In this document: piece after piece, positions 1 to 64,000 of the stretch
Layout: the number at the start of each line of letters is the position of its first letter
How positions within the stretch are numbered: position 1 is the first letter of the stretch
DNA from: Candidatus Limicola stercorigallinarum
GTDB lineage: Bacteria; Actinomycetota; Coriobacteriia; Coriobacteriales; Coriobacteriaceae
Length of the DNA: 64,000 bases
Assembly (NCBI GenBank): GCA_018711625.1
Contig: DVID01000009.1
Span: 83,691 to 147,690 of the forward strand
Direction of reading: 5' to 3'
Made by a program: the position numbers and the translations under genes
Notes under the pieces: model-generated
Databases searched by the model: none
What the model saw: the letters and a program-made list of their open reading frames with translations, nothing else
Told to the model about the DNA's origin: nothing

Positions 1-258
1 CTTGATCCTGCCGACTATGCTCGTGCGCAGGAGCTGGCCTGTGCCGCTCATAAGGCGTTGGGCTGCACGGGCTTCTCGCGGAGCGATTTTATTGTGACGA
101 CTGATGGCCCCGTCATTCTGGAAACGAATACCATCCCGGGCATGACCGATACCTCGCTCTATCCCGACGAGGTGCGCCACGCCGGTAAAACCTTCCCCGA
201 GGTAGTTGCCGCATTGGTGGATATTGCGCTCACCCACGCCGAGAACGCCTCAAAGTAA
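1..258 (+). CDS. ddl: D-alanine--D-alanine ligase, C-terminal part (truncated by window start)
   Basis: Translation contains GCTGFSRSDFIVTTDGPVILETNTIPGMTDTSLYP, the ATP-grasp C-terminal signature of Ddl. Confidence 0.9.
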   Translation, partial: LDPADYARAQELACAAHKALGCTGFSRSDFIVTTDGPVILETNTIPGMTDTSLYPDEVRHAGKTFPEVVAALVDIALTHAENASK

Positions 259-284
259 CGGGCCTTTACCCTTCGGAGTTGAAT

Positions 285-3173
285 ATGACCATAGACGAGG
301 CGGTGCTGCCGGGAACACCCCCAGCGGTGGTTGAGGCGTATCGCACCCTTGCCGAGCGCGCCCGTACGCGTATGTTTGGCCTGATAGAAGAGGATGTCAT
401 CATCCTCGACACCGAGACCACCGGTCTCTCGGTGCGCGACAACGAGCTGATTGAAATCTCGGCCGCGCGCCTATCGGGCCGCACGATCATGGAGCGCTAC
501 AACACCTTCGTGAAGCCCTCGGGTCTTATTCCGCCCGAGATTGTGACGCTTACCGGCATCACCAATGCCGACGTGGCTCATGCGCCCTCTGCGCGTGAAG
601 CGGTGGCAGGGCTCGTGGACTTTGTGCAAGGGTGCCCGGTAGTGGCGCACAATGCCACCTTCGACCGTAGCTTCATTGAGGCGGTCAAGGGTGGCGTCAA
701 AGTGAGCGACATTTGGATCGACTCGCTTGCGCTCTCACGGGTTGCCTTGCCACGTCTCGCTTCGCACAAACTCTCGTTTATGGCCGACATCTTTGGCTGT
801 GCCTCGGTTTCGCATCGTGCTGAGGACGATGTAGATGCGCTTGCTGGCGTGTGGCGTATTTTGCTCACCGCCTTGAGCGACCTTCCTGCAGGTCTTATGG
901 GTCATCTTGCCACGATGCACCCCGATGTGCCATGGTCGTACCGTCCCATCTTCTCCTATTTGGCGCAGGAGCAGCTTGGTGCTCCCTTCTCATTGCTGGC
1001 TGCGCGGTCGGACATTCTTAAGGCCGATGTAGCTGCCGAGAAGTTCGATGCCAAAGATGTGGCGCGCATTGAGATGCCACGCTGCGATGAAGTTGAGGCG
1101 TGCTACGCGCCTGGTGGCCTTGTGAGCCGTATGTATCAGACGTACGAGCCGCGCACGGAGCAGATTGAGATGGCTACCGAGGTGCGCGATGCGCTCGCTA
1201 CCTCAACACATCGGGTGATTGAGGCGGGCACGGGCGTTGGGAAGTCCATAGCCTACCTTATCCCCTTGGCGGAGGCCGCCAAGCGCAACAACATCACCGT
1301 GGGTATCGCAACAAAATCGAACAACCTGGCCGATCAGCTTATGTATCACGAGCTCCCTGCGCTTGCGCGCGAGATTGAGGGGGGCCTTTCGTTTTGCGCA
1401 CTCAAGGGGTATGACCATTACCCCTGCCTGCGCAAGCTGGAGCGCCTAAGCCGGTCTACGAGCGAGATTGTTACCACGCGCGACCCTGCAGACACCCTGA
1501 CGGCTATAGCAGTTATCTATGCCTATGTGTGCCAGTCTCCCGCGGGCGATCTTGATTCGCTCGGTATTCGGTGGCGGAGCGTCAACCGTGCGGACCTTAC
1601 CACGGGTTCGCGCGAGTGTGCACGGCGTCTTTGCCCCTTCTTCCCAGATAAATGCTTGGTACATGGTGCGCGCCGCCGCGCCGCGCGGGCCGATGTGGTG
1701 GTAACCAACCATTCGCTTCTCTTCCGCAATGTAGCAGCCGAGGGCAAGATACTCCCACCTATTAGGCACTGGGTGGTGGACGAGGCGCATGCCATTGAGA
1801 AAGAGGCTCGCCGGCAATGGGCCGTTACCGTTTCGGCGGATGATACCCGTGCGGTGTTTGAGCGCCTGGGCGGCGAAAAGGCTGGCGTGCTGGGCGCCCT
1901 CACCCGTGATTTGGCCTCTTCAGATGCGGCGACGCTCTATATGGGGCTGACCGCCCGTGCTACGGCAACAGTGGCGCGCGCTTCGCTTGCTATGGCGGGC
2001 GTGTTTGAGGGTGTGCGCGACCTGGCTCAAACTGTGCGCAGTGGTGGCTACGACCTTACGAATACTTGGGTAGGGCCCGAGGTGCGCGCTTCAGCTTCGT
2101 GGGAGCGGTTTTTAGAGGCGGCGCACCCGGCGCTCGATGCCCTTGATGCTGCACGTCACGCTCTTGATGCTCTGGTGGAGACGGTGGCAAAGGACAAGCC
2201 TGAGCTTGTGGTGGATGCTGCCGATAGCGCCCGCCGCGTGGTGGAGCTCTTTGAGAGTCTCAAGCTCATTGCCGAGGGGGCGGACAACCGCTATGTGTAT
2301 TCGTTCCAGGTGAATAAGCGCATAAAAGCTGGTGGTGAGACGCTGACAGCCGAGCGCCTTGATATTGGCGAGGTGCTAGCAGAGGAATGGCTCCCCGAGA
2401 TGTCGAGTGCCATTTTCACGTCGGCAACCATGACCGTTTCGGGCACATTTGACCACTTCTTGCATGCTGTCGGGCTCGACCGTCTTCCCAGCGGCTCATA
2501 CAAGGCGCTCCACTTGGATTCGAGCTACGATTTTGACGCCCATATGGCTGTCGTGGTGGCGGGGGACTTGCCTGATCCGCGCAACCGTGAGGCCTATCTG
2601 GCAGCGCTCGAGCAGCTGCTTGTGGATGTGCACCTGGTCATGGGTGGTTCCACGCTCACGCTCTTCACCAACCGGCGTGATATGGAAGACTTGTACGCTG
2701 CTGTTGAACCCAAACTCGCGCGCGAAGGGCTTGAGCTTCTTTGCCAAACGCGGGGCACCTCGCCCAAGCAGCTGCGTGACCACTTTATCTCCGAGCGCAT
2801 GTCGTCCCTTTTTGCCCTCAAGGCGTTTTGGGAGGGCTTCGATGCCTCGGGCGATACGCTGCGTTGCGTGGTCATTCCTAAACTGCCTTTTGCAAGCCCC
2901 ACCGATCCGCTCTCGTGTGAGCGCAACCTCAGGGAAGACCGTGCTTGGGCGCGCTATGCCTTGCCTGATGCGGTTCTTGAGGTGAAGCAGGCAGCGGGTC
3001 GTCTTATCCGCTCGTCATCCGACACGGGCGTGTTGGTGTTGGCGGATTCGCGCTTGCTCACCAAGGGGTATGGCAAGAAGTTCCTCAATTCCCTGCCCAC
3101 CCCAAGCTATCAGCGCATTGAGGCCTCGCAGGTAGGGCACTACATCACACTGTGGCGTCATGCCCACGGCTGA
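285..3173 (+). CDS. DinG-family ATP-dependent helicase with N-terminal DnaQ-like 3'-5' exonuclease domain
   Basis: Exonuclease motif DTETTGLSVRDNELIEISAARL; Walker A-like EAGTGVGKS; DEAH box VVDEAHAI; clustered Cys (YPC, ECARRLC, DKC) consistent with an XPD/DinG Fe-S domain. Confidence 0.88.
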   Translation: MTIDEAVLPGTPPAVVEAYRTLAERARTRMFGLIEEDVIILDTETTGLSVRDNELIEISAARLSGRTIMERYNTFVKPSGLIPPEIVTLTGITNADVAHAPSAREAVAGLVDFVQGCPVVAHNATFDRSFIEAVKGGVKVSDIWIDSLALSRVALPRLASHKLSFMADIFGCASVSHRAEDDVDALAGVWRILLTALSDLPAGLMGHLATMHPDVPWSYRPIFSYLAQEQLGAPFSLLAARSDILKADVAAEKFDAKDVARIEMPRCDEVEACYAPGGLVSRMYQTYEPRTEQIEMATEVRDALATSTHRVIEAGTGVGKSIAYLIPLAEAAKRNNITVGIATKSNNLADQLMYHELPALAREIEGGLSFCALKGYDHYPCLRKLERLSRSTSEIVTTRDPADTLTAIAVIYAYVCQSPAGDLDSLGIRWRSVNRADLTTGSRECARRLCPFFPDKCLVHGARRRAARADVVVTNHSLLFRNVAAEGKILPPIRHWVVDEAHAIEKEARRQWAVTVSADDTRAVFERLGGEKAGVLGALTRDLASSDAATLYMGLTARATATVARASLAMAGVFEGVRDLAQTVRSGGYDLTNTWVGPEVRASASWERFLEAAHPALDALDAARHALDALVETVAKDKPELVVDAADSARRVVELFESLKLIAEGADNRYVYSFQVNKRIKAGGETLTAERLDIGEVLAEEWLPEMSSAIFTSATMTVSGTFDHFLHAVGLDRLPSGSYKALHLDSSYDFDAHMAVVVAGDLPDPRNREAYLAALEQLLVDVHLVMGGSTLTLFTNRRDMEDLYAAVEPKLAREGLELLCQTRGTSPKQLRDHFISERMSSLFALKAFWEGFDASGDTLRCVVIPKLPFASPTDPLSCERNLREDRAWARYALPDAVLEVKQAAGRLIRSSSDTGVLVLADSRLLTKGYGKKFLNSLPTPSYQRIEASQVGHYITLWRHAHG

Positions 3174-4074
3174 GGCTCTGGACGTAGCGCAGAAAGTCCG
3201 CTCGCAACGCGTGTGGCTCCACAATCCAGGCATCGCCACCTTGAGCGAGAACTTGGTCAAAGAGCCATGCGCGTGCGGTCACATTGAGGTGCATCAGCAT
3301 GCGGTCTTCGGTTCCGGGGTCGAGCTCGTATGAGGTCACTCCAGCCCAGCTCATAGCGTCTGCCAAGGCGTCGGCGGGCAGGGAGAGAGTCACCGCCTCA
3401 CCAGCATGTGCCATGCTCGCAGCAACGTCGTAGTGACTATAGGCGTGGGGTACGACAGAATCTTCGGTGGGGGTAACAGCGGTGACACGGTCGAGGCGGT
3501 AGCGACGTTCTCCATCGTGCTCCAAGTCCCACGCGATGAGGTAGGCGGTGTCGCTCGCCACCTCGATGGTGGCGGGGTCTATCAGGCGTTCGCGTGGTTC
3601 AGCATCGTCGTGTGCGCGATAGCCCAAACGCAGGCGCACACCGTCCTGTATGGCTGCTTGCAGTGCCGGGTACCACGGTCCAAACGAAGGTGCGCCGCTG
3701 AGCTGGGTATCGCTGTGAAGGTTGGTGCCTAAGGGGAGCATGGCATGCTCAATGTGGGCGCGAGTTGCCTCGTCGATGTTGAGCGTGGAGAGCACGCTTG
3801 CCACGGCAATTCCTTCAGACACCGTAAGGCGAAGAGTTGCCAGGCGCGCCGCATCGCCTTCGAGCACGACCTCGTCGTTTCCGAGGTACACCAGCGCTCG
3901 TGAACCCGTTTCGCGGTTGGCGAGCGTGGAAATGGTTGTAAGGCACGCATCGAGTTCATCGGCCGACATGTGAAGGTTGTGGCAAAGTTCCGCCACAGGA
4001 AGGCGACCCTCAGGGGCGGCGCTAAGCGCTTCCAGAAGCTCGAGCGTACGTATGACCGCAACATCAGTTTTCAT
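3145..4074 (-). CDS. WYL-domain transcriptional regulator (PafC-like)
   Basis: 309 aa; paired with a second WYL gene; WYL-type core (RLRLGYRAHDDAEPRERLIDPATIEVASDTAYLIAWDLEHDGERRYRLDRV). Confidence 0.8.
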   Translation of the reverse strand: MKTDVAVIRTLELLEALSAAPEGRLPVAELCHNLHMSADELDACLTTISTLANRETGSRALVYLGNDEVVLEGDAARLATLRLTVSEGIAVASVLSTLNIDEATRAHIEHAMLPLGTNLHSDTQLSGAPSFGPWYPALQAAIQDGVRLRLGYRAHDDAEPRERLIDPATIEVASDTAYLIAWDLEHDGERRYRLDRVTAVTPTEDSVVPHAYSHYDVAASMAHAGEAVTLSLPADALADAMSWAGVTSYELDPGTEDRMLMHLNVTARAWLFDQVLAQGGDAWIVEPHALRADFLRYVQSLSRGHDATV

Positions 4075-5092
4075 GGGCGCACACCGCCTTGTTGCAGAGG
4101 GTATTCCAAGTATCTACCAGCGCATCTGGCGCTATGGGGACAATGTTGTCGCGCGCGTGGCCAAGCAGATAGCGCGCCATCGCGTCCAACGAGCGCGCCT
4201 CAATATGCCAGGTCCACGTATCGTCTGCCTCATGTGTGATAGTTCCCCGTCCGCAGGTGATGGTCGCGCGTTCCGCCTCAGTGCTCGTGGCGGGAAACTG
4301 CACCATAGCGTCAACAGGTGCCTCGTCTGAAAAATCAAAGGGCAAAAAACGGTAGGCGCGTACATCAAAGCTTTCCGGCACCACATAGCGCCCTTGCGGC
4401 CGCCATGCGCGCTTGATGCGATCGATGCGGAAGGTGCGAATTTGGCCCGAGGCGTCATCCAGCCCGGTGAGGTACGTGGTCCCATTCTGCATAAACAGGC
4501 CGTAGATTTGAATCGTTCGTTGCGATTCGGTGCCTTTGGCGTCGCAATAGCTCACCTTAAGGGCGCGTTTGGTCGTATACGCCTGCCAAACCGCCTCCAC
4601 GATGGGGTTGGGTGTGCGGTCAGGCGCATCGAAGATGCTTGTGGTGCGCTCCCCGCTGCGCACCGCACGAACGATCTGCGCCTTTTTGAGTGCGCTGGCA
4701 AGAGGTGTGGAAAGGGGGTTTTGGGGAATGGCCAGGTGCTTTGTAAGGGCATCGATAACAAGATCGAGCTCGTCAAGCGAGAGCTCGTCTGTTGCGGCAA
4801 AGGTGCTTGTGCGGTCAATCGCCCAGAGTCCCGTTTCCGTTTCTGAGGAGCCTTCGGGCTGCATATTGCGAATGATGATGCCGCACGAGGCAAGCGCCTT
4901 GCGGTCACGGCGAAACTTGCGCATCTCAGAGTCGAGGTTATCCGAGCCATAACCCAGGTCAGAGTCGGTCACAATCTCTTCTGTGGTGAGTGGCCGTGTT
5001 GAGGTGTTCAGCATAAACACCAGGTTGAGCCGGCGCCAACCAGCGTCGTCAGCCGTGGGCGAAGTCGTGGGAGAAGATGTGCGTGCGGCCAC
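4064..5092 (-). CDS. WYL-domain transcriptional regulator (PafB-like)
   Basis: 342 aa; N-terminal HTH region and WYL core (ALKVSYCDAKGTESQRTIQIYGLFMQNGTTYLTGLDDASGQIRTFRIDRIKRA); overlaps start of next WYL gene. Confidence 0.82.
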   Translation of the reverse strand: MAARTSSPTTSPTADDAGWRRLNLVFMLNTSTRPLTTEEIVTDSDLGYGSDNLDSEMRKFRRDRKALASCGIIIRNMQPEGSSETETGLWAIDRTSTFAATDELSLDELDLVIDALTKHLAIPQNPLSTPLASALKKAQIVRAVRSGERTTSIFDAPDRTPNPIVEAVWQAYTTKRALKVSYCDAKGTESQRTIQIYGLFMQNGTTYLTGLDDASGQIRTFRIDRIKRAWRPQGRYVVPESFDVRAYRFLPFDFSDEAPVDAMVQFPATSTEAERATITCGRGTITHEADDTWTWHIEARSLDAMARYLLGHARDNIVPIAPDALVDTWNTLCNKAVCAHEN

Positions 5093-5296
5093 CGTTTCAC
5101 CTTCCGTGCAAGGAGTTGAGATGCCAGACCATTCTAATCGATGTGGAGATAGGGGGTAATCACCGGCAGCTTAGTATGGTAGGGGGCACCACAACAGCAG
5201 AAATGCAGGATTCGCGGTATACTTCCGACAGAATATAGCTGCTGTGCGGCGGAGGTATTCCCCACAGCATGTTGGAAACGTCGATACGGAGTGCAG

Positions 5297-8200
5297 ATGG
5301 CAAACACGCGGACATACCTCAACCATCTTCTCCAGAGCACGGGTATTACGCCCGCATGCAGCGAGGAGGAGCGCGTAGCGGCTGAGGAGATTGCGCAGAT
5401 TTTCGCCCATCACGGCTTCACGCCTGAGACGCAGGAGTTCAGTGCGTCGGGTTCTCAGCGCATGGTGCAGGGCGTTTTGGGCATTGCTGCCTTCCTGGGT
5501 GCGGTTCTCATGGGCGTGGGCGGTGCTATTGGCATTGTGGGCCTTTTGCTTGCTCTGGCATCTGCGGTGCTCTACGCGCTCGAGCGTTCCGGGCGCCCCA
5601 TTCTCTCAAGCTTGGGAGCGGGCGGCCTTTCGCAGAACGTGATTGCTTACCACAAAGCCTCGGGCCCGCTCGCCTCGCCGCGCAACCGCCCGGTGGTGAT
5701 TGTGGCGCACTACGATTCGCCTCGCGCCGATATCTTCGCCAACATGCCATATGCCGCCTATCGTCCGGCTCTGGTAAAGCTTTTGCCCATCGCTATGCTG
5801 GTGCCTGCGATTGTTGCGATTGTTCGCCTACTTCCTTTGCCGGGTGCGGCGAGCACGCTGCTGTGGATTGTGGCCATTCTCGTGGCGCTGGTACCGCTGG
5901 CGCAGTCTGTTGCCATCATCTTGAACCGTTTTGTGCTGCCCTATACCTCGGGCGCGGTGTGCAATAAGTCGTCTGTGGCGTCGCTTCTGGGCGTGATGGA
6001 CGCGGTGGCGCCGTATGAGGGTGTTGATGAGTTTCCTGGTGATGTGCCCTTTGAGGAATACTTCGAGGAGCAGCAGCGCATTGCCGAGGAAGAGCGTGCC
6101 GCCGCCGAGGCTGCGGCCAACCCCGATTACGCCGACCTATTGGAGCAGGAGGGCATCGTCGTAGAGGAAGAGGCTGCCGCCGAGGACGAGGCCGCTTCTG
6201 AGAACGAGGCCGTTGAGGCCGACGATTTTGCTGCGGACGATGAAGAGGAATCCGCGGCAGAGGTCGCAGACGAGGAGCTTGAGTCCGAGGATTTCTCGTT
6301 TGCCGATGAGGTGGCTGAGGATACCGCTTCTTCCGATGACGATGGTGCGCTTGCAGTTGAGGAGGCCATCTCCGAGGTTGAGCAGGAGGCCACCGAGGAA
6401 GCTGCAGAGCCCGAGCAGCCGAGCATTATCAATGCAGCGGGTATGTATCGCTTTGGTGCTGACGCCATCCATGCTCTTGGTATGGTGCCCGAGAGCTGCG
6501 TTTTGGTGTATGAGGATCTTGATCCCGCGCCGCAACATGCGGCCCGTCCGGCTGCCGCTGTGCCTGCGTCCACTCCGAGCGTTGCAGCTCCTCAGGAAGA
6601 GTCTGCGTTTGCAGCTCCTGCAGAGGAGGTTGAGGAGACTTCTGAGTTCGCCGCCCAGCAGGACATGGTTGAAAAAGATGTATCCGCATCTGCTACGCCG
6701 TTGGACGACGATTTTGAGGATGAGGACGACGGTCGCGACTATGAGGCAGAGCGTGATGCGCTCATCAGCTCTACCCACAAACCCATCCGGCATCAACCTA
6801 TCCAGCAGGTGAATGCTCCCGCGCGTGGCTTCACGGGCCTTTCGGGCATTGGTGGCGCCGGCGGCATTGGCGAGCTTTTCTCGCAGGTGGGCGGCAAGGC
6901 CTCTGAGCTCTTTAGCTCGGTGCTCCATCACGGACGCCACGCGATCGAAAGTATCGAGTCTACGGCGCGCTCCATTACCGGGTCGAACAAGACCGAGGAC
7001 GAGCTGTACGAGTCGTACGACGAGAACGCCGCTGAGGACCTTGATGGCACCGAGGGCGCGTTTGACGATGAGGGCCAGGTCGGCGAGAACGTTTCGTGGG
7101 ACGAGGCCGGCGAGGATTCTTGGGACGAAGAGGTTGCATCTGACACGTTCCAGGATGACGCGCAGGATGATGGCGGCGCTGCTGCCGACGAGGTGCCGAT
7201 GACGGGTGCGACACAGGTCTTCGCAGCGCTTGACGACGAGGACCAGCACACCGCCACCATTGAGGACACCATTGCCGTTGACGCATCGACGATCGCTCCC
7301 GCTTTTGCTGAAGACGATGGGCAGCTCTCCACGGATATGGACGATGATGCTTTCGCTCCTGAGGCGGGGGCTCCTGCTGTGGATGAGACGGTTTCTGCTT
7401 CCGAGGATGTTGACGTTACCGGTGACACGCAGCTCTTTGTGATGCCGGAGCCCGAGGAGGAGGCTGCCGCTTCTGAGGTGGTTGCCGCTTCCACCGACGA
7501 GGAAGCTCGTCCGGAGCCTGTCGCGCCGCAGCCGAGTGCTCCGGTCGAGACGGTCGATTCCCTCATGGCGGAGATTTCTTCTGCGCATCCGCGCCGCACA
7601 GCGTTCAACACGGTGCCCGACCCGGCGCAGCCGTCGCTCAACCAGAATTCACCTTCGAGCCGTGCCTCGCTTTTCGATTTGCCCGATCCCTCTGTGGCGT
7701 CCGACGATCCTTTTGCTACGTCTGCACCGCGTACACAGAACGTCTCTACCACCACGTCGTTCGAGGTGGTTGATGGTACGGCAACGTGGGAGCGCCAGCA
7801 GGATGACTCACCCTTCGAGACCATCACCACGGACGATGCTTCCGCGGCGCCTGCCCAGCGCGGCAAGCGTGGATTTGGCAAGCTGTTTGGCCGCAAGAAG
7901 CATACCGACGTTACGCCCACAGACGCGTGGGACGACTTTGATGGTGACGACTGGAAGGGCGGTGCCACGGGCATCCAGGGAGTCTCGGAGCATGAGCTTC
8001 GCGACGCCATCACCTCGATGGGCGATGACGAGCTGCTGGGGCACGACATCTGGTTTGTGGCAACCGGCGCCTCCGAATATGGCAATGCTGGCATGAAGGC
8101 GTTCCTCGAGACTCACCGCGACAAGCTGCGCGGCGTGTTCCTCATCAACCTGGAATGCGTGGGTGCAGGTCAGCTTGCCATGGTGGCCACCGAGGGCGAC

Positions 8201-8473
8201 CGCCGCGTGCTTAAGGGCGATAAGCGCATCACCAATCTGGTGCGCCGTGTTTCTGCCGCGTTCCACAACGAGTTTGTTTCGGTTGAGATGCCCTATGAGG
8301 CCACGGATGCTTATGTGGCCATGAACATGAGCCTGCGCTCGCTCACCATTGCTGGTGTGGATGGCCCCAACTTTGCGTGCTCGCATAGCGAGGCCGATCA
8401 GCCCTACAACGTTAATCCCGAGAACGTTGACTTGGTGGCCGACGTGGTGACTGAGGTGATTCGTCGCTCGTAG
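5297..8473 (+). CDS. M28-peptidase-like membrane protein with a very long acidic low-complexity insert
   Basis: VVIVAHYDSPRAD and WFVATGASEYGNAGMKAFLETH match M28 blocks; two hydrophobic TM regions; roughly 600 aa Glu/Asp/Ala-rich insert separates the halves. ATG at 5297 preferred over GTG at 5291. Confidence 0.72.
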   Translation: MANTRTYLNHLLQSTGITPACSEEERVAAEEIAQIFAHHGFTPETQEFSASGSQRMVQGVLGIAAFLGAVLMGVGGAIGIVGLLLALASAVLYALERSGRPILSSLGAGGLSQNVIAYHKASGPLASPRNRPVVIVAHYDSPRADIFANMPYAAYRPALVKLLPIAMLVPAIVAIVRLLPLPGAASTLLWIVAILVALVPLAQSVAIILNRFVLPYTSGAVCNKSSVASLLGVMDAVAPYEGVDEFPGDVPFEEYFEEQQRIAEEERAAAEAAANPDYADLLEQEGIVVEEEAAAEDEAASENEAVEADDFAADDEEESAAEVADEELESEDFSFADEVAEDTASSDDDGALAVEEAISEVEQEATEEAAEPEQPSIINAAGMYRFGADAIHALGMVPESCVLVYEDLDPAPQHAARPAAAVPASTPSVAAPQEESAFAAPAEEVEETSEFAAQQDMVEKDVSASATPLDDDFEDEDDGRDYEAERDALISSTHKPIRHQPIQQVNAPARGFTGLSGIGGAGGIGELFSQVGGKASELFSSVLHHGRHAIESIESTARSITGSNKTEDELYESYDENAAEDLDGTEGAFDDEGQVGENVSWDEAGEDSWDEEVASDTFQDDAQDDGGAAADEVPMTGATQVFAALDDEDQHTATIEDTIAVDASTIAPAFAEDDGQLSTDMDDDAFAPEAGAPAVDETVSASEDVDVTGDTQLFVMPEPEEEAAASEVVAASTDEEARPEPVAPQPSAPVETVDSLMAEISSAHPRRTAFNTVPDPAQPSLNQNSPSSRASLFDLPDPSVASDDPFATSAPRTQNVSTTTSFEVVDGTATWERQQDDSPFETITTDDASAAPAQRGKRGFGKLFGRKKHTDVTPTDAWDDFDGDDWKGGATGIQGVSEHELRDAITSMGDDELLGHDIWFVATGASEYGNAGMKAFLETHRDKLRGVFLINLECVGAGQLAMVATEGDRRVLKGDKRITNLVRRVSAAFHNEFVSVEMPYEATDAYVAMNMSLRSLTIAGVDGPNFACSHSEADQPYNVNPENVDLVADVVTEVIRRS

Positions 8474-8504
8474 CGAAGGGGCGTGACGAAGACACGTGTA
8501 GCAA

Positions 8505-8549
8505 AACGTGCCAGGCACGGGTTTCGAGAGGAGCCTTGCCTGGCACGTT
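8505..8549. terminator. Stem-loop terminator downstream of M28-like gene
   Basis: AACGTGCCAGGCA ... TGCCTGGCACGTT perfect 13-bp stem. Confidence 0.65.
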
Positions 8550-8669
8550 TATATAGAGCGGTACGGTTGATGGTAAAGCGCGGGGATGGGTATCGCTGAG
8601 CGTCCCAATTGCACGGCGCGCGCAATGGTGCGTTTAACTCCTACGAGTTAGTGTCCTTAGACTGACGTC

Positions 8670-8984
8670 CTAGAGAAAAATGGGGCATGCTGCGCCGTCA
8701 TCGAGGCGTGCCTGTTCGTCGGGGTCAATATGAGGCGGCTCGCCTTCGGCAAAGCGCTTTGAGAGATACGTGATGATGTCGTCCGACTCGTAGAGTGGCG
8801 TGCCGTCAATGAACAGGCATGGCACCTGCACCTTGCCGCCCACTTCCAGCAGGGTTTGACGTGCGGCAGATTCGGCGGTGATGTCACGCTGGTTGAGTGC
8901 GATATCGTGTTGCTCCATATACAGCAACACTTTGCGGCAGTATGGGCAGGTGGGCATGATGTAGAGCACCAGATCGTTGTTCAT
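8670..8984 (-). CDS. Glutaredoxin / GST N-terminal domain protein
   Basis: MNNDLVLYIMPTCPYCRKVLLYME (CPYC active site), VPCLFIDGTPLYESDDIITYL. Confidence 0.87.
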   Translation of the reverse strand: MNNDLVLYIMPTCPYCRKVLLYMEQHDIALNQRDITAESAARQTLLEVGGKVQVPCLFIDGTPLYESDDIITYLSKRFAEGEPPHIDPDEQARLDDGAACPIFL

Positions 8985-9155
8985 GGTTTTCCTTTCACGT
9001 TTAGTTGAAATGCTATGCACTGTGTACCCGTTATGAGGCTACTATGTGCAGATGCTCATGGAGCGACCGTGTGGGATGCAACAATTTGTTAGGGTGCCGC
9101 CACGCGACGGCTAATCTTGATAGCATACGGAGTGACGAATGAGTTGGGAGGCTCC

Positions 9156-9365
9156 GTGTCTGCGTTCACCACATTCATCAAAAGGCATTGGCTTGCCTAC
9201 GTTATTGGCATTGCCCTTGCTGTGGCGCTAGGGCTAGGCGCTGCGTATGTTGTGGGTGTTATAGGATCCACGCCTGAAGAAGAGCAGCAAGCTCAGACGG
9301 TTACCGGTACAGGTAACACGGATGGTACATCCGACACCACAACGGGCGACGTTGCTGCTGAATAA
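9156..9365 (+). CDS. Small single-pass membrane protein of unknown function
   Basis: GTG start preceded by GGGAGG; one TM helix (WLAYVIGIALAVALGLGAAYVVGVIG) then Thr/Gly-rich tail. Confidence 0.55.
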   Translation: MSAFTTFIKRHWLAYVIGIALAVALGLGAAYVVGVIGSTPEEEQQAQTVTGTGNTDGTSDTTTGDVAAE

Positions 9366-9391
9366 CCATCATCACTTTCTATATCGATGTG

Positions 9392-9422
9392 AAACCGCTG
9401 CGTTTTGTTGACGCGGCGGTTT
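9392..9422. terminator. Bidirectional stem-loop between convergent genes
   Basis: AAACCGCTGCG ... CGCGGCGGTTT. Confidence 0.6.
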
Positions 9423-9437
9423 GTTGTATGCAGAAGT

Positions 9438-10304
9438 TTAGGAGCTCGTGGGAGCCCGATTGACCGTAATGCCATAGGAAAGGGTGCGTTGGTCGCGCCA
9501 GGTGGTGTAGCTGCAGGTAACAAAGGTCCACAGCTGCTTGATGTTCTGGGGGTGCGCAAGCACCGCTTCAGATTCAGCGAGTTTCTCGTCAAGCCAGGGC
9601 TGCAGCTCTTCAATGGTCAAGTCGCTGTACAGGCGTTCTTTTGTAGCATCGACAATATTGGCTGCAAAAAGCTCCACGTGAAACGTTGTGGTGGGCGTAT
9701 ACAGGTACACCTGGTTGCAGGAGGCGAGGTGTTCCGGGTCATAGTTGTCGCGCCATGCGGAGAACATTGAACCGTTGAGCTGTTCATGGCCATAGAGTAC
9801 AGGGGAGGCTGCATTGAGACCGTCTGCGGCGTTTTGGGCATCGAGATGGATGGTCCCCTCGTTATTGGGATATGCCACTCTGCCGTCAAAGGTGGTGTGC
9901 AGGTAGCGATCTGGGTCACTGGCGGGTGCCTGCACTACGGGATAATCAATCGGGGTTCCCGGCACATAGATCCAGGCAATGATATCGGGGTTGATGGCGC
10001 GCAGACCATCCCAGTCGATGGCGCGTGTCATAAGAGGGTCGGCGGTACCGTTTGAATCGTCTCGGTTTGACTCAGCCTCCGTGGCGCCCGCTTCTAACGC
10101 TGCGCGCTCCTCGCCAGAGGCTGGTGCCTCCGTCATAGCATCGCGCAGCCTCTCATAGCTATCCATTGCCGCAAGGGATTGCTGCGCCCATGCACCGCCT
10201 ACCGCCGCAAGCATCACGCAAAAGAGCAGGATTGCCATCGCAACGGCAGAAGCTCCGTGTCGATGCGTTGGTGCCGAGAGGGACGTGTATGGTGAGCGAT
10301 TCAT
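9438..10304 (-). CDS. Class B sortase
   Basis: Signal anchor, IIAWIYVPGTPIDYPVVQ, LYGHEQLNGSMFS (catalytic His), LWTFVTCSYTTWRDQRTLSYG (catalytic Cys/Arg). Confidence 0.9.
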   Translation of the reverse strand: MNRSPYTSLSAPTHRHGASAVAMAILLFCVMLAAVGGAWAQQSLAAMDSYERLRDAMTEAPASGEERAALEAGATEAESNRDDSNGTADPLMTRAIDWDGLRAINPDIIAWIYVPGTPIDYPVVQAPASDPDRYLHTTFDGRVAYPNNEGTIHLDAQNAADGLNAASPVLYGHEQLNGSMFSAWRDNYDPEHLASCNQVYLYTPTTTFHVELFAANIVDATKERLYSDLTIEELQPWLDEKLAESEAVLAHPQNIKQLWTFVTCSYTTWRDQRTLSYGITVNRAPTSS

Positions 10305-10450
10305 GGCGGCCTCAAAACTGCGGGGCATGCGAGGATGTTCGCATGCCCCGCCTTTGTCGTGCATCATTTGTTTGCGTCAGGGCGTTGTGCGCATGGTACG
10401 GTTTCCCTTGCAGGGTGTAGCGGCTTTTGCGCTACATGGTCCGAGTAGGT

Positions 10451-13400
10451 CTAGAGTGGATGGTGAATACCCCAGTCGTCGCCTCGCGCACCAATGCGGT
10501 ACCGATAGATAAGCGCTCCAATGATGCTCATACCTGCGCATCCTGCTACCAGCAGGAGAGCATGCTCGCGCATCCAGTCACCCGTCTTTTCTATATACTC
10601 GCCCCGATCCTTTTCTGGCGTTTCAGGTTCGGGCTCCGGTGTGGGTTCAGGATCTTCGGGGTCTTGGGGCTTGGGGTCATCGTTCTCATCCGTGGGAGCA
10701 GGATGCTCGGGCGCAGCCTCTTCCTCAATGCTTACGGTTGTTTTTGCGTATAGGGGTTCGTCTAGGTCGGGAGAGGAAAGCTCCACTTGGTTGGTTGCAG
10801 AAGTTCCAGCAAGGTTCTCATCTGCGGCCTGGGCATCGTACGAGATGGTTATGGCGTCATCTGCGGTGAGCTCATCCAGCGCAAGCACAAAGCCGGTGCC
10901 CTTTTGCTCTATGCTGGGCTCAGTGAGTGTTTCACCATGTACCGTTACCTCAAGGGTAGCCATGTCGATAACCATACCTTCCGGCAAGCCAGTATCGGTG
11001 ACGGTGACATCGCTTAGGTCTTCACCTGCGATTGTCTCGATGGTGTAGTGTGCCGTGTCGCCCACATGGATGGTTTGCGGTTCAACCTGCTTGGTGATAG
11101 TGGAGTCACCGGGAAGCACTACCTGCACGCTTGCTGTTGCGGTAAGAGGTTCATCCAGGCTATCACTCGTGAGCGTCGCGGTGTTGACGATGTCATTCTC
11201 GGCGAGCGCCGGGTCTGTTGCGGTAGCCGTATAGGTGATGGTGACAACACTGCCGGGTTCAAGGGAACCCAGGCTTGTGATAAAGCCGGTACCGCTTGGC
11301 TCCACGGTTGCTACGTCCAGAGACTCACCATTGAGCGCGATCGCGATCGAATCAAGGTTTATCACCATGCCTTCGGGCAGGTCGCTATCTTCGATCATCG
11401 CGTTTTCGATGCCCGATCCCGCGTCTTCCACCTGGGCCTCAATGGTGTAGTGGGTCTCATCACCTACGAGCAGCGTTGAGCGGTCAACCGCCTTCGTAAG
11501 TGTTGCCTCCGAGGGGTCAAGGGGGATGGAAATGGTGGCCTCAGCTTGCAGGGGCTCTTCGAGCGTGCTTGCTGCAAGCGTGACGGTATTGGTTACGTCG
11601 CTACCTGCAAGCGTGTCACTTGTCACCTGGGCTCGATACGTAAGCTCAAGGCTTGAACCGGTGCCAATCGAGTCGAGCGTGACGATAATCGCATTGCCTT
11701 CACCGCTTATGGCAGCGTTTTCTACAGGCTCGCCGTCAAAGGTGAGTGTGATGCTTTCGCGGTCGAGCGTCATGCCATCGGGCAGGCTGTCGTCGGTGAG
11801 GACTACCTTGCGCGCCGGGTTGTCAGCAACGCTCGCTGTGACGGTGTACGTTGCCCAGTCTCCTACGGGTACCACCTGCGGGTCAACCGACTTAAAGAGG
11901 TTCACTGCTGCCAGAGGGTCAACAATGGTCAGGTCGACATCGTTTGACCAGTTTTCATCCGTTCCGTTTACCAGTGCATACGAGCTGTTTCGTACATAGA
12001 GCTCGCCTGCTTCATTGCGCTGTGTCTCGGGCGGAATTGCCACCAGGCGTGCGGTAAACACAAGTCGATAATGCTGCCCAGTGAGTGCTGTATTGCTCAG
12101 ATAGGTGGGGTTGAAGGTGTATCGCACGGTATTCGATGCAGTCTCTCCATCGTTGGGTGCTGTCTGGTCGTTTGTGGGATCCGGGTCGGGCGTTTCGACG
12201 GCGGGGCGCTCGTCGTTCGACGGGTCGCTGTTATCGGTGATTACGTCATCCTCATTGTTCGCCCTGGTATCAACATCGCCTTCGGTGTTGTCGGTTTCTT
12301 CATCCGGCGCCTCTTCTTCCGGGGAATCTTCTTCCGGCGAAGGTTCTACGCTCATATCGGCAGAAATGGTGCCGGCATCAGCTGTGATGTCCGATCCATC
12401 CACGAGCACCCGTGCGGTGCCCTCAACATAGCGAAGCTCAGACGGTAGCACATCAGTGAGCTCAAGCGAGGTGTAGCGCCAACCGCCTGAGCAGGTTACA
12501 CCCTCCTCGTGTGCGGTGTAATCCACGGTAAAAGTGACCTCGTCACCTACCGCAAGGCCGGAGGTTTTATCGGCCGACTTAACGATAGGAGTGTGTTCGT
12601 CGTGTTCGCTTGGGGCAGTGAGGAAATCGGTGGTGAGCGCAAAGAACGAAGGCGTGGTGCCACTTGTGGCTACATCACTACCGGCATCGTTGATACCCCA
12701 TGAAGTATCAAAGTAAAACTCCGACGCCTCACCGGCATGACCGCCCTCCTGAGTGGTGTCAAAAAATACCTCTACCAGGCCGTTTTGGTACTCCTCTGGA
12801 TTCTTGCGGAAATCCACCGAAAGCGACACGTCAGCGCTCTGCGCACGTTTGCCACCATCCTCAATGGTGATGGCGGGATTATCCGAAAGAATGCGCCCAC
12901 CGGTGACCGATCCGCCAAAGCTGAAACCCTGTCTCACATCGAGGTCGATGCAAGTGGTATGGCCTTTCAGCTCAACGGGTGTATCGGTGCCGGCAAGCAC
13001 CCACTCAACATCTACCTGCAAGTCGCCTAGGCCAACGGTGTAGAAGTTGAAGTTCTGAATGCCTGTGTCCTTGTCGGTGAGTGCTTTGTACTGAACATTC
13101 ACAAACACACCCGGCTGGAAGTTTTTGTACTGCTCAACTTCCCAGAAGTTGTTCCAGCCGTTATAGACTTCAAGGTAAGTCCAGTCTTTGAGGGTGACCA
13201 GTGCGTCTATGGCCTGGCCGTTATAGGAGCCGCCAGTGTAGCGCAGGGTAGGTTCCGACTTGGGTGTGTCTTCATCGATGAAGAAGGCATACCCGTCTGA
13301 GCCATAGGCTTGCTGCGTGGTATCGTCGGGGTCATCAGGCCCCGGTTCAAAGATGCCGTCAGCGCTCCAGCAGTGGTACTGAAAGATGTCTTCCTCATAC

Positions 13401-13690
13401 GTCCAGCCATCTTCAATCTCAATGCCATCAAAGTCTATGGACCAGCTGTAACCCTCGGGCTCCAACTCGTCGGCATTGACTGTTTCAATTTGTGCCGTGC
13501 CCGGTGCGGCGAAGATGCCTGGTGTGTTCATCAGGAAGGCGCCCGCGATGGTGCCGATCAGAATGATGGCAAGCATGCCTAGTGCGCGCGCCCGCACGGC
13601 TAGCGGTGTGGCTGCGCCACGGCTGCTTGGTCCGCCTCTGCCTCCGCACTCCTTGGATAGATGCCGCTGCATGTGGTCAATGAATCCCAT
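10451..13690 (-). CDS. Cell-surface protein with DUF11-like repeats and C-terminal sorting signal
   Basis: Signal peptide (LGMLAIILIGTIAGAFLMNTPGIFAAPG); three about 115-aa repeats beginning LFKSVDP / LTKAVDR / ITKQVEP; Pro/Glu wall-spanning region; C-terminal YIEKTGDWMREHALLLVAGCAGMSIIGALIYRYRIGARG; start preceded by GGGAGGAGGACC. Confidence 0.82.
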   Translation of the reverse strand: MGFIDHMQRHLSKECGGRGGPSSRGAATPLAVRARALGMLAIILIGTIAGAFLMNTPGIFAAPGTAQIETVNADELEPEGYSWSIDFDGIEIEDGWTYEEDIFQYHCWSADGIFEPGPDDPDDTTQQAYGSDGYAFFIDEDTPKSEPTLRYTGGSYNGQAIDALVTLKDWTYLEVYNGWNNFWEVEQYKNFQPGVFVNVQYKALTDKDTGIQNFNFYTVGLGDLQVDVEWVLAGTDTPVELKGHTTCIDLDVRQGFSFGGSVTGGRILSDNPAITIEDGGKRAQSADVSLSVDFRKNPEEYQNGLVEVFFDTTQEGGHAGEASEFYFDTSWGINDAGSDVATSGTTPSFFALTTDFLTAPSEHDEHTPIVKSADKTSGLAVGDEVTFTVDYTAHEEGVTCSGGWRYTSLELTDVLPSELRYVEGTARVLVDGSDITADAGTISADMSVEPSPEEDSPEEEAPDEETDNTEGDVDTRANNEDDVITDNSDPSNDERPAVETPDPDPTNDQTAPNDGETASNTVRYTFNPTYLSNTALTGQHYRLVFTARLVAIPPETQRNEAGELYVRNSSYALVNGTDENWSNDVDLTIVDPLAAVNLFKSVDPQVVPVGDWATYTVTASVADNPARKVVLTDDSLPDGMTLDRESITLTFDGEPVENAAISGEGNAIIVTLDSIGTGSSLELTYRAQVTSDTLAGSDVTNTVTLAASTLEEPLQAEATISIPLDPSEATLTKAVDRSTLLVGDETHYTIEAQVEDAGSGIENAMIEDSDLPEGMVINLDSIAIALNGESLDVATVEPSGTGFITSLGSLEPGSVVTITYTATATDPALAENDIVNTATLTSDSLDEPLTATASVQVVLPGDSTITKQVEPQTIHVGDTAHYTIETIAGEDLSDVTVTDTGLPEGMVIDMATLEVTVHGETLTEPSIEQKGTGFVLALDELTADDAITISYDAQAADENLAGTSATNQVELSSPDLDEPLYAKTTVSIEEEAAPEHPAPTDENDDPKPQDPEDPEPTPEPEPETPEKDRGEYIEKTGDWMREHALLLVAGCAGMSIIGALIYRYRIGARGDDWGIHHPL

Positions 13691-13993
13691 GGTCCTCCTC
13701 CCGTTGTGTGGTGATGGAGAGCGTATCGTGGGGTTGTGCACCAGTTAGGCGCTGCAGCTTGCAAAGAACTTCCCACATTCATACCGCGGGCAGAGGAAGG
13801 GTTTGTTGGCACTGGTACATACGGCGGCGTGCACTGAGTGGTGAGAGGAAACGCTGGCGTTATGCGGTGGTGCCAACCTGGTGTATATCGGCGAATGGCG
13901 GCCTATTCCCTGGTAAACGGAGATGCCTCACCATGAGAGACGCCTGCTCCAAGCCAATCTTTCGATTTGCTGCCAAAAAAATTAAAAAAGATG

Positions 13994-14023
13994 TTGACGC
14001 ATCGGAAGACTGTGGGCTATCAT
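13994..14023 (+). promoter_or_regulatory. sigma70-type promoter of tRNA-Ile
   Basis: TTGACG-18 bp-TATCAT preceded by A-rich UP-like stretch (CAAAAAAATTAAAAAAG), 15 bp upstream of tRNA 5' end. Confidence 0.65.
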
Positions 14024-14037
14024 TCTTCGAGTGCGAT

Positions 14038-14114
14038 GGACCTGTAGCTCAGTTGGTTAGAGCGTCCGGCTGATAACCGGGAGGTCACAAGTTCGAATCT
14101 TGTCAGGTCCACCA
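14038..14114 (+). tRNA. tRNA-Ile (GAT anticodon)
   Basis: GGACCTGTAGCTCAGTTGGTTAGAGC...CTGATAA...GTTCGAATC...CAGGTCCACCA cloverleaf; encoded CCA. Confidence 0.95.
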
Positions 14115-14125
14115 TTTTCTTTCGC

Positions 14126-14170
14126 AATAAACACCCCACCGAGAGCCGAGTCGCCGGTGGGGTGTTTATT
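14126..14170. terminator. Stem-loop between tRNA-Ile and tRNA-Ala
   Basis: AATAAACACCCCACC ... GGTGGGGTGTTTATT. Confidence 0.75.
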
Positions 14171-14176
14171 ACATGT

Positions 14177-14252
14177 GGGGGTTTAGCTCAGCTGGGAGAG
14201 CGCGGGCTTTGCAAGCCTGAGGTCAGGGGTTCGATCCCCCTAACCTCCACCA
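14177..14252 (+). tRNA. tRNA-Ala (TGC anticodon)
   Basis: GGGGGTTTAGCTCAGCTGGGAGAGCGCGGGCTTTGCAAGCCTGAGGTCAGGGGTTCGATCCCCCTAACCTCCACCA. Confidence 0.95.
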
Positions 14253-14317
14253 GGAATCTTCAACCTCGCTCCGGCGAGGTTTTTTCATAGACGTGTGACG
14301 CGCACGGGATCGAACCC
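14232..14317 (+). repeat. Direct repeat copy A (tRNA-Ala 3' end plus terminator)
   Basis: 86 bp, 83/86 identical to 14419..14504 by manual alignment. Confidence 0.9.
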
Positions 14318-14418
14318 CGGTAGGGGCGCGGAGCGGAGCAAACGCGGGAGCGTTTGCCGCGTAGCGCGCGAGGGCGCGTGAGCGCCCGAAGCGGTTGGAG
14401 CGCGCCGCGGGCGCGCGG

Positions 14419-14504
14419 CGATCCCCCTAACCTCCACCAGGAATCTTCAACCTCGCCCCGGCGAGGTTTTTTCATACACGTGCGACGCGCACGGGATCGA
14501 ACCC
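14419..14504 (+). repeat. Direct repeat copy B (truncated tRNA-Ala 3' end plus terminator)
   Basis: CGATCCCCCTAACCTCCACCAGGAATCTTCAACCTCGC.CCGGCGAGGTTTTTTCATA repeated without the tRNA 5' part. Confidence 0.9.
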
Positions 14505-14749
14505 ATCGTCGATGCATTGCTGTTCGGTTAGAAAACAGGTTCTTTTTGACCGAGAAGTAGCGCATCGGTGAACGTGGTTCATGCGACAAGATACACTTCG
14601 CCGGGAATCCTTCACGCTCACCGGGATGTCGCAAAATGCATGTCTTCCTTGTCTTACTATGCAAACTAGGTAGCTGTGTCGCTACGCACTCCCACCGCCG
14701 CACGGGGGTGGCGGGATAGTTCATTGTGGCTTGAAAGGAAGGCACAGAG

Positions 14750-16444
14750 ATGGTTGATGTATACGAGCTCCTTGATACGTGGATTGCGAACGTCAAGGAT
14801 GAGGAGCTTTTGGCTGAGCTCAAGAACATGAAAGATACCGGTGACGAGGCTGCTATCACCGATGCTTTCTTCCAGGATCTTGCGTTTGGCACCGCTGGTC
14901 TGCGCGGCACGCTGGGCGCCGGCACCAACCGCATGAACATTTACACTGTCGGTCGTGCCACTCAGGGTTTTGCAAACTACCTTAACGCAACGTTTGAGAA
15001 CCCCACCGTGGCCATCGCGCGCGACAGCCGCAACAAGGGCGAGCTCTTCGTAAAGACCACCGCTTCCATTCTTGCCGCCAACGGTGTTACGGCTTATGTG
15101 TATCCCAAGATCAGCCCGGTGCCCACGCTTTCCTGGGCAACGCGTTACCTCAAGTGCTCGGGCGGCATCTGCATGACCGCTTCGCATAACCCTGCGGCCT
15201 ACAATGGCTACAAGGCCTACGGTCCTGATGGTTGCCAGATCACCTCTGAGGCCGCAGACGCCATCTCCGCAGCTATGGAGGCCACGAACCCCTTCACCGA
15301 CGTCAAGACCATGGACTTTGACGAGGCTGTTGCCCAGGGTCTTGTTAAGTGGATTGACGACGAGGTGCTCGACGCCTATTACGACGCCGTGCTCAAGTGC
15401 TCGGTAAGCACGCTCACCGAGGAGCAGGTTGCCCAGGCTCCGCTTAAGCTCGTCTACACCCCGCTCAACGGCACCGGCCTCATTCCGGTGACAACCGTCC
15501 TCAACAAGGCTGGTATTACCGACATCACCATCGTGCCCGAGCAAAAGGATCCGGATGGTGACTTCCCCACCTGCCCGTATCCCAACCCCGAGATTCGCGA
15601 GGCCATGCAGAAGGGTATCGACCTGTGCGAAGAGGTGCACCCCGATCTTCTGCTGGCTACCGACCCCGATGCGGACCGCGTGGGCGTAGCCTGCAAGGAT
15701 GGCGACGATTACACGCTGCTCACCGGCAACGAGATGGGCGTGCTTTTGCTCGACTACATCTGCAAGATGCGTGCTGAGCGCGGCGAGGACCTGTCTCGCA
15801 AGGTAGCCGTGACCACCATCGTGTCTTCTTCCATGGTTGACGCGCTTGCCGCCGAGTACGGTTTTGAGCTGCGTCGTTGCCTCACAGGCTTCAAGTATAT
15901 TGGCGACATCATCACGAGCCTTTCTGATGCCGGCGAGGTCGACCGCTTCATCTTTGGCTTTGAGGAGAGCTACGGCTACCTTTCGGGCGATCATGTACGC
16001 GACAAGGACGCCGTCAACGCGTCGCTGCTCATCTGCCAGATGGCGCAGTACTACAAGCTGCAGGGCATCAACCTGGTTCAGGCCATGCGTGCGCTCTACG
16101 AGAAGCATGGTTACTATCACAACAAGACCATTTCGCTTTCTTACCCCGGTGCCGACGGTGCCGCCAAGATGGCAAACATCATGGCTACGCTGCGCGAAAG
16201 CGCTCCCACCGAGATTGCTGGCTCCAAGGTTGAGGCTGTGCTCGATTACAACGAGCATGTGAACGGTCTGCCCAAGGCCAACGTCATTGAGTTTGACCTT
16301 GAGGGCGGCAACAAGGCTATCGTGCGTCCCTCGGGTACCGAGCCCAAGATCAAGCTCTACATCTTTGCGAAGGGTGCCGACGCCGCTGAGGCAGACGCCC
16401 TGATGGAGAAGATCGAAGAGGATGGCCGCAAGCTTCTCTCGTAA
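14750..16444 (+). CDS. Phosphoglucomutase/phosphomannomutase
   Basis: GICMTASHNPAAYNGYKAYGPDGCQ active-site serine loop; TDPDADRVGVA; RPSGTEPKIKLYI. Confidence 0.92.
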   Translation: MVDVYELLDTWIANVKDEELLAELKNMKDTGDEAAITDAFFQDLAFGTAGLRGTLGAGTNRMNIYTVGRATQGFANYLNATFENPTVAIARDSRNKGELFVKTTASILAANGVTAYVYPKISPVPTLSWATRYLKCSGGICMTASHNPAAYNGYKAYGPDGCQITSEAADAISAAMEATNPFTDVKTMDFDEAVAQGLVKWIDDEVLDAYYDAVLKCSVSTLTEEQVAQAPLKLVYTPLNGTGLIPVTTVLNKAGITDITIVPEQKDPDGDFPTCPYPNPEIREAMQKGIDLCEEVHPDLLLATDPDADRVGVACKDGDDYTLLTGNEMGVLLLDYICKMRAERGEDLSRKVAVTTIVSSSMVDALAAEYGFELRRCLTGFKYIGDIITSLSDAGEVDRFIFGFEESYGYLSGDHVRDKDAVNASLLICQMAQYYKLQGINLVQAMRALYEKHGYYHNKTISLSYPGADGAAKMANIMATLRESAPTEIAGSKVEAVLDYNEHVNGLPKANVIEFDLEGGNKAIVRPSGTEPKIKLYIFAKGADAAEADALMEKIEEDGRKLLS

Positions 16445-16469
16445 GCCTATCTCATAGCGGGTGACTCGG

Positions 16470-16494
16470 ACGGGCGTCCCTTCGGGGGCGCCCG
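16470..16494 (+). terminator. Rho-independent terminator
   Basis: ACGGGCGTCCC-TTCG-GGGGCGCCCGT followed by TTTGTT. Confidence 0.75.
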
Positions 16495-16564
16495 TTTGTT
16501 GTAGCGCGGTGCGGGGCTACGCACATATGGTGAGGTGTCCGGTGTGGGGGTGCGATGGCCCTTG

Positions 16565-17803
16565 CTATACGATGCCACCAGCGGCAATGCCGCTCATGCG
16601 CCGGGCTCGCGTGATAGCGTTGGCCACCCGTGCCTTGAGCGCTTCGACATCCTCGGCGGATACATCATCGGCGAGGGAGAGACGAAGCGACCCCCGCGTC
16701 CAACGCGGATCGGTTATCCCAAGCGCGGTGATAACGTGGGAGGGATCTGTTGAGCCGGTTGAGCAGGCAGAGCCTGTGGCTGCGGCAACGCCCGCACGGT
16801 CGAGCAACACCACAAGCAGCTCGCCGTCCACATCCTTGCATACGAACGAAGCGATGCTTGGAAGGCGATGGGCGTCATCGATCGCTCCGGTGAGGCGAAC
16901 GTCGGGGAGTGAAGTGATGTGCGCAGCAAGATCATCGCGATAGGCTGCAACACGGGTCTGGCGTTTTTCCAGGTGATCTACCGCATCGGCAAGGGCCGCG
17001 GCCATCCCCACAGCGCCAGCCACATTTTCGGTACCTGCGCGCAGTCCACGCTCCTGTGCGCCGCCCTCGATAAGAGGCGGCAGGGTGAACCCTTCCCGCA
17101 CCACAAGCGCACCTATGCCGCGCGGGCCATGAAACTTATGGGCCGAGAGCGAGAGTGCATCCACGCCAAGCTCGGAGAAATTGACCGGAATGTGGCCCAC
17201 CGCCTGCACCGCATCGGTATGGAAGGCCGCGCCATGCGCATGTGCGCATGCGGCGAGCGCGGGAATATGCTCAACCGTTCCTACCTCATTGTTGGCAAGC
17301 ATGATCGATACAAGTGCGACCACGGGGCGCGACGCTCCATCGTCTTCGCCCGCCTCAATGGAGCAGAGCGCGGCTTCAAGGTCTTCAACCGCAACAAAGC
17401 CCTCGTTGTCTACCGGGAGAAAGGTTGTCTGCACGCCTTCCCGCTCCAGTGCGCGGCAGGTGTGTAGGATGGCGTGATGTTCAATGGAGGAGGTGATGAG
17501 ATGAATCTTGGCATCCGGGCCCGCTATTTCTCGCGCGCGTGCAATGGCGCCGCGGAGCACCCAGGTGTCCGATTCCGACCCTCCACTCGTGATAAACACT
17601 TCATGCGGCTCCGCCCCCAGGCTCCTGGCAAGTGAGCGGCGCGCGGCATCGAGCGCGCGCGCTGCATCGCGGGCAATGCGGTGAATGCCACTCGGGTTGC
17701 CAAACACATCGGTGAGGTAGGGCATCATAGCGTCAAGGGCAGCAGGCGAAAGACGCGTGGTTGCTGCGTTATCGGCATAGATATAGGTGGGGTCGGACGA
17801 CAT
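16565..17803 (-). CDS. Cysteine desulfurase (NifS/IscS family)
   Basis: YADNAATTRLSPAALDAM, FGNPSGIH, SLSAHKFHGPRGIGALVVR (PLP Lys), ATGSACSTGSTDPSHV. Confidence 0.9.
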   Translation of the reverse strand: MSSDPTYIYADNAATTRLSPAALDAMMPYLTDVFGNPSGIHRIARDAARALDAARRSLARSLGAEPHEVFITSGGSESDTWVLRGAIARAREIAGPDAKIHLITSSIEHHAILHTCRALEREGVQTTFLPVDNEGFVAVEDLEAALCSIEAGEDDGASRPVVALVSIMLANNEVGTVEHIPALAACAHAHGAAFHTDAVQAVGHIPVNFSELGVDALSLSAHKFHGPRGIGALVVREGFTLPPLIEGGAQERGLRAGTENVAGAVGMAAALADAVDHLEKRQTRVAAYRDDLAAHITSLPDVRLTGAIDDAHRLPSIASFVCKDVDGELLVVLLDRAGVAAATGSACSTGSTDPSHVITALGITDPRWTRGSLRLSLADDVSAEDVEALKARVANAITRARRMSGIAAGGIV

Positions 17804-17944
17804 GATGCCTCCCAAAGAGAATTGCTGGTGAAGCAGCCCGCCTGCCGCGCGATAGTGGACTGTGGTGGTGTGAGCGCTGGGCACGACAACGGGGCAGCGG
17901 CAATGCTCAGCCACGCTCAAGTGTGCTGTGCACGCAGGCTCATC

Positions 17945-18388
17945 TTAGCGCAGGACAACAACCCACACGATGACGACGGCAATGATGGCGAGCATGGCCA
18001 GCAGCAAAAGAATCCGTCGATTGCGCCGCGAACGCTCATAACGTGAGGTGAAGATTGTTTTGCTGTGTTTGGGTTTTTCGATATAGCGATCGTAGTGCAG
18101 CGGTGCCCGCTGGTCGACGGGGGTGGGTACATGGGCGGGTCCACGAACGCCGTCGCGCCCGCCACGCCCGTCAGACACGGGCGGCAGATAGTTGGGGTCT
18201 GAGGTGGCTGTTCCCATATGGCGCCTACCAGGTGTATCAAAGGGCGCAGATGAGTTGGGGGGAAGAGGATCCACGCGCGCCTCGGGTGCGACGCGCGCGT
18301 CGGTGGTGTCGGGGAAAGCAGAAGCCCGTGCCCGCTCGTTGCGGCGGGTGTTCCCCGAGCTGCGGTTTGTCATCGCCTGCCTGTCCAT
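17945..18388 (-). CDS. Hypothetical protein with basic/disordered N-terminus and C-terminal TM helix
   Basis: SRRNRRILLLLAMLAIIAVVIVWVVVLR at C-terminus. Confidence 0.55.
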   Translation of the reverse strand: MDRQAMTNRSSGNTRRNERARASAFPDTTDARVAPEARVDPLPPNSSAPFDTPGRRHMGTATSDPNYLPPVSDGRGGRDGVRGPAHVPTPVDQRAPLHYDRYIEKPKHSKTIFTSRYERSRRNRRILLLLAMLAIIAVVIVWVVVLR

Positions 18389-18485
18389 AGCGTTCCTCGG
18401 CCTCAGCAATACAACTGTTTTTTATTGTATAGCTTGTGCGCCGCCTTGCTTGCTCTGCACTAAATCGGCTTAGAGGCTACGCAGT

Positions 18486-18508
18486 ATCTAAGTGTGTAAG
18501 ACTTAGAT
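18486..18508. promoter_or_regulatory. Candidate operator upstream of hsp20
   Basis: ATCTAAGT-N7-ACTTAGAT perfect 8-bp inverted repeat. Confidence 0.45.
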
Positions 18509-18643
18509 TTGATGATAATGTGACGCTTAAAAAATCTGTATCGTCGTGTATGAATGCTAGCAACGAGGGAATAACAGCACTGTCCAACGAAGTCCCGGAT
18601 CGGCCAAAGCAGGGTCCGGGCAATCACAAAGGAGTGATTTAGT

Positions 18644-19066
18644 ATGGCAAGCATGATTCCGTACCGTTCCGTTTTTGGTATCCGTCCCACGAGCCTCTTT
18701 GATGCGTTTGACGACATGATGGATATGGCAAGCGCACCGCTGGCAAAGGCGTTCCCCATCGACGTTGAGGACACCGGCACTGGCTATGAGGTCAAGGCGT
18801 ATCTCACCGGCGTAAGCAAGGACGAGATTGACGTTGAGCTCAATGAGGGTCGCCTCTCCATCTCCGTCAACGTTGAGGAGAAGGAAGAGGACAAGGATAA
18901 GAACTACCTGCAGAAGGAGTTCACCTCGTACAGCGCCACGCGCGGTGTCTATCTGAAGGATGCAGCAAGTGAAGGTCTTTCGGCCCGCTTTGCCGATGGT
19001 GTGCTGACGGTCACCGTTCCTAAGATTCAAGAGAAGAACAACGTCACGAAGATCTCTATCGACTAG
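18644..19066 (+). CDS. Small heat-shock protein (Hsp20/alpha-crystallin family)
   Basis: FPIDVEDTGTGYEVKAYLTGVSKDEIDVELNEGRLSISVN ... GVYLKDAASEGLSARFADGVLTVTVPK. Confidence 0.92.
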   Translation: MASMIPYRSVFGIRPTSLFDAFDDMMDMASAPLAKAFPIDVEDTGTGYEVKAYLTGVSKDEIDVELNEGRLSISVNVEEKEEDKDKNYLQKEFTSYSATRGVYLKDAASEGLSARFADGVLTVTVPKIQEKNNVTKISID

Positions 19067-19126
19067 CTGCGGTAACACCGGCGTGCACGGCTGACTTGAC
19101 CGCCTGACGTACAAACCTACAAAGGA

Positions 19127-19159
19127 AAACGAGCCCGAAGTTTCCTCCGGGCTCGTTTT
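19127..19159 (+). terminator. Rho-independent terminator of hsp20
   Basis: AAAACGAGCCCG ... CGGGCTCGTTTTTTG. Confidence 0.75.
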
Positions 19160-19457
19160 TTGTTTCTTCGATGGCAACTCTACCTACCAAAACAAAATCT
19201 CTTCGATTTGTAGCAGTTTGAGGCCCACCCCTCAAATACACTGGGAAAGTCCAACGCCGTGACCTGCGGGTTTGTTCTGCGAAAAGGCGGGTCTACTCGG
19301 AGGGTGCCTTCTAAACTGCAACAAATCGAAAAGTTTTTTGTCAGGCGGGCGGGGGACAAGCTCAACTCGCCCGACCAAACTGCAAGTAATCAAAATGTTT
19401 TTACCGCGTGCGTCTGAGGTAATGATCTCAGCCGCAAGGTTGTCCTGAGATGCACAC

Positions 19458-20384
19458 CTACCACACGCTGATGGGACGATTCTGACCAGCGGGGCGAATA
19501 TGCAGGTGGGTTCCGTCGTCGTGCACCAAGGTGGCGCTTGAACCTAGTTCGTTGTCGAGGGTGGCGCCCAGCGCATTGGCAAGTGCCCTCACGGCAAGGC
19601 TGGGACGGTTGTTTTCCTGCGAGATGTGCATGGCTACAAGCTCTTGGGTGCGCTTGCCTACAAGTTCACGCACCGCATCGGCCGCTTGGGCATTGGAGAG
19701 GTGTCCCTCATTGCTAGCTATGCGATCTTGCAGGTAGCGTGGGTAGTCTCCTGTGCGGAGCATGGGCAGATCATGGTTGCTTTCCATGGCGAGGATGCGT
19801 ACATCACTCAGTAGCTGCAAGGCTCCTGGCGTTACAAAGCCTGTGTCGGTAACAAACCCCACGGCATCCTCGCCGCACGAAAAGCGAAAACCAACGGGAT
19901 TTATTACGTCATGCGAGGTGGGGAAGGTTTCAACCGTTACGCCGGCAATGTGAAGCACTGTCCCGGGCATAAATTCGTGCGCGGCAAGCGCGGCGGTGGC
20001 TTTTCGAGCCTGCAGGGTGCCGGCAGTTGCGTAAAGCTCGCCATCAAAGTGGCGGCACCAAACGGGCACACCGCTGGTGTGGTCGCCATGTTCGTGGGTG
20101 ATGAGGAGCGCCCGCACATCCGTTTCTTCAAGCCCCAGCTCGTGCATGCGCGCAAGGGTTTCGCGGCGCGAGAAGCCGCAATCAATCATGATGAGGCCTT
20201 CGGGACCCTCAAGGAGAGCACAGTTGCCCTTAGATCCGCTGCCCAGGATGTGTAGATGCAGGCACACCTCAGGTGCCGCAGCATCACCCCTCGTGACCGT
20301 GGCCGCGTGAAGCGTCCCGTGTTGATCATGGTGAGAACGAGCGCCATGCGCCGAGAGTGGGGCGGTGTATGCTTCAGCGCTCAT
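19458..20384 (-). CDS. MBL-fold metallohydrolase (WalJ/YycJ-like)
   Basis: LHILGSGSKGNCALLEGPEGLIMIDCGFSRRETLARM; ITHEHGDHTSGV; AMESNHDLPML. Confidence 0.87.
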   Translation of the reverse strand: MSAEAYTAPLSAHGARSHHDQHGTLHAATVTRGDAAAPEVCLHLHILGSGSKGNCALLEGPEGLIMIDCGFSRRETLARMHELGLEETDVRALLITHEHGDHTSGVPVWCRHFDGELYATAGTLQARKATAALAAHEFMPGTVLHIAGVTVETFPTSHDVINPVGFRFSCGEDAVGFVTDTGFVTPGALQLLSDVRILAMESNHDLPMLRTGDYPRYLQDRIASNEGHLSNAQAADAVRELVGKRTQELVAMHISQENNRPSLAVRALANALGATLDNELGSSATLVHDDGTHLHIRPAGQNRPISVW

Positions 20385-20426
20385 AGAACCTCCGCACGAT
20401 ACAATGGGGAAAACAAGGAGGCGTTC

Positions 20427-22013
20427 ATGCCAACAGTGGCTCAGCATTATAACCAGACCGCAGCTCATGGTCATCTGGACGGCACGCAGCCGGCGGCACC
20501 GGTGGTGTTGATGGTTTCAGGCGGCGCTGATTCAACCGCTCTACTCGTTTTGGCCTGCACCTCGCAGCTTGATATCCTCGACGGCTGCGGAAAAGCGCGG
20601 ATTGCCCGCGAGCGTTTGCACGTGCTGCACATCAACCATCATCTGCGTGGGGCGGCTTCCGACGAGGACGAGGCGTTTGTGCGTCAGCTCTGTGATCACT
20701 ATGGCCTGCCTATCTGCGTCGAGCATGCCTCATTTACCGATCTGGGCGGTCAAAACCTGGAGGCTGCCGCACGTGAGGTGCGCTACGCCGCCGCCCGCCG
20801 CTACGTGCGAGAACTGTGCGCCGAGGCCGGCTGCCCTCGTACCGCCGCACGCATCTTGACGGCCCACACGGCAAGCGATCGTGCCGAGACGTTTTTCATG
20901 AACGCTATCAAGGGTGCAGGACCTGCGGGCCTATCAAGCATTCCGCGCCGTCGCAACATCATCGTGCGCCCCCTCATCGACATGACACACGAGGAGCTCT
21001 GCCGCCGTCTTGAGGTGGCAGGCATCCCGTGGCGTGAGGACGAGTCGAACCAAGACACCAGCTACCTGCGCAACTATGTGCGCCATCGCGTGGTACCCGT
21101 GGCGCGCGAGCGTAACGCCAACTTGGCCCGAACGCTTGGTGCCACCTGTGACATCTTGGGTGACGAGGATGCCTTCATGTCGCAGCTTGCCGCTACGGCG
21201 CTCAGGCAATGTACGCGCAGGCAGAGGCCCGGGCTTGTAGTGATAGATGGCACGCGTCTGTCTGCGGCCGAGATTGCCATCGCGCGACGCATGGTGCGCT
21301 TGGCGGTAAAACAGCTCGACCCCGAGGTGCGGCTTGAGATGCGGCATGTGGAGACCGTGCTTGCCTGCGTGGCAGCCGGGTCTGGTTCGCTCACCCTGCC
21401 GGCGGGCATCGATGCCCGCATGGAGTTTGGCCTGCTTGCGCTGCGCACAGCTCGTGCTCGCGAGACCCTTGCTGCCGGCTGGCTTGCCGTGCCGGGTACT
21501 ATGCCGCTCGCTAACGAGATGGTGCTCGAAGCCTCACTCATGGAGATTCCAGCGGGAAGCGACTGTGTGACGCTTGCCCGTGCTGCCGCTGCCGAACCCA
21601 TGCAGGTAGGGGAGGGTATACGCGCGGTCGCGCTGGTAGATGCGGCGGCGCTGGGCTATGCCGAGCAAGATGTGGTGCGGCTTAAAGAGGCCGGAGGTGG
21701 CGTTCCGGCAGAGGCCCGGGCTGCGCGGTTATGGGTCGATGCCCCGGAACCAGGCGACCTTATGTGTCCTTTGGGTATGCACGGCCGCTCCAAGAAGGTC
21801 TCGGACGTGCTGGGAGAGGAACAGGTGCCCGTTGCGGAGCGGCAGCTTGTGCCGGTGGTGCGCACGGCCCCGTCGGGTGCGGTGGTATGGCTTGCCGGCA
21901 TCCGGCTCGACGACCGCTTTAAGTGCACAGCGTCCACGCGCGTGGCGGTGCGGCTCGTTTTGCGCAGCCCTGTGGACGAGGCCCCAACAGCGCAGTCGCC
22001 CGGTGTTCGTTAG
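20427..22013 (+). CDS. tilS: tRNA(Ile)-lysidine synthetase
   Basis: VLMVSGGADSTALL PP-loop (SGGxDS); LHVLHINHHLRG; TAHTASDRAETFFMNAIKGAGPAGLSSIP. Confidence 0.92.
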   Translation: MPTVAQHYNQTAAHGHLDGTQPAAPVVLMVSGGADSTALLVLACTSQLDILDGCGKARIARERLHVLHINHHLRGAASDEDEAFVRQLCDHYGLPICVEHASFTDLGGQNLEAAAREVRYAAARRYVRELCAEAGCPRTAARILTAHTASDRAETFFMNAIKGAGPAGLSSIPRRRNIIVRPLIDMTHEELCRRLEVAGIPWREDESNQDTSYLRNYVRHRVVPVARERNANLARTLGATCDILGDEDAFMSQLAATALRQCTRRQRPGLVVIDGTRLSAAEIAIARRMVRLAVKQLDPEVRLEMRHVETVLACVAAGSGSLTLPAGIDARMEFGLLALRTARARETLAAGWLAVPGTMPLANEMVLEASLMEIPAGSDCVTLARAAAAEPMQVGEGIRAVALVDAAALGYAEQDVVRLKEAGGGVPAEARAARLWVDAPEPGDLMCPLGMHGRSKKVSDVLGEEQVPVAERQLVPVVRTAPSGAVVWLAGIRLDDRFKCTASTRVAVRLVLRSPVDEAPTAQSPGVR

Positions 22014-22143
22014 GCCATAAAAGCTCCGCGTCCGCCCGCATAGGGGGCTCACCTGCTACTATAAACACTTGTCAGGGTTCCGCCGTTACCGGAACCTCGT
22101 CATGCTCGGCGTCAAGCGCCGGCCCAGCGCAGAAAGGGATCTC

Positions 22144-22692
22144 ATGAGCACACAGCACCCCGACGTTGAAACCGTACTCTTCTCTGAGGAGGACATCGCA
22201 CAGATCGTCAACCGCTTGGGCGAACAGATCACCCGTGATTACGAGGGAAAAGACCTTGTGCTCATTGCTGTTTTGCGCGGCGCCGTTGTGTTTATGGGCG
22301 ACCTTATGCGCGCCATCAAGCGTCCGCTCGCCATCGACTTCATGGCTGTTTCGAGCTATGGCGACAAGGCGAAGTCGTCCGGCGTGGTGCGCATTGTGAA
22401 AGACCTCGATATGGACATCAAGGGTCGTGACGTGCTCATCGTTGAGGACATCCTCGACTCGGGCCTTACGCTCAAGTACCTCATGAAGAATCTTTCGAGC
22501 CGTCACCCCGCTTCGCTTGAGGTGGCTGCATTCCTGTGGAAGGATATCGAGGGCAAGCAGGCTGCCATCAACCCCAAGTATGTGGGTGCGCACTGCCCCG
22601 ACGCCTTTGTGGTGGGGTACGGCCTGGACTTTGCCGAGCGCTATCGCAACCTCCCCTATGTGGGAATTCTTAAACCGGAGGTTTATTCGTAG
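22144..22692 (+). CDS. hpt: Hypoxanthine phosphoribosyltransferase
   Basis: DVLIVEDILDSGLTLKYLMKNL PRPP loop; LIAVLRGAVVFMGDLMRAI. Confidence 0.93.
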   Translation: MSTQHPDVETVLFSEEDIAQIVNRLGEQITRDYEGKDLVLIAVLRGAVVFMGDLMRAIKRPLAIDFMAVSSYGDKAKSSGVVRIVKDLDMDIKGRDVLIVEDILDSGLTLKYLMKNLSSRHPASLEVAAFLWKDIEGKQAAINPKYVGAHCPDAFVVGYGLDFAERYRNLPYVGILKPEVYS

Positions 22693-24963
22693 ATGACCTA
22701 CAACCACAACGAGCCGAATCCTCGCGACATCATGCGCGCGTCTGAGGGGAATGAGCGTCCCAGTGAGGGTGCGCCCAAGGCTCCCGAGCGCGGCCAGCAG
22801 GGCGATGCACCTCATGGTGAGCGTTCGCATGGTAAGCATGATGGTGCAAACGACGGCCCCTTTAGTTCAAGCGATCTGTTTGGTGGTCGCTCGGGTGGTT
22901 TTGGTGGCCCGGGCGGCGTAGGCGGCCCTGGCAGGCAGGGTGGCCCGTCGCGCATCAACTGGCTCTATCTGCTCATCGCTTGCGCGCTTTTGGCCTACCT
23001 CTTCTTCAATATGGGCGGCGGCCTTCCTAGCGGGCAAACGACCGAGATCTCCACGAGTTCGCTTGTTTCTGCGATTGAGGAAGATCGCGTAGACACGCTC
23101 ACCTACACCGTAGTGACCGGCGGCGTTGAAGGCACACTCTGGACCGACGAGGGCGATGTGGGCGACGAGAGCAAACTCGTGCCCTTCACCTCGACCTACG
23201 TGGGTTCCGATTCGCTCTCTGAGCTTATGCGCGAGCACCCCGACACCACCTACAAGGTGGACACGAGCGACCCCAACTTCTGGAGCGACATGCTCGTGAC
23301 CGTGCTGCCCACCCTTCTGCTTTTGGCGCTCATGTTCTATTTCATGCGTCAGATGATGGGTGCCAACAGCAAGACCATGCAGTTTGGCAAGACGAACGCT
23401 AAAACCAACGAGGCTACGCGTCCCAAGGTGAAGTTTAAGGACGTCGCCGGCATCGACGAGGCGGTTGAGGAGCTCGAGGAGGTGCGCGACTTTTTGGCCG
23501 CGCCCGAGCGCTACCGCAAGCTGGGCGCCAAGATTCCGCGTGGCGTGCTCTTGGTGGGCCCTCCGGGCACCGGCAAGACGCTGTTGGCTAAGGCGGTGGC
23601 CGGCGAGGCGGGCGTGCCATTCTTCTCCATCTCGGGTTCGGACTTTGTAGAGATGTTTGTGGGCGTGGGCGCAAGCCGCGTGCGCGACCTCTTTAAGGAG
23701 GCCAAGGCGCAGGCGCCTTCAATCATCTTCATTGACGAGATTGATGCCGTGGGCCGTCAGCGCGGCGCCGGCTTGGGCGGCGGTCACGACGAGCGCGAGC
23801 AAACGCTCAACCAGCTTCTGGTTGAAATGGACGGCTTTGAGGAGACGGAGAGCGTCATCCTTATCGCTGCCACCAACCGCCCTGACATCCTCGACCCGGC
23901 GTTGCTGCGCCCGGGCCGCTTCGACCGTCAGATCACCGTTGACCGTCCCGACGTGAAGGGCCGCGAGCAGATCCTGCGGGTGCATGGTGCCAACAAGCCG
24001 CTTGAAGACAACGTGCGCTACGACAAGCTTGCGCAGCTCACCGTGGGCTTTACCGGTGCCGACCTGGCGAACCTCATGAACGAGGCAGCCCTTTTGGCGG
24101 CGCGCCGCAAGCGCTCGACCATCTCGATGGACGAGGTGGAGGAGTCCATGGAGCGCGTGATTGCCGGCCCGCAGCGCAAGAGCCGCGTGATGACCGAGCA
24201 AGAGCGCACCACCATTGCCTATCATGAGAGCGGTCACGCGCTGGTGGGGCACGTTCTTGAGCACTCCGATCCCGTGCACAAGATTTCGATCATCAGCCGT
24301 GGTCAGGCGCTGGGTTACACCATGCAGCTTCCTACTGAGGATCACTTCCTTAAGACCAAGAACGAGATGCTCGATGAGCTGGCGGTGTTCTTGGGCGGTC
24401 GTGTGGCCGAGGAGCTCATGTGTGATGACATCACCTCGGGTGCGTCGAACGACCTTGAGCGTGCCACCAAGATGGCGCGCGAGATGGTCACGCGCCTGGG
24501 CATGAGCGAAGAGCTGGGAACGCAGGTCTTTGGCGAGGCGCAGCACCAGGTGTTTTTGGGTCGCGATTATGCGGATCATCAGGACTATTCCGAGGAGACG
24601 GCCCGCCGCATTGATGTTGAGGTGCAGCGCATCATGCGCGAGGCGCACCGCCGTGCGGAGGAAATCCTGCTTGCCCGCCGCGACCAGCTGGAACTCATGA
24701 AGCAGGTGCTCCTTGAGCGCGAGACCGTGGAAGGCGAGGCTGTTGAGGCCCTGCTCGACGGCACCTGGGACGCCTATCTCGAGCGTGAGAAGGCGGGTGA
24801 GAGAGGGGCTGCCCCGCAGAGCACGGGCGCTACCTCATCCTCTCGTCGCAAGCCGCGCATGAGCGACGAGGAGATTGCGGCCGACGCGGCCCGCTATGCT
24901 GCGGAAATGGCAGCAAGCGAGGAAGAGGCGCCACCGCAGAAGGACGACGCGCCGGAAGCATAG
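22693..24963 (+). CDS. ftsH: ATP-dependent zinc metalloprotease FtsH
   Basis: [60 protein letters not shown] zinc motif; N-terminal TM. Confidence 0.96.
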
Positions 24964-24974
24964 CTTCATCCACA

Positions 24975-25002
24975 AGGGCATCCGTTCATCAACGGGTGCC
25001 CT
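24975..25002 (+). terminator. Rho-independent terminator of ftsH
   Basis: AGGGCATCCGTT-CATC-AACGGGTGCCCT followed by TTTT. Confidence 0.7.
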
Positions 25003-25009
25003 TTTTGCT

Positions 25010-25130
25010 AGGTGGGTGGACGGGGGACGGGGTCATTCCATCCACCCGGGCAGGGGGAGCGGTGCCGTTCCGTCCACCTGGACAGAGGAGAACGGGGTCA
25101 TTCCATCCATCTGGGTGGATGTGCCCTGTT
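25010..25130. repeat. REP-like intergenic repeats (ACGGGGTCATTCCATCCA motif)
   Basis: ACGGGGTCATTCCATCCA occurs twice with an intervening diverged copy (GCGGTGCCGTTCCGTCCACC); related to 44626..44722. Confidence 0.55.
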
Positions 25131-25207
25131 TCGGTATGGCGCACGCCTCTGTGGACACTCATGCTTGCCGTATGATGGGCATGCACAACAACGAGCGAGG
25201 AGTGACC

Positions 25208-26401
25208 ATGATCAACGAGCAGATGTATGCCTACGGCGCCGCGAGCTCTAAGATTCGCGAGATTTTTAGCTATGCCAACGAGCGCAAAGCCGTCATTGGC
25301 GCAGAGAACGTGTTTGATTTTAGCCTGGGCAATCCAAGCGTGCCTGCGCCCGATGCAGTGCGCGCCTCTATCGAGCGCTCACTGGCGGAAGTTCCCGCGG
25401 CAGAGCTCCATGGGTACACCCCTGCGCCCGGTCTTCCCGCGGCTCGGACAGCGGTGGCTCAGTCGCTCAACCGCCGCTTTGGCACCAGCTACACTGCAGA
25501 TAACGTGTTTATGACGGTGGGCGCTGCGGCGTCGGTTTCTTGCACCTTGCATGCGGTGGCGAATCCTGGCGATGAGGTGATTGTGATCGCTCCTTACTTT
25601 CCGGAGTACCGCGTGTGGATTGAGACGGCCGGTGCCACCTGCGTGGAAGTGCTGGCAGATTTTGAAACTTTCCAGGTAGATGCGGCGGCAGTGGCAGCGG
25701 CCATCACACCGCGCACCGCCGCGGTGATCATCGACTCGCCCAACAACCCCACGGGAGCTGTGTACACGCGCGCCACGCTCGAGGCACTCGCGCAGGTGCT
25801 CGAAGCGGCCAACGCGCAGCGTGACGACCCCATCGTGCTTATTTCCGACGAGCCATACCGCGAGATCACCTATGGTGCCGAGGTGCCCTGGGTGCCCGCG
25901 ATTTATGCCGCCACGGTGGTGTGCTACTCCTATTCCAAGTCGCTCTCGCTTCCGGGCGAGCGCGTGGGCTGGGTGCTTGTGCCCAACACGTGGGATCAGG
26001 AACCGCGTGTCATGGCGGCTGTGGCCGGAGCCGCCCGTGCTCTGGGCTTTGTGTGTGCTCCGGCGCTCTTCCAGCGCGTGGTGGCCGATTGCGTGGATGA
26101 GCCCTCCGATGTGGAGGCGTACGCCCGCAATCGCGAGCTGCTCACCAGTGCTTTGAGCTCGTACGGTTACACCTATGTGGAGCCCGACGGTGCCTTTTAT
26201 CTGTGGGTACAAGCGCTTGAGCCCGATGCCGAGGCGTTTTGTGACCGTGCTCGCACGCTCGAACTGCTGCCCGTGCCTTCCAATAGCTTTGGCGTGATGG
26301 GATGGGTGCGCGTGGGCTATTGCGTGGCGCCCGAGGTGATTGAGCGCTCGCTGCCCGCATGGCGCAAGCTGGCGCAGATGTACGGAGTGGCACCAGCGTA
26401 A
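25208..26401 (+). CDS. Pyridoxal-phosphate-dependent aminotransferase (class I/II)
   Basis: FDFSLGNPSVPAPDAV; ITPRTAAVIIDSPNNPTGAVY; CYSYSKSLSLPGERVGW (PLP Lys). Confidence 0.92.
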   Translation: MINEQMYAYGAASSKIREIFSYANERKAVIGAENVFDFSLGNPSVPAPDAVRASIERSLAEVPAAELHGYTPAPGLPAARTAVAQSLNRRFGTSYTADNVFMTVGAAASVSCTLHAVANPGDEVIVIAPYFPEYRVWIETAGATCVEVLADFETFQVDAAAVAAAITPRTAAVIIDSPNNPTGAVYTRATLEALAQVLEAANAQRDDPIVLISDEPYREITYGAEVPWVPAIYAATVVCYSYSKSLSLPGERVGWVLVPNTWDQEPRVMAAVAGAARALGFVCAPALFQRVVADCVDEPSDVEAYARNRELLTSALSSYGYTYVEPDGAFYLWVQALEPDAEAFCDRARTLELLPVPSNSFGVMGWVRVGYCVAPEVIERSLPAWRKLAQMYGVAPA

Positions 26402-26508
26402 GCACCTCGTAAGCAAATGCCTGCGCGCTCATCATCGCTTGTGCACCGTTGTCTTGGCCAGAAGGTAATGTGGTATCGTGGCCCCAGGAAAACGCAAGGA
26501 GGTTACTT

Positions 26509-27348
26509 ATGTCCTACACCATTGCCGGGGACATTCACACCCACACGCTCTTCTCGCGCCACGCGTACTCCACCATTGCCGAGAACGTGGCGGCGGCGCG
26601 TGCGGCAGGCCTTGAGGTGCTGGGCTCGGCCGACCATTTTAGCTGCATGCTCTTTCCCGAGCAGCACATTCGCAACTTCCAGTTCTTCATTAACCAGGGA
26701 GTGTGGCCGCGCGTGTGGGATGGCGTCACCGTGCTGCGCGGCATGGAGGCCGACATCGTCTCGCTCTCCGGCGAGCTCTTTGGGCAGGATATCTCCTGCC
26801 GTGAGAACATCACGGGCCGTCCCTTCCGCACGGAGCGCTCACTCTTTGACCAGGTGGTGCGCGGTATTGACTACGTGGTGGCAAGTGTGCACAACGGTGA
26901 CTTCACCGAAGGCGCGAGCCTTGCGGCTACGACGGCTATGTATGTGAAGGCACTCGAGCAGCCGCGCGTGCTGCTGCTTGGCCATACGGGTCGCTCGGGC
27001 GTGCCGTTTGATGTGGACGAGGTGCTTGAGGTGGCCAAGGAGCGTCACAAGCTCATCGAGATCAACGAGCATAGCCTTAACTCCGATGCGCATGGAGCGC
27101 ATCACACCGCCTGCACCACCATTGCCGAGCGTTGCGCCGAGATGGGCGTGGGCATCGTGGTGTCGAGCGATGCGCATATCGCACACGATATCGGCCGCTT
27201 CCCGTTTGTGCGCTCTATGCTGGAGGAGATTCACTTCCCGCAGGAGCTCATCGCCAACCGGGGTCGCGCTGCCATGCTCGATGCGCTGGAAGCGGCGGGC
27301 GTGTGTGACATGCTCCCCATTCGCGCCGCTCACGAAGTGCGCGCGTAG
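26509..27348 (+). CDS. PHP-domain phosphatase (YcdX-like)
   Basis: IAGDIHTHTLFSRHAYSTIAENVAAARAAGLEVLGSADHF; VVSSDAHIAHDIGRF. Confidence 0.85.
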   Translation: MSYTIAGDIHTHTLFSRHAYSTIAENVAAARAAGLEVLGSADHFSCMLFPEQHIRNFQFFINQGVWPRVWDGVTVLRGMEADIVSLSGELFGQDISCRENITGRPFRTERSLFDQVVRGIDYVVASVHNGDFTEGASLAATTAMYVKALEQPRVLLLGHTGRSGVPFDVDEVLEVAKERHKLIEINEHSLNSDAHGAHHTACTTIAERCAEMGVGIVVSSDAHIAHDIGRFPFVRSMLEEIHFPQELIANRGRAAMLDALEAAGVCDMLPIRAAHEVRA

Positions 27349-27457
27349 CGGCAAGCTCTGCAGGGAACCCATAGGAAAGATAACGGTGGCAACCATGACG
27401 CCAGCCTCACAAGGAGCGCCGGCGCATCTGCCACACCGACGAGATACAAGGAGTGTC

Positions 27458-28057
27458 ATGCTCAAGCGGACGTTTGACGAAGATCTGGAACGCGCCATCG
27501 CGTTTCATGGGCATCTGTGCGCCGGCCAGGTTATTGGCACGCGCATGGCGCGCCTGGCTATGGCGTACTTTCATATCGAAGATGCCGATACCTACCGCGA
27601 CCTGGTGGCCTTCGTGGAATGCGATCGTTGCTTGGCCGATGCGGTGATCTCGGTTGCCAACTGCCACCTGGGGCGCCGCCGCCTGAAGTGGTATGACTAC
27701 GGCATCATGTCGGCCAGCTTCTACGACCTGGCAACGGGTCGCGCCATCCGCATCTCCCAGCGCCCGGATGTGCCCAAGGCGCCGCACGACAAAGACGAGA
27801 TGCTGGCGTTTTTTGCGGGACTTAGCGACGCCGAGCTTTTTTGCGTGCATGAGGTGACGCTTCCCGACTTTGAGGAGTTTGACCTGCCGGGCCGCCCGCG
27901 CAAGACGCAGATTTGCGAGGTATGCGGCGAGCGCGTGCACGATGGTCGCGGTATCGAGCGTGACGGCCATACCTACTGCCGCCGCTGCGCAGGTGAGCAT
28001 GTGTATTACGTTGAGGGCCGGGAGCTCTCGGCTGAGGAACTCTCTCACGGCGTATAA
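27458..28057 (+). CDS. FmdE-domain protein with C-terminal zinc ribbon
   Basis: AIAFHGHLCAGQVIGTRMARLAM; ECDRCLADAVISVANCHLGRRRLK; CEVCGERVHDGRGIERDGHTYCRRCAG. Confidence 0.87.
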   Translation: MLKRTFDEDLERAIAFHGHLCAGQVIGTRMARLAMAYFHIEDADTYRDLVAFVECDRCLADAVISVANCHLGRRRLKWYDYGIMSASFYDLATGRAIRISQRPDVPKAPHDKDEMLAFFAGLSDAELFCVHEVTLPDFEEFDLPGRPRKTQICEVCGERVHDGRGIERDGHTYCRRCAGEHVYYVEGRELSAEELSHGV

Positions 28058-28205
28058 GGACGCGGAAGACCTCATTGGTGGTCAGGTTGCTCTGCCGAAC
28101 CTTATAAAAAGGTAAGGAAACCATCATGGGTTGTTCACGGGTGCTTGGTACGCTGAGCGTACGCGGGGCGCACACCTGCTTCGCACGAATGGCAAAGGAG
28201 CGCCC

Positions 28206-29729
28206 ATGGCGGATGATAGGAGGAGCAAGACTTCGGCAACGTTGATTCGCGTTGCTGTCGCGCGATCGCTGCTTGTCTTGCTTGTGCTTATCATCTGCCT
28301 GGGCTGCGCCTGCGCGGTGATGCTGCGGTGCCGGTATGAAGAGGGCCGCCGTGGCACGGATGATGTTGCGGCGCCGCGGGTGGCCATGGCTGCCGAGCCG
28401 CAGCCCCAGGGGCGCATCGAGACCGCGCTTACCTACACGTGTATCGATAAAGATGGCACCGGTGAGGTTGAGGATACCTTTGTGTGGGATGATGCCTGGT
28501 TTACCGAAGGTGGCCCGGCATATGATTCCGAGCTTGCTCGCACCTGCGCGGTGCTGTCTACGTTGGCGTATTCAGAATCGGGTTATTACCAGGAAGCATC
28601 TGATCAACCTGCTTATATGGAAGATGCCTTGGCCCGCCTGGGCTTTGATGAGGTGTCTACCGAGTCATACCGCTTCCGCAGCGAGGTGGTTGACCAGGTG
28701 CTCAACCTTATCATGCAGCAAGAGGACACGGTGGCCTATACCCTGGCGCGCAAACGCGTGACCACGCAGACGGGCGAGACGGTGTCGGTCATCCTTATGG
28801 TGGCGCGTGGCAGCTACGGATCGGAGTGGCTGAGCAATCTCAAGCTGGCGATTGAAGACGAGATGGCGGGGCACGAGGAGCAAGAGGCGGGTACTGATGG
28901 TGATACGGGAGATGCCGCGGAAGATGCCACGGGCGTAGGCACGCCAACGGCCGCCGAGATGGATGCCCAGAGTGCCCTAGAGGATGCTATGGGAGATTCT
29001 GCCCACCAGGGGTATAGCGAGGCCGCCGAAGAGGTGTGGGGCGCTCTTTCCTCCTGGATAGACGAAAGCCATGCCGCGGGCGAGCGTGTGGCCCTGGTTA
29101 CCTGCGGGCATAGTCGTGGTGGCGCCATCGCGAACCTTATCGCTGCCCGTGCAGCAGATGAGCTGGCGTATGCTCAGACGGAGACGGACGAGGCCGCGAG
29201 TGGTGCGGGCGCGCTTGCAGGTTACACAGGCGCCGTTGCAGATGAGGATGCTTCATCGCGCACACACATGGCTGCAACGGATACTGTGCGTGCCTATACC
29301 TTTGCGTCTCCGCGAACCACGGTGAGCGAGCGGGCGCACGATGATCGGTACAGCAGCATTTATAACGTGGTGAATCCGGCAGACATCATGCCGAGCTTGC
29401 CGCTTGCTACCTGGGGATATGAACGCTATGGCTGCGACGTGTTGCTGCCTCGCGTGGGCGATGATGGCTTTGATGCCGCCCATGCTCAGATGGAGGCCCA
29501 GTTTGAGCGCGTGATGGGAATGCCCAACCAGTCCGTTCCCGCTGATGCCCATGTGGTGGACACGGTGGTGCGCGAGGTGGGGGAGCAGGTGACCTCCACC
29601 GCCGAGCTTATGTCGCCCTCCGGCGTTGCCCAGGCGGTGGGTATCCTTGCTCAGCATGTAGATCCGGAGCGCATGCTCCGGGGGCACATGCCGAGCGTTT
29701 ACCTTGCCTGGTTGAGTGCCTGTGCTTAA
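28206..29729 (+). CDS. Lipase class-3-like alpha/beta hydrolase with N-terminal signal anchor
   Basis: VALVTCGHSRGGAIANLIAAR (GxSxG); YTFASPRTT; YNVVNPADIMPSLPLATWGYERYG. Confidence 0.8.
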   Translation: MADDRRSKTSATLIRVAVARSLLVLLVLIICLGCACAVMLRCRYEEGRRGTDDVAAPRVAMAAEPQPQGRIETALTYTCIDKDGTGEVEDTFVWDDAWFTEGGPAYDSELARTCAVLSTLAYSESGYYQEASDQPAYMEDALARLGFDEVSTESYRFRSEVVDQVLNLIMQQEDTVAYTLARKRVTTQTGETVSVILMVARGSYGSEWLSNLKLAIEDEMAGHEEQEAGTDGDTGDAAEDATGVGTPTAAEMDAQSALEDAMGDSAHQGYSEAAEEVWGALSSWIDESHAAGERVALVTCGHSRGGAIANLIAARAADELAYAQTETDEAASGAGALAGYTGAVADEDASSRTHMAATDTVRAYTFASPRTTVSERAHDDRYSSIYNVVNPADIMPSLPLATWGYERYGCDVLLPRVGDDGFDAAHAQMEAQFERVMGMPNQSVPADAHVVDTVVREVGEQVTSTAELMSPSGVAQAVGILAQHVDPERMLRGHMPSVYLAWLSACA

Positions 29730-29771
29730 GTAACCGCCGCTGTTTTGTTGGTGTCAGCGGTGTTTCAGCTC

Positions 29772-31295
29772 CTACCGCTCAAGCACCGCGACCGTCTCGA
29801 CGTGCGAGGTGTGTGGGAACATGTCAACCGGCGTGAGGCGTACGAGCCGGTAGCCCGCCTGCCCAAGAATCGCAAGGTCGCGCACTTGTGTTGTGGGGTT
29901 GCAGCTTACATACACCACACGCCGCGGCCCCAGCGCGCTGACCGCCTGGAGAAAGGTTGGCGTCGATCCGGCGCGCGGTGGGTCGAGCACCACAACGTCT
30001 GCCTTCATGCCGTCGCGCGCGCAGCGCTTGATGCAGCTCGTGGCATCCTCGGCCACAAACGTGGCATCAATATGGTTGAGCTGGGCGTTCTCTTGTGCAT
30101 CAGTCACGCCGGCCGGGTTGCGTTCAACGCCTACGAGCGAGATGGGAGCCCCCTTGCGCGCCGAGGCTTCGGCTGCGGTGAGGCCGATGGTGCCACTGCC
30201 GCAATAGGCGTCGAGCACCACATCGCCTGCTGCAAGGTCCATGCCTTCGATAGCAACGCTGTAGAGGACCTCGGTCTGCTGCGGATTGGTCTGATAAAAC
30301 GCGGTGGGCGAGATGGCAAAGGTGCATCCCAAGAGGCGGTCGTGCATGCGCGGGGTACCTGTGAGTATGCGGGTCTCCGGCCCCAGGATGGCGTTGCCTG
30401 GCCGCGGGTTGATGTTGTGCGCCACACCCACCAGGGCAGGATCGATGGCGGCAAGCGCTTCGGCAAACTCTTGCTCGCGTGGGAGGTCGCGGTTGCTGGT
30501 GACCACGGTGAGCAGGGCTTCGTTGGTGCGCCAGCCCATGCGCACAATGGCGTGGCGGAGCAGTCCGCGGTGGGCATCCTCATCAAAGGCGGTGATGTGC
30601 AGGTCTTCTGCCACGCGCGCTACCGCGTTGAGGATGCGCCGCGCGCCCGGGGCTTCCACCGGGCAGTCGGGGGTGGCGACGATGCGATGCGTTCCCGCAG
30701 CAAAAAAACCTGACTGCACGCTGCCGTGCGGGCCGGGGGCAAAGGGCGTGGCCGCCTTATGCCTAAAGGCACGCGGGGCAGGGAGCTTGCCGGCGTCGGC
30801 AGTTATACAGGCATCGCGCAGGGGGTCATAGGAAACATCCTCGGGCGAGCGCTCCAGCGGATAGCGCATCCCGCGAACGGGCTCAATGCCGCAGTCCCAC
30901 CCAAACTGGGCCAGCAGCGGAGTAAAGAGCTCTTCGGTTGCAGCCTGTTTGTTCTTGAGTTGTTTGTGATAGGGCACACCTAAAAGCGAGCAGCCGCCGC
31001 AGGCATGCATGATGGGGCAGGGGCCCGCAGTGGCGTGTGCCTGATCATGGGCAGAGCGAGCGGGAGCTTTGCGCGGCACGGACTTCTGAGGCGTAGCCTT
31101 GCGCGGCGCGGGTTTTCGCGATGCAGACTTGTGTCCCTCGGACCGCTGCGTCCGGTCGCTGTTCTTGGCGTTTCCGCTGCCCTGGCCGCGCGGTGCTCCC
31201 TTCAGCGGATGTTTGCCACTCTGCTTCCTCTGTGCGGAGCCTTGATGTTGTGCGCCGCGGTCGGCTGCGCCTGAACGTGTGCGCTGCGATGCCAT
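29772..31295 (-). CDS. 23S rRNA (uracil-5-)-methyltransferase, RlmD/RumA-like, with long basic N-terminal extension
   Basis: VVLDAYCGSGTIGLTAAEAS; VVLDPPRAGS; VVYVSCNPTTQVRDL; N-terminal Lys/Arg/Pro-rich tail. Confidence 0.88.
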   Translation of the reverse strand: MASQRTRSGAADRGAQHQGSAQRKQSGKHPLKGAPRGQGSGNAKNSDRTQRSEGHKSASRKPAPRKATPQKSVPRKAPARSAHDQAHATAGPCPIMHACGGCSLLGVPYHKQLKNKQAATEELFTPLLAQFGWDCGIEPVRGMRYPLERSPEDVSYDPLRDACITADAGKLPAPRAFRHKAATPFAPGPHGSVQSGFFAAGTHRIVATPDCPVEAPGARRILNAVARVAEDLHITAFDEDAHRGLLRHAIVRMGWRTNEALLTVVTSNRDLPREQEFAEALAAIDPALVGVAHNINPRPGNAILGPETRILTGTPRMHDRLLGCTFAISPTAFYQTNPQQTEVLYSVAIEGMDLAAGDVVLDAYCGSGTIGLTAAEASARKGAPISLVGVERNPAGVTDAQENAQLNHIDATFVAEDATSCIKRCARDGMKADVVVLDPPRAGSTPTFLQAVSALGPRRVVYVSCNPTTQVRDLAILGQAGYRLVRLTPVDMFPHTSHVETVAVLER

Positions 31296-31397
31296 GCTGC
31301 CCCCGTAAGCTGCTCGTAGATGCTTCAATCGCTCCCATGCTATCAAACCTGTGCCGCGCCTGTCCGCGAGGTGTTCAACGTGAGGGCAACGCTGTGC

Positions 31398-31435
31398 GCG
31401 CGGCCCGCTTCCTAGTAAGGTGGGTCGCGCTTTTT
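31398..31435 (+). terminator. Terminator-like hairpin in the leader of the MacB-type ABC gene
   Basis: GCGCGGCCCGC ... GTGGGTCGCGC-TTTTT (11 bp with two G-U). Confidence 0.65.
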
Positions 31436-31621
31436 GCCAGGTGCCCAAGGCAGGCAAGTCACCAGCAAGCATGCCGCCACCAGCCAGGCCTCACCTCGTT
31501 TGCACGGCAAGAGGGAGGCATTCATGGTGGTTCTTGTTTGCTGCGCCGCAAAACGGGCACAAGGAATGAATGTCCGCCTCACGTGCGGCGTTTTGAATCA
31601 AACAATACGAGAGGGGCTCTC

Positions 31622-34279
31622 GTGCTCGAACTCAAATCCATCACCAAGGACTACCCCTCGGGCGATACCGTGGTTCATGCGCTTAAAGGCATTTCGGTTA
31701 CCTTCCGCAACCAGGAGTTTGTAAGCATCCTCGGTCAGTCGGGCTGTGGCAAAACCACGCTGCTCAACATCATCGGTGGCCTGGACCAATACACGCGCGG
31801 CGACCTCGTTATCAACGGCCGCTCCACCAAGAGCTATCTCGACCGCGACTGGGATACCTACCGCAACCATTCGGTAGGTTTTGTGTTCCAGAGCTACAAC
31901 CTCATCCCGCATCAGTCGGTTATCGCAAACGTGGAGATGGCACTTCTCCTTTCGGGCACGCCGGCCGCCGAGCGCCGTCGCCGTGCGGAGGAGGCGCTTG
32001 CCAGCGTGGGCCTCTCTGAGCAGATGCACAAGCGGCCCAACCAGCTCTCGGGTGGTCAGATGCAGCGCGTGGCCATCGCCCGCGCCATTGTGAACGACCC
32101 CGAGATCATCCTTGCCGATGAGCCCACGGGCGCTCTCGATACCGAAACCTCGGTGGAGGTCATGGAGATCTTGAAGCGCCTCTCGCACGACCGCCTCGTC
32201 ATTATGGTGACGCACAACCCGCAGCTTGCCGAGGAGTACTCCGACCGCATCGTGCGCATCCAGGACGGCTTGGTTATAAGCGACTCCAACCCTGTTGATC
32301 CGGAGCGCGAGCGCCTCACGCCTGAGCAGGTCCAGGCTCACGCCGTTGCCGACGCCAAAAAGGGCAAGCGCAGCATGGGGTTCAAATCGGCGCTCACGCT
32401 TTCGTTCACCAACCTCATGACCAAAAAGGGCCGCACCTTCCTCACGGCCTTTGCCGGATCCATCGGCATCATCGGCATCGCGCTCATCCTCTCGCTTTCG
32501 GACGGCGCGCAGAATTACATCTCCGAGACTGAGCAGTCCACCATGGGAAGCTACCCGCTTACCATCAACGAGACCAGCGTGGACATGGCGAGCATGATGA
32601 GCTCGATGATGGGTTCGGTGGCCGAGACGACTGCGCAGGCGGTGGGCGAGGGAACCGTCGCATCGAAGAACCTTGTTACCGACATGGTGACGAGCGTGGC
32701 CGACGGCGCCAACGAAAACGATATGCCGACCATCAAGGCATGGCTCGAAACAAATCCGGGTAACATCGACGACATCACAACAGCGATTGAGTACACCTAC
32801 GACGTGCCGCTCAATATCTACTCGTCCGACACCTCGGACGGCCCCGTGCAGGTAAACCCCGCCACGGTGATGGATGCGCTGGGTTTTTCCATCGGCGAGA
32901 CGCAAGGTGAGATGTTGAGCTCGATGGGCTCGTCGTACGACGTGTTTACCGAGCTGCTGCCCAACCGCGACACCTGGGATCGCGACTACGATGTGGTGGC
33001 CGGGCACATGCCCGAGAACTGGAACGAAGTGGTGCTCTATATAGACAATAACGGCCGCATCTCCGACTACACCCTCTATGCGCTGGGTCTGCTTGATCAA
33101 AGCGAGTTGCGCGGCATGATGGCAAGTGTGGTGGCAGGCCGCAGCGTAGACGAGGTTGAAAGCACAAGCTACACCTACGACGAGCTCATGGATCTTACGT
33201 TCAAGCTGGTGCCGGAGGGGTCGAAGTACGCCGAGCAGGACGACGGCACCTGGGCGGACATGAGCGAAGACGATGCCTATATGACTGACGTGATCAACAA
33301 CGCCGAGGAGCTTCATGTGGTGGGTATTGTGAAGCCGACCGAGGAGAACGACGAGTCCAACTGGGGCACGATGCTCTACACGCCCGAGCTCATCGAGCAT
33401 CTGATTGAGGTGGGCTCCTCGAGCGCGGCGGTTCAGGCCCAGGAGCAGGACCCCACAACGGATATCTTCACCGGCCTGCCCTTCCAGGAGGATTCGGTTA
33501 ATCTCAGCATGGACGCTATCGAGGCCATGCTCACGCAGCTGCCCGCCGAGCAGGCCGCGCAGATGAGCTCCTACATTGATGGCCTTCGTGCTGAGGGCAT
33601 GAGTGACGATGAAATTGCCCGGGCCTTCTCCAACCGCATGGCAGAGCAAACCGATAACGCCACCTACGAGGGCAATCTTGCCACGCTGGGCGCGGGCGAC
33701 CTGGATGATCCCGCGCAGATCAGCATCTACCCGGTGGACTTTGAGGCCAAAGGGCAGATCGACGACCTCATCGAGGATTACAACGATCAGGTTGCCGAAG
33801 CGGGTGAAGGCACCGAGATTCGCTACACCGACATCGTGGGCATGCTCATGTCGAGCGTGACAGACATTGTGAACGCCATCACCTATATCCTCATCGCATT
33901 CGTGGGCATCTCGCTCGTGGTGAGTTCGATCATGATCGGCATCATCACCTATATCTCGGTGCTCGAGCGCACCAAGGAGATTGGTATCCTGCGCGCCATC
34001 GGCGCATCGAAGCGCGATGTGAGCCGCATCTTCACTGCTGAGACGCTCATCATTGGCCTGGTATCGGGCGTGCTGGGCATCGCGGTGACGGTGGCGCTTG
34101 ATATTCCCGTCAATATGATCATCGAGCAGGTGGCAGGCGTTGAGAACCTAGCCGCGGTGCCCGCCGGCGCTGGCGTGGCGCTCGTGCTCATCTCGGTGGT
34201 GCTCTCGCTTGTGGCGGGCTTGGCCCCAAGTCGTATGGCAGCCAAGAAAGACCCGGTGACCGCGCTGCGCACGGAGTAG
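31622..34279 (+). CDS. ABC transporter with fused ATPase and FtsX/MacB-type permease
   Basis: ILGQSGCGKTTLLNIIGGLDQYTRGDL Walker A; LSGGQMQRVAIARAI; C-terminal ISVLERTKEIGILRAIGASKRDVSRIF FtsX signature. Confidence 0.9.
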   Translation: MLELKSITKDYPSGDTVVHALKGISVTFRNQEFVSILGQSGCGKTTLLNIIGGLDQYTRGDLVINGRSTKSYLDRDWDTYRNHSVGFVFQSYNLIPHQSVIANVEMALLLSGTPAAERRRRAEEALASVGLSEQMHKRPNQLSGGQMQRVAIARAIVNDPEIILADEPTGALDTETSVEVMEILKRLSHDRLVIMVTHNPQLAEEYSDRIVRIQDGLVISDSNPVDPERERLTPEQVQAHAVADAKKGKRSMGFKSALTLSFTNLMTKKGRTFLTAFAGSIGIIGIALILSLSDGAQNYISETEQSTMGSYPLTINETSVDMASMMSSMMGSVAETTAQAVGEGTVASKNLVTDMVTSVADGANENDMPTIKAWLETNPGNIDDITTAIEYTYDVPLNIYSSDTSDGPVQVNPATVMDALGFSIGETQGEMLSSMGSSYDVFTELLPNRDTWDRDYDVVAGHMPENWNEVVLYIDNNGRISDYTLYALGLLDQSELRGMMASVVAGRSVDEVESTSYTYDELMDLTFKLVPEGSKYAEQDDGTWADMSEDDAYMTDVINNAEELHVVGIVKPTEENDESNWGTMLYTPELIEHLIEVGSSSAAVQAQEQDPTTDIFTGLPFQEDSVNLSMDAIEAMLTQLPAEQAAQMSSYIDGLRAEGMSDDEIARAFSNRMAEQTDNATYEGNLATLGAGDLDDPAQISIYPVDFEAKGQIDDLIEDYNDQVAEAGEGTEIRYTDIVGMLMSSVTDIVNAITYILIAFVGISLVVSSIMIGIITYISVLERTKEIGILRAIGASKRDVSRIFTAETLIIGLVSGVLGIAVTVALDIPVNMIIEQVAGVENLAAVPAGAGVALVLISVVLSLVAGLAPSRMAAKKDPVTALRTE

Positions 34280-34355
34280 GTGGGTGCGCGGCGGCTGCCT
34301 GGCCTCCGCGCAGTCTCCGTGACATGCCTGGGGCCGGCCGAAGCTGCCAGAAACT

Positions 34356-34423
34356 GCTAGCTTGTTTTTTCGACGTTGAGGGACGTGTTTTTGCTTCATT
34401 CAACGTCGAAATAACAAGCTAGC
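34356..34423. repeat. Palindromic element copy 1
   Basis: GCTAGCTTGTTTTTTCGACGTTGA ... TCAACGTCGAAATAACAAGCTAGC, 24-bp arms with one mismatch. Confidence 0.85.
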
Positions 34424-34611
34424 GGCGTTTTGTGCTTGCGGAGCGTGGTTGCGGAGCTGCAACCCCGCTGCGCTCCGGCCATTCAGACCCTCCATGCCGG
34501 TTTGTGCCCCGTCGGAGGCGGTGGTGAGCGGCGCTGCCGCCATGGCTCGCAATCGCATGCACAACCAGGGGTTACGACATGCCCGCATGCGTCTTGTGGC
34601 GATTATGAGAA

Positions 34612-34660
34612 GAGATGTTACTTGGTAAACATCTCAAATAATTTAACTAAAATGCTTTAG
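34612..34660. promoter_or_regulatory. Candidate operators upstream of fatty-acid biosynthesis operon
   Basis: GAGATGTTA-CTTGG-TAAACATCTC and CTAAA-ATGC-TTTAG inverted repeats. Confidence 0.45.
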
Positions 34661-34730
34661 CTAGTTTTGACAACCACGGGCGCCGCCGCGCCCTCGCTTC
34701 GGACGTCAGCTCGTCCGGGAAGGAGCAGTC

Positions 34731-34961
34731 ATGGATTTCGAGAAGATGCGCGAGGTCATCGCTGAGACCGTCGGTTGCGACCTGGAGAAGGTCACCCGCG
34801 AGGCCGAGCTCGAGGCCGACCTGGGCGCCGACTCGCTGGCTGCTATGGAGCTCGTGATGGCTCTTGAGGAGGCCTTCGACATCGAGGTCGACGACTCCGC
34901 CCTCGACCAGTTCAAGACGGTCGGTGACCTGGCCGATTACGTCGCTGAGAAGACGGCGTAA
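34731..34961 (+). CDS. acpP: Acyl carrier protein
   Basis: EADLGADSLAAMELVMALEEAFDIEVDD (phosphopantetheine Ser in DSL). Confidence 0.97.
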   Translation: MDFEKMREVIAETVGCDLEKVTREAELEADLGADSLAAMELVMALEEAFDIEVDDSALDQFKTVGDLADYVAEKTA

Positions 34962-35045
34962 CGCGCACACATGCGCACACTTGGCGCGGGCCGGCGGCGT
35001 GGTCGTCGGCCCGCGTTGTATATGCGGTGAGTCGAAGGAGGCAAC

Positions 35046-35543
35046 ATGGGCATGAAACTGCACGATATCTACGACGTGATGGATCGCTTTGAGCAGAGCG
35101 GCATCGCACGCCTTAAGTTGACCTATGACGGTGTGGAGCTTGAGCTTGACCGCGCGGCTGCGCCCGCAGCCGGCGCTGCGGCACCCATCGTGGTGGCGGC
35201 ACCTGCGCCTGGTATGGTGCCCCCGGCACCCGTAGCGGCTCCTGAGGCCGCCGCGAACGTGGCGTCTGCTCCCGAGGTGCCGGTGGTTGCTCCGGCAGAG
35301 GAGGGCCTCTTCATCACGGCGCCACTCGTGGGCACGTTCTATGCTGCTCCTGCGCCGGACAAGGATCCTTACGTGCAGCCGGGTGACGCGGTGAAGAAGG
35401 GCGACACGGTGTGCCTGCTTGAGGCCATGAAGATGATGAGCGAGGTCACCGCTCCGTGCGACTGTGTGATTGAAGAGATCATGGTTGCCGACGGCGAGCT
35501 CTGCTCGTTCGGCGCTCCGCTCATTCGCTACCGCGAGCAGTAA
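35046..35543 (+). CDS. accB: Biotin carboxyl carrier protein of acetyl-CoA carboxylase
   Basis: VCLLEAMKMMSEVTAPCDCVIEEIMVADGELCSFGAPL biotinylation EAMKMM; Ala/Pro linker. Confidence 0.95.
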   Translation: MGMKLHDIYDVMDRFEQSGIARLKLTYDGVELELDRAAAPAAGAAAPIVVAAPAPGMVPPAPVAAPEAAANVASAPEVPVVAPAEEGLFITAPLVGTFYAAPAPDKDPYVQPGDAVKKGDTVCLLEAMKMMSEVTAPCDCVIEEIMVADGELCSFGAPLIRYREQ

Positions 35544-35559
35544 GCACGAGGTGCGAAGC

Positions 35560-36960
35560 ATGTTCAAGCGTATCCTCATCGCCAACCGCGGCGAGATTGC
35601 CGTGCGCGTGTTCCGCGCGTGCCGCGAGCTCGATATCGAACCCGTGGTGGTGTACTCCGAGGCCGACCGCGAGGCGCTCCACGTGCAGCTGGCCGAGCAT
35701 GCCTACTGCATAGGCCCCGCGCCTTCGGCTCAGAGCTACCTCAATACCGAGGCGCTCCTTACCGTTGCAAAGGCCGCCCACTGCGATGCCATTCATCCCG
35801 GTTACGGCTTTTTGTCTGAGAACGCGGCGTTTGCCGATGCCTGCGAAGAGGCGGGCATCACCTGGATTGGCCCTTCGGGCGACGTTATCCGTACCATGGG
35901 CAACAAGGCTGCCGCCCGCGAGCTTATGAAGCAAGCCGGCGTGCCGGTGGTTCCGGGCTCAGATGGCTCGGTGGCCACCGTGGAAGAAGCCCAGCGCATT
36001 GCCGATGAGATTGGCTACCCCGTGCTTATTAAGGCGGCTGCCGGTGGCGGCGGCCGCGGTATGCGCAAGGTCTTCGATCCCGCGCAGTTCTGCGACCTCT
36101 TTGAAGAGGCCCGGGCCGAGGCTCGTGCCTGCTTCAACGATGACGAGATGTATCTTGAAAAGCTCATCGTCAACCCGCGCCACATCGAGTTTCAGATTAT
36201 GGCCGATGCCCATGGCAACGTGGTGCAGCTGGGGGAGCGCGATTGCTCCATTCAGCGTCGTGGCCAGAAGATGATCGAAGAGACTCCCTCGCGCGCCCTC
36301 ACGCCCGAGCTCCGCGCCCGCATGGGCGAGGCTGCCGTGGCCGCTGCCCGCGCTGCCGGGTATGTGAACGCCGGCACCATCGAGTTTGTGCTCGACCCCT
36401 CGGGCGAGTTCTACTTCATCGAGATGAATACGCGCATCCAGGTGGAGCATCCCATCACCGAGTGTGTAACGGGCATTGACCTCGTGCGCGAGCAGCTGCG
36501 CGTGGCCTCGGGTCTCACGCTCTCGTTCACGCAGGAAGATGTGCAGCTGCGCGGGCATGCCATCGAGTGCCGCATTAATGCCGAAGACCCGGCGCATGGC
36601 TTTATGCCCTCGCCTGGTCGCGTGGACTTTGTGCATATCCCCGGAGGTTACGGCGTGCGCGTGGATACCGGCCTCTACGCCGGCTGCGAGCTGCCGCCCT
36701 ACTACGATTCGCTTGCGGCGAAGCTCATTGTGTGGGCGCCCACGCGTCTTGAGGCGCTCCGCCGTATGCGTCGCTGCCTCGAAGAGTTTGTGATCGACGG
36801 TCCCAAGACCAACATCGAGGTGCTCCATCAGATCATGTATCACCCCGGGTTTATCCGTGCGGCATACAACACGTCGTTCATTGACGAGAACCTCGACACG
36901 ATGCTGGCGTGGGTGGATGCGGCAGACGATGCGGCTGCGACCGAAATGAAGGAGGCGTAA
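35560..36960 (+). CDS. accC: Acetyl-CoA carboxylase biotin carboxylase subunit
   Basis: MFKRILIANRGEIAVRVFRACRELDIEPVVVYSEAD; FIEMNTRIQVEHPITE. Confidence 0.96.
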   Translation: MFKRILIANRGEIAVRVFRACRELDIEPVVVYSEADREALHVQLAEHAYCIGPAPSAQSYLNTEALLTVAKAAHCDAIHPGYGFLSENAAFADACEEAGITWIGPSGDVIRTMGNKAAARELMKQAGVPVVPGSDGSVATVEEAQRIADEIGYPVLIKAAAGGGGRGMRKVFDPAQFCDLFEEARAEARACFNDDEMYLEKLIVNPRHIEFQIMADAHGNVVQLGERDCSIQRRGQKMIEETPSRALTPELRARMGEAAVAAARAAGYVNAGTIEFVLDPSGEFYFIEMNTRIQVEHPITECVTGIDLVREQLRVASGLTLSFTQEDVQLRGHAIECRINAEDPAHGFMPSPGRVDFVHIPGGYGVRVDTGLYAGCELPPYYDSLAAKLIVWAPTRLEALRRMRRCLEEFVIDGPKTNIEVLHQIMYHPGFIRAAYNTSFIDENLDTMLAWVDAADDAAATEMKEA

Positions 36961-36966
36961 AGGCTC

Positions 36967-37833
36967 ATGGCGGGAATCTTAGCCGAGCGCCGGCGCAGGC
37001 TGCTCGCTCTCAAAAAGATGCGCCAACAGGGTGCGGCCGTAGGCGTTGAGGAGCAAACTTGCCCCAGCTGCGGGCGCGTTCTCAACGAGGACGACCTGGC
37101 GCTCAACCAGTTTGTATGCCCCTACTGCGGTCACCACTTTGCCATCGCCGCACGCGAGCGCATCAAGATGCTTGTAGACGACGGACAATATCGCGAGCTC
37201 GATGCCGCGCTCGTCTCCACCGACCCACTCGACTTCCCCGAGTACCCCGAGAAGCTTGCCCGTCTACGCGCCACAACGCACCAGGGCGATGCCATTGTGT
37301 GCGCCCTTGCCAAGATTGGCGGCGTGCGCGTGGCTATCGCTGCGCTCGACACGCGCTTTTTGATGGCGAGCATGGGCGCTGTGGTGGGCGAGAAGCTCAC
37401 GCGCCTCATCGAGCGTGCCACCAAGCAGCATCTGCCGCTCATCGTGTTCTCGGCAAGTGGTGGCGCGCGCATGCAGGAGGGCATCATCTCGCTCATGCAG
37501 ATGGCAAAGACCTCTGCTGCTATCCAGCGCTTTTCTGACCATGGCGGTCTCTATATCTCGGTGTTCACCAACCCCACCACGGGCGGCGTGACGGCAAGCT
37601 TTGCGAGCCTGGGCGACATTCATCTTGCCGAGCCGGGCGCGCTCGTGGGTTTTGCCGGGCCGCGCGTGATTGAGCAGACCATTGGCGAAAAGCTTCCCGA
37701 AGGCTTCCAGAGTGCGGAGTTTCAGCTCGAGCACGGGTTTGTGGACGCCGTGGTTTCGCGTGCCCGCATGCGCACAACGCTGATTCGTCTGCTCACGCTC
37801 CATGGAAAGGGAGGTGCTGAACATGTTGGATAA
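36967..37833 (+). CDS. accD: Acetyl-CoA carboxylase carboxyltransferase subunit beta
   Basis: Zinc ribbon CPSCGRVLNEDDLALNQFVCPYCGHHF; SASGGARMQEGIISLMQMAKTSAA. Confidence 0.95.
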   Translation: MAGILAERRRRLLALKKMRQQGAAVGVEEQTCPSCGRVLNEDDLALNQFVCPYCGHHFAIAARERIKMLVDDGQYRELDAALVSTDPLDFPEYPEKLARLRATTHQGDAIVCALAKIGGVRVAIAALDTRFLMASMGAVVGEKLTRLIERATKQHLPLIVFSASGGARMQEGIISLMQMAKTSAAIQRFSDHGGLYISVFTNPTTGGVTASFASLGDIHLAEPGALVGFAGPRVIEQTIGEKLPEGFQSAEFQLEHGFVDAVVSRARMRTTLIRLLTLHGKGGAEHVG

Positions 37834-38665
37834 TCCGCCGGCAACCGTGGATGTGCTTACCGCGGCGCAGCGCGTGGCCATCGCGCGCCACCCCGGGCGT
37901 CCCGGTGTGGTTGAGATTGTGAACGCGCTCTTCACCGACTTCTTTGAGCAGTGTGGCGACCTTTCGAGCACCGACGACCCGAGCATCATGGGCGGCATTG
38001 CGCTCTTCCACGGGCGCCCCGTGACGGTGCTTGGCAACCGTAAGGGCTCGGACATCGAGGAGCGCGTGGCCTGCAACTTTGGCATGGCGTCGCCCGAGGG
38101 CTACCGCAAGGCGCAGCGTATCATGCGTGCGGCCGAGAAGTTTGGCCGTCCGGTACTCACCTTCGTGGATACCTCTGGTGCTTATCCCGGCATGGAGGCC
38201 GAGATGCACGGCCAGGGCGAGGCGATTGCCCGCTCTATCGAGCTCATGAGCTCCCTCACCGTGCCGGTGATCGCTGTGATCTGCGGCGAGGGCGGCAGTG
38301 GCGGCGCCCTTGCCCTTGCTGTGGGCAATCGCGTGCTTATGCTCGAGAACGCCGTGTACTCGGTGCTTTCGCCCGAGGGCTTCGCGTCGATTCTCTGGAA
38401 GGACGCAAGCCGCTCCGACGAGGCGTGCGAGGTTATGAAGCTCACCGCCGACGACCTGCTTGAGCTGGGCGTTATCGACGGCATTATCCCTGAGCCTGCG
38501 GGTGGCGCGCACGAAAACCCCGAGGCACTCTTCCAGGTGCTCGACACCTATCTGGCGCGCGAGCTTGCCGCGCTTGACAAGATGAGTCCGACGGCGCTCG
38601 CGAACGACCGGTATCGCAAGTTCCGCGCGATGGGCTCCAACGCGGTGAAGCGGGGGCGCGTATGA
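37823..38665 (+). CDS. accA: Acetyl-CoA carboxylase carboxyltransferase subunit alpha
   Basis: FGMASPEGYRKAQRIMRAAEKFGRPVLTFVDTSGAYPGMEAEMHGQGEAIA; GEGGSGGALALAVGN. Confidence 0.95.
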   Translation: MLDNPPATVDVLTAAQRVAIARHPGRPGVVEIVNALFTDFFEQCGDLSSTDDPSIMGGIALFHGRPVTVLGNRKGSDIEERVACNFGMASPEGYRKAQRIMRAAEKFGRPVLTFVDTSGAYPGMEAEMHGQGEAIARSIELMSSLTVPVIAVICGEGGSGGALALAVGNRVLMLENAVYSVLSPEGFASILWKDASRSDEACEVMKLTADDLLELGVIDGIIPEPAGGAHENPEALFQVLDTYLARELAALDKMSPTALANDRYRKFRAMGSNAVKRGRV

Positions 38666-39618
38666 TGGGCGTAAAGATTGTGGGCACCGGTTCGGCGGTG
38701 CCGTCGCGCGTGGTGACCAACGACGATCTAGCACAGATTGTGGACACCTCCGACGAGTGGATCTCCACCCGCACCGGTATTCGTTCGCGTCGCTATGTGG
38801 ATGCTGAGGCAGGCGAGAGTCACCGCACACTCGTGCGCGATGCAGCCCAGCGTGCGCTTGCGGCTGCAAACATTGCGCCCGAGCAGGTGGGCGTGTGTCT
38901 GGTAGCCACCTTCACGGCCGATACCTGCACGCCTTCTGCCGCATGCCTGCTTCAGGCCGATCTGGGTCTTCCCGAGGACACGCTCTGCTTTGACCTCAAC
39001 GCGGCATGCGCCGGCTTTGTATATGGGATGCACGTGGCCGAGTGCTTGCTGCCCGGCGCCGCGCGACCCTACGCCCTCGTGGTGGGTGCCGACACGCTTT
39101 CGCGCGTGATGGACTTCTCCGACCGAACCACCTGCGTACTTTTTGGTGACGGCGCTGGCGCCGTGGTGCTTGAGGCGCGGGAGGACTACCCAGGTCTGAG
39201 CGCTGTATGGGGTTCGCGGGGCGACGACACCTCGCTTGTGGCCCCGGGTGTGGGCAGCGCGGAGCCGTCGTATTTACATATGGATGGACGCGCGGTCTTT
39301 CGCTTTGCCACCGAGGTTATGCCCCGCTGCACCACCGAGGTGCTTGCGCGTGCAGGCCGCTCGGCTGAGGACGTGGACCGGTTTGTGTATCACCAGGCCA
39401 ACAAGCGCATTGTGGACTACGCCGTGAAAAAGCTCGGCTTGGATCCGCAGAAGTGCGCCGGCAACATCGACCACACGGGCAACACCTCGGCGGGCAGCGT
39501 GCCGTTGCTGCTAGATGAGCTCGTGCAGGCAGGCGAGCTGGGCTCGGGGAGCCGTGTGCTCCTGGCGGGCTTTGGCGCGGGCCTTACCTGGGCCGGCTGC
39601 CTCGCCGAGCTGGCGTAG
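38662..39618 (+). CDS. fabH: 3-oxoacyl-ACP synthase III
   Basis: DEWISTRTGIRSRRYVD; LNAACAGFVYGMHVAE; YHQANKRIVDYAVKKL. Confidence 0.95.
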   Translation: MMGVKIVGTGSAVPSRVVTNDDLAQIVDTSDEWISTRTGIRSRRYVDAEAGESHRTLVRDAAQRALAAANIAPEQVGVCLVATFTADTCTPSAACLLQADLGLPEDTLCFDLNAACAGFVYGMHVAECLLPGAARPYALVVGADTLSRVMDFSDRTTCVLFGDGAGAVVLEAREDYPGLSAVWGSRGDDTSLVAPGVGSAEPSYLHMDGRAVFRFATEVMPRCTTEVLARAGRSAEDVDRFVYHQANKRIVDYAVKKLGLDPQKCAGNIDHTGNTSAGSVPLLLDELVQAGELGSGSRVLLAGFGAGLTWAGCLAELA

Positions 39619-39691
39619 CCGTATCTCCTGGCCGTCCTCAATGGCTAGGGAAGGCACAAGCGTGAACGAATCGAAAGGATTGCGTAACGAT

Positions 39692-40621
39692 ATGAAGAAG
39701 CTTAACGAGATCTTGGGAACGGAGTTCCCCATCATCCAGGGCGGCATGGCAAATATCGCCACCGGTGCCTTTGCGGCGGCGTGCTCCAACGCCGGCGCGC
39801 TCGGCCTGGTGGCGGGCGGCGGCTTGGATGGCGAGAGCCTGCGTGAGCAGATCCGCCAGGCCCGCGAGCTCACCGATAAACCCTTTGGTGTCAACCTTAT
39901 GCTCATGAACCCGCACATCGACGACTGCGCGCGCGTGGTTGTGGAGGAGGGTGTCTCGGTGGTGACCACCGGCGCCGGCAACCCGGGCAAGTACGTTCCG
40001 ATGTGGAAAGAGGCCGGCATTCGCATCTTCCCTGTGGTGGCAGCGCCGATTCTGGCCAAGCGCCTTGCGCGCCTGGATATTGATGGCATCATCGCTGAGG
40101 GCACCGAGTCGGGCGGGCACGTGGGCGAGGCCACCACGATGGCGCTCGTTCCCGCTGTGGTTGACACGGTGGATTTGCCGGTGATCGCGGCGGGTGGCAT
40201 TGCCGACGGCCGTGGCATGGCGGCGGCGTTCGCGCTCGGCGCTTGCGGCGTGCAGGTGGGCACTTGCCTGCTTGCGAGCGAGGAGTGCCCCATCCACCAG
40301 AACTACAAGGACAAGGTGGTTGCCGCGGGCGTGAACGACACCGTGGTGACGGGTCGCCCGGCGGGCGCCCCGGTTCGCTGCCTCAAGAACAAGATGACCA
40401 AGCGCTACCTGGAGCTTGAGCGCACGGACACCAAGCGCGACGAGCTTGAGGCGCTGACGCTCGGCAGCCTGCGCCGCGCCGTGTTTGACGGCGATGTGGA
40501 CACCGGCAGCTTCATGTGCGGCCAGGTGGCAGGCATGGTGCACGAGGTTCGTCCGCTCCGCGCCATCTTTGAGGACATGATGGCCGGTTGCAAGACGGTG
40601 ATTGAGGGTCTGGAGGCGTAA
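39692..40621 (+). CDS. fabK: FMN-dependent enoyl-ACP reductase
   Basis: FPIIQGGMANIATGAFAAACSNAGALGLVAGG; GTESGGHVGEATTMALVP; nitronate monooxygenase-like fold within a fab cluster. Confidence 0.9.
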   Translation: MKKLNEILGTEFPIIQGGMANIATGAFAAACSNAGALGLVAGGGLDGESLREQIRQARELTDKPFGVNLMLMNPHIDDCARVVVEEGVSVVTTGAGNPGKYVPMWKEAGIRIFPVVAAPILAKRLARLDIDGIIAEGTESGGHVGEATTMALVPAVVDTVDLPVIAAGGIADGRGMAAAFALGACGVQVGTCLLASEECPIHQNYKDKVVAAGVNDTVVTGRPAGAPVRCLKNKMTKRYLELERTDTKRDELEALTLGSLRRAVFDGDVDTGSFMCGQVAGMVHEVRPLRAIFEDMMAGCKTVIEGLEA

Positions 40622-40624
40622 GCG

Positions 40625-41569
40625 ATGACAACTGCGTTTCTCTTTGCGGGCCAGGGCTCGCAGCATGTGGGCATGGGGCGTGACCTCTACGAGGCCTATC
40701 CTGCGTTTGCCCAGGTGATTGATGCTGCCGACGCTGAGCTTGATTTTGACCTCAAGGCACTTATGTTTGAAGGCCCCGAGGACAAGCTGAATCTTACTGA
40801 GTACACCCAGCCGGCTATGGTGGCCTTTGCCTGCGGTGTGACCGCGGTGCTCGCCGAGCAGGGCGTGACGCCCGATTACGTGGCTGGCCTTTCGCTGGGC
40901 GAGTATTCTGCCCTGGCGTGCGCCGGTGTGTTTGATCCGGTTGAGGCCGTGAAGCTCGCCGCCTTCCGCGGTGCCGCCATGGCAAGTGCTGCTGCCGGCC
41001 GCGATACGGCGATGATCTCTATTCTGGGTCTTGACCGCGAGACGGTGGAGGCGGTCGTGGCGAGCGCTGCCGCCGAGGCCGAGGCGGGTACCACGGTTGA
41101 GGTTTCGAACTACAACTGCCCTGGTCAGATTGTGATCGCGGGTGACCGTGCGCCGGTGGAGGCCGCTGCCGCCGTCGCCAAGGAGGCCGGTGCGCGCCGC
41201 TGCATTCCGCTTAAGGTGAGCGGTCCTTTCCACACCTCGCTCTTAAAGCCCGCGGGCGACGCGCTGCGCGAGCGCCTCTCGGTGCTTGAACTTGGCGCTA
41301 TGCGCGTTCCCGTGCTCTTCAACACGCTCGGCTGCGAGAAGGCGGAAGGCGATTCCATTGTGGACTTGCTTGAGCGCCAGGTGCAGTCGTCCGTGCGCAT
41401 GGAAGACACCATCTGCCGCCTGGCCGAGCTGGGCGTAGATCGCGTGATTGAGATTGGCCCGGGCAAGGTGCTTTCGGGCTTGGTGCGCAAGACCGCGAAG
41501 CAGATTGCCTGCACGCCTGTGGAGACCGTACAGGACATTCAGGCGCTGACCGATACCCAGGAGGGATAA
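40625..41569 (+). CDS. fabD: Malonyl-CoA:ACP transacylase
   Basis: FLFAGQGSQHVGMGRDLYEAYPAF; AGLSLGEYSALACAGVF; KVSGPFHTSLLKPAGDAL. Confidence 0.95.
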   Translation: MTTAFLFAGQGSQHVGMGRDLYEAYPAFAQVIDAADAELDFDLKALMFEGPEDKLNLTEYTQPAMVAFACGVTAVLAEQGVTPDYVAGLSLGEYSALACAGVFDPVEAVKLAAFRGAAMASAAAGRDTAMISILGLDRETVEAVVASAAAEAEAGTTVEVSNYNCPGQIVIAGDRAPVEAAAAVAKEAGARRCIPLKVSGPFHTSLLKPAGDALRERLSVLELGAMRVPVLFNTLGCEKAEGDSIVDLLERQVQSSVRMEDTICRLAELGVDRVIEIGPGKVLSGLVRKTAKQIACTPVETVQDIQALTDTQEG

Positions 41570-41572
41570 CCC

Positions 41573-42313
41573 ATGGATCTTACCGGAAAGACCGCCATCG
41601 TCACCGGTGGCAGCCGCGGCATTGGTCGCGCTGTGGTGCTTGAGCTTGCGCGCCACGGTGCAAACGTGGTGTTCTCGTATGCGGGCAACACCGCTGCCGC
41701 CGAGGAGACGGTGCGCCTGGCCGAGGCCGCGGGCACCCAGGTGCGTGCCGTGCAGGGTGATGCTGCGAGCGCCGAGGCCGCAGCCGAACTCGTGAGCGTG
41801 GCCAAGGAGCTCGGTGGCGTGGATATTCTTGTCAACAACGCCGGTATCACGCGTGACAAGCTTTGCGCCCGTATGAGCGAGGAAGAGTTTGATGCGGTTA
41901 TCGCAACCAACCTCAAGGGCGCGTTCCTCATGACAAAGGCCGTGCTGCGCCCCATGATGCGCGCCAAGGCAGGCGCCATCGTGAACATGGCGAGTGTGGT
42001 GGGCATTATGGGCAACGCTGGCCAGGCCAACTACGCGGCAAGCAAGGCGGGCCTCATCGGCATGACGAAGTCTGTGGCGCGCGAGGTGGCTGCTATTGGC
42101 ATCCGTGTGAACGCCGTGGCTCCTGGTTTCATCGCCACCGACATGACGGCCGCCATGCCCGAGACCGCGCGTGACGCCATGTGCGGCACCATCCCCGCTG
42201 GTCGCCCGGGCACGCCTGAGGATGTGGCGCATGCCGTGGCGTTCCTAGTGTCCGACGAGGCCGCCTACATCACCGGACAGGTTCTTGCCGTCGATGGCGG
42301 CATGAGCATGTAG
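41573..42313 (+). CDS. fabG: 3-oxoacyl-ACP reductase
   Basis: AIVTGGSRGIGRAVVLELA; ILVNNAGITRDKL; YAASKAGLIGMTKSVARE. Confidence 0.95.
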   Translation: MDLTGKTAIVTGGSRGIGRAVVLELARHGANVVFSYAGNTAAAEETVRLAEAAGTQVRAVQGDAASAEAAAELVSVAKELGGVDILVNNAGITRDKLCARMSEEEFDAVIATNLKGAFLMTKAVLRPMMRAKAGAIVNMASVVGIMGNAGQANYAASKAGLIGMTKSVAREVAAIGIRVNAVAPGFIATDMTAAMPETARDAMCGTIPAGRPGTPEDVAHAVAFLVSDEAAYITGQVLAVDGGMSM

Positions 42314-42340
42314 TTGGAAGGGTTTTGCCCTTCCAACTAC
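42310..42340. other. Hairpin overlapping the fabG stop codon
   Basis: GTAGTTGGAAGGG-TTTTG-CCCTTCCAACTAC perfect 13-bp stem. Confidence 0.75.
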
Positions 42341-42432
42341 ATGGCTCGACGCTGCGCGGCCATCTGACGGGCGATCTGAATGGGTCAAAACGAACACGTC
42401 CCCAAATGACCCACACTTGAAAGGAGTTTCTC

Positions 42433-43674
42433 ATGTCCAAACGCAGGGTTGTCATCACCGGTGTGGGTGCGGTTACGCCCATCGGCAACACCGCGACCGA
42501 GAGCTGGGACGCTGCCCGTGCGGGCAAGCTCGGCATCTGCCCCATCACGCAGTTTGATGCGAGCGCCCAGAAGGTGAAGATTGCAGCCGAGGTTAAGGGT
42601 TTTGACCCCAAGGAGCACTTCACAGCACCTGAGGCCAAGCACAAGTCGCGTTTCACGCAGCTTGCGCTCGTTTCTGCTCGCGAGGCCATTGCGCAGTCGG
42701 GCCTCGACCTCGAAGCCTGTGACCTCACCCGAGCCGGCGTGATCGTGTCCTCCGGCATCGGTGGCGTGCGCGAGACCGAGACGCAGCAGGCGAGCTGCCT
42801 CAAGCGCGGTTTCGATCGCTGCTCGCCCTTCTATATCCCCATGGGCATTTCCAACATGGCTGCTGGCGAGGTTGCTATCGAGTTTGGCTTCAAAGGGATG
42901 TGCACCTGCCCGGTCACGGCCTGCGCAGGCGGTTCTAACGCGGTGGGCGATGCATTCCGCCACATCCGCGACGGTTACGCTGAGGTCATGCTGGTAGGTG
43001 GCACCGAGGCCGCCATCACCCCACTTTCCATCGGCGGCTTCACCACCATGCGCGCCCTGCATACAGGCGATGACCCCACCTGCGCTTCGGTGCCATTCGA
43101 CGCGCGCCGTAGCGGCTTTGTGATGGGTGAGGGCGCCGGCATGCTTGTGCTCGAGGAGCTTGAGCATGCTCAGGCACGTGGTGCCCACATCATCGCCGAG
43201 GTCGTGGGCTATGGCGTTACCTGCGACGCCCACCACATCACCGCTCCTGCGCCTCACGGCGAGGGTGGTGCACGCGCCATGGCTCAGGCACTCGCCGATG
43301 CCGGCGATGTGGCGCCCGAGGCTGTGGGTTACATCAACGCGCACGGCACCTCGACGCCGCTTAACGATAAATGTGAGACGGAAGCCATCAAGACCGTCTT
43401 TGGCGAGCATGCCTACCACATGGCAGTGAGCTCCACCAAGTCTATGACAGGCCATATGCTCGGTGCTGCTGGTGCCGTGGAGGCAATCTTCACCGCACTT
43501 GCCCTGCGCGATCAGTTCTTGCCGCCCACCATTGGCTACGTTGAGTTCGACCCCGATTGCGACCTGGATTACGTGCCCAACGAGGGCCGCGCGGCAAGCT
43601 TTGAATACGCGCTGTCCAACTCGCTCGGCTTTGGCGGTCATAACGCTTGCGTGCTGCTCAAGGCCTGGAACTAG
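42433..43674 (+). CDS. fabF: 3-oxoacyl-ACP synthase II
   Basis: VVITGVGAVTPIGN; CTCPVTACAGGSNAVGDAFRHI; INAHGTSTPLNDKCE; SSTKSMTGHMLGAAG. Confidence 0.95.
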   Translation: MSKRRVVITGVGAVTPIGNTATESWDAARAGKLGICPITQFDASAQKVKIAAEVKGFDPKEHFTAPEAKHKSRFTQLALVSAREAIAQSGLDLEACDLTRAGVIVSSGIGGVRETETQQASCLKRGFDRCSPFYIPMGISNMAAGEVAIEFGFKGMCTCPVTACAGGSNAVGDAFRHIRDGYAEVMLVGGTEAAITPLSIGGFTTMRALHTGDDPTCASVPFDARRSGFVMGEGAGMLVLEELEHAQARGAHIIAEVVGYGVTCDAHHITAPAPHGEGGARAMAQALADAGDVAPEAVGYINAHGTSTPLNDKCETEAIKTVFGEHAYHMAVSSTKSMTGHMLGAAGAVEAIFTALALRDQFLPPTIGYVEFDPDCDLDYVPNEGRAASFEYALSNSLGFGGHNACVLLKAWN

Positions 43675-43685
43675 GAGGGTGCATC

Positions 43686-44129
43686 ATGCAGCTTGATTCC
43701 AACCAGATCGCTCAGATTCTGCCGCACCGCTATCCCTTTGCCCTCGTTGATCGCATTACCGACGGCGAGGAGGGCAGTTGGGCACGTGGCCGTTTGTGCG
43801 TGAGCGCCACGAGCCCCGTGTTCTGTGGCCATTTTCCGCAGTACCACGTGCTGCCCGGCGTGCTCATTGTCGAGGCGTTGGCACAGGTGGCTGCTGTGGC
43901 CATGCTCTCGCTGCCCGCAAACCGCGGCAAACTGGGCTTTTTCGCAGCTATCAAGGATGCCAAGTTCCGCCGCCAGGTGCGTCCCGGCGATGTGCTTGAG
44001 CTTGAGAGTCGCATCACCCGCGTGCGTGGGTCGTTTGCCTTTGTGGAGGCTGAAGCGCGCGTTGAGGGAGAGGTGGCCTGTACGGCAACTTTGACCTTGG
44101 CGCTCGGTTCTGCCGACGGCGCGGCGTAA
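43686..44129 (+). CDS. fabZ: 3-hydroxyacyl-ACP dehydratase
   Basis: ILPHRYPFALVDRI; GHFPQYHVLPGVLIVEALAQVAAV. Confidence 0.93.
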   Translation: MQLDSNQIAQILPHRYPFALVDRITDGEEGSWARGRLCVSATSPVFCGHFPQYHVLPGVLIVEALAQVAAVAMLSLPANRGKLGFFAAIKDAKFRRQVRPGDVLELESRITRVRGSFAFVEAEARVEGEVACTATLTLALGSADGAA

Positions 44130-44178
44130 CATGGGTGGCAACGAACGTTGCCATCACAAGATCAGCAAGGGAGACGCG

Positions 44179-44625
44179 ATGCTTGAGGAGCGGTTTCAAG
44201 AGGTGTACAGCAAGTTCAAGCTGCATTTCTATCAGGAGACGTTCGCACGGTTCCAAAGCCGCGAGGCCAGTCTCACCACGGTGGAGACCTTCGCCATGGA
44301 GACCATCTATGCCCTCGGTTCGCCCACGGTGCACGAGTTTGCCGAGTTCATGCGCATCTCGTCTTCCAATGCGGCGTATAAAATCGCGAGTCTCATCCGC
44401 AAGGGTTATGTGCGCAAGGTGCAGTCGGAGAACGACGCGCGCGAATATCATCTCTGTCCCACGGAAAAGTACCTCGAGTACTACAACATCAGCTCGTCGT
44501 ACGTGCACGAGGTGGTTGAGCGCATCAAGGAGCGCTTCTCGGCGGAGGAGCTCGCCGCGCTCGAAAAGATGCTCACCGTGGTATCTGAGGAGCTCATGCC
44601 CGAGGTGACGGTGAAGCTTCCATAG
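44179..44625 (+). CDS. MarR-family transcriptional regulator, probable fab-cluster regulator
   Basis: wHTH core HEFAEFMRISSSNAAYKIASLIRKGYVRKVQSENDAREYHLCPTEK; last gene of fab cluster. Confidence 0.8.
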   Translation: MLEERFQEVYSKFKLHFYQETFARFQSREASLTTVETFAMETIYALGSPTVHEFAEFMRISSSNAAYKIASLIRKGYVRKVQSENDAREYHLCPTEKYLEYYNISSSYVHEVVERIKERFSAEELAALEKMLTVVSEELMPEVTVKLP

Positions 44626-44722
44626 TGGATGGATGGGGACGATGGATGGGGACGGGGTCGTTTCATCCACCTGGTGGATGGCGACGGGTCATCCCATCTA
44701 AACGGGGTTACCCCATCTAGCA
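44626..44722. repeat. REP-like intergenic repeats
   Basis: GGATGGGGACGGGGTCGTTTCATCCACCTGGTGGAT... similar to 25010..25130. Confidence 0.5.
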
Positions 44723-44735
44723 TCTCAATGCAAAA

Positions 44736-44769
44736 GAGCCGGACGCGTTCTATGCAACGTGTCCGGCTC
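44736..44769. terminator. Bidirectional terminator between convergent operons
   Basis: GAGCCGGAC ... GTCCGGCTC. Confidence 0.7.
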
Positions 44770-44813
44770 GTTATGTTTCTGGCCTTATCGATTCCAGCAG
44801 CTTACCCGCGCCC

Positions 44814-45587
44814 CTAGTCCGCCAGCCTCGATAAAAATGCCTGCGTACGCGCCTCGCGCGGATGGTCGATCACCTGTGTGGCGGGGCCTTCTTCCACAAT
44901 CGTCCCGCCATCCAAGAAGATTACACGTTGCGCCACCTCGCGGGCAAAGCCCATCTCGTGCGTCACCACCACCATGGTCATGTTCTGGGCGGCAAGGTCT
45001 TTGATAACGCGGAGCACCTCGGCGGTGAGCTCGGGGTCAAGCGCGCTCGTGGGCTCGTCAAAGTAGAGCACCTCGGGGTTCATGGCCAGAGCGCGGGCGA
45101 TGCTTACACGCTGCTGCTGCCCGCCCGAGAGCTGGCAGGGCACCTTATCTTCACAGCCTTTGAGGCCCATCTCGGCAATGAGATCGCGCGCCTTGGCCTC
45201 AACCTCATCACGCGGCCGGCGCTGCACACGCACGGGCGCGTCGGTGATGTTCTGCATCACGGTGAGGTGCGGGAACAGGTTGTAGTTCTGAAAGACCAGC
45301 CCAAAGCGTGAGCGCACCTGCTTGAGCGTGGGTGTAGAGGCATAGGCGATGCGCCCACCGTTGCTTTGTGCGGCAACAAGGTCGCCGTAGCTAAGCGTGC
45401 CGGCGTCAAGCGTCTCGAGCAGGGTGAGACAGCGTAGCAGGGTAGACTTGCCGCCGCCCGAGGGGCCGATGATGGCCACCACCTCGCCGGGCGCAACCGA
45501 AAGGGAAACGTCGAGGAGCACCTGGTGGCTTCCAAACGCCTTGCAAGCACCCGTGAGCGTAACCACCGGATTTGTCGTCTGCGTCAT
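44814..45587 (-). CDS. Polar amino acid ABC transporter ATP-binding protein
   Basis: [53 protein letters not shown]. Confidence 0.93.
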
Positions 45588-45601
45588 GGTTCCTCCGCTC
45601 G

Positions 45602-46312
45602 CTAGTCGTGGTAGTAGGCAAGGCGCTTTTCGAGCGCGCTCAGAATAATCTCTACCAAGAAGTTAAAGACCCAGTAGAATGCCGCCGCGATGGCAAAGGG
45701 CACCATGCTCACCTGTGAGGCCACGAGCGCCTTGGCGGTGCTGAACATCTCGGCCACACCGATGGAGAAGGCAAGCGACGTGTCTTTAACGAGGGTGATG
45801 ACCTCGTTGCCCATGGCAGGAAGGATGCGCTTGACCACTTGCGGCAAGATGATGACAAAGAAGGTCTGCACGCGGGTGTAGCCGAGCACCTCAGCCGCCT
45901 CGTACTGGCCGCGCGGAATGGACTGGATACCCGAGCGGTAGATTTCAGCAAAGTAGGCAGCGTAATTGACGATAAAGGCAACGATGGTGGCGTACCACTT
46001 TGAATCCGGCGTAAGCTGGATGCCAAACACGTAGTACGGCGCGAAGTAGATGGCAAACATCTGGAGCATAAGCGGGGTGCCGCGCATGACCGAGATGTAG
46101 ACGCGCGTGATGAGGCGCACCGGAGCGAGGCGGCTCATGCGCAAAAGTGCCACAAGCACGCCAAGGGGTACGGCCCCTACGAGCGTAAAGCCAAAGATCT
46201 GGAGACTAACGAGGAATCCCTCGAGGAGCATTTGGAACATGGTTTCGATGGGCATGGGGCTCCTTTGCGGACGTGTGCCGGGTAGGCTCTGTACCGGCAA
46301 GCGCCGCCGCAA
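45602..46312 (-). CDS. Polar amino acid ABC transporter permease
   Basis: [50 protein letters not shown]-loop region. Confidence 0.92.
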
Positions 46313-46358
46313 CCCGAAGATTGCGGCGGCGTGGCGCGGCTACCTTGCGGCGTGAGTG

Positions 46359-47234
46359 TTACTCAAGGACCCAGTTATCAAAGGAGATGCCGTACTCGGC
46401 GTACTTCTCGCAGAGCTCCTGCACCGTGCCGTCTTCCACGAGCTCGCGCAGAGCGTCGTTCACTGCCTCGGCGCTGGCCTCGTCGCCCTTCTTAAAGCCC
46501 ACGGCGTAGTGCTCTTCAGAGAGCATGTCATCAAGCTGCACATAGGCATCGGGCTTGGCGGACATCTGATACTCGGCAATGGAGAGGTCGCAGGCTACGG
46601 CGTCAACAGCACCGCTTTCAAGCTGCATAAATGCGGTGTTGTAGTCGCCGATGGTCTCAAGCGACGCGAACGTCTGGGCAAGGTCTGCGCGGTCACCTTC
46701 AAGAACATCGAGTGCGGCGGAGTCAACCTGGGTGATGACCGCTTTGCCGGCGAGGTCGTCCACGCTCGTGATGCCACTGTCGGCGCGGACCACAATCACC
46801 TGACCATTCAGCATGTAGGGCTCGGAGAAGGTGTAATCGTCCTCGCGGCCTTCCATGGTGAAGCCGTTCCAGATGCAATTGATGGCACCCGAGTTGAGCA
46901 GGGTGTCCTTGGCATCCCAGTCGATGGCCTCATATTCAACGTCCCAGCCTGCCTTCTCGGCCACCGCTGCGGCAAGGTCGAGGTCGAAGCCGGTGAACTC
47001 ACCGTCGTCGCCCACAAAGCCGTAGGGCGGATACGACTGATCGAAGCCCACGACGAGGGTGCCCGTGCTGGCGGCACCGGTGTCTTCCTCGGTCGTAGCG
47101 GCAGTGCTGCCTGCAGCGGTGTCTGTGGTTGTGGTGTTGCCGCAACCGGCGAGCAGAAGCGTCGCGCCCAGGGCGCAGGTGGCAACCATGCCGCGAGCAA
47201 ATGAGCGGCGCGTGAGGGAGGTAGATGCGAACAT
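46359..47234 (-). CDS. Polar amino acid ABC transporter substrate-binding lipoprotein
   Basis: Lipobox LLLAGCGN; VVGFDQSYPPYGFVGDDGEFTGFDLDLAAAVAEKAGW. Confidence 0.93.
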   Translation of the reverse strand: MFASTSLTRRSFARGMVATCALGATLLLAGCGNTTTTDTAAGSTAATTEEDTGAASTGTLVVGFDQSYPPYGFVGDDGEFTGFDLDLAAAVAEKAGWDVEYEAIDWDAKDTLLNSGAINCIWNGFTMEGREDDYTFSEPYMLNGQVIVVRADSGITSVDDLAGKAVITQVDSAALDVLEGDRADLAQTFASLETIGDYNTAFMQLESGAVDAVACDLSIAEYQMSAKPDAYVQLDDMLSEEHYAVGFKKGDEASAEAVNDALRELVEDGTVQELCEKYAEYGISFDNWVLE

Positions 47235-47425
47235 GGGTATATCCTTCCAGAGAACACTTTAGCAAACTAAAGTAAGCGGTCAAGCAAATGATACCTTACC
47301 CTTTACTACGCTAAAGTGCAAGACGAAATGGGCTGTTTACGATGTGCGTCCGGGATTCTTGGGTGACGTCAACACGCTTCGTTGCGGCGTGTAGCGTGGT
47401 GAAGCGCAACCGGAGGCCGCCCGCT

Positions 47426-47572
47426 GAAAAAAGTACGTCATTTCAGCACCTGATCCGCGTTCGTCCGGGCACAACGCCTCCCGCGCCCGACAAAACCCCA
47501 GTTGGCGGCCCTCCGCGGACCGTGTCTTCCCGCGAGATTTTGAAGTACGTGCTGAAATGACGTAGTTTTTTC
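47426..47572. repeat. About 147-bp MITE-like element with 24-bp terminal inverted repeats
   Basis: GAAAAAAGTACGTCATTTCAGCAC ... GTGCTGAAATGACGTAGTTTTTTC, one mismatch. Confidence 0.7.
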
Positions 47573-47575
47573 TCG

Positions 47576-47657
47576 AGCCGGACGGGGACGGTGCCGTCCC
47601 ACCCCGTCGGGCTGCAAGGCGGACGGGGACGGGGCCGTCCCACCCCGTCGGGCTGCA
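47576..47657 (+). repeat. Two tandem about 41-bp GC-rich palindromic units
   Basis: GGACGGGGACGG[T/G]GCCGTCCCACCCCGTCGGGCTGCA repeated twice. Confidence 0.8.
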
Positions 47658-48419
47658 GCACAGCGAATGGTTGTTGCAACGTGCGGCTGGGGTGCCAACC
47701 TCAGCTCCGTAGCGGCGCCGCGCGGCGTTTCGTTGACGACTTTGCATGCGCCTGTGTATCTCCTCGCCCCCGTTGGTGGATCTTCCGCGCAAAAAATCCC
47801 CTTGACTTTTTACGTGGGCAAGAAATCAACAGGTCGCGCATGGAGCCTGTGAAAAATCAGGCCGTGTGTTCGTGTTGTGCACAGAGGGTTTGGTAAAGCG
47901 GTGAGCGGCAAAGCCATGGCCTTATCCTGCGGAATGAATAGAGTTGGTATCACTACCTGCGCATTCACTAAATCAGCAAATATTACTGTGTTATATCTAG
48001 GTAAAACGCTTGTAAGCTTGAATAAGCGCAGGTCAGCGCGATGTCTGTGGATAACCTCCACTAACAGGGTTTATAAAATGTGGAAAACGTTGAGAAGTAC
48101 CGTTTGCGCAGAACGCGCGGCCAAGGTTTTCGACAGGCGCGTGTGGAAAGAAAAATCACCACCAAGGGGCCGCGCAGACTTGACTATTTGTATATATTGG
48201 TCTTCCCGATGTAGCGGACGTTGGTGGTGTGACGCCTCGTGGGCCATTTGGCCAGCGTAGTAGGTGGCGTAGCCCAGCCGCGCAGAGCGTACGGCGCCTT
48301 CGCCGGCTCGGGTCAGGCACGGGCTTGCGCCTGCGCCGCGCGCCCGCCTCCGCGCCGCCTGCGCTCGCACGCTGTCTGCCGCCGTTCACATCGGGATGGA
48401 CCAGATAAGAGGAGGGGAG

Positions 48420-49823
48420 ATGCCCGGACAGGACACCTACGACGATTACCGATGGACGCCAGCGGGAACCGCCGACCGCGCTGCCCATCAGGGCTTGCCC
48501 AACAATCCAGAAGCAGAGGCCAACGTTCTTGCGGCCATGATCCTCTCTCCCGAGGTGGCCACCGATGCCACCGCGGAGCTCCGTCCCGACGACTTCTATC
48601 GTCCCTCCAACCGCACGCTCTTCATGGCCATGATGGAGATGAACGAACGCACCATCCCCATCGATTCCATCTCGCTCATCGACTTCCTCACCTCGGAGGG
48701 CAAGCTTGCCCAGGTGGGTGGCGAGGCATACATTCTCGAGCTCGTGGGTAACACCATCGCGCTCGTGAACTGGCAGCATCATGCGGGTATCGTCCGGCGC
48801 GACTCCATGCTCCGCGAGATTATTGGCGCCACCAACCAGATTAACGCGCTGGCCTACGACGCGCCGCTCGATACCAAAGAGGTCGTGGAGCGCGCCGAAA
48901 GCATGCTGCTCTCCGTTACCGAGCGCGAGGTGTCGAGCGCCTACAAGTCGCTCACCGAGTTCATGATCGAGGCGTACAACGAGGCTTCCGAGGTCTGCGC
49001 CGCCGGCGGGCAGGCGCACGGCGTGCCTACGGGCTTTCCAAGCCTTGATCGCCTTCTGTTGGGCTTCCGCGAGGGTCAGCTCATCATCATCGGTGCGCGT
49101 CCTGCCGTGGGTAAGACGTCGTTCGCCCTCAACCTGGCGCTTAATGCGGCGGCAGCTGGCTACACGGTGGGCTTCTTCTCGCTCGAGATGAGCGGCAAGG
49201 AAATCGCGCAGCGCCTCATCTGTGCGCATGCTATGCTCTCCATCTCGGATTTCCGTACGGGCCGCATCTCGCCCGAGCAGTGGGCCAACATCAACGAGGC
49301 CACGCAGGAGCTCTCAAAGCTCGATATCCTCATCGACGACACGCCGGGCACCACGGTGACCGAGATCCGCGCGAAGGCGCGCCGCATGCTCCACAACAAG
49401 GAGAAGGCCGTTATCATCCTGGACTACCTGCAGCTGGTGAGCCCACCGCCGGGGCGCCGTGCCGAGAACCGTGCCGTCGAGGTGTCCGAGATGAGCCGTG
49501 CGCTCAAGATTATGGCGAAAGATCTGGAGATTCCCCTCATCGCTCTTAGCCAGCTCTCTCGTGCGGTCGAGAGCCGTACCGGCAAGCGCCCGCAGCTCTC
49601 CGACCTGCGTGAATCGGGCTCCATCGAGCAGGACGCCGACATCGTTATGTTCCTGGACCGTTCGTCGGACGAGCATGAGGCGGCGCGCGACGACCGCCCC
49701 GACGAGGGTGTGACGCGCATTATCGTGGCCAAGAACCGTTCGGGCCCCATTGGAGACGTGGACCTGATGTTCCTGCCGGCGAGCACGAAGTTCTACGAGC
49801 TGGACGGCGTGCACGAGCAGTAG
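48420..49823 (+). CDS. dnaB: Replicative DNA helicase
   Basis: LLLGFREGQLIIIGARPAVGKTSFALNLALNAA; VIILDYLQLVSPP; LSQLSRAVESRTGKRPQLSDLRESGSIEQDAD; SD AGGAGGGGAG. Confidence 0.96.
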   Translation: MPGQDTYDDYRWTPAGTADRAAHQGLPNNPEAEANVLAAMILSPEVATDATAELRPDDFYRPSNRTLFMAMMEMNERTIPIDSISLIDFLTSEGKLAQVGGEAYILELVGNTIALVNWQHHAGIVRRDSMLREIIGATNQINALAYDAPLDTKEVVERAESMLLSVTEREVSSAYKSLTEFMIEAYNEASEVCAAGGQAHGVPTGFPSLDRLLLGFREGQLIIIGARPAVGKTSFALNLALNAAAAGYTVGFFSLEMSGKEIAQRLICAHAMLSISDFRTGRISPEQWANINEATQELSKLDILIDDTPGTTVTEIRAKARRMLHNKEKAVIILDYLQLVSPPPGRRAENRAVEVSEMSRALKIMAKDLEIPLIALSQLSRAVESRTGKRPQLSDLRESGSIEQDADIVMFLDRSSDEHEAARDDRPDEGVTRIIVAKNRSGPIGDVDLMFLPASTKFYELDGVHEQ

Positions 49824-49852
49824 GTGTATGCGAGCGGCAAAGATACTCAGAC

Positions 49853-49889
49853 GGGGCGCAGCGCGGGTGGATTTCTCGCGCTGCGCCCC
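49853..49889 (+). terminator. Rho-independent terminator of dnaB
   Basis: GGGGCGCAGCGCG ... CGCGCTGCGCCCC followed by GTTTC. Confidence 0.7.
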
Positions 49890-50120
49890 GTTTCTAGTGG
49901 GGCACTCGCTCCGCTCCCGTTCTTGTTCCCTTGCCCATATTTCTCTTACATGCGCGTCCACCCCCATAGCTCGCCCGCTTGCCGCCCTTGCGGTGTTGCT
50001 CAGCGCAGCGTGCGGATATAATGTGAACGTAAGAATCAAACTGGCCCCATCTGCCGCGAGCGGGTGGGGTTTGAGCTGCGTCGGGGCATATCCGCCGTGG
50101 CGCTCGAGAAGGAGAACGTC

Positions 50121-51407
50121 ATGTCGTCGACAGTGTTGGTCGGAACCCAATGGGGAGACGAGGGCAAAGGTAAGATTTGCGACCTCATCGCCGGGGATTA
50201 CGACTGCGTCGTCAGGTATCAGGGTGGCAACAACGCCGGGCACACCATTGTGGTGGGCGACCGCAAATACGGCCTGCATCAGGTGCCCTCGGGCATCATG
50301 TATCCCAATTGCATCTCGGTGATTGGCAATGGCTGCGTGGTGAACCCTGAGGTGCTGCTCGAAGAGATCGATACCTTTGAGCGCGACGGCATCACCACCA
50401 AGAACCTCAAGGTTTCGGGCAACGCGCACATCATCATGCCGTACCACATGGACCTGGACGGTGCCTATGAGGCGCTGCTGGGTAGTCACAGCATCGGCAC
50501 CACCAAGCGTGGCATTGGCCCGTGCTATCAGGACAAGATGGCGCGCATTGGTCTGCGCATGCAGGACATGCTCGACGAGGACGTGTTCCGCGAGAAGCTT
50601 GCCCGCGCGCTCGACCGCGTGAATCCGCAGCTTGAGAAGCTCTTTGGTCTGCCCACCTACACGGTCGACCAAATCTGCGCCACCTACCTGCCTATGGCCG
50701 AGCGCCTGCGCCCCTACATCACCGAGACGGGTCTGTTGCTGAACGACCTCGTGGAGCAGGGCAAGTCCATTCTTTTCGAGGGTGCCCAGGCTACGCTGCT
50801 CGATATCGACCACGGCACCTACCCCTATGTGACCTCGTCCAACTGCACCGCTGGCGGCGCCGTGACGGGCTCGGGCGTGGGCATGAAGAACATCGACCGC
50901 GTGCTGGGCATCATGAAGGCCTACACCACGCGCGTGGGCGAAGGCCCCATGCCCACCGAGCTTTCGTACGAGAGCGCGGAAGGTCACACCCTCACCGAGA
51001 ATGGCTATGAGTACGGCGTCACCACCGGCCGTCGCCGCCGTTGTGGCTGGTTTGACGGCGTGATTGCCAACTATGCCGCCCGCGTGAACGGCCTCACCGA
51101 TATCGCGCTCACCAAGCTCGATGTGCTTTCGGCTTTCGAGACCATCAAGGTCTGCGTGGCCTATGAGTGCAATGGCGTGCGCTACACCACGGTGCCCGAG
51201 CACGAGCAGGCTTTTGCCGCTGCCACGCCGGTGTACGAGGACGTTCCGGGCTGGTGCTGCGATATCTCAGGCTGCCGCACCTACGACGAACTCCCGCAGG
51301 CGGCGCGCGACTACGTTGCGCGCATCGAGGAGCTGGCGCACACGCGCGTTTCGTTTGTGAGCGTGGGCCCCGATCGCGAGCAGACCATCAATCGTTCTTG
51401 GAAATAA
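50121..51407 (+). CDS. purA: Adenylosuccinate synthetase
   Basis: VLVGTQWGDEGKGKICDLIAGDYDCVVRYQGGNNAGHTIV; VTTGRRRRCGWFD. Confidence 0.97.
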   Translation: MSSTVLVGTQWGDEGKGKICDLIAGDYDCVVRYQGGNNAGHTIVVGDRKYGLHQVPSGIMYPNCISVIGNGCVVNPEVLLEEIDTFERDGITTKNLKVSGNAHIIMPYHMDLDGAYEALLGSHSIGTTKRGIGPCYQDKMARIGLRMQDMLDEDVFREKLARALDRVNPQLEKLFGLPTYTVDQICATYLPMAERLRPYITETGLLLNDLVEQGKSILFEGAQATLLDIDHGTYPYVTSSNCTAGGAVTGSGVGMKNIDRVLGIMKAYTTRVGEGPMPTELSYESAEGHTLTENGYEYGVTTGRRRRCGWFDGVIANYAARVNGLTDIALTKLDVLSAFETIKVCVAYECNGVRYTTVPEHEQAFAAATPVYEDVPGWCCDISGCRTYDELPQAARDYVARIEELAHTRVSFVSVGPDREQTINRSWK

Positions 51408-51420
51408 GTTCGCTGGTGAC

Positions 51421-51445
51421 AAGGGCGGGGTTCGTTCCCGCCCTT
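51421..51445 (+). terminator. Rho-independent terminator of purA
   Basis: AAGGGCGGG ... CCCGCCCTT followed by TTCTC. Confidence 0.75.
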
Positions 51446-51527
51446 TTCTCGCTACGTCGGGCGTGAAGCTGCCCGAACGTTTCGTTCCCGTATTTGACAA
51501 ATAGCCCGTTTTCCGCCAAGGAGCATC

Positions 51528-52439
51528 ATGAACAAGTTTGCTGTGGTGACCGATAGCGCAGCCGATATCCCGAGCGACCTGGCGCAGCGTTACGACATTC
51601 GCATCGTGCCGCTCCACGTGGTGATGGGCGACACCGACTACCGCGATGGCGAGGATATTAACACCGCGCAGTTGCTCAAGCTCATGAAGGACGCCGAATC
51701 CCTGCCGCGCACCTCCCAGCCCACACCGGGAGATTTCCTCGAGGTGTACAAGCAGCTTTTCACCGAAGGGTATCGCGAGGTGCTCTCCATCCACCTCTCC
51801 CGCGCGCTGTCCTCCACTATCGAGAGCGCGCGCGGCATTGCGCATGAGATTCCCGAGGGCTGCCGTCTGGAAGTGGTGGACAGCTGCTCGGCCACGGTGG
51901 GGCAGGGCGCGATGGTGCTCGAGGCGGCTCAGGTGGCGCAGGCGGGCGGCACGCTCGACGAGGCGCTTGAGCGCGTGCTCGCCATCCGTTCCGCGCACGC
52001 CATCCATTTTGTGCCCGATACGCTCGAGAACCTCGTGAAGGGCGGCCGCGCCACCAAGATGCAGGGGCTGCTCACGTCGCTGCTCAACATCAAGATCGTG
52101 GTGGGGCTCGCTGCGGACGGTTCCATCGATGTGGAGCACAAGGCCAAGGGCATCAAGGGTGCCATCTCGTATATGGTGAAGGCCGTGGGCCGCTTTGTGG
52201 AGGAGCACGGGCCGGCCGTGTGCTACGTGCTGCACACCAACGCGGCTGCCAAGGCGCAGAGCATCGCCGACGCGCTCGCCCGCGCCGGTGTGAAGGCGCG
52301 CGTGATCACCGAGGCCACGATCGGCCCGGTCATCGCAACGCACGTGGGCGAGGGCGCCTGCGGCGTGTTCTGCTACCCCGAGGCTCTGCACGCCCCCGAG
52401 CTCGATGACATCGCGGCGTACCTCACGCCGGAGTTCTAA
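51528..52439 (+). CDS. DegV-family fatty-acid-binding protein
   Basis: FAVVTDSAADIPSDLAQRYDIRIVPLHVVMGDTDYRDGEDI; RTSQPTPGDF; IHLSRALSSTIESA. Confidence 0.93.
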   Translation: MNKFAVVTDSAADIPSDLAQRYDIRIVPLHVVMGDTDYRDGEDINTAQLLKLMKDAESLPRTSQPTPGDFLEVYKQLFTEGYREVLSIHLSRALSSTIESARGIAHEIPEGCRLEVVDSCSATVGQGAMVLEAAQVAQAGGTLDEALERVLAIRSAHAIHFVPDTLENLVKGGRATKMQGLLTSLLNIKIVVGLAADGSIDVEHKAKGIKGAISYMVKAVGRFVEEHGPAVCYVLHTNAAAKAQSIADALARAGVKARVITEATIGPVIATHVGEGACGVFCYPEALHAPELDDIAAYLTPEF

Positions 52440-52501
52440 GCGGCGGAGATGCCTCAGGCTGCCGAGTGCCTTTGACAGGTCGTCGTGTTGCGCCATAACA
52501 T

Positions 52502-52571
52502 CACCAGCTTGTTTTTTCGACGTTGAATGCCCTATTTTCGGCCCCTTCAACGTCGAAAAAACAAGCTGGTG
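52502..52571. repeat. Palindromic element copy 2
   Basis: CACCAGCTTGTTTTTTCGACGTTGAA ... TTCAACGTCGAAAAAACAAGCTGGTG, perfect 26-bp arms, 18-nt loop. Confidence 0.92.
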
Positions 52572-52608
52572 CATTTTGAAGTGCTGCCGCACGGGATGCG
52601 GCGAACCA

Positions 52609-53670
52609 TCACAGCTCGATGGGAGGTGCGGGCGTGGTCCAGCTCCGGCTGCCATGCGGCAGGTCGGGCCGTGGGGCGGTTGCGCGATAGTCGTGGCCGG
52701 TGAGTGTTTCGGCGGTGACGCCTGCCTGCGCGAGCATCGCGACCAGACGTCCCGGGGTCCACACGTCGCGCATGGTGAATCGTACTATGGGCATGCGCAG
52801 CAGCGTGAGGTGTGATTCGCGCTGGCGTTCCCGCACCAGTGCATCGACGGTGCTCCTCCCGTTGAGATAGCGCGGTTCGACGTATTTTTCCATCCCGTCG
52901 AGTTCGCCCACTACGCGCGAGCCATCGCGCAGGTTGAAGAGGAAGTCGACGCGCGGACGGCGCCATAGATCCATGGGGTCGACGAACGTCACCTGGAGGT
53001 CGCTAGGCGCGATACCCGCTTCAATCATGACAGCGCGAGCGATGGACTCGCCGCCGCTTTCGGCCCGTCCGTCCGCCCAGGCAGCAATCTTGTGCGCGCG
53101 CCGCACGCCGCGGTAGCCGGGAGCGTGGGCATCAATGAAGCCGTCGAGCATGGGTCGCTCGACATCAAGCATGCGAAGCGTTGCATCCATAACCGCGAGC
53201 GCCTCGGAGAAGGGTAGCGTACGGCCGCAGTCGACCACCGTCTGCGTGAGGGTGGTCACGCGAACGCCATCTCGTATCGCGTGCTCTGGATTCAGCTTCA
53301 TATGTCGCTGCAGGTGCGCTGTGGTTCTGACAGGACGTTTGCTCGGGGTGATGACATGCAGTGGCAACAGGGGGCCTTCGTTCACGGGGAGGCTGTGTGC
53401 GAGCGCAGCGCTCCGTCCGCAAAACACTAGGTGAGGATTTCGCTCGGTGAGTGTGCGCATGACAAACATCGAGCGGTCGCGTGCGGAGAGGCGCTGCCAC
53501 AGCTCGGCACTTGCAAAGAGCTGAGGATACGGTTCGACAACGGTGCCCGCCCGAACGCGTCCCCGCAGTGTTCGGGTGTCGCGCGGGTCGGGCGCGGCGC
53601 AGCGGCCCTGCTCAAACGCCTCTGCAAGCAGAGTGTTAAGCCGCTGGTCCACATCGCGTCGCGTCCTCAT
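52609..53670 (-). CDS. AbiEi-antitoxin-like / DUF559-type (PD-(D/E)XK-like) protein
   Basis: C-terminal RPRVDFLFNLRDGSRVVGELDGMEKYVEP...VRERQRESHLTLLRMPIVRFTMRDVW resembles DUF559/Vsr-like domains; N-terminal VFCGRSAALAHSLPV and TLTQTVVDCGRTLPFSEALAVMD typical of orphan AbiEi-like actinobacterial proteins. Confidence 0.65.
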   Translation of the reverse strand: MRTRRDVDQRLNTLLAEAFEQGRCAAPDPRDTRTLRGRVRAGTVVEPYPQLFASAELWQRLSARDRSMFVMRTLTERNPHLVFCGRSAALAHSLPVNEGPLLPLHVITPSKRPVRTTAHLQRHMKLNPEHAIRDGVRVTTLTQTVVDCGRTLPFSEALAVMDATLRMLDVERPMLDGFIDAHAPGYRGVRRAHKIAAWADGRAESGGESIARAVMIEAGIAPSDLQVTFVDPMDLWRRPRVDFLFNLRDGSRVVGELDGMEKYVEPRYLNGRSTVDALVRERQRESHLTLLRMPIVRFTMRDVWTPGRLVAMLAQAGVTAETLTGHDYRATAPRPDLPHGSRSWTTPAPPIEL

Positions 53671-53936
53671 CGCATCTCCTTACCGCGGCGCTGGGAGTCC
53701 ACGCCGTCCCGGGTGCGCGATACGGGGTGGAGCAAGCTCTTCTTGGTGCGAGGCTCTCGCCGCGTCGCGCGTTTCAGCTATTGTGCGCCCGATGACGGCG
53801 TGCGATGTATGCGGCGCTTCTCAACGGAGTCCATCCATCTGCCTACGGTAAAAGTGTCAGAAAAGGCCGCGGATCTTGTGTACGCGGGCTGCACGGGATG
53901 TGCTGGCCGCGTTGGCGGCGTCCATGCCGGCCGATG

Positions 53937-54010
53937 TGCACCAGCTTGTTTATTTGACGTTGAAGGGGCTGAAAATAGAGCGTTCAACGTCGAAAAAACA
54001 AGCTGGTGCA
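53937..54010. repeat. Palindromic element copy 3 (inverted relative to copy 2)
   Basis: TGCACCAGCTTGTTTATTTGACGTTGAA ... TTCAACGTCGAAAAAACAAGCTGGTGCA, 26/28 arms; loop GGGGCTGAAAATAGAGCG resembles reverse complement of copy 2 loop. Confidence 0.9.
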
Positions 54011-54175
54011 AAATCTGGGCTGAGGCGACGCGACAACTACCCCTGCCGTTGCCCCTGCGTGCATAATTGCCGTGTCACCAAAGGTGACATACGCAAGAGC
54101 TCGCGAATCTCATATGATGGTAAGAGCGCAGAGTGTCCCGCCTATGCGGCGGGCATGATATGAAGGGGAGCCCTT

Positions 54176-55480
54176 ATGACCACCGATTCTCAGACCATCG
54201 ATATTCTGCTGTTGGGCAGCGGCGGGCGCGAGCATGCGCTGGCCATGAAGCTGGCCGAGTCGTCGCGCTGTGGCACGCTCTACATTGCGCCGGGCAATGG
54301 CGGCACGCTCGAGGTGGGCGTGAACGTAGCGCTCGCCGAGGACGATCCCGAGGCTGTGGCGGCTTTCGCGCGTGAAGAGGGCATCGGCCTAGTGGTGATT
54401 GGCCCCGAGGCTCCGCTTGTGGCCGGCGTGGCCGATGCGGTGCGTGCCGAGGGCATCCCCTGCTTTGGCCCGGGGGCTCAAGGTGCGCAGATGGAGGGCT
54501 CCAAACTCTTTTCCAAGCAGCTCATGGAGCGCGCGGGTATTCCCACGGCGGCGTATGGCTCGTTCACCGACGAGGCGTCGGCCCTCGCGTACGTGCGCGA
54601 GCAAGGGGCACCGCTTGTGGTGAAGGCGGACGGCCTTGCTGCTGGTAAGGGTGTTATCGTGGCCACCGAGCTTGCCCAGGCCGAGGAGGCCGTGCGCGAG
54701 TGCTTTGGCGGCGCCTTTGGTGAGGCGGGCTCGACCGTGGTCATCGAGGAGATGCTCACCGGCCCGGAGTGCTCGCTTCTGGCGTTCACCGACGGCAAGA
54801 CGGTGCGTCCCATGGCCACCTCGCAAGACCACAAGCGCGCCCTCGAGGGCGACCTCGGCCCCAACACGGGCGGCATGGGCGTGTACAGCCCGGTGCCCAT
54901 CGTCACGCCGGAGGAGCACGCCGAGATGGAGCGCATCATGGCGGCAACGGTGGCGGAGCTCGCCGCCGAGGGCATCGATTACCGCGGCTGCCTGTATGGC
55001 GGCTTCATGCTCACGCCCCAAGGCCCCAAGGTGCTCGAGTTCAACGCGCGCTTCGGCGACCCCGAGACCCAGGTGATCCTCCCGCGTCTCGAGAACGATC
55101 TCGTGGAGGTCATGCTCGCGTGCGCGGAGCAGCGTCTGGACGAGGTCGAGCTCGCATGGAGCGACAAATGGGCCGTCTCGGTGGTGCTCACGAGCGCCGG
55201 TTATCCGGGTTCATATGAGAAAGGCAAGGTCATCACCGGTGTCGAGGACGCCGCCGCGCTGGAGGACGTTACGGTGTACCACGCCGGCACCGCGGTGAAC
55301 GAGGCGGGCGAGCTCGTGACGGCAGGTGGCCGCGTCATCGACGTGACGGCGCTCGGCGACACGTTCGAAGCCGCGCGCGACCGGGCGTATGAGGCGTGCG
55401 AGAAGATTCAGTTCGAGGGAAAGACGCTGCGCCGCGACATTGGCCTGCGCGCGCTCAAGGGGCGTTCTGCCTGGGAGTAG
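54176..55480 (+). CDS. purD: Phosphoribosylamine--glycine ligase
   Basis: ILLLGSGGREHALAMKLAESSRCGTLYIAPGNGGT; PNTGGMGVYSPVPI; VLEFNARFGDPETQVILPRL. Confidence 0.96.
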   Translation: MTTDSQTIDILLLGSGGREHALAMKLAESSRCGTLYIAPGNGGTLEVGVNVALAEDDPEAVAAFAREEGIGLVVIGPEAPLVAGVADAVRAEGIPCFGPGAQGAQMEGSKLFSKQLMERAGIPTAAYGSFTDEASALAYVREQGAPLVVKADGLAAGKGVIVATELAQAEEAVRECFGGAFGEAGSTVVIEEMLTGPECSLLAFTDGKTVRPMATSQDHKRALEGDLGPNTGGMGVYSPVPIVTPEEHAEMERIMAATVAELAAEGIDYRGCLYGGFMLTPQGPKVLEFNARFGDPETQVILPRLENDLVEVMLACAEQRLDEVELAWSDKWAVSVVLTSAGYPGSYEKGKVITGVEDAAALEDVTVYHAGTAVNEAGELVTAGGRVIDVTALGDTFEAARDRAYEACEKIQFEGKTLRRDIGLRALKGRSAWE

Positions 55481-55560
55481 GCGCGAGCGTCGCGGTGAGC
55501 GGGCTGCATAGGCTTGCCGTCTGAGCGCAGGCGGACGCGAACCATCTATACCGTGCATGA

Positions 55561-55580
55561 GGGGCTGGGTGACCGGCCCC
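55561..55580 (+). terminator. Rho-independent terminator of purD
   Basis: GGGGCTGG-GTGA-CCGGCCCC followed by TTTG. Confidence 0.7.
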
Positions 55581-55852
55581 TTTGTTATGGCGCGGCGCGC
55601 GATGCTCCATTTGTGGCAAGGGTGTCGGAATTAATCGGCGAACGGCAACGGCCTGCTAAGACCGGGAAAAGAACTGCTTTGTCGCACTAAAGTGCCGTAG
55701 GGGTGTCATATTCAAATACCCCCGCTGACCTGCGTGGTCGTAGTATGGTTTTCATCTCTATGTCTGTTATTTACCTGCCGCGATAGCGACAGCGGCAGGA
55801 GCGTCATATGTTGAATGGGGGAACAATGATGTTTTCGGCCAAAAATGCGCAT

Positions 55853-55861
55853 GGGGGGGGG
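55853..55861 (+). repeat. G9 homopolymer in the putative signal-peptide n-region
   Basis: GCGCAT-GGGGGGGGG-CGTCTC read directly from the sequence. Confidence 0.97.
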
Positions 55862-55890
55862 CGTCTCATAACTTAATTAGGGCCCTCTCG

Positions 55891-58800
55891 ATGGCGTTGC
55901 TTGCGGTGTTGCTGGCGTGCCCCGTGGCGGCGATTGCCGTGGAGGGTGACACCGACACGCAGCCGGGTACCGTGCAGGGCTTCACGCCGGGCGGCACTAC
56001 TATCAACCTGTTCGACTACTGGATCACGGGACAAGATGCCGCCGACAATGTCAACTGGGTTGACGAGCACGCGAATCGAGGCATCAACAAGGGGCATACC
56101 CTCAATTTTGGCAAGGGTATGGAGGGTGGCGAGCGTGGCGCTAACGAATGGACGCAATCTGCCGAGCCGCGCATCGGGCTCGTCGCGAATAAGCTGAATG
56201 AGGACGGTTATCCCGTCCTTGAGGTAGGAAACAAAGAGTCTCTCGCGTACCTGTTCAATCCTGAATCGTTTGAGGGCAAGCAGGCATACAGCAATGTCGG
56301 AAACCTGCTGCAGGTCGACAATACCGGCTATTTCTATTACGACTGCAAGGCGAATTTCGCAGAGTTTGATGCCGAAGACAATGCGTTCACGCTTTACGAT
56401 GGCGGAGCCGTCAATGCCTATGGCTCTTCACCGGACGGCCAGTTCTTCCCCTTCAACACGTATAATCAGGTCGCGGGCGAGAACATCGACTCGGTAAACG
56501 AGGTCATCAAACATTACTTCGGTATGACGATGCGCACCCGTTTTGTGCAGCAGAACGGCGGTCACACCACGCCTGATGAAGATCAGGCCGTCACCTATAA
56601 CTTCTCCGGCGACGACGACATCTGGATCTTCATCGACGGCGTGCTTGTGGGAGACCTAGGCGGTATTCACGACGCCACGTCTATCGAGATCGATTTCTCG
56701 ACGGGCATGGTGCGTGTCTACGATGACGGCGCAAAGAACGACGACGCCTACAAAGACACCTCTCTCAACAATGAGTGGGACGAGGGCGAGAAGGTCTACA
56801 ACGGTGGCGGCCAGGGCGAGACGCTCAGGAGCATCTTCGAGGACGTTTACGGTGTGGGCAATGTCCCCAAAGGTCTTTTCAACGAGGGTGGCGACACCTT
56901 CGCCGACAATACCTATCACACGCTTGACTTCTTCTATCTCGAGCGCGGCAACACCGACTCCAACATGGCGCTCAAGTACAACCTGATCAACATCCCCGAG
57001 ACCGACATCGTGAAGGTCGATCAAGACGGCAATCCCGTTGCGGGCGCCGAATTCAAGCTGTACGACCGCGCCGCCTATGCGCAGAACAGTGGGGTGACCC
57101 CGCTCGCGTCCGCCGTGACGGAGGGCGACGGCAGCGTGGTGCTCCTTGACCCCGACAATACCAACCGCCCCATCACGCTCGAGAGTCTATGGGAGCATGT
57201 GGTTGAGGAAGGAAGCGGTGCGACAACCTGCGACCTCATGCTGGTGGAGACGGATGTGCCTGCCGGCCACCGCGTGGCGCAGAAGATTCCGCTGCAGATT
57301 CTGAAGAAGGAAAAAACCGAAGGCGACCCCTTCTACCTGCTGCTCTCCAAGGATCCCTGGACGACGGGCGCCTACGCGATGCCCAAGGTCATGCTCACGG
57401 CGCCGGAGGAGACCAGCATCCAGGTAGAGCCTCTTTCGGATAACTCGACCATCTCTCAGAACGTGTTGCAGAAAGGCGATATCCAAGACGGCCTTCTGTT
57501 CGCCATTGTCGAGAAGAAGGTGGGCGATGGGTGGCTCCCGGTGTACGGCGACCCGCTGAACGGCTGGGCGGTGGCGGAGACGCTGGACGCCAGCACCGTT
57601 ATCGCAGCCGCTAAGGCCACACATGCCCAGTTTGCACTCGACACCACGGGCAGCTTCCGCGCCGAGGTCAACAGCCTGCCCGGTGACATTCTCAAATACT
57701 CCTTCTTCACGGGCGAGAAGGATGCGGAATACCGCGGCGCCTACTTCTATTCAACGGCGAAGACCTTCGACGGCATCGAAAAAGAGAACACGGCGACGGT
57801 GACCAATCCCGAGGCATTCACGCGTAATTTCTCGGCGCGTGTCTGCGTGTCCAATATCATCAACCGCTTTGCCGTGCAGAAGCTTGATGAGAAGGGCAGC
57901 CCGGTGGAAGACGCCACGATGGCGCTATACACAAACGACCAGGTGACGGTCGACAAGAACGGTGTGGCGACCCTCAATGATGAGAGCGCGGAGCCGTTGC
58001 AGACCGCGACTACCGCAACCCTCACCAAGGAAAATGCCGCCATTGACCTTGAGGGTGCCTGCATCTTCACCAATCTCAATCCCGGCGTGTACTGGGTGGG
58101 CGAGCAGGTGTCGCCCAAGGAACCTTCTGACGCTGATCCAAACGGCTATCTCAAGAACAACACGCTCGCCAAGGTGCTCGTCACCGACGACGGCGTATTT
58201 GCTGACGCCGGTAAGGCCGGCGACGGCGTGACCGTCATGCGCGGCGTGGGCCGTGTGATGCGCTCGATGGTGCAGTTTGCCGTTGCGGACGATATCGACG
58301 TCACGCTGCACAACATCGTGGCGCAGGCACGCATGGGCACGGTGGTCACTAACGAAGCGGGTGACACTTCGATTGAATGGGGCGCTCCCGACCCGGAGAG
58401 TGAACTCCATCTGCAGTATGCCGGTGATGGCGATCGCGTTTTGGACTACACGACCGATGCAAGCGTATCGGATGAGGAGCTTCAAAGCGCATCGGAGTAT
58501 TACACCGTCGACGAGGGCGTGCCCGGGTTGGTGGTCAACCAGTGCGCGAAGCATAAGGTCGAGAGCGAAGCTGCCTGGACGCCCCTCGTTGAAGACGATA
58601 AAACCCCGATCGATATCACGCCGCTCTTCACCGGCGTGAACGTCGTGCGGATTGCAAACCAGCGCGTGAGCGGTCTCGATGTGACGAAAAAGGTGACCGC
58701 CGATGATCCCACTGCCGTCGGCTCCAACGACGAGTTCACCTTCACCGTGCGCTTCACGAATCCTGTCGGCGCGGACGGGCTTGCAACGCCGTTGACGCAG

Positions 58801-60264
58801 GAGCAGGCCGAAGCGGTAGACATGGGTGTAGTCGCGTTCGAGACGGCACCCACTGGCTCAATGGCGACAAGACCGGTCAAACTCGAGAGCGACGGCTCCG
58901 TCAAGGTGACCATCAAGGCCAATGAGACGGCGCGCTTCGTGAACGTCCCCGTGGGCACGACGTATACGGTAATCGAGGAACCGTGCGACGGGTACGTGCT
59001 GAGTGACAAGTCGGAAGACATGACCGGCACCATCGCGTTTAGCGACCAAAGAGCGGTAGCCACGGCAGTCGTGAAAAACATCAAGGTCGATGGTGCCACG
59101 GCGGCTATCGATGTTCAGAAGACCGTCACGGGCACCGAGACCACGGACAACTTCACGTTCACGATTGCACTGTCCAGAGAGACGGATGAGGGCATCCGTG
59201 ATGGCGTGAGCGTTATGCGCGATGGGCGGCTGCAGTCGATTGGCACCGATGATGTCACCATCAGCCCGGTCACCGTCACCGCGGACTTCGCCGAAGGCCA
59301 CCAGACTCAGCGGGCTTCATCTGAGCAGCTTGTTTTCACCGAAGAGAGGACCTACATCTTCGACGTCAAGGAGACGGTCACGGACAAAAAGCCCAACTGG
59401 ACGTATGACAGCGCATCCACTCGCAAGGTGACGGTGGTTGTTGAACGGGAATCCGATACCGATACGCAGCTGACGGCGGAGGTCATCTACAACAACAGTA
59501 ATGCCCCCCAAGAAAATGACAAACGGGTCGGTGATGCAGCGGCGTTCACCAACGTCTACACCGCTCCTACGACGACGGCACAGATTAAGGCCGTCAAGCG
59601 TCTGACGGGCGACTCTGCAACGCTCCTCGCCGATCAGTTCGCCTTCGAACTGCGCGACAAGGACGGCAAGCTCGTTGCCGACGCCAAGAATGATGCCGCG
59701 GGCAACGTGACCTTCGACGCCAACACCTATGACGCAGACGGCATCTATACCTACACCCTGCGCGAGGTCCTGCCTGACGATGACGACGACGTCACACCGG
59801 GTATCCAGCAGGACGGCTTCACCTACGACGAGACGATCTATCGCGTCTCGGTGAGCGTGAATGTCAACGAGCAGGGTGGACTCACCGCCGTGGTGACCTA
59901 TAACGAAGGCGCCGACGGTACGGGCAAGGCGGTCGACACGCCTGTGTTTGAGAACGCCTACACCAAGTGGGGTGGTGGTGACCCCGTCATACCGGATGAC
60001 CCCAACCCGGACACGCCGGACCCCGACGAGCCCGATCCCGACACACCCGATCCGGACACTCCGGATCCCGACACTCCGGATCCCGAAACCCCAGATACCC
60101 CCGATCCCGACACGCCGGGCACGCCAGACGGGCCCGACCCCAATACTCCCATCGACAAGATTCCTGGCACGGGTGACGCCATGCCGGCCATGGTCGCGGG
60201 CGTAGCGGCGCTCGGCGCGGTGTGTATCGCAGGGGCTGTCGTACTCAAGAAGCGGAGTGAATGA
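55891..60264 (+). CDS. Large fibro-slime/Cna-B-like cell-wall-anchored surface protein; N-terminus out of frame across the G9 tract
   Basis: YYDCKANFAEFDAEDNAFTLYDG and GDDDIWIFIDGVLVGDLGGIHDATSIEIDFSTG...YHTLDFFYLERGNTDSNM fibro-slime motifs; several Cna-B/SpaA-type repeats; (PDTPDPDTPDPD)n wall region; IPGTGDAMPAMVAGVAALGAVCIAGAVVLKKRSE LPXTG-like signal. Confidence 0.88.
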   Translation: MALLAVLLACPVAAIAVEGDTDTQPGTVQGFTPGGTTINLFDYWITGQDAADNVNWVDEHANRGINKGHTLNFGKGMEGGERGANEWTQSAEPRIGLVANKLNEDGYPVLEVGNKESLAYLFNPESFEGKQAYSNVGNLLQVDNTGYFYYDCKANFAEFDAEDNAFTLYDGGAVNAYGSSPDGQFFPFNTYNQVAGENIDSVNEVIKHYFGMTMRTRFVQQNGGHTTPDEDQAVTYNFSGDDDIWIFIDGVLVGDLGGIHDATSIEIDFSTGMVRVYDDGAKNDDAYKDTSLNNEWDEGEKVYNGGGQGETLRSIFEDVYGVGNVPKGLFNEGGDTFADNTYHTLDFFYLERGNTDSNMALKYNLINIPETDIVKVDQDGNPVAGAEFKLYDRAAYAQNSGVTPLASAVTEGDGSVVLLDPDNTNRPITLESLWEHVVEEGSGATTCDLMLVETDVPAGHRVAQKIPLQILKKEKTEGDPFYLLLSKDPWTTGAYAMPKVMLTAPEETSIQVEPLSDNSTISQNVLQKGDIQDGLLFAIVEKKVGDGWLPVYGDPLNGWAVAETLDASTVIAAAKATHAQFALDTTGSFRAEVNSLPGDILKYSFFTGEKDAEYRGAYFYSTAKTFDGIEKENTATVTNPEAFTRNFSARVCVSNIINRFAVQKLDEKGSPVEDATMALYTNDQVTVDKNGVATLNDESAEPLQTATTATLTKENAAIDLEGACIFTNLNPGVYWVGEQVSPKEPSDADPNGYLKNNTLAKVLVTDDGVFADAGKAGDGVTVMRGVGRVMRSMVQFAVADDIDVTLHNIVAQARMGTVVTNEAGDTSIEWGAPDPESELHLQYAGDGDRVLDYTTDASVSDEELQSASEYYTVDEGVPGLVVNQCAKHKVESEAAWTPLVEDDKTPIDITPLFTGVNVVRIANQRVSGLDVTKKVTADDPTAVGSNDEFTFTVRFTNPVGADGLATPLTQEQAEAVDMGVVAFETAPTGSMATRPVKLESDGSVKVTIKANETARFVNVPVGTTYTVIEEPCDGYVLSDKSEDMTGTIAFSDQRAVATAVVKNIKVDGATAAIDVQKTVTGTETTDNFTFTIALSRETDEGIRDGVSVMRDGRLQSIGTDDVTISPVTVTADFAEGHQTQRASSEQLVFTEERTYIFDVKETVTDKKPNWTYDSASTRKVTVVVERESDTDTQLTAEVIYNNSNAPQENDKRVGDAAAFTNVYTAPTTTAQIKAVKRLTGDSATLLADQFAFELRDKDGKLVADAKNDAAGNVTFDANTYDADGIYTYTLREVLPDDDDDVTPGIQQDGFTYDETIYRVSVSVNVNEQGGLTAVVTYNEGADGTGKAVDTPVFENAYTKWGGGDPVIPDDPNPDTPDPDEPDPDTPDPDTPDPDTPDPETPDTPDPDTPGTPDGPDPNTPIDKIPGTGDAMPAMVAGVAALGAVCIAGAVVLKKRSE

Positions 60265-60267
60265 TCG

Positions 60268-60645
60268 ATGGCGCTCAAAGCAGGAGAAGGGTCGTCCCTC
60301 AAGGGCGTGAGCAGGCGTATCTCGGGCAGGCATGCGTTCATTCACGAGCGGGTGCTCGAGATGGTGGTGCGCGAGACCGAGCTTCGCGGATCGGTGACAT
60401 TTTGCAAGAATGACCTCGCACACCGTCTGAGCTGCTTCCCGCGTACGCTCGACCGCGCGATCATCCGCCTGAGGCGCGAGGGTCTCATAGTGACGACGCC
60501 GGTATTTGGAGAGACGGGCGCGCAGCTGGGCAACGAGTACCGTGCCACCGAGGCGGGCATCGCTCTCGCGGCGACGTTCACTCCCGAGAAGCCGCCGCGT
60601 AAACGCGGAAAGGCCAGCGACTCGTCAAACAAGGACCAGGCATAA
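60268..60645 (+). CDS. Small winged-helix DNA-binding-like protein
   Basis: VTFCKNDLAHRLSCFPRTLDRAIIRLRREGLIVTTPVFGETGAQLGNEYRATEAG; starts 3 nt after the surface-protein stop. Confidence 0.65.
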   Translation: MALKAGEGSSLKGVSRRISGRHAFIHERVLEMVVRETELRGSVTFCKNDLAHRLSCFPRTLDRAIIRLRREGLIVTTPVFGETGAQLGNEYRATEAGIALAATFTPEKPPRKRGKASDSSNKDQA

Positions 60646-60683
60646 CGGAGTCCATGCCGCATCATGGGCACCATCACAATCCG

Positions 60684-60721
60684 GGAAGGGCGCGCAGAGC
60701 GATGACGCGGCGCGCCCTTCT
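60684..60721 (+). terminator. Terminator-like hairpin after the winged-helix gene
   Basis: GAAGGGCGCGC ... GGCGCGCCCTTC. Confidence 0.6.
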
Positions 60722-60919
60722 GCCATGAGGGAAGCGTATCTCTCGCGTTACGGCTCGATATGTCCAAATCATCGCGAATTTGGGCGCTCGTTTGGACAAT
60801 AGGGGCCGTAACGCAAACGGGGCGCACGCAACTTCCAAAGCCTGCTGGTTGCCAAACACCGCCTATGCGGGTACAAGCATCCTGATGTGATATACGCGCC
60901 ATACAAGAGAGGGAACGCT

Positions 60920-61612
60920 ATGGCTGAGGAATTTGAACAGGTCGATGAGATGCTCGATGACGCCACGGTGGAAGATGAGACCGCGGCCGAGGAGGTCGAG
61001 CCCGACATGGAGGAGCCGGAGGCGCCGAGCCTCGTCCTCGGCGACGAGGCGGAGCATGACGCCGACCTTCACGAAGAGGTGCTTTCGAGCGAGATTGCCT
61101 GGAAGGGCAAGATTTTCGACGTCGAGCGCATGAAGGTGCGCCTGCCCAACGGCCGCACATCGGTGCGCGACATCGTGCGTCATCACGGTGCGGTGGCAAT
61201 TGTGGCGCTCACGGAAACCGGCAAGATTGCACTTGTGCGCCAGTACCGGGCGTCGCTTGGCCGCGTGACGGTCGAGATTCCCGCCGGCAAGCTCGAGCCA
61301 GGGGAGGATCCGCTCGCCTGTGCGCGCCGCGAGCTCAAGGAAGAGACGGGTTTTGTGCCCGGGCGCATAGCCTACCTCACCACCATTGCTTCGTCCTGCG
61401 GTTTCTCCGACGAGCTCATCCATATCTACCTTGCCACGCAGCTTGATTTTGAGGGTGCGCAGCCCGACGAGGACGAGTTCTTGAACGTCGACCTGGTGCC
61501 GGTAAATGAGCTGGTAGACGCCGTGCTCGATGGCAAAATTGAAGATGCCAAGACCGTTGTGGGTGCGCTCGCGTGTGATGTGATGGCGCACCGTTTGGCG
61601 GTGGAGGAGTGA
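60920..61612 (+). CDS. NUDIX hydrolase (ADP-ribose pyrophosphatase-like)
   Basis: GKLEPGEDPLACARRELKEETG NUDIX box. Confidence 0.92.
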   Translation: MAEEFEQVDEMLDDATVEDETAAEEVEPDMEEPEAPSLVLGDEAEHDADLHEEVLSSEIAWKGKIFDVERMKVRLPNGRTSVRDIVRHHGAVAIVALTETGKIALVRQYRASLGRVTVEIPAGKLEPGEDPLACARRELKEETGFVPGRIAYLTTIASSCGFSDELIHIYLATQLDFEGAQPDEDEFLNVDLVPVNELVDAVLDGKIEDAKTVVGALACDVMAHRLAVEE

Positions 61613-61614
61613 GC

Positions 61615-62307
61615 ATGACCGACGTTGCCGGCTGCGTGGGCGCCCAGCCGAATGATGGGACCGCGCCCTCCTCACCTGAGTCCTTTGCACCCGTCCTTCA
61701 CGATGACACAATCCCCTGGCGTCGCCGCGGCTTCGTTCCCGGCGATGCCGACCCGCGGGATGCGGCGCTTCACGAGTGCATTGTGGGATCCACGCATATC
61801 TGGCGCGGCGGCGTCATCGATGTGGAAAGCCTGGAGGTGCGCACGCCTGCGGGTGTCCGCGAGATGCGCGACGTGGCTCGCCATCCGGGCGGTGTGGGCG
61901 TAGTCGCCCTCACGGAGGATGGCCGCGTGGCGCTCGTCCGCCAGTATCGGACGCCTTTTGACGCGGTAACGGTAGAGATTCCCGCCGGTAAGCTCGATCC
62001 GGGCGAGTGCGACCCCGAGGCGGCCGCCCGCCGCGAGCTCCGTGAGGAGGCGGGCCTGGTGGCAAAGGAGCTCCGCCCGCTCACTGCCGTGGCACCCTCC
62101 CCAGGCTACACCGATGAGGTGGTGCGCGTGTATCTGGCCCGCGGGCTTTCGTTTGTGGGCACCGACCGCGATGATGACGAGTTCATCGACGTAGACCTGG
62201 TGCCGCTCGATGAGCTGGTGCGCGCCGTGCTCGCGGGCGACCTCACCGATGCCAAAACGGTTGCCGGCGTGCTTGCCGCGCATGCGCTGATGGGGCAAGG
62301 GGCGTAA
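61615..62307 (+). CDS. NUDIX hydrolase (ADP-ribose pyrophosphatase-like), tandem paralogue
   Basis: GKLDPGECDPEAAARRELREEAG NUDIX box. Confidence 0.92.
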   Translation: MTDVAGCVGAQPNDGTAPSSPESFAPVLHDDTIPWRRRGFVPGDADPRDAALHECIVGSTHIWRGGVIDVESLEVRTPAGVREMRDVARHPGGVGVVALTEDGRVALVRQYRTPFDAVTVEIPAGKLDPGECDPEAAARRELREEAGLVAKELRPLTAVAPSPGYTDEVVRVYLARGLSFVGTDRDDDEFIDVDLVPLDELVRAVLAGDLTDAKTVAGVLAAHALMGQGA

Positions 62308-62471
62308 AGAAACACCGCCCGCCTTTGGCAGTGCGGCACGCCGGGGTCGCCCGTCACCGGCGGCCAGCCCCGTCCTCGCCACAACCCCCGCCCGCTCCCC
62401 GCGCTATACTGTGGACTCGCCTTGTAGCCGTATCGATCCGACGGCCCGCGCCGTCGAGAAAGGTCAAGCTC

Positions 62472-64000
62472 GTGACCACCCAGCGCTCCCAGTCCACAGC
62501 CGCCGCGCCGCATCATCCCAAAACCATGTTCCGCCGCTTCTTGGCCTACTACGGCCCGGAGAAGCACCTCTTCATCGCCGACACGGTGTGCGCTCTTGTC
62601 ATCGCGGCCATCGACCTCGCGTTCCCGAGTATCTTGCGCAGCCTCACCAACGGCCTGTTCACCAAAGGCCCCGCTGCCATCTTGGCCTCCCTCGGCATGA
62701 TCGCCGCAGGGCTCATCGCGATGTATCTCGTGCGCTGCGGCTGCCGCTACTTTGTCTCGGCGCAGGGGCACATCATGGGCGCGCGCATGGAGTCCCGGAT
62801 GCGCCAAGACCTCTTCGACCAGTACGAGCGGTTCTCGTTCGCGTACTTTGACCGCGTGAACTCGGGCGACATGATGAGCCGCGTGGTGAACGACCTCTTC
62901 GACATTTGCGAGGCCGCCCACCATGTGCCGGAGTGGATCATCATCTGCGGCGTGGAGATCGTGGGCGCCTTCGTGATCCTCTTCACCATCTCGCCGGTGC
63001 TTGCGGGCGTCATGGCCGTGGTGACGCTTATCTTCGTGGCCATCATGGTGCGCCAAAACCTGCGCATGCGCGCGGTATATGCCGACAACCGCGTCAAAAT
63101 CTCGGGCGTGAACTCGCAGCTTCAAGATTCGCTCGCCGGCATGCGCGTGGTGAAGTCGTTCGCCAACGAGGAGACCGAGCGCACCAAATTCCGCGCGTCC
63201 AACGACCGCTATCTGGCCTCCAAAGAGGCCATGTACCGCGTGATGGGTTCCTATCAGGCCACGAGTGCCCTCATGACGGGCGCGCTCTTCACCATCATCG
63301 TGGTGCTGGGCGGCTGGCTCGTGGCTCAAGGCCAGATGAGCGCGGTCGACATGGCAACCTTCGCCCTCTACATCAGCCTTTTCACCACGCCTATCGAGAC
63401 GCTCGTGAACTCCACCGAGACGTTCCAGAAGGCCATTGCTGGCTTCCGCCGCATGGACGAGGTGCTCATGAGCGTGCCCGACATTGAGGACAAGCCGGAT
63501 GCCGCCGAACTTGCCGTGTCGCAGGGCGCTATTGAGTACCGCGACGTGTGCTTCGCCTACGAGGATGCGGAACTGGGCGCGCATGCGGGCCATGGTGCGC
63601 CGCGCCCCGTGATCGACCACATGAACCTTTCTATCCGCCCGGGCGAAACCATCGCCCTGGTAGGTCCCTCGGGTGGCGGCAAGTCCACCACCTGCTCTCT
63701 GCTGCCGCGCTTCTACGACGTGCAGGCGGGCTCTATCACCATCGACGGCCAGGATGTGCGCGACGTGACGCAGGAGAGCCTGCGCCGTGCCATTGGCTTG
63801 GTGCAGCAAGATGTGTATCTCTTTGACGGCACCATCCGCGAGAACATTGCCTACGGACGCCCCGGCGCCACCGACGAAGAGATTGAGGAGGCTGCGCGTC
63901 GTGCGAACATCCACGAGTTCATCGCCTCGCTTGAGCAGGGTTACGACACCGTGGTGGGCGAGCGCGGCGGGCGCCTCTCGGGTGGCCAGAAGCAGCGCAT
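62472..64000 (+). CDS. ABC exporter (ABCB/MsbA-like) with TMD plus NBD, truncated at window end
   Basis: Manual translation from GTG 62472: [59 protein letters not shown]. Confidence 0.92.
   Translation, partial: MTTQRSQSTAAAPHHPKTMFRRFLAYYGPEKHLFIADTVCALVIAAIDLAFPSILRSLTNGLFTKGPAAILASLGMIAAGLIAMYLVRCGCRYFVSAQGHIMGARMESRMRQDLFDQYERFSFAYFDRVNSGDMMSRVVNDLFDICEAAHHVPEWIIICGVEIVGAFVILFTISPVLAGVMAVVTLIFVAIMVRQNLRMRAVYADNRVKISGVNSQLQDSLAGMRVVKSFANEETERTKFRASNDRYLASKEAMYRVMGSYQATSALMTGALFTIIVVLGGWLVAQGQMSAVDMATFALYISLFTTPIETLVNSTETFQKAIAGFRRMDEVLMSVPDIEDKPDAAELAVSQGAIEYRDVCFAYEDAELGAHAGHGAPRPVIDHMNLSIRPGETIALVGPSGGGKSTTCSLLPRFYDVQAGSITIDGQDVRDVTQESLRRAIGLVQQDVYLFDGTIRENIAYGRPGATDEEIEEAARRANIHEFIASLEQGYDTVVGERGGRLSGGQKQR

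Follow-up and report, generated by a model that had tools for sequence, protein, structure and literature searches.

The window analysed here, a stretch of 64,000 nucleotides from Candidatus Limicola stercorigallinarum (family Coriobacteriaceae), carries between degV (51528–52439, plus strand) and purD (54176–55480, plus strand) a sole gene, a minus-strand open reading frame (ORF) encoding 353 amino acids (52609–53670). Two hairpins frame it. Copy c2 (52502–52571), in which a perfectly paired 26-bp stem closes an 18-nt loop and which scores 93.6 bits with model R1, sits between two convergent genes, 37 bp beyond the stop codon of the enclosed gene; copy c3 (53937–54010), with a 26/28-bp stem and an 18-nt loop, sits in the divergent region between the start of the nuclease-like gene and purD and is separated from the start codon by a 266-bp leader (53671–53936, minus strand), a 5′ spacing similar to that at other loci. 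The initial annotation had described both hairpins, their stems and the single enclosed gene as they stand here, and its view that the copies are inverted is borne out by a 72-nt inverted repeat of 93% identity, the direct alignment being poorer. Folded as single-stranded DNA, c2 reaches −30.9 kcal/mol (z = −12.3) and c3 −28.8 kcal/mol (z = −10.2), with no shuffled sequence equalling either. A solitary, extragenic copy of the same hairpin family, c1, lies at 34356–34423, and the 12-mer TTCAACGTCGAA, allowing at most one mismatch, occurs 7 times in the window versus 0.29 expected. The only known RNA families detected in the window are tRNAs.

The window also holds repeats of other kinds. A GC-rich family (GGGGACGGGGTC...ATCCACC) occurs in tandem or scattered form at 25022–25115, 44647–44675 and 47576–47657, two tRNA genes lie beside an 86-bp direct duplication of 97% identity (14038–14504), and a 1,457-aa repetitive surface-type protein with a Pro-Asp-rich repeat tail is encoded at 55891–60264.

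The 353-aa protein combines an N-terminal helical, wHTH-like part (residues ~1–185) with a C-terminal PD-(D/E)XK-like domain (~186–325). An alignment of 58 homologues contains 15 invariant positions, including E208, S209, R212, Q226, D242, E256, D258, G259, K262, E281, R284, E285 and R297, and these give the invariant pattern E...D...ExDGxxK, which in the window protein we take to be the PD-(D/E)XK active site. The AlphaFold2 model is confident (pLDDT 92), and a Foldseek search with the C-terminal domain placed TnsA, R2 endonuclease and I-Bth0305I on top (the last with a probability of 0.93 and a TM score of 0.65 on the target) and Vsr lower, all with E values of 0.03 or above. Assignment of this domain to the PD-(D/E)XK nucleases is likely rather than proven, since the invariant residues and the model speak for it but the Foldseek matches are individually weak (best E = 0.03). 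The window protein matched no Pfam or NCBIfam family, and no sequence relation to solved structures was detectable; a Y1 (IS200-like) HUH domain was likewise absent from the Pfam matches, and no invariant histidine pair occurs among the 58 homologues. The earlier label ‘AbiEi/DUF559-like’ keeps weak support from PADLOC, which reports AbiEi over 48 residues only (E = 0.0015), and gains none for the window protein from NCBIfam or, with Pfam's gathering cut-off as the bar for DUF559, from Pfam; among the 58 homologues, Pfam AbiEi_4 appears weakly in three and DUF559 (PF04480) weakly in two. The absence of an AbiEii partner is upheld, with only degV and purD adjoining the gene.

Of 67 genomes from the host family, 62 encode homologues, mostly one to six each, as do 16 of 71 genomes in a class-wide sample, the latter all within three families of one order (Coriobacteriales). 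Among plasmid and phage records, homologues were encountered in a single Collinsella entry classed as a plasmid and, as a partial match, in one unannotated phage record; the Collinsella aerofaciens record NZ_OY725717.1 (899,693 bp), filed as a plasmid, is probably chromosomal.

We took 80 homologue loci with flanks of up to 5 kb and counted a gene as bracketed when copies of a repeat lay both upstream and downstream of it, each no more than 600 bp away, and scored 35 bits or more as a pair. By this measure 47 of 81 homologue loci are bracketed versus 2 of 300 shifted windows, and stricter controls gave 1 of 118 for the remaining ORFs at these loci and 0 of 29 for degV loci. Among homologues less than 60% identical the count is 38 of 65 (Fisher P = 1.6e-31 versus shifted windows), and such a pair also flanks the gene at 6 of 9 loci from two more families of the Coriobacteriales. 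Hairpins scoring at least 18 reach a density of 0.29 per kb in the 700 bp next to the gene versus 0.031 per kb more than 2 kb away, an approximately ninefold difference. Where the bracketing is clearest, the 5′ copy precedes the start codon by ~200–400 bp and the 3′ copy follows the stop codon by ~40–150 bp, and the bracketing repeats are usually long hairpins with a stem private to the locus. Approximately 40% of homologue loci show no repeat pair above threshold, so the gene does occur with one or no hairpin, a pattern that the initial annotation had named as contrary to its reading, but the excess of bracketing over the controls is too large for chance. Hairpin bracketing is a real property of this gene family. 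Its orientation is another matter: the best repeat pairs at loci below 60% identity are direct in 29 cases and inverted in 9, which makes both fixed terminal inverted repeats and the inversion cassette suggested earlier for the window unlikely, the inverted arrangement being no general feature.

A loop motif, GGGGC-n-AAAA-nn-GGGC, looks real in the close homologues L118 and L122 and in L144 (P ~0.01–0.04 each), and we rejected it as a family-wide feature because most other loops do not match. The sole bracketed control ORF (L146:8459–9828, ORF 8646–9671) has a weak match to PF18741 REase_MTES_1575 / DUF559 and is framed by 66-bp hairpins with the loop GGGGCCGAAAT-CGGGC; no relation between it and the protein family of the window was detectable, and a second nuclease family may share hairpin bracketing.

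Within its own genome, the window hairpin is a dispersed repeat. A covariance model built from ten copies and searched against the 1.96-Mb assembly recovered 11 copies, all extragenic. The genome-wide search for the palindrome that the initial annotation had called for thus yields further copies, and further genes bracketed by it did not emerge: most copies are solitary, and c2 and c3 are the only ones of the 11 that enclose a single gene. The closest relative of c2 is c3 (93%), followed by copies at 88% and 86%. The stem covaries, with five pairs changed on both sides and a score of 0.141 versus 0.104 for shuffled alignments, and the alignment of ten copies has no constant GTAG-type tag at the stem foot. 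At the same threshold the congener G001 contains no copy of the window hairpin, and the congener G002 yields three weak matches that represent a different stem around a similar loop.

This privacy extends to other genomes. When ten bracketing hairpins from ten genomes were joined into one query and searched in those same ten genomes, each was found at several distinct places at home (16, 10, 9, 9, 7, 6, 6, 6, 5 and 4 sites; sum 78), and only five matches crossed between genomes, four of them those of the G045 hairpin in G022. The latter genome has four copies of the G045-type hairpin, and the G045 gene was not seen there. The genome of the window itself encodes a second, intact homologue between tmk and topA (L041:2197–3177), framed by a 114-bp inverted repeat of 96% identity (L041:2043–3604) whose hairpin differs from that of the window. 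A hairpin scan at the paralogues of this genome with a score cut of 13 returned none, and it was the pair test that showed L041 to be bracketed; the same test was borderline for the paralogue at L042 (37 bits) and negative for that at L043.

Orthologous loci in Collinsella differ in hairpin number and in whether the gene is present. The gene at L159 and orthologous loci is flanked on either side by an array of ~62-bp hairpins with a period of 79–82 bp; one array has one to five hairpins and the opposite one has one to four. The array spacers, ~20 bp long, recur between units and species, which makes the arrays BIME-like; a CRISPR array, in which spacers are unique, is ruled out. Three species have no gene at this locus and retain hairpins alone: G007 and G010 each have a single hairpin, 97–98% identical to the right-hand one, that abuts both flanks, and G011 has two. 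Recombination between repeats is the simplest cause of this loss. The 17 orthologues at the L159-type locus have a median dN/dS of 0.13 (maximum 0.29), and hence the protein is kept by purifying selection there. A dispersed copy could be traced at a single Collinsella site; it is old, being shared by all species, and no fresh insertion. Hairpins at two Collinsella sites (L198/L199 in G042, compared with G008 and G017) fall at the ends of an apparent 12-kb rearrangement, which looks as if it arose by recombination between hairpins.

The block in the window was most likely gained in this lineage. The gene is missing at this position from every one of 28 relatives in which a DegV orthologue is clear, and degV and purD adjoin directly in 27; the remaining locus, L079, has no purD match. 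The presence/absence comparison proposed by the initial annotation hence found the whole block missing from this site in 27 of 28, and of its suggestion of a mobilised cargo unit the gain in this lineage stands. Passive cargo looks unlikely, because the gene's homologues have hairpins that differ from one locus to the next and recur at other places in the genome concerned. The homologues nearest to the window gene (44–50% identity) reside in other genera, and those in congeners are 34–45% identical. The degV–purD spacers of the relatives are too diverged to align, leaving the exact joint unreadable, and a joined-flank search found the Collinsella sites occupied or rearranged. With no target-site duplication and no precise empty site at the sites examined (degV–purD and Collinsella), the transposition step is unproven.

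The genome also contains one RAYT-like Y1 gene, of 264 amino acids (L045:4790–5803; G000 C44, ~49789–50802), framed by hairpins of its own (GGGTCAGTTGGGGACGTGTTCCATCTGACCC) that are unrelated to c2 and c3 and have further copies in the genome. This pair is a classical REP–RAYT system beside the new one, and a repeat related to its hairpins occurs in the window at ~42383–42403. The Y1/RAYT-type gene that the initial annotation had proposed to look for is thus present in the genome but framed by a different repeat, and genes similar to it are absent from all 80 homologue loci.

Gene and hairpins are associated with each other, the hairpins are dispersed privately within each of ten genomes, arrays vary, loss of the gene leaves hairpins behind, the window block is most likely a lineage-specific gain, and nuclease-type residues are constrained. 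We consider the best explanation, on balance, to be that the block is one member of a widespread two-part system in which REP/BIME-like extragenic hairpins are paired with a single gene whose protein recognises them. Under this two-part arrangement, the N-terminal part of the protein would bind the cognate hairpin and the C-terminal PD-(D/E)XK-type domain would cut at or near it; repair or replication of the cut could then spread hairpin copies, preferentially near the gene, giving rise to arrays, and the gene would sometimes end up between two copies. Such spread would resemble that proposed for RAYTs acting on REPs, with a different chemistry. The fuller version of this proposal, that a wHTH plus PD-(D/E)XK nuclease multiplies and disperses its own hairpins, while hairpin stem and protein co-diverge in three families of the Coriobacteriales, we put forward more tentatively, as a serious possibility of somewhat lower standing.

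Other readings are less probable. Another enzyme, a RAYT or some other transposase, might spread the hairpins, with the gene as cargo or as an insert that favours hairpin arrays; a RAYT is indeed present in the genome, the repeat pairs are mostly direct, as expected for a gene landing in or beside an existing repeat, and insertion sequences that target REPs exist, for example ISPpu9 (PMC8450116). We regard this as rather unlikely, given that the sole RAYT has its own hairpins and has no counterpart in the 80 homologue loci, and that the hairpin changes from locus to locus while the protein family stays the same, unlike what a shared third enzyme would produce. Alternatively, the protein might be an AbiEi-like DNA-binding regulator and the hairpins its operators, the flanking copies serving autorepression and the dispersed ones a small regulon. 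The weak AbiEi matches (PADLOC E = 0.0015; Pfam AbiEi_4 in 3 of 58 homologues) fit this, and AbiEi is reported to be both an antitoxin and a regulator of its own operon (PMC3985639). An operator role sits poorly with a copy past the 3′ end of the gene and with the placement of the 11 genomic copies, only c3 being clearly between divergent genes and at least four lying between convergent ones; the nuclease-type residues, invariant in 58 of 58 homologues, also speak against it, and the long covarying stems exceed the need of a dimer operator, all of which makes it unlikely in our view.

The combination of nuclease and AbiEi-like features, the lineage-specific gain and loss, and the short tandem arrays beside the gene could also be read as a defence or addiction module, with the nuclease as toxin or anti-phage effector and the hairpin arrays as antidote, decoy or self-marker, comparable to type III toxin–antitoxin arrays. 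The hairpins, however, are dispersed at up to 16 sites and stand on both sides of the gene, and dispersed copies and two-sided bracketing are not known as features of type III arrays; there is, moreover, no partner gene, and the PADLOC AbiEi matches are weak, so we hold such a module to be improbable. Least probable of all, and by our judgement very improbable, is that the hairpins serve as standard bidirectional terminators shielding a gene that arrived by horizontal transfer. The position of c2 between two convergent genes would suit a terminator, but c3 occupies the divergent region from the gene start to purD, no terminator-like site was called at c2 or c3 by a scan that allows loops of 3–8 only, and terminators would not be locus-private in stem yet common to both sides.

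The preferred reading, a hairpin family with its own recognising protein from a hitherto undescribed nuclease-like family of gut-dwelling Coriobacteriales, suggests that a second kind of enzyme, unrelated to RAYT, stands behind ‘REP’ hairpin repeats. REP-type palindromes are common bacterial repeats. So far an enzyme is suspected only for the RAYT-linked ones, and CGTC, a large class, was explicitly reported without a dedicated transposase (PMC3733652). If the reading is true, orphan REP-like repeats gain a candidate enzyme from a second, unrelated protein family, and orphan AbiEi/DUF559-like genes, now annotated as hypothetical, gain a role. The full-text literature searched, with subscription journals and preprints largely outside its coverage, contained no prior report of this link between gene and hairpin.

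Several known systems share individual traits with the one described here. The predicted C-terminal fold and the E...D...ExDGxxK pattern recall TnsA, I-Bth0305I, Vsr and R2 endonuclease, from whose solved structures the protein differs in having no detectable sequence relation, and to our knowledge none of these enzymes has been reported with a dispersed hairpin family. The AbiEi antitoxin of the type IV toxin–antitoxin system AbiE (PMC3985639) has weak profile similarity to the N-terminal half; unlike AbiE, the gene here has an extra nuclease-type domain and hairpins and no AbiEii toxin beside it, and since this toxin partner is missing, the system is not AbiE. TIRtrons, in which RAYT genes lie within long terminal inverted repeats (PMC3733652), are alike in their long inverted repeats, which in some cases belong to a repeat family, and differ in their protein family and in that most pairs here are direct; the lack of a fixed repeat orientation means that the present system is not a TIR transposon. 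The closest parallel in layout is RAYT/TnpA_REP with its REPs, BIMEs and REPINs (REPtron; PMC3733652, PMC8266576, PMC8049555), where, as here, one gene is framed by palindromes, the same palindromes are dispersed extragenically and private to the genome, arrays are variable and the gene is under purifying selection (here at the one locus tested). Unlike RAYTs, the protein family of the window is not Y1/HUH, its hairpins have no consistent GTAG tag, and its stems are mostly longer (26 bp in the window, versus 20–40 bp in total for REPs). The system in the window is organised like RAYT–REP and is not a member of it, because its protein falls outside the Y1/HUH enzymes and the only RAYT of the genome goes with other hairpins.
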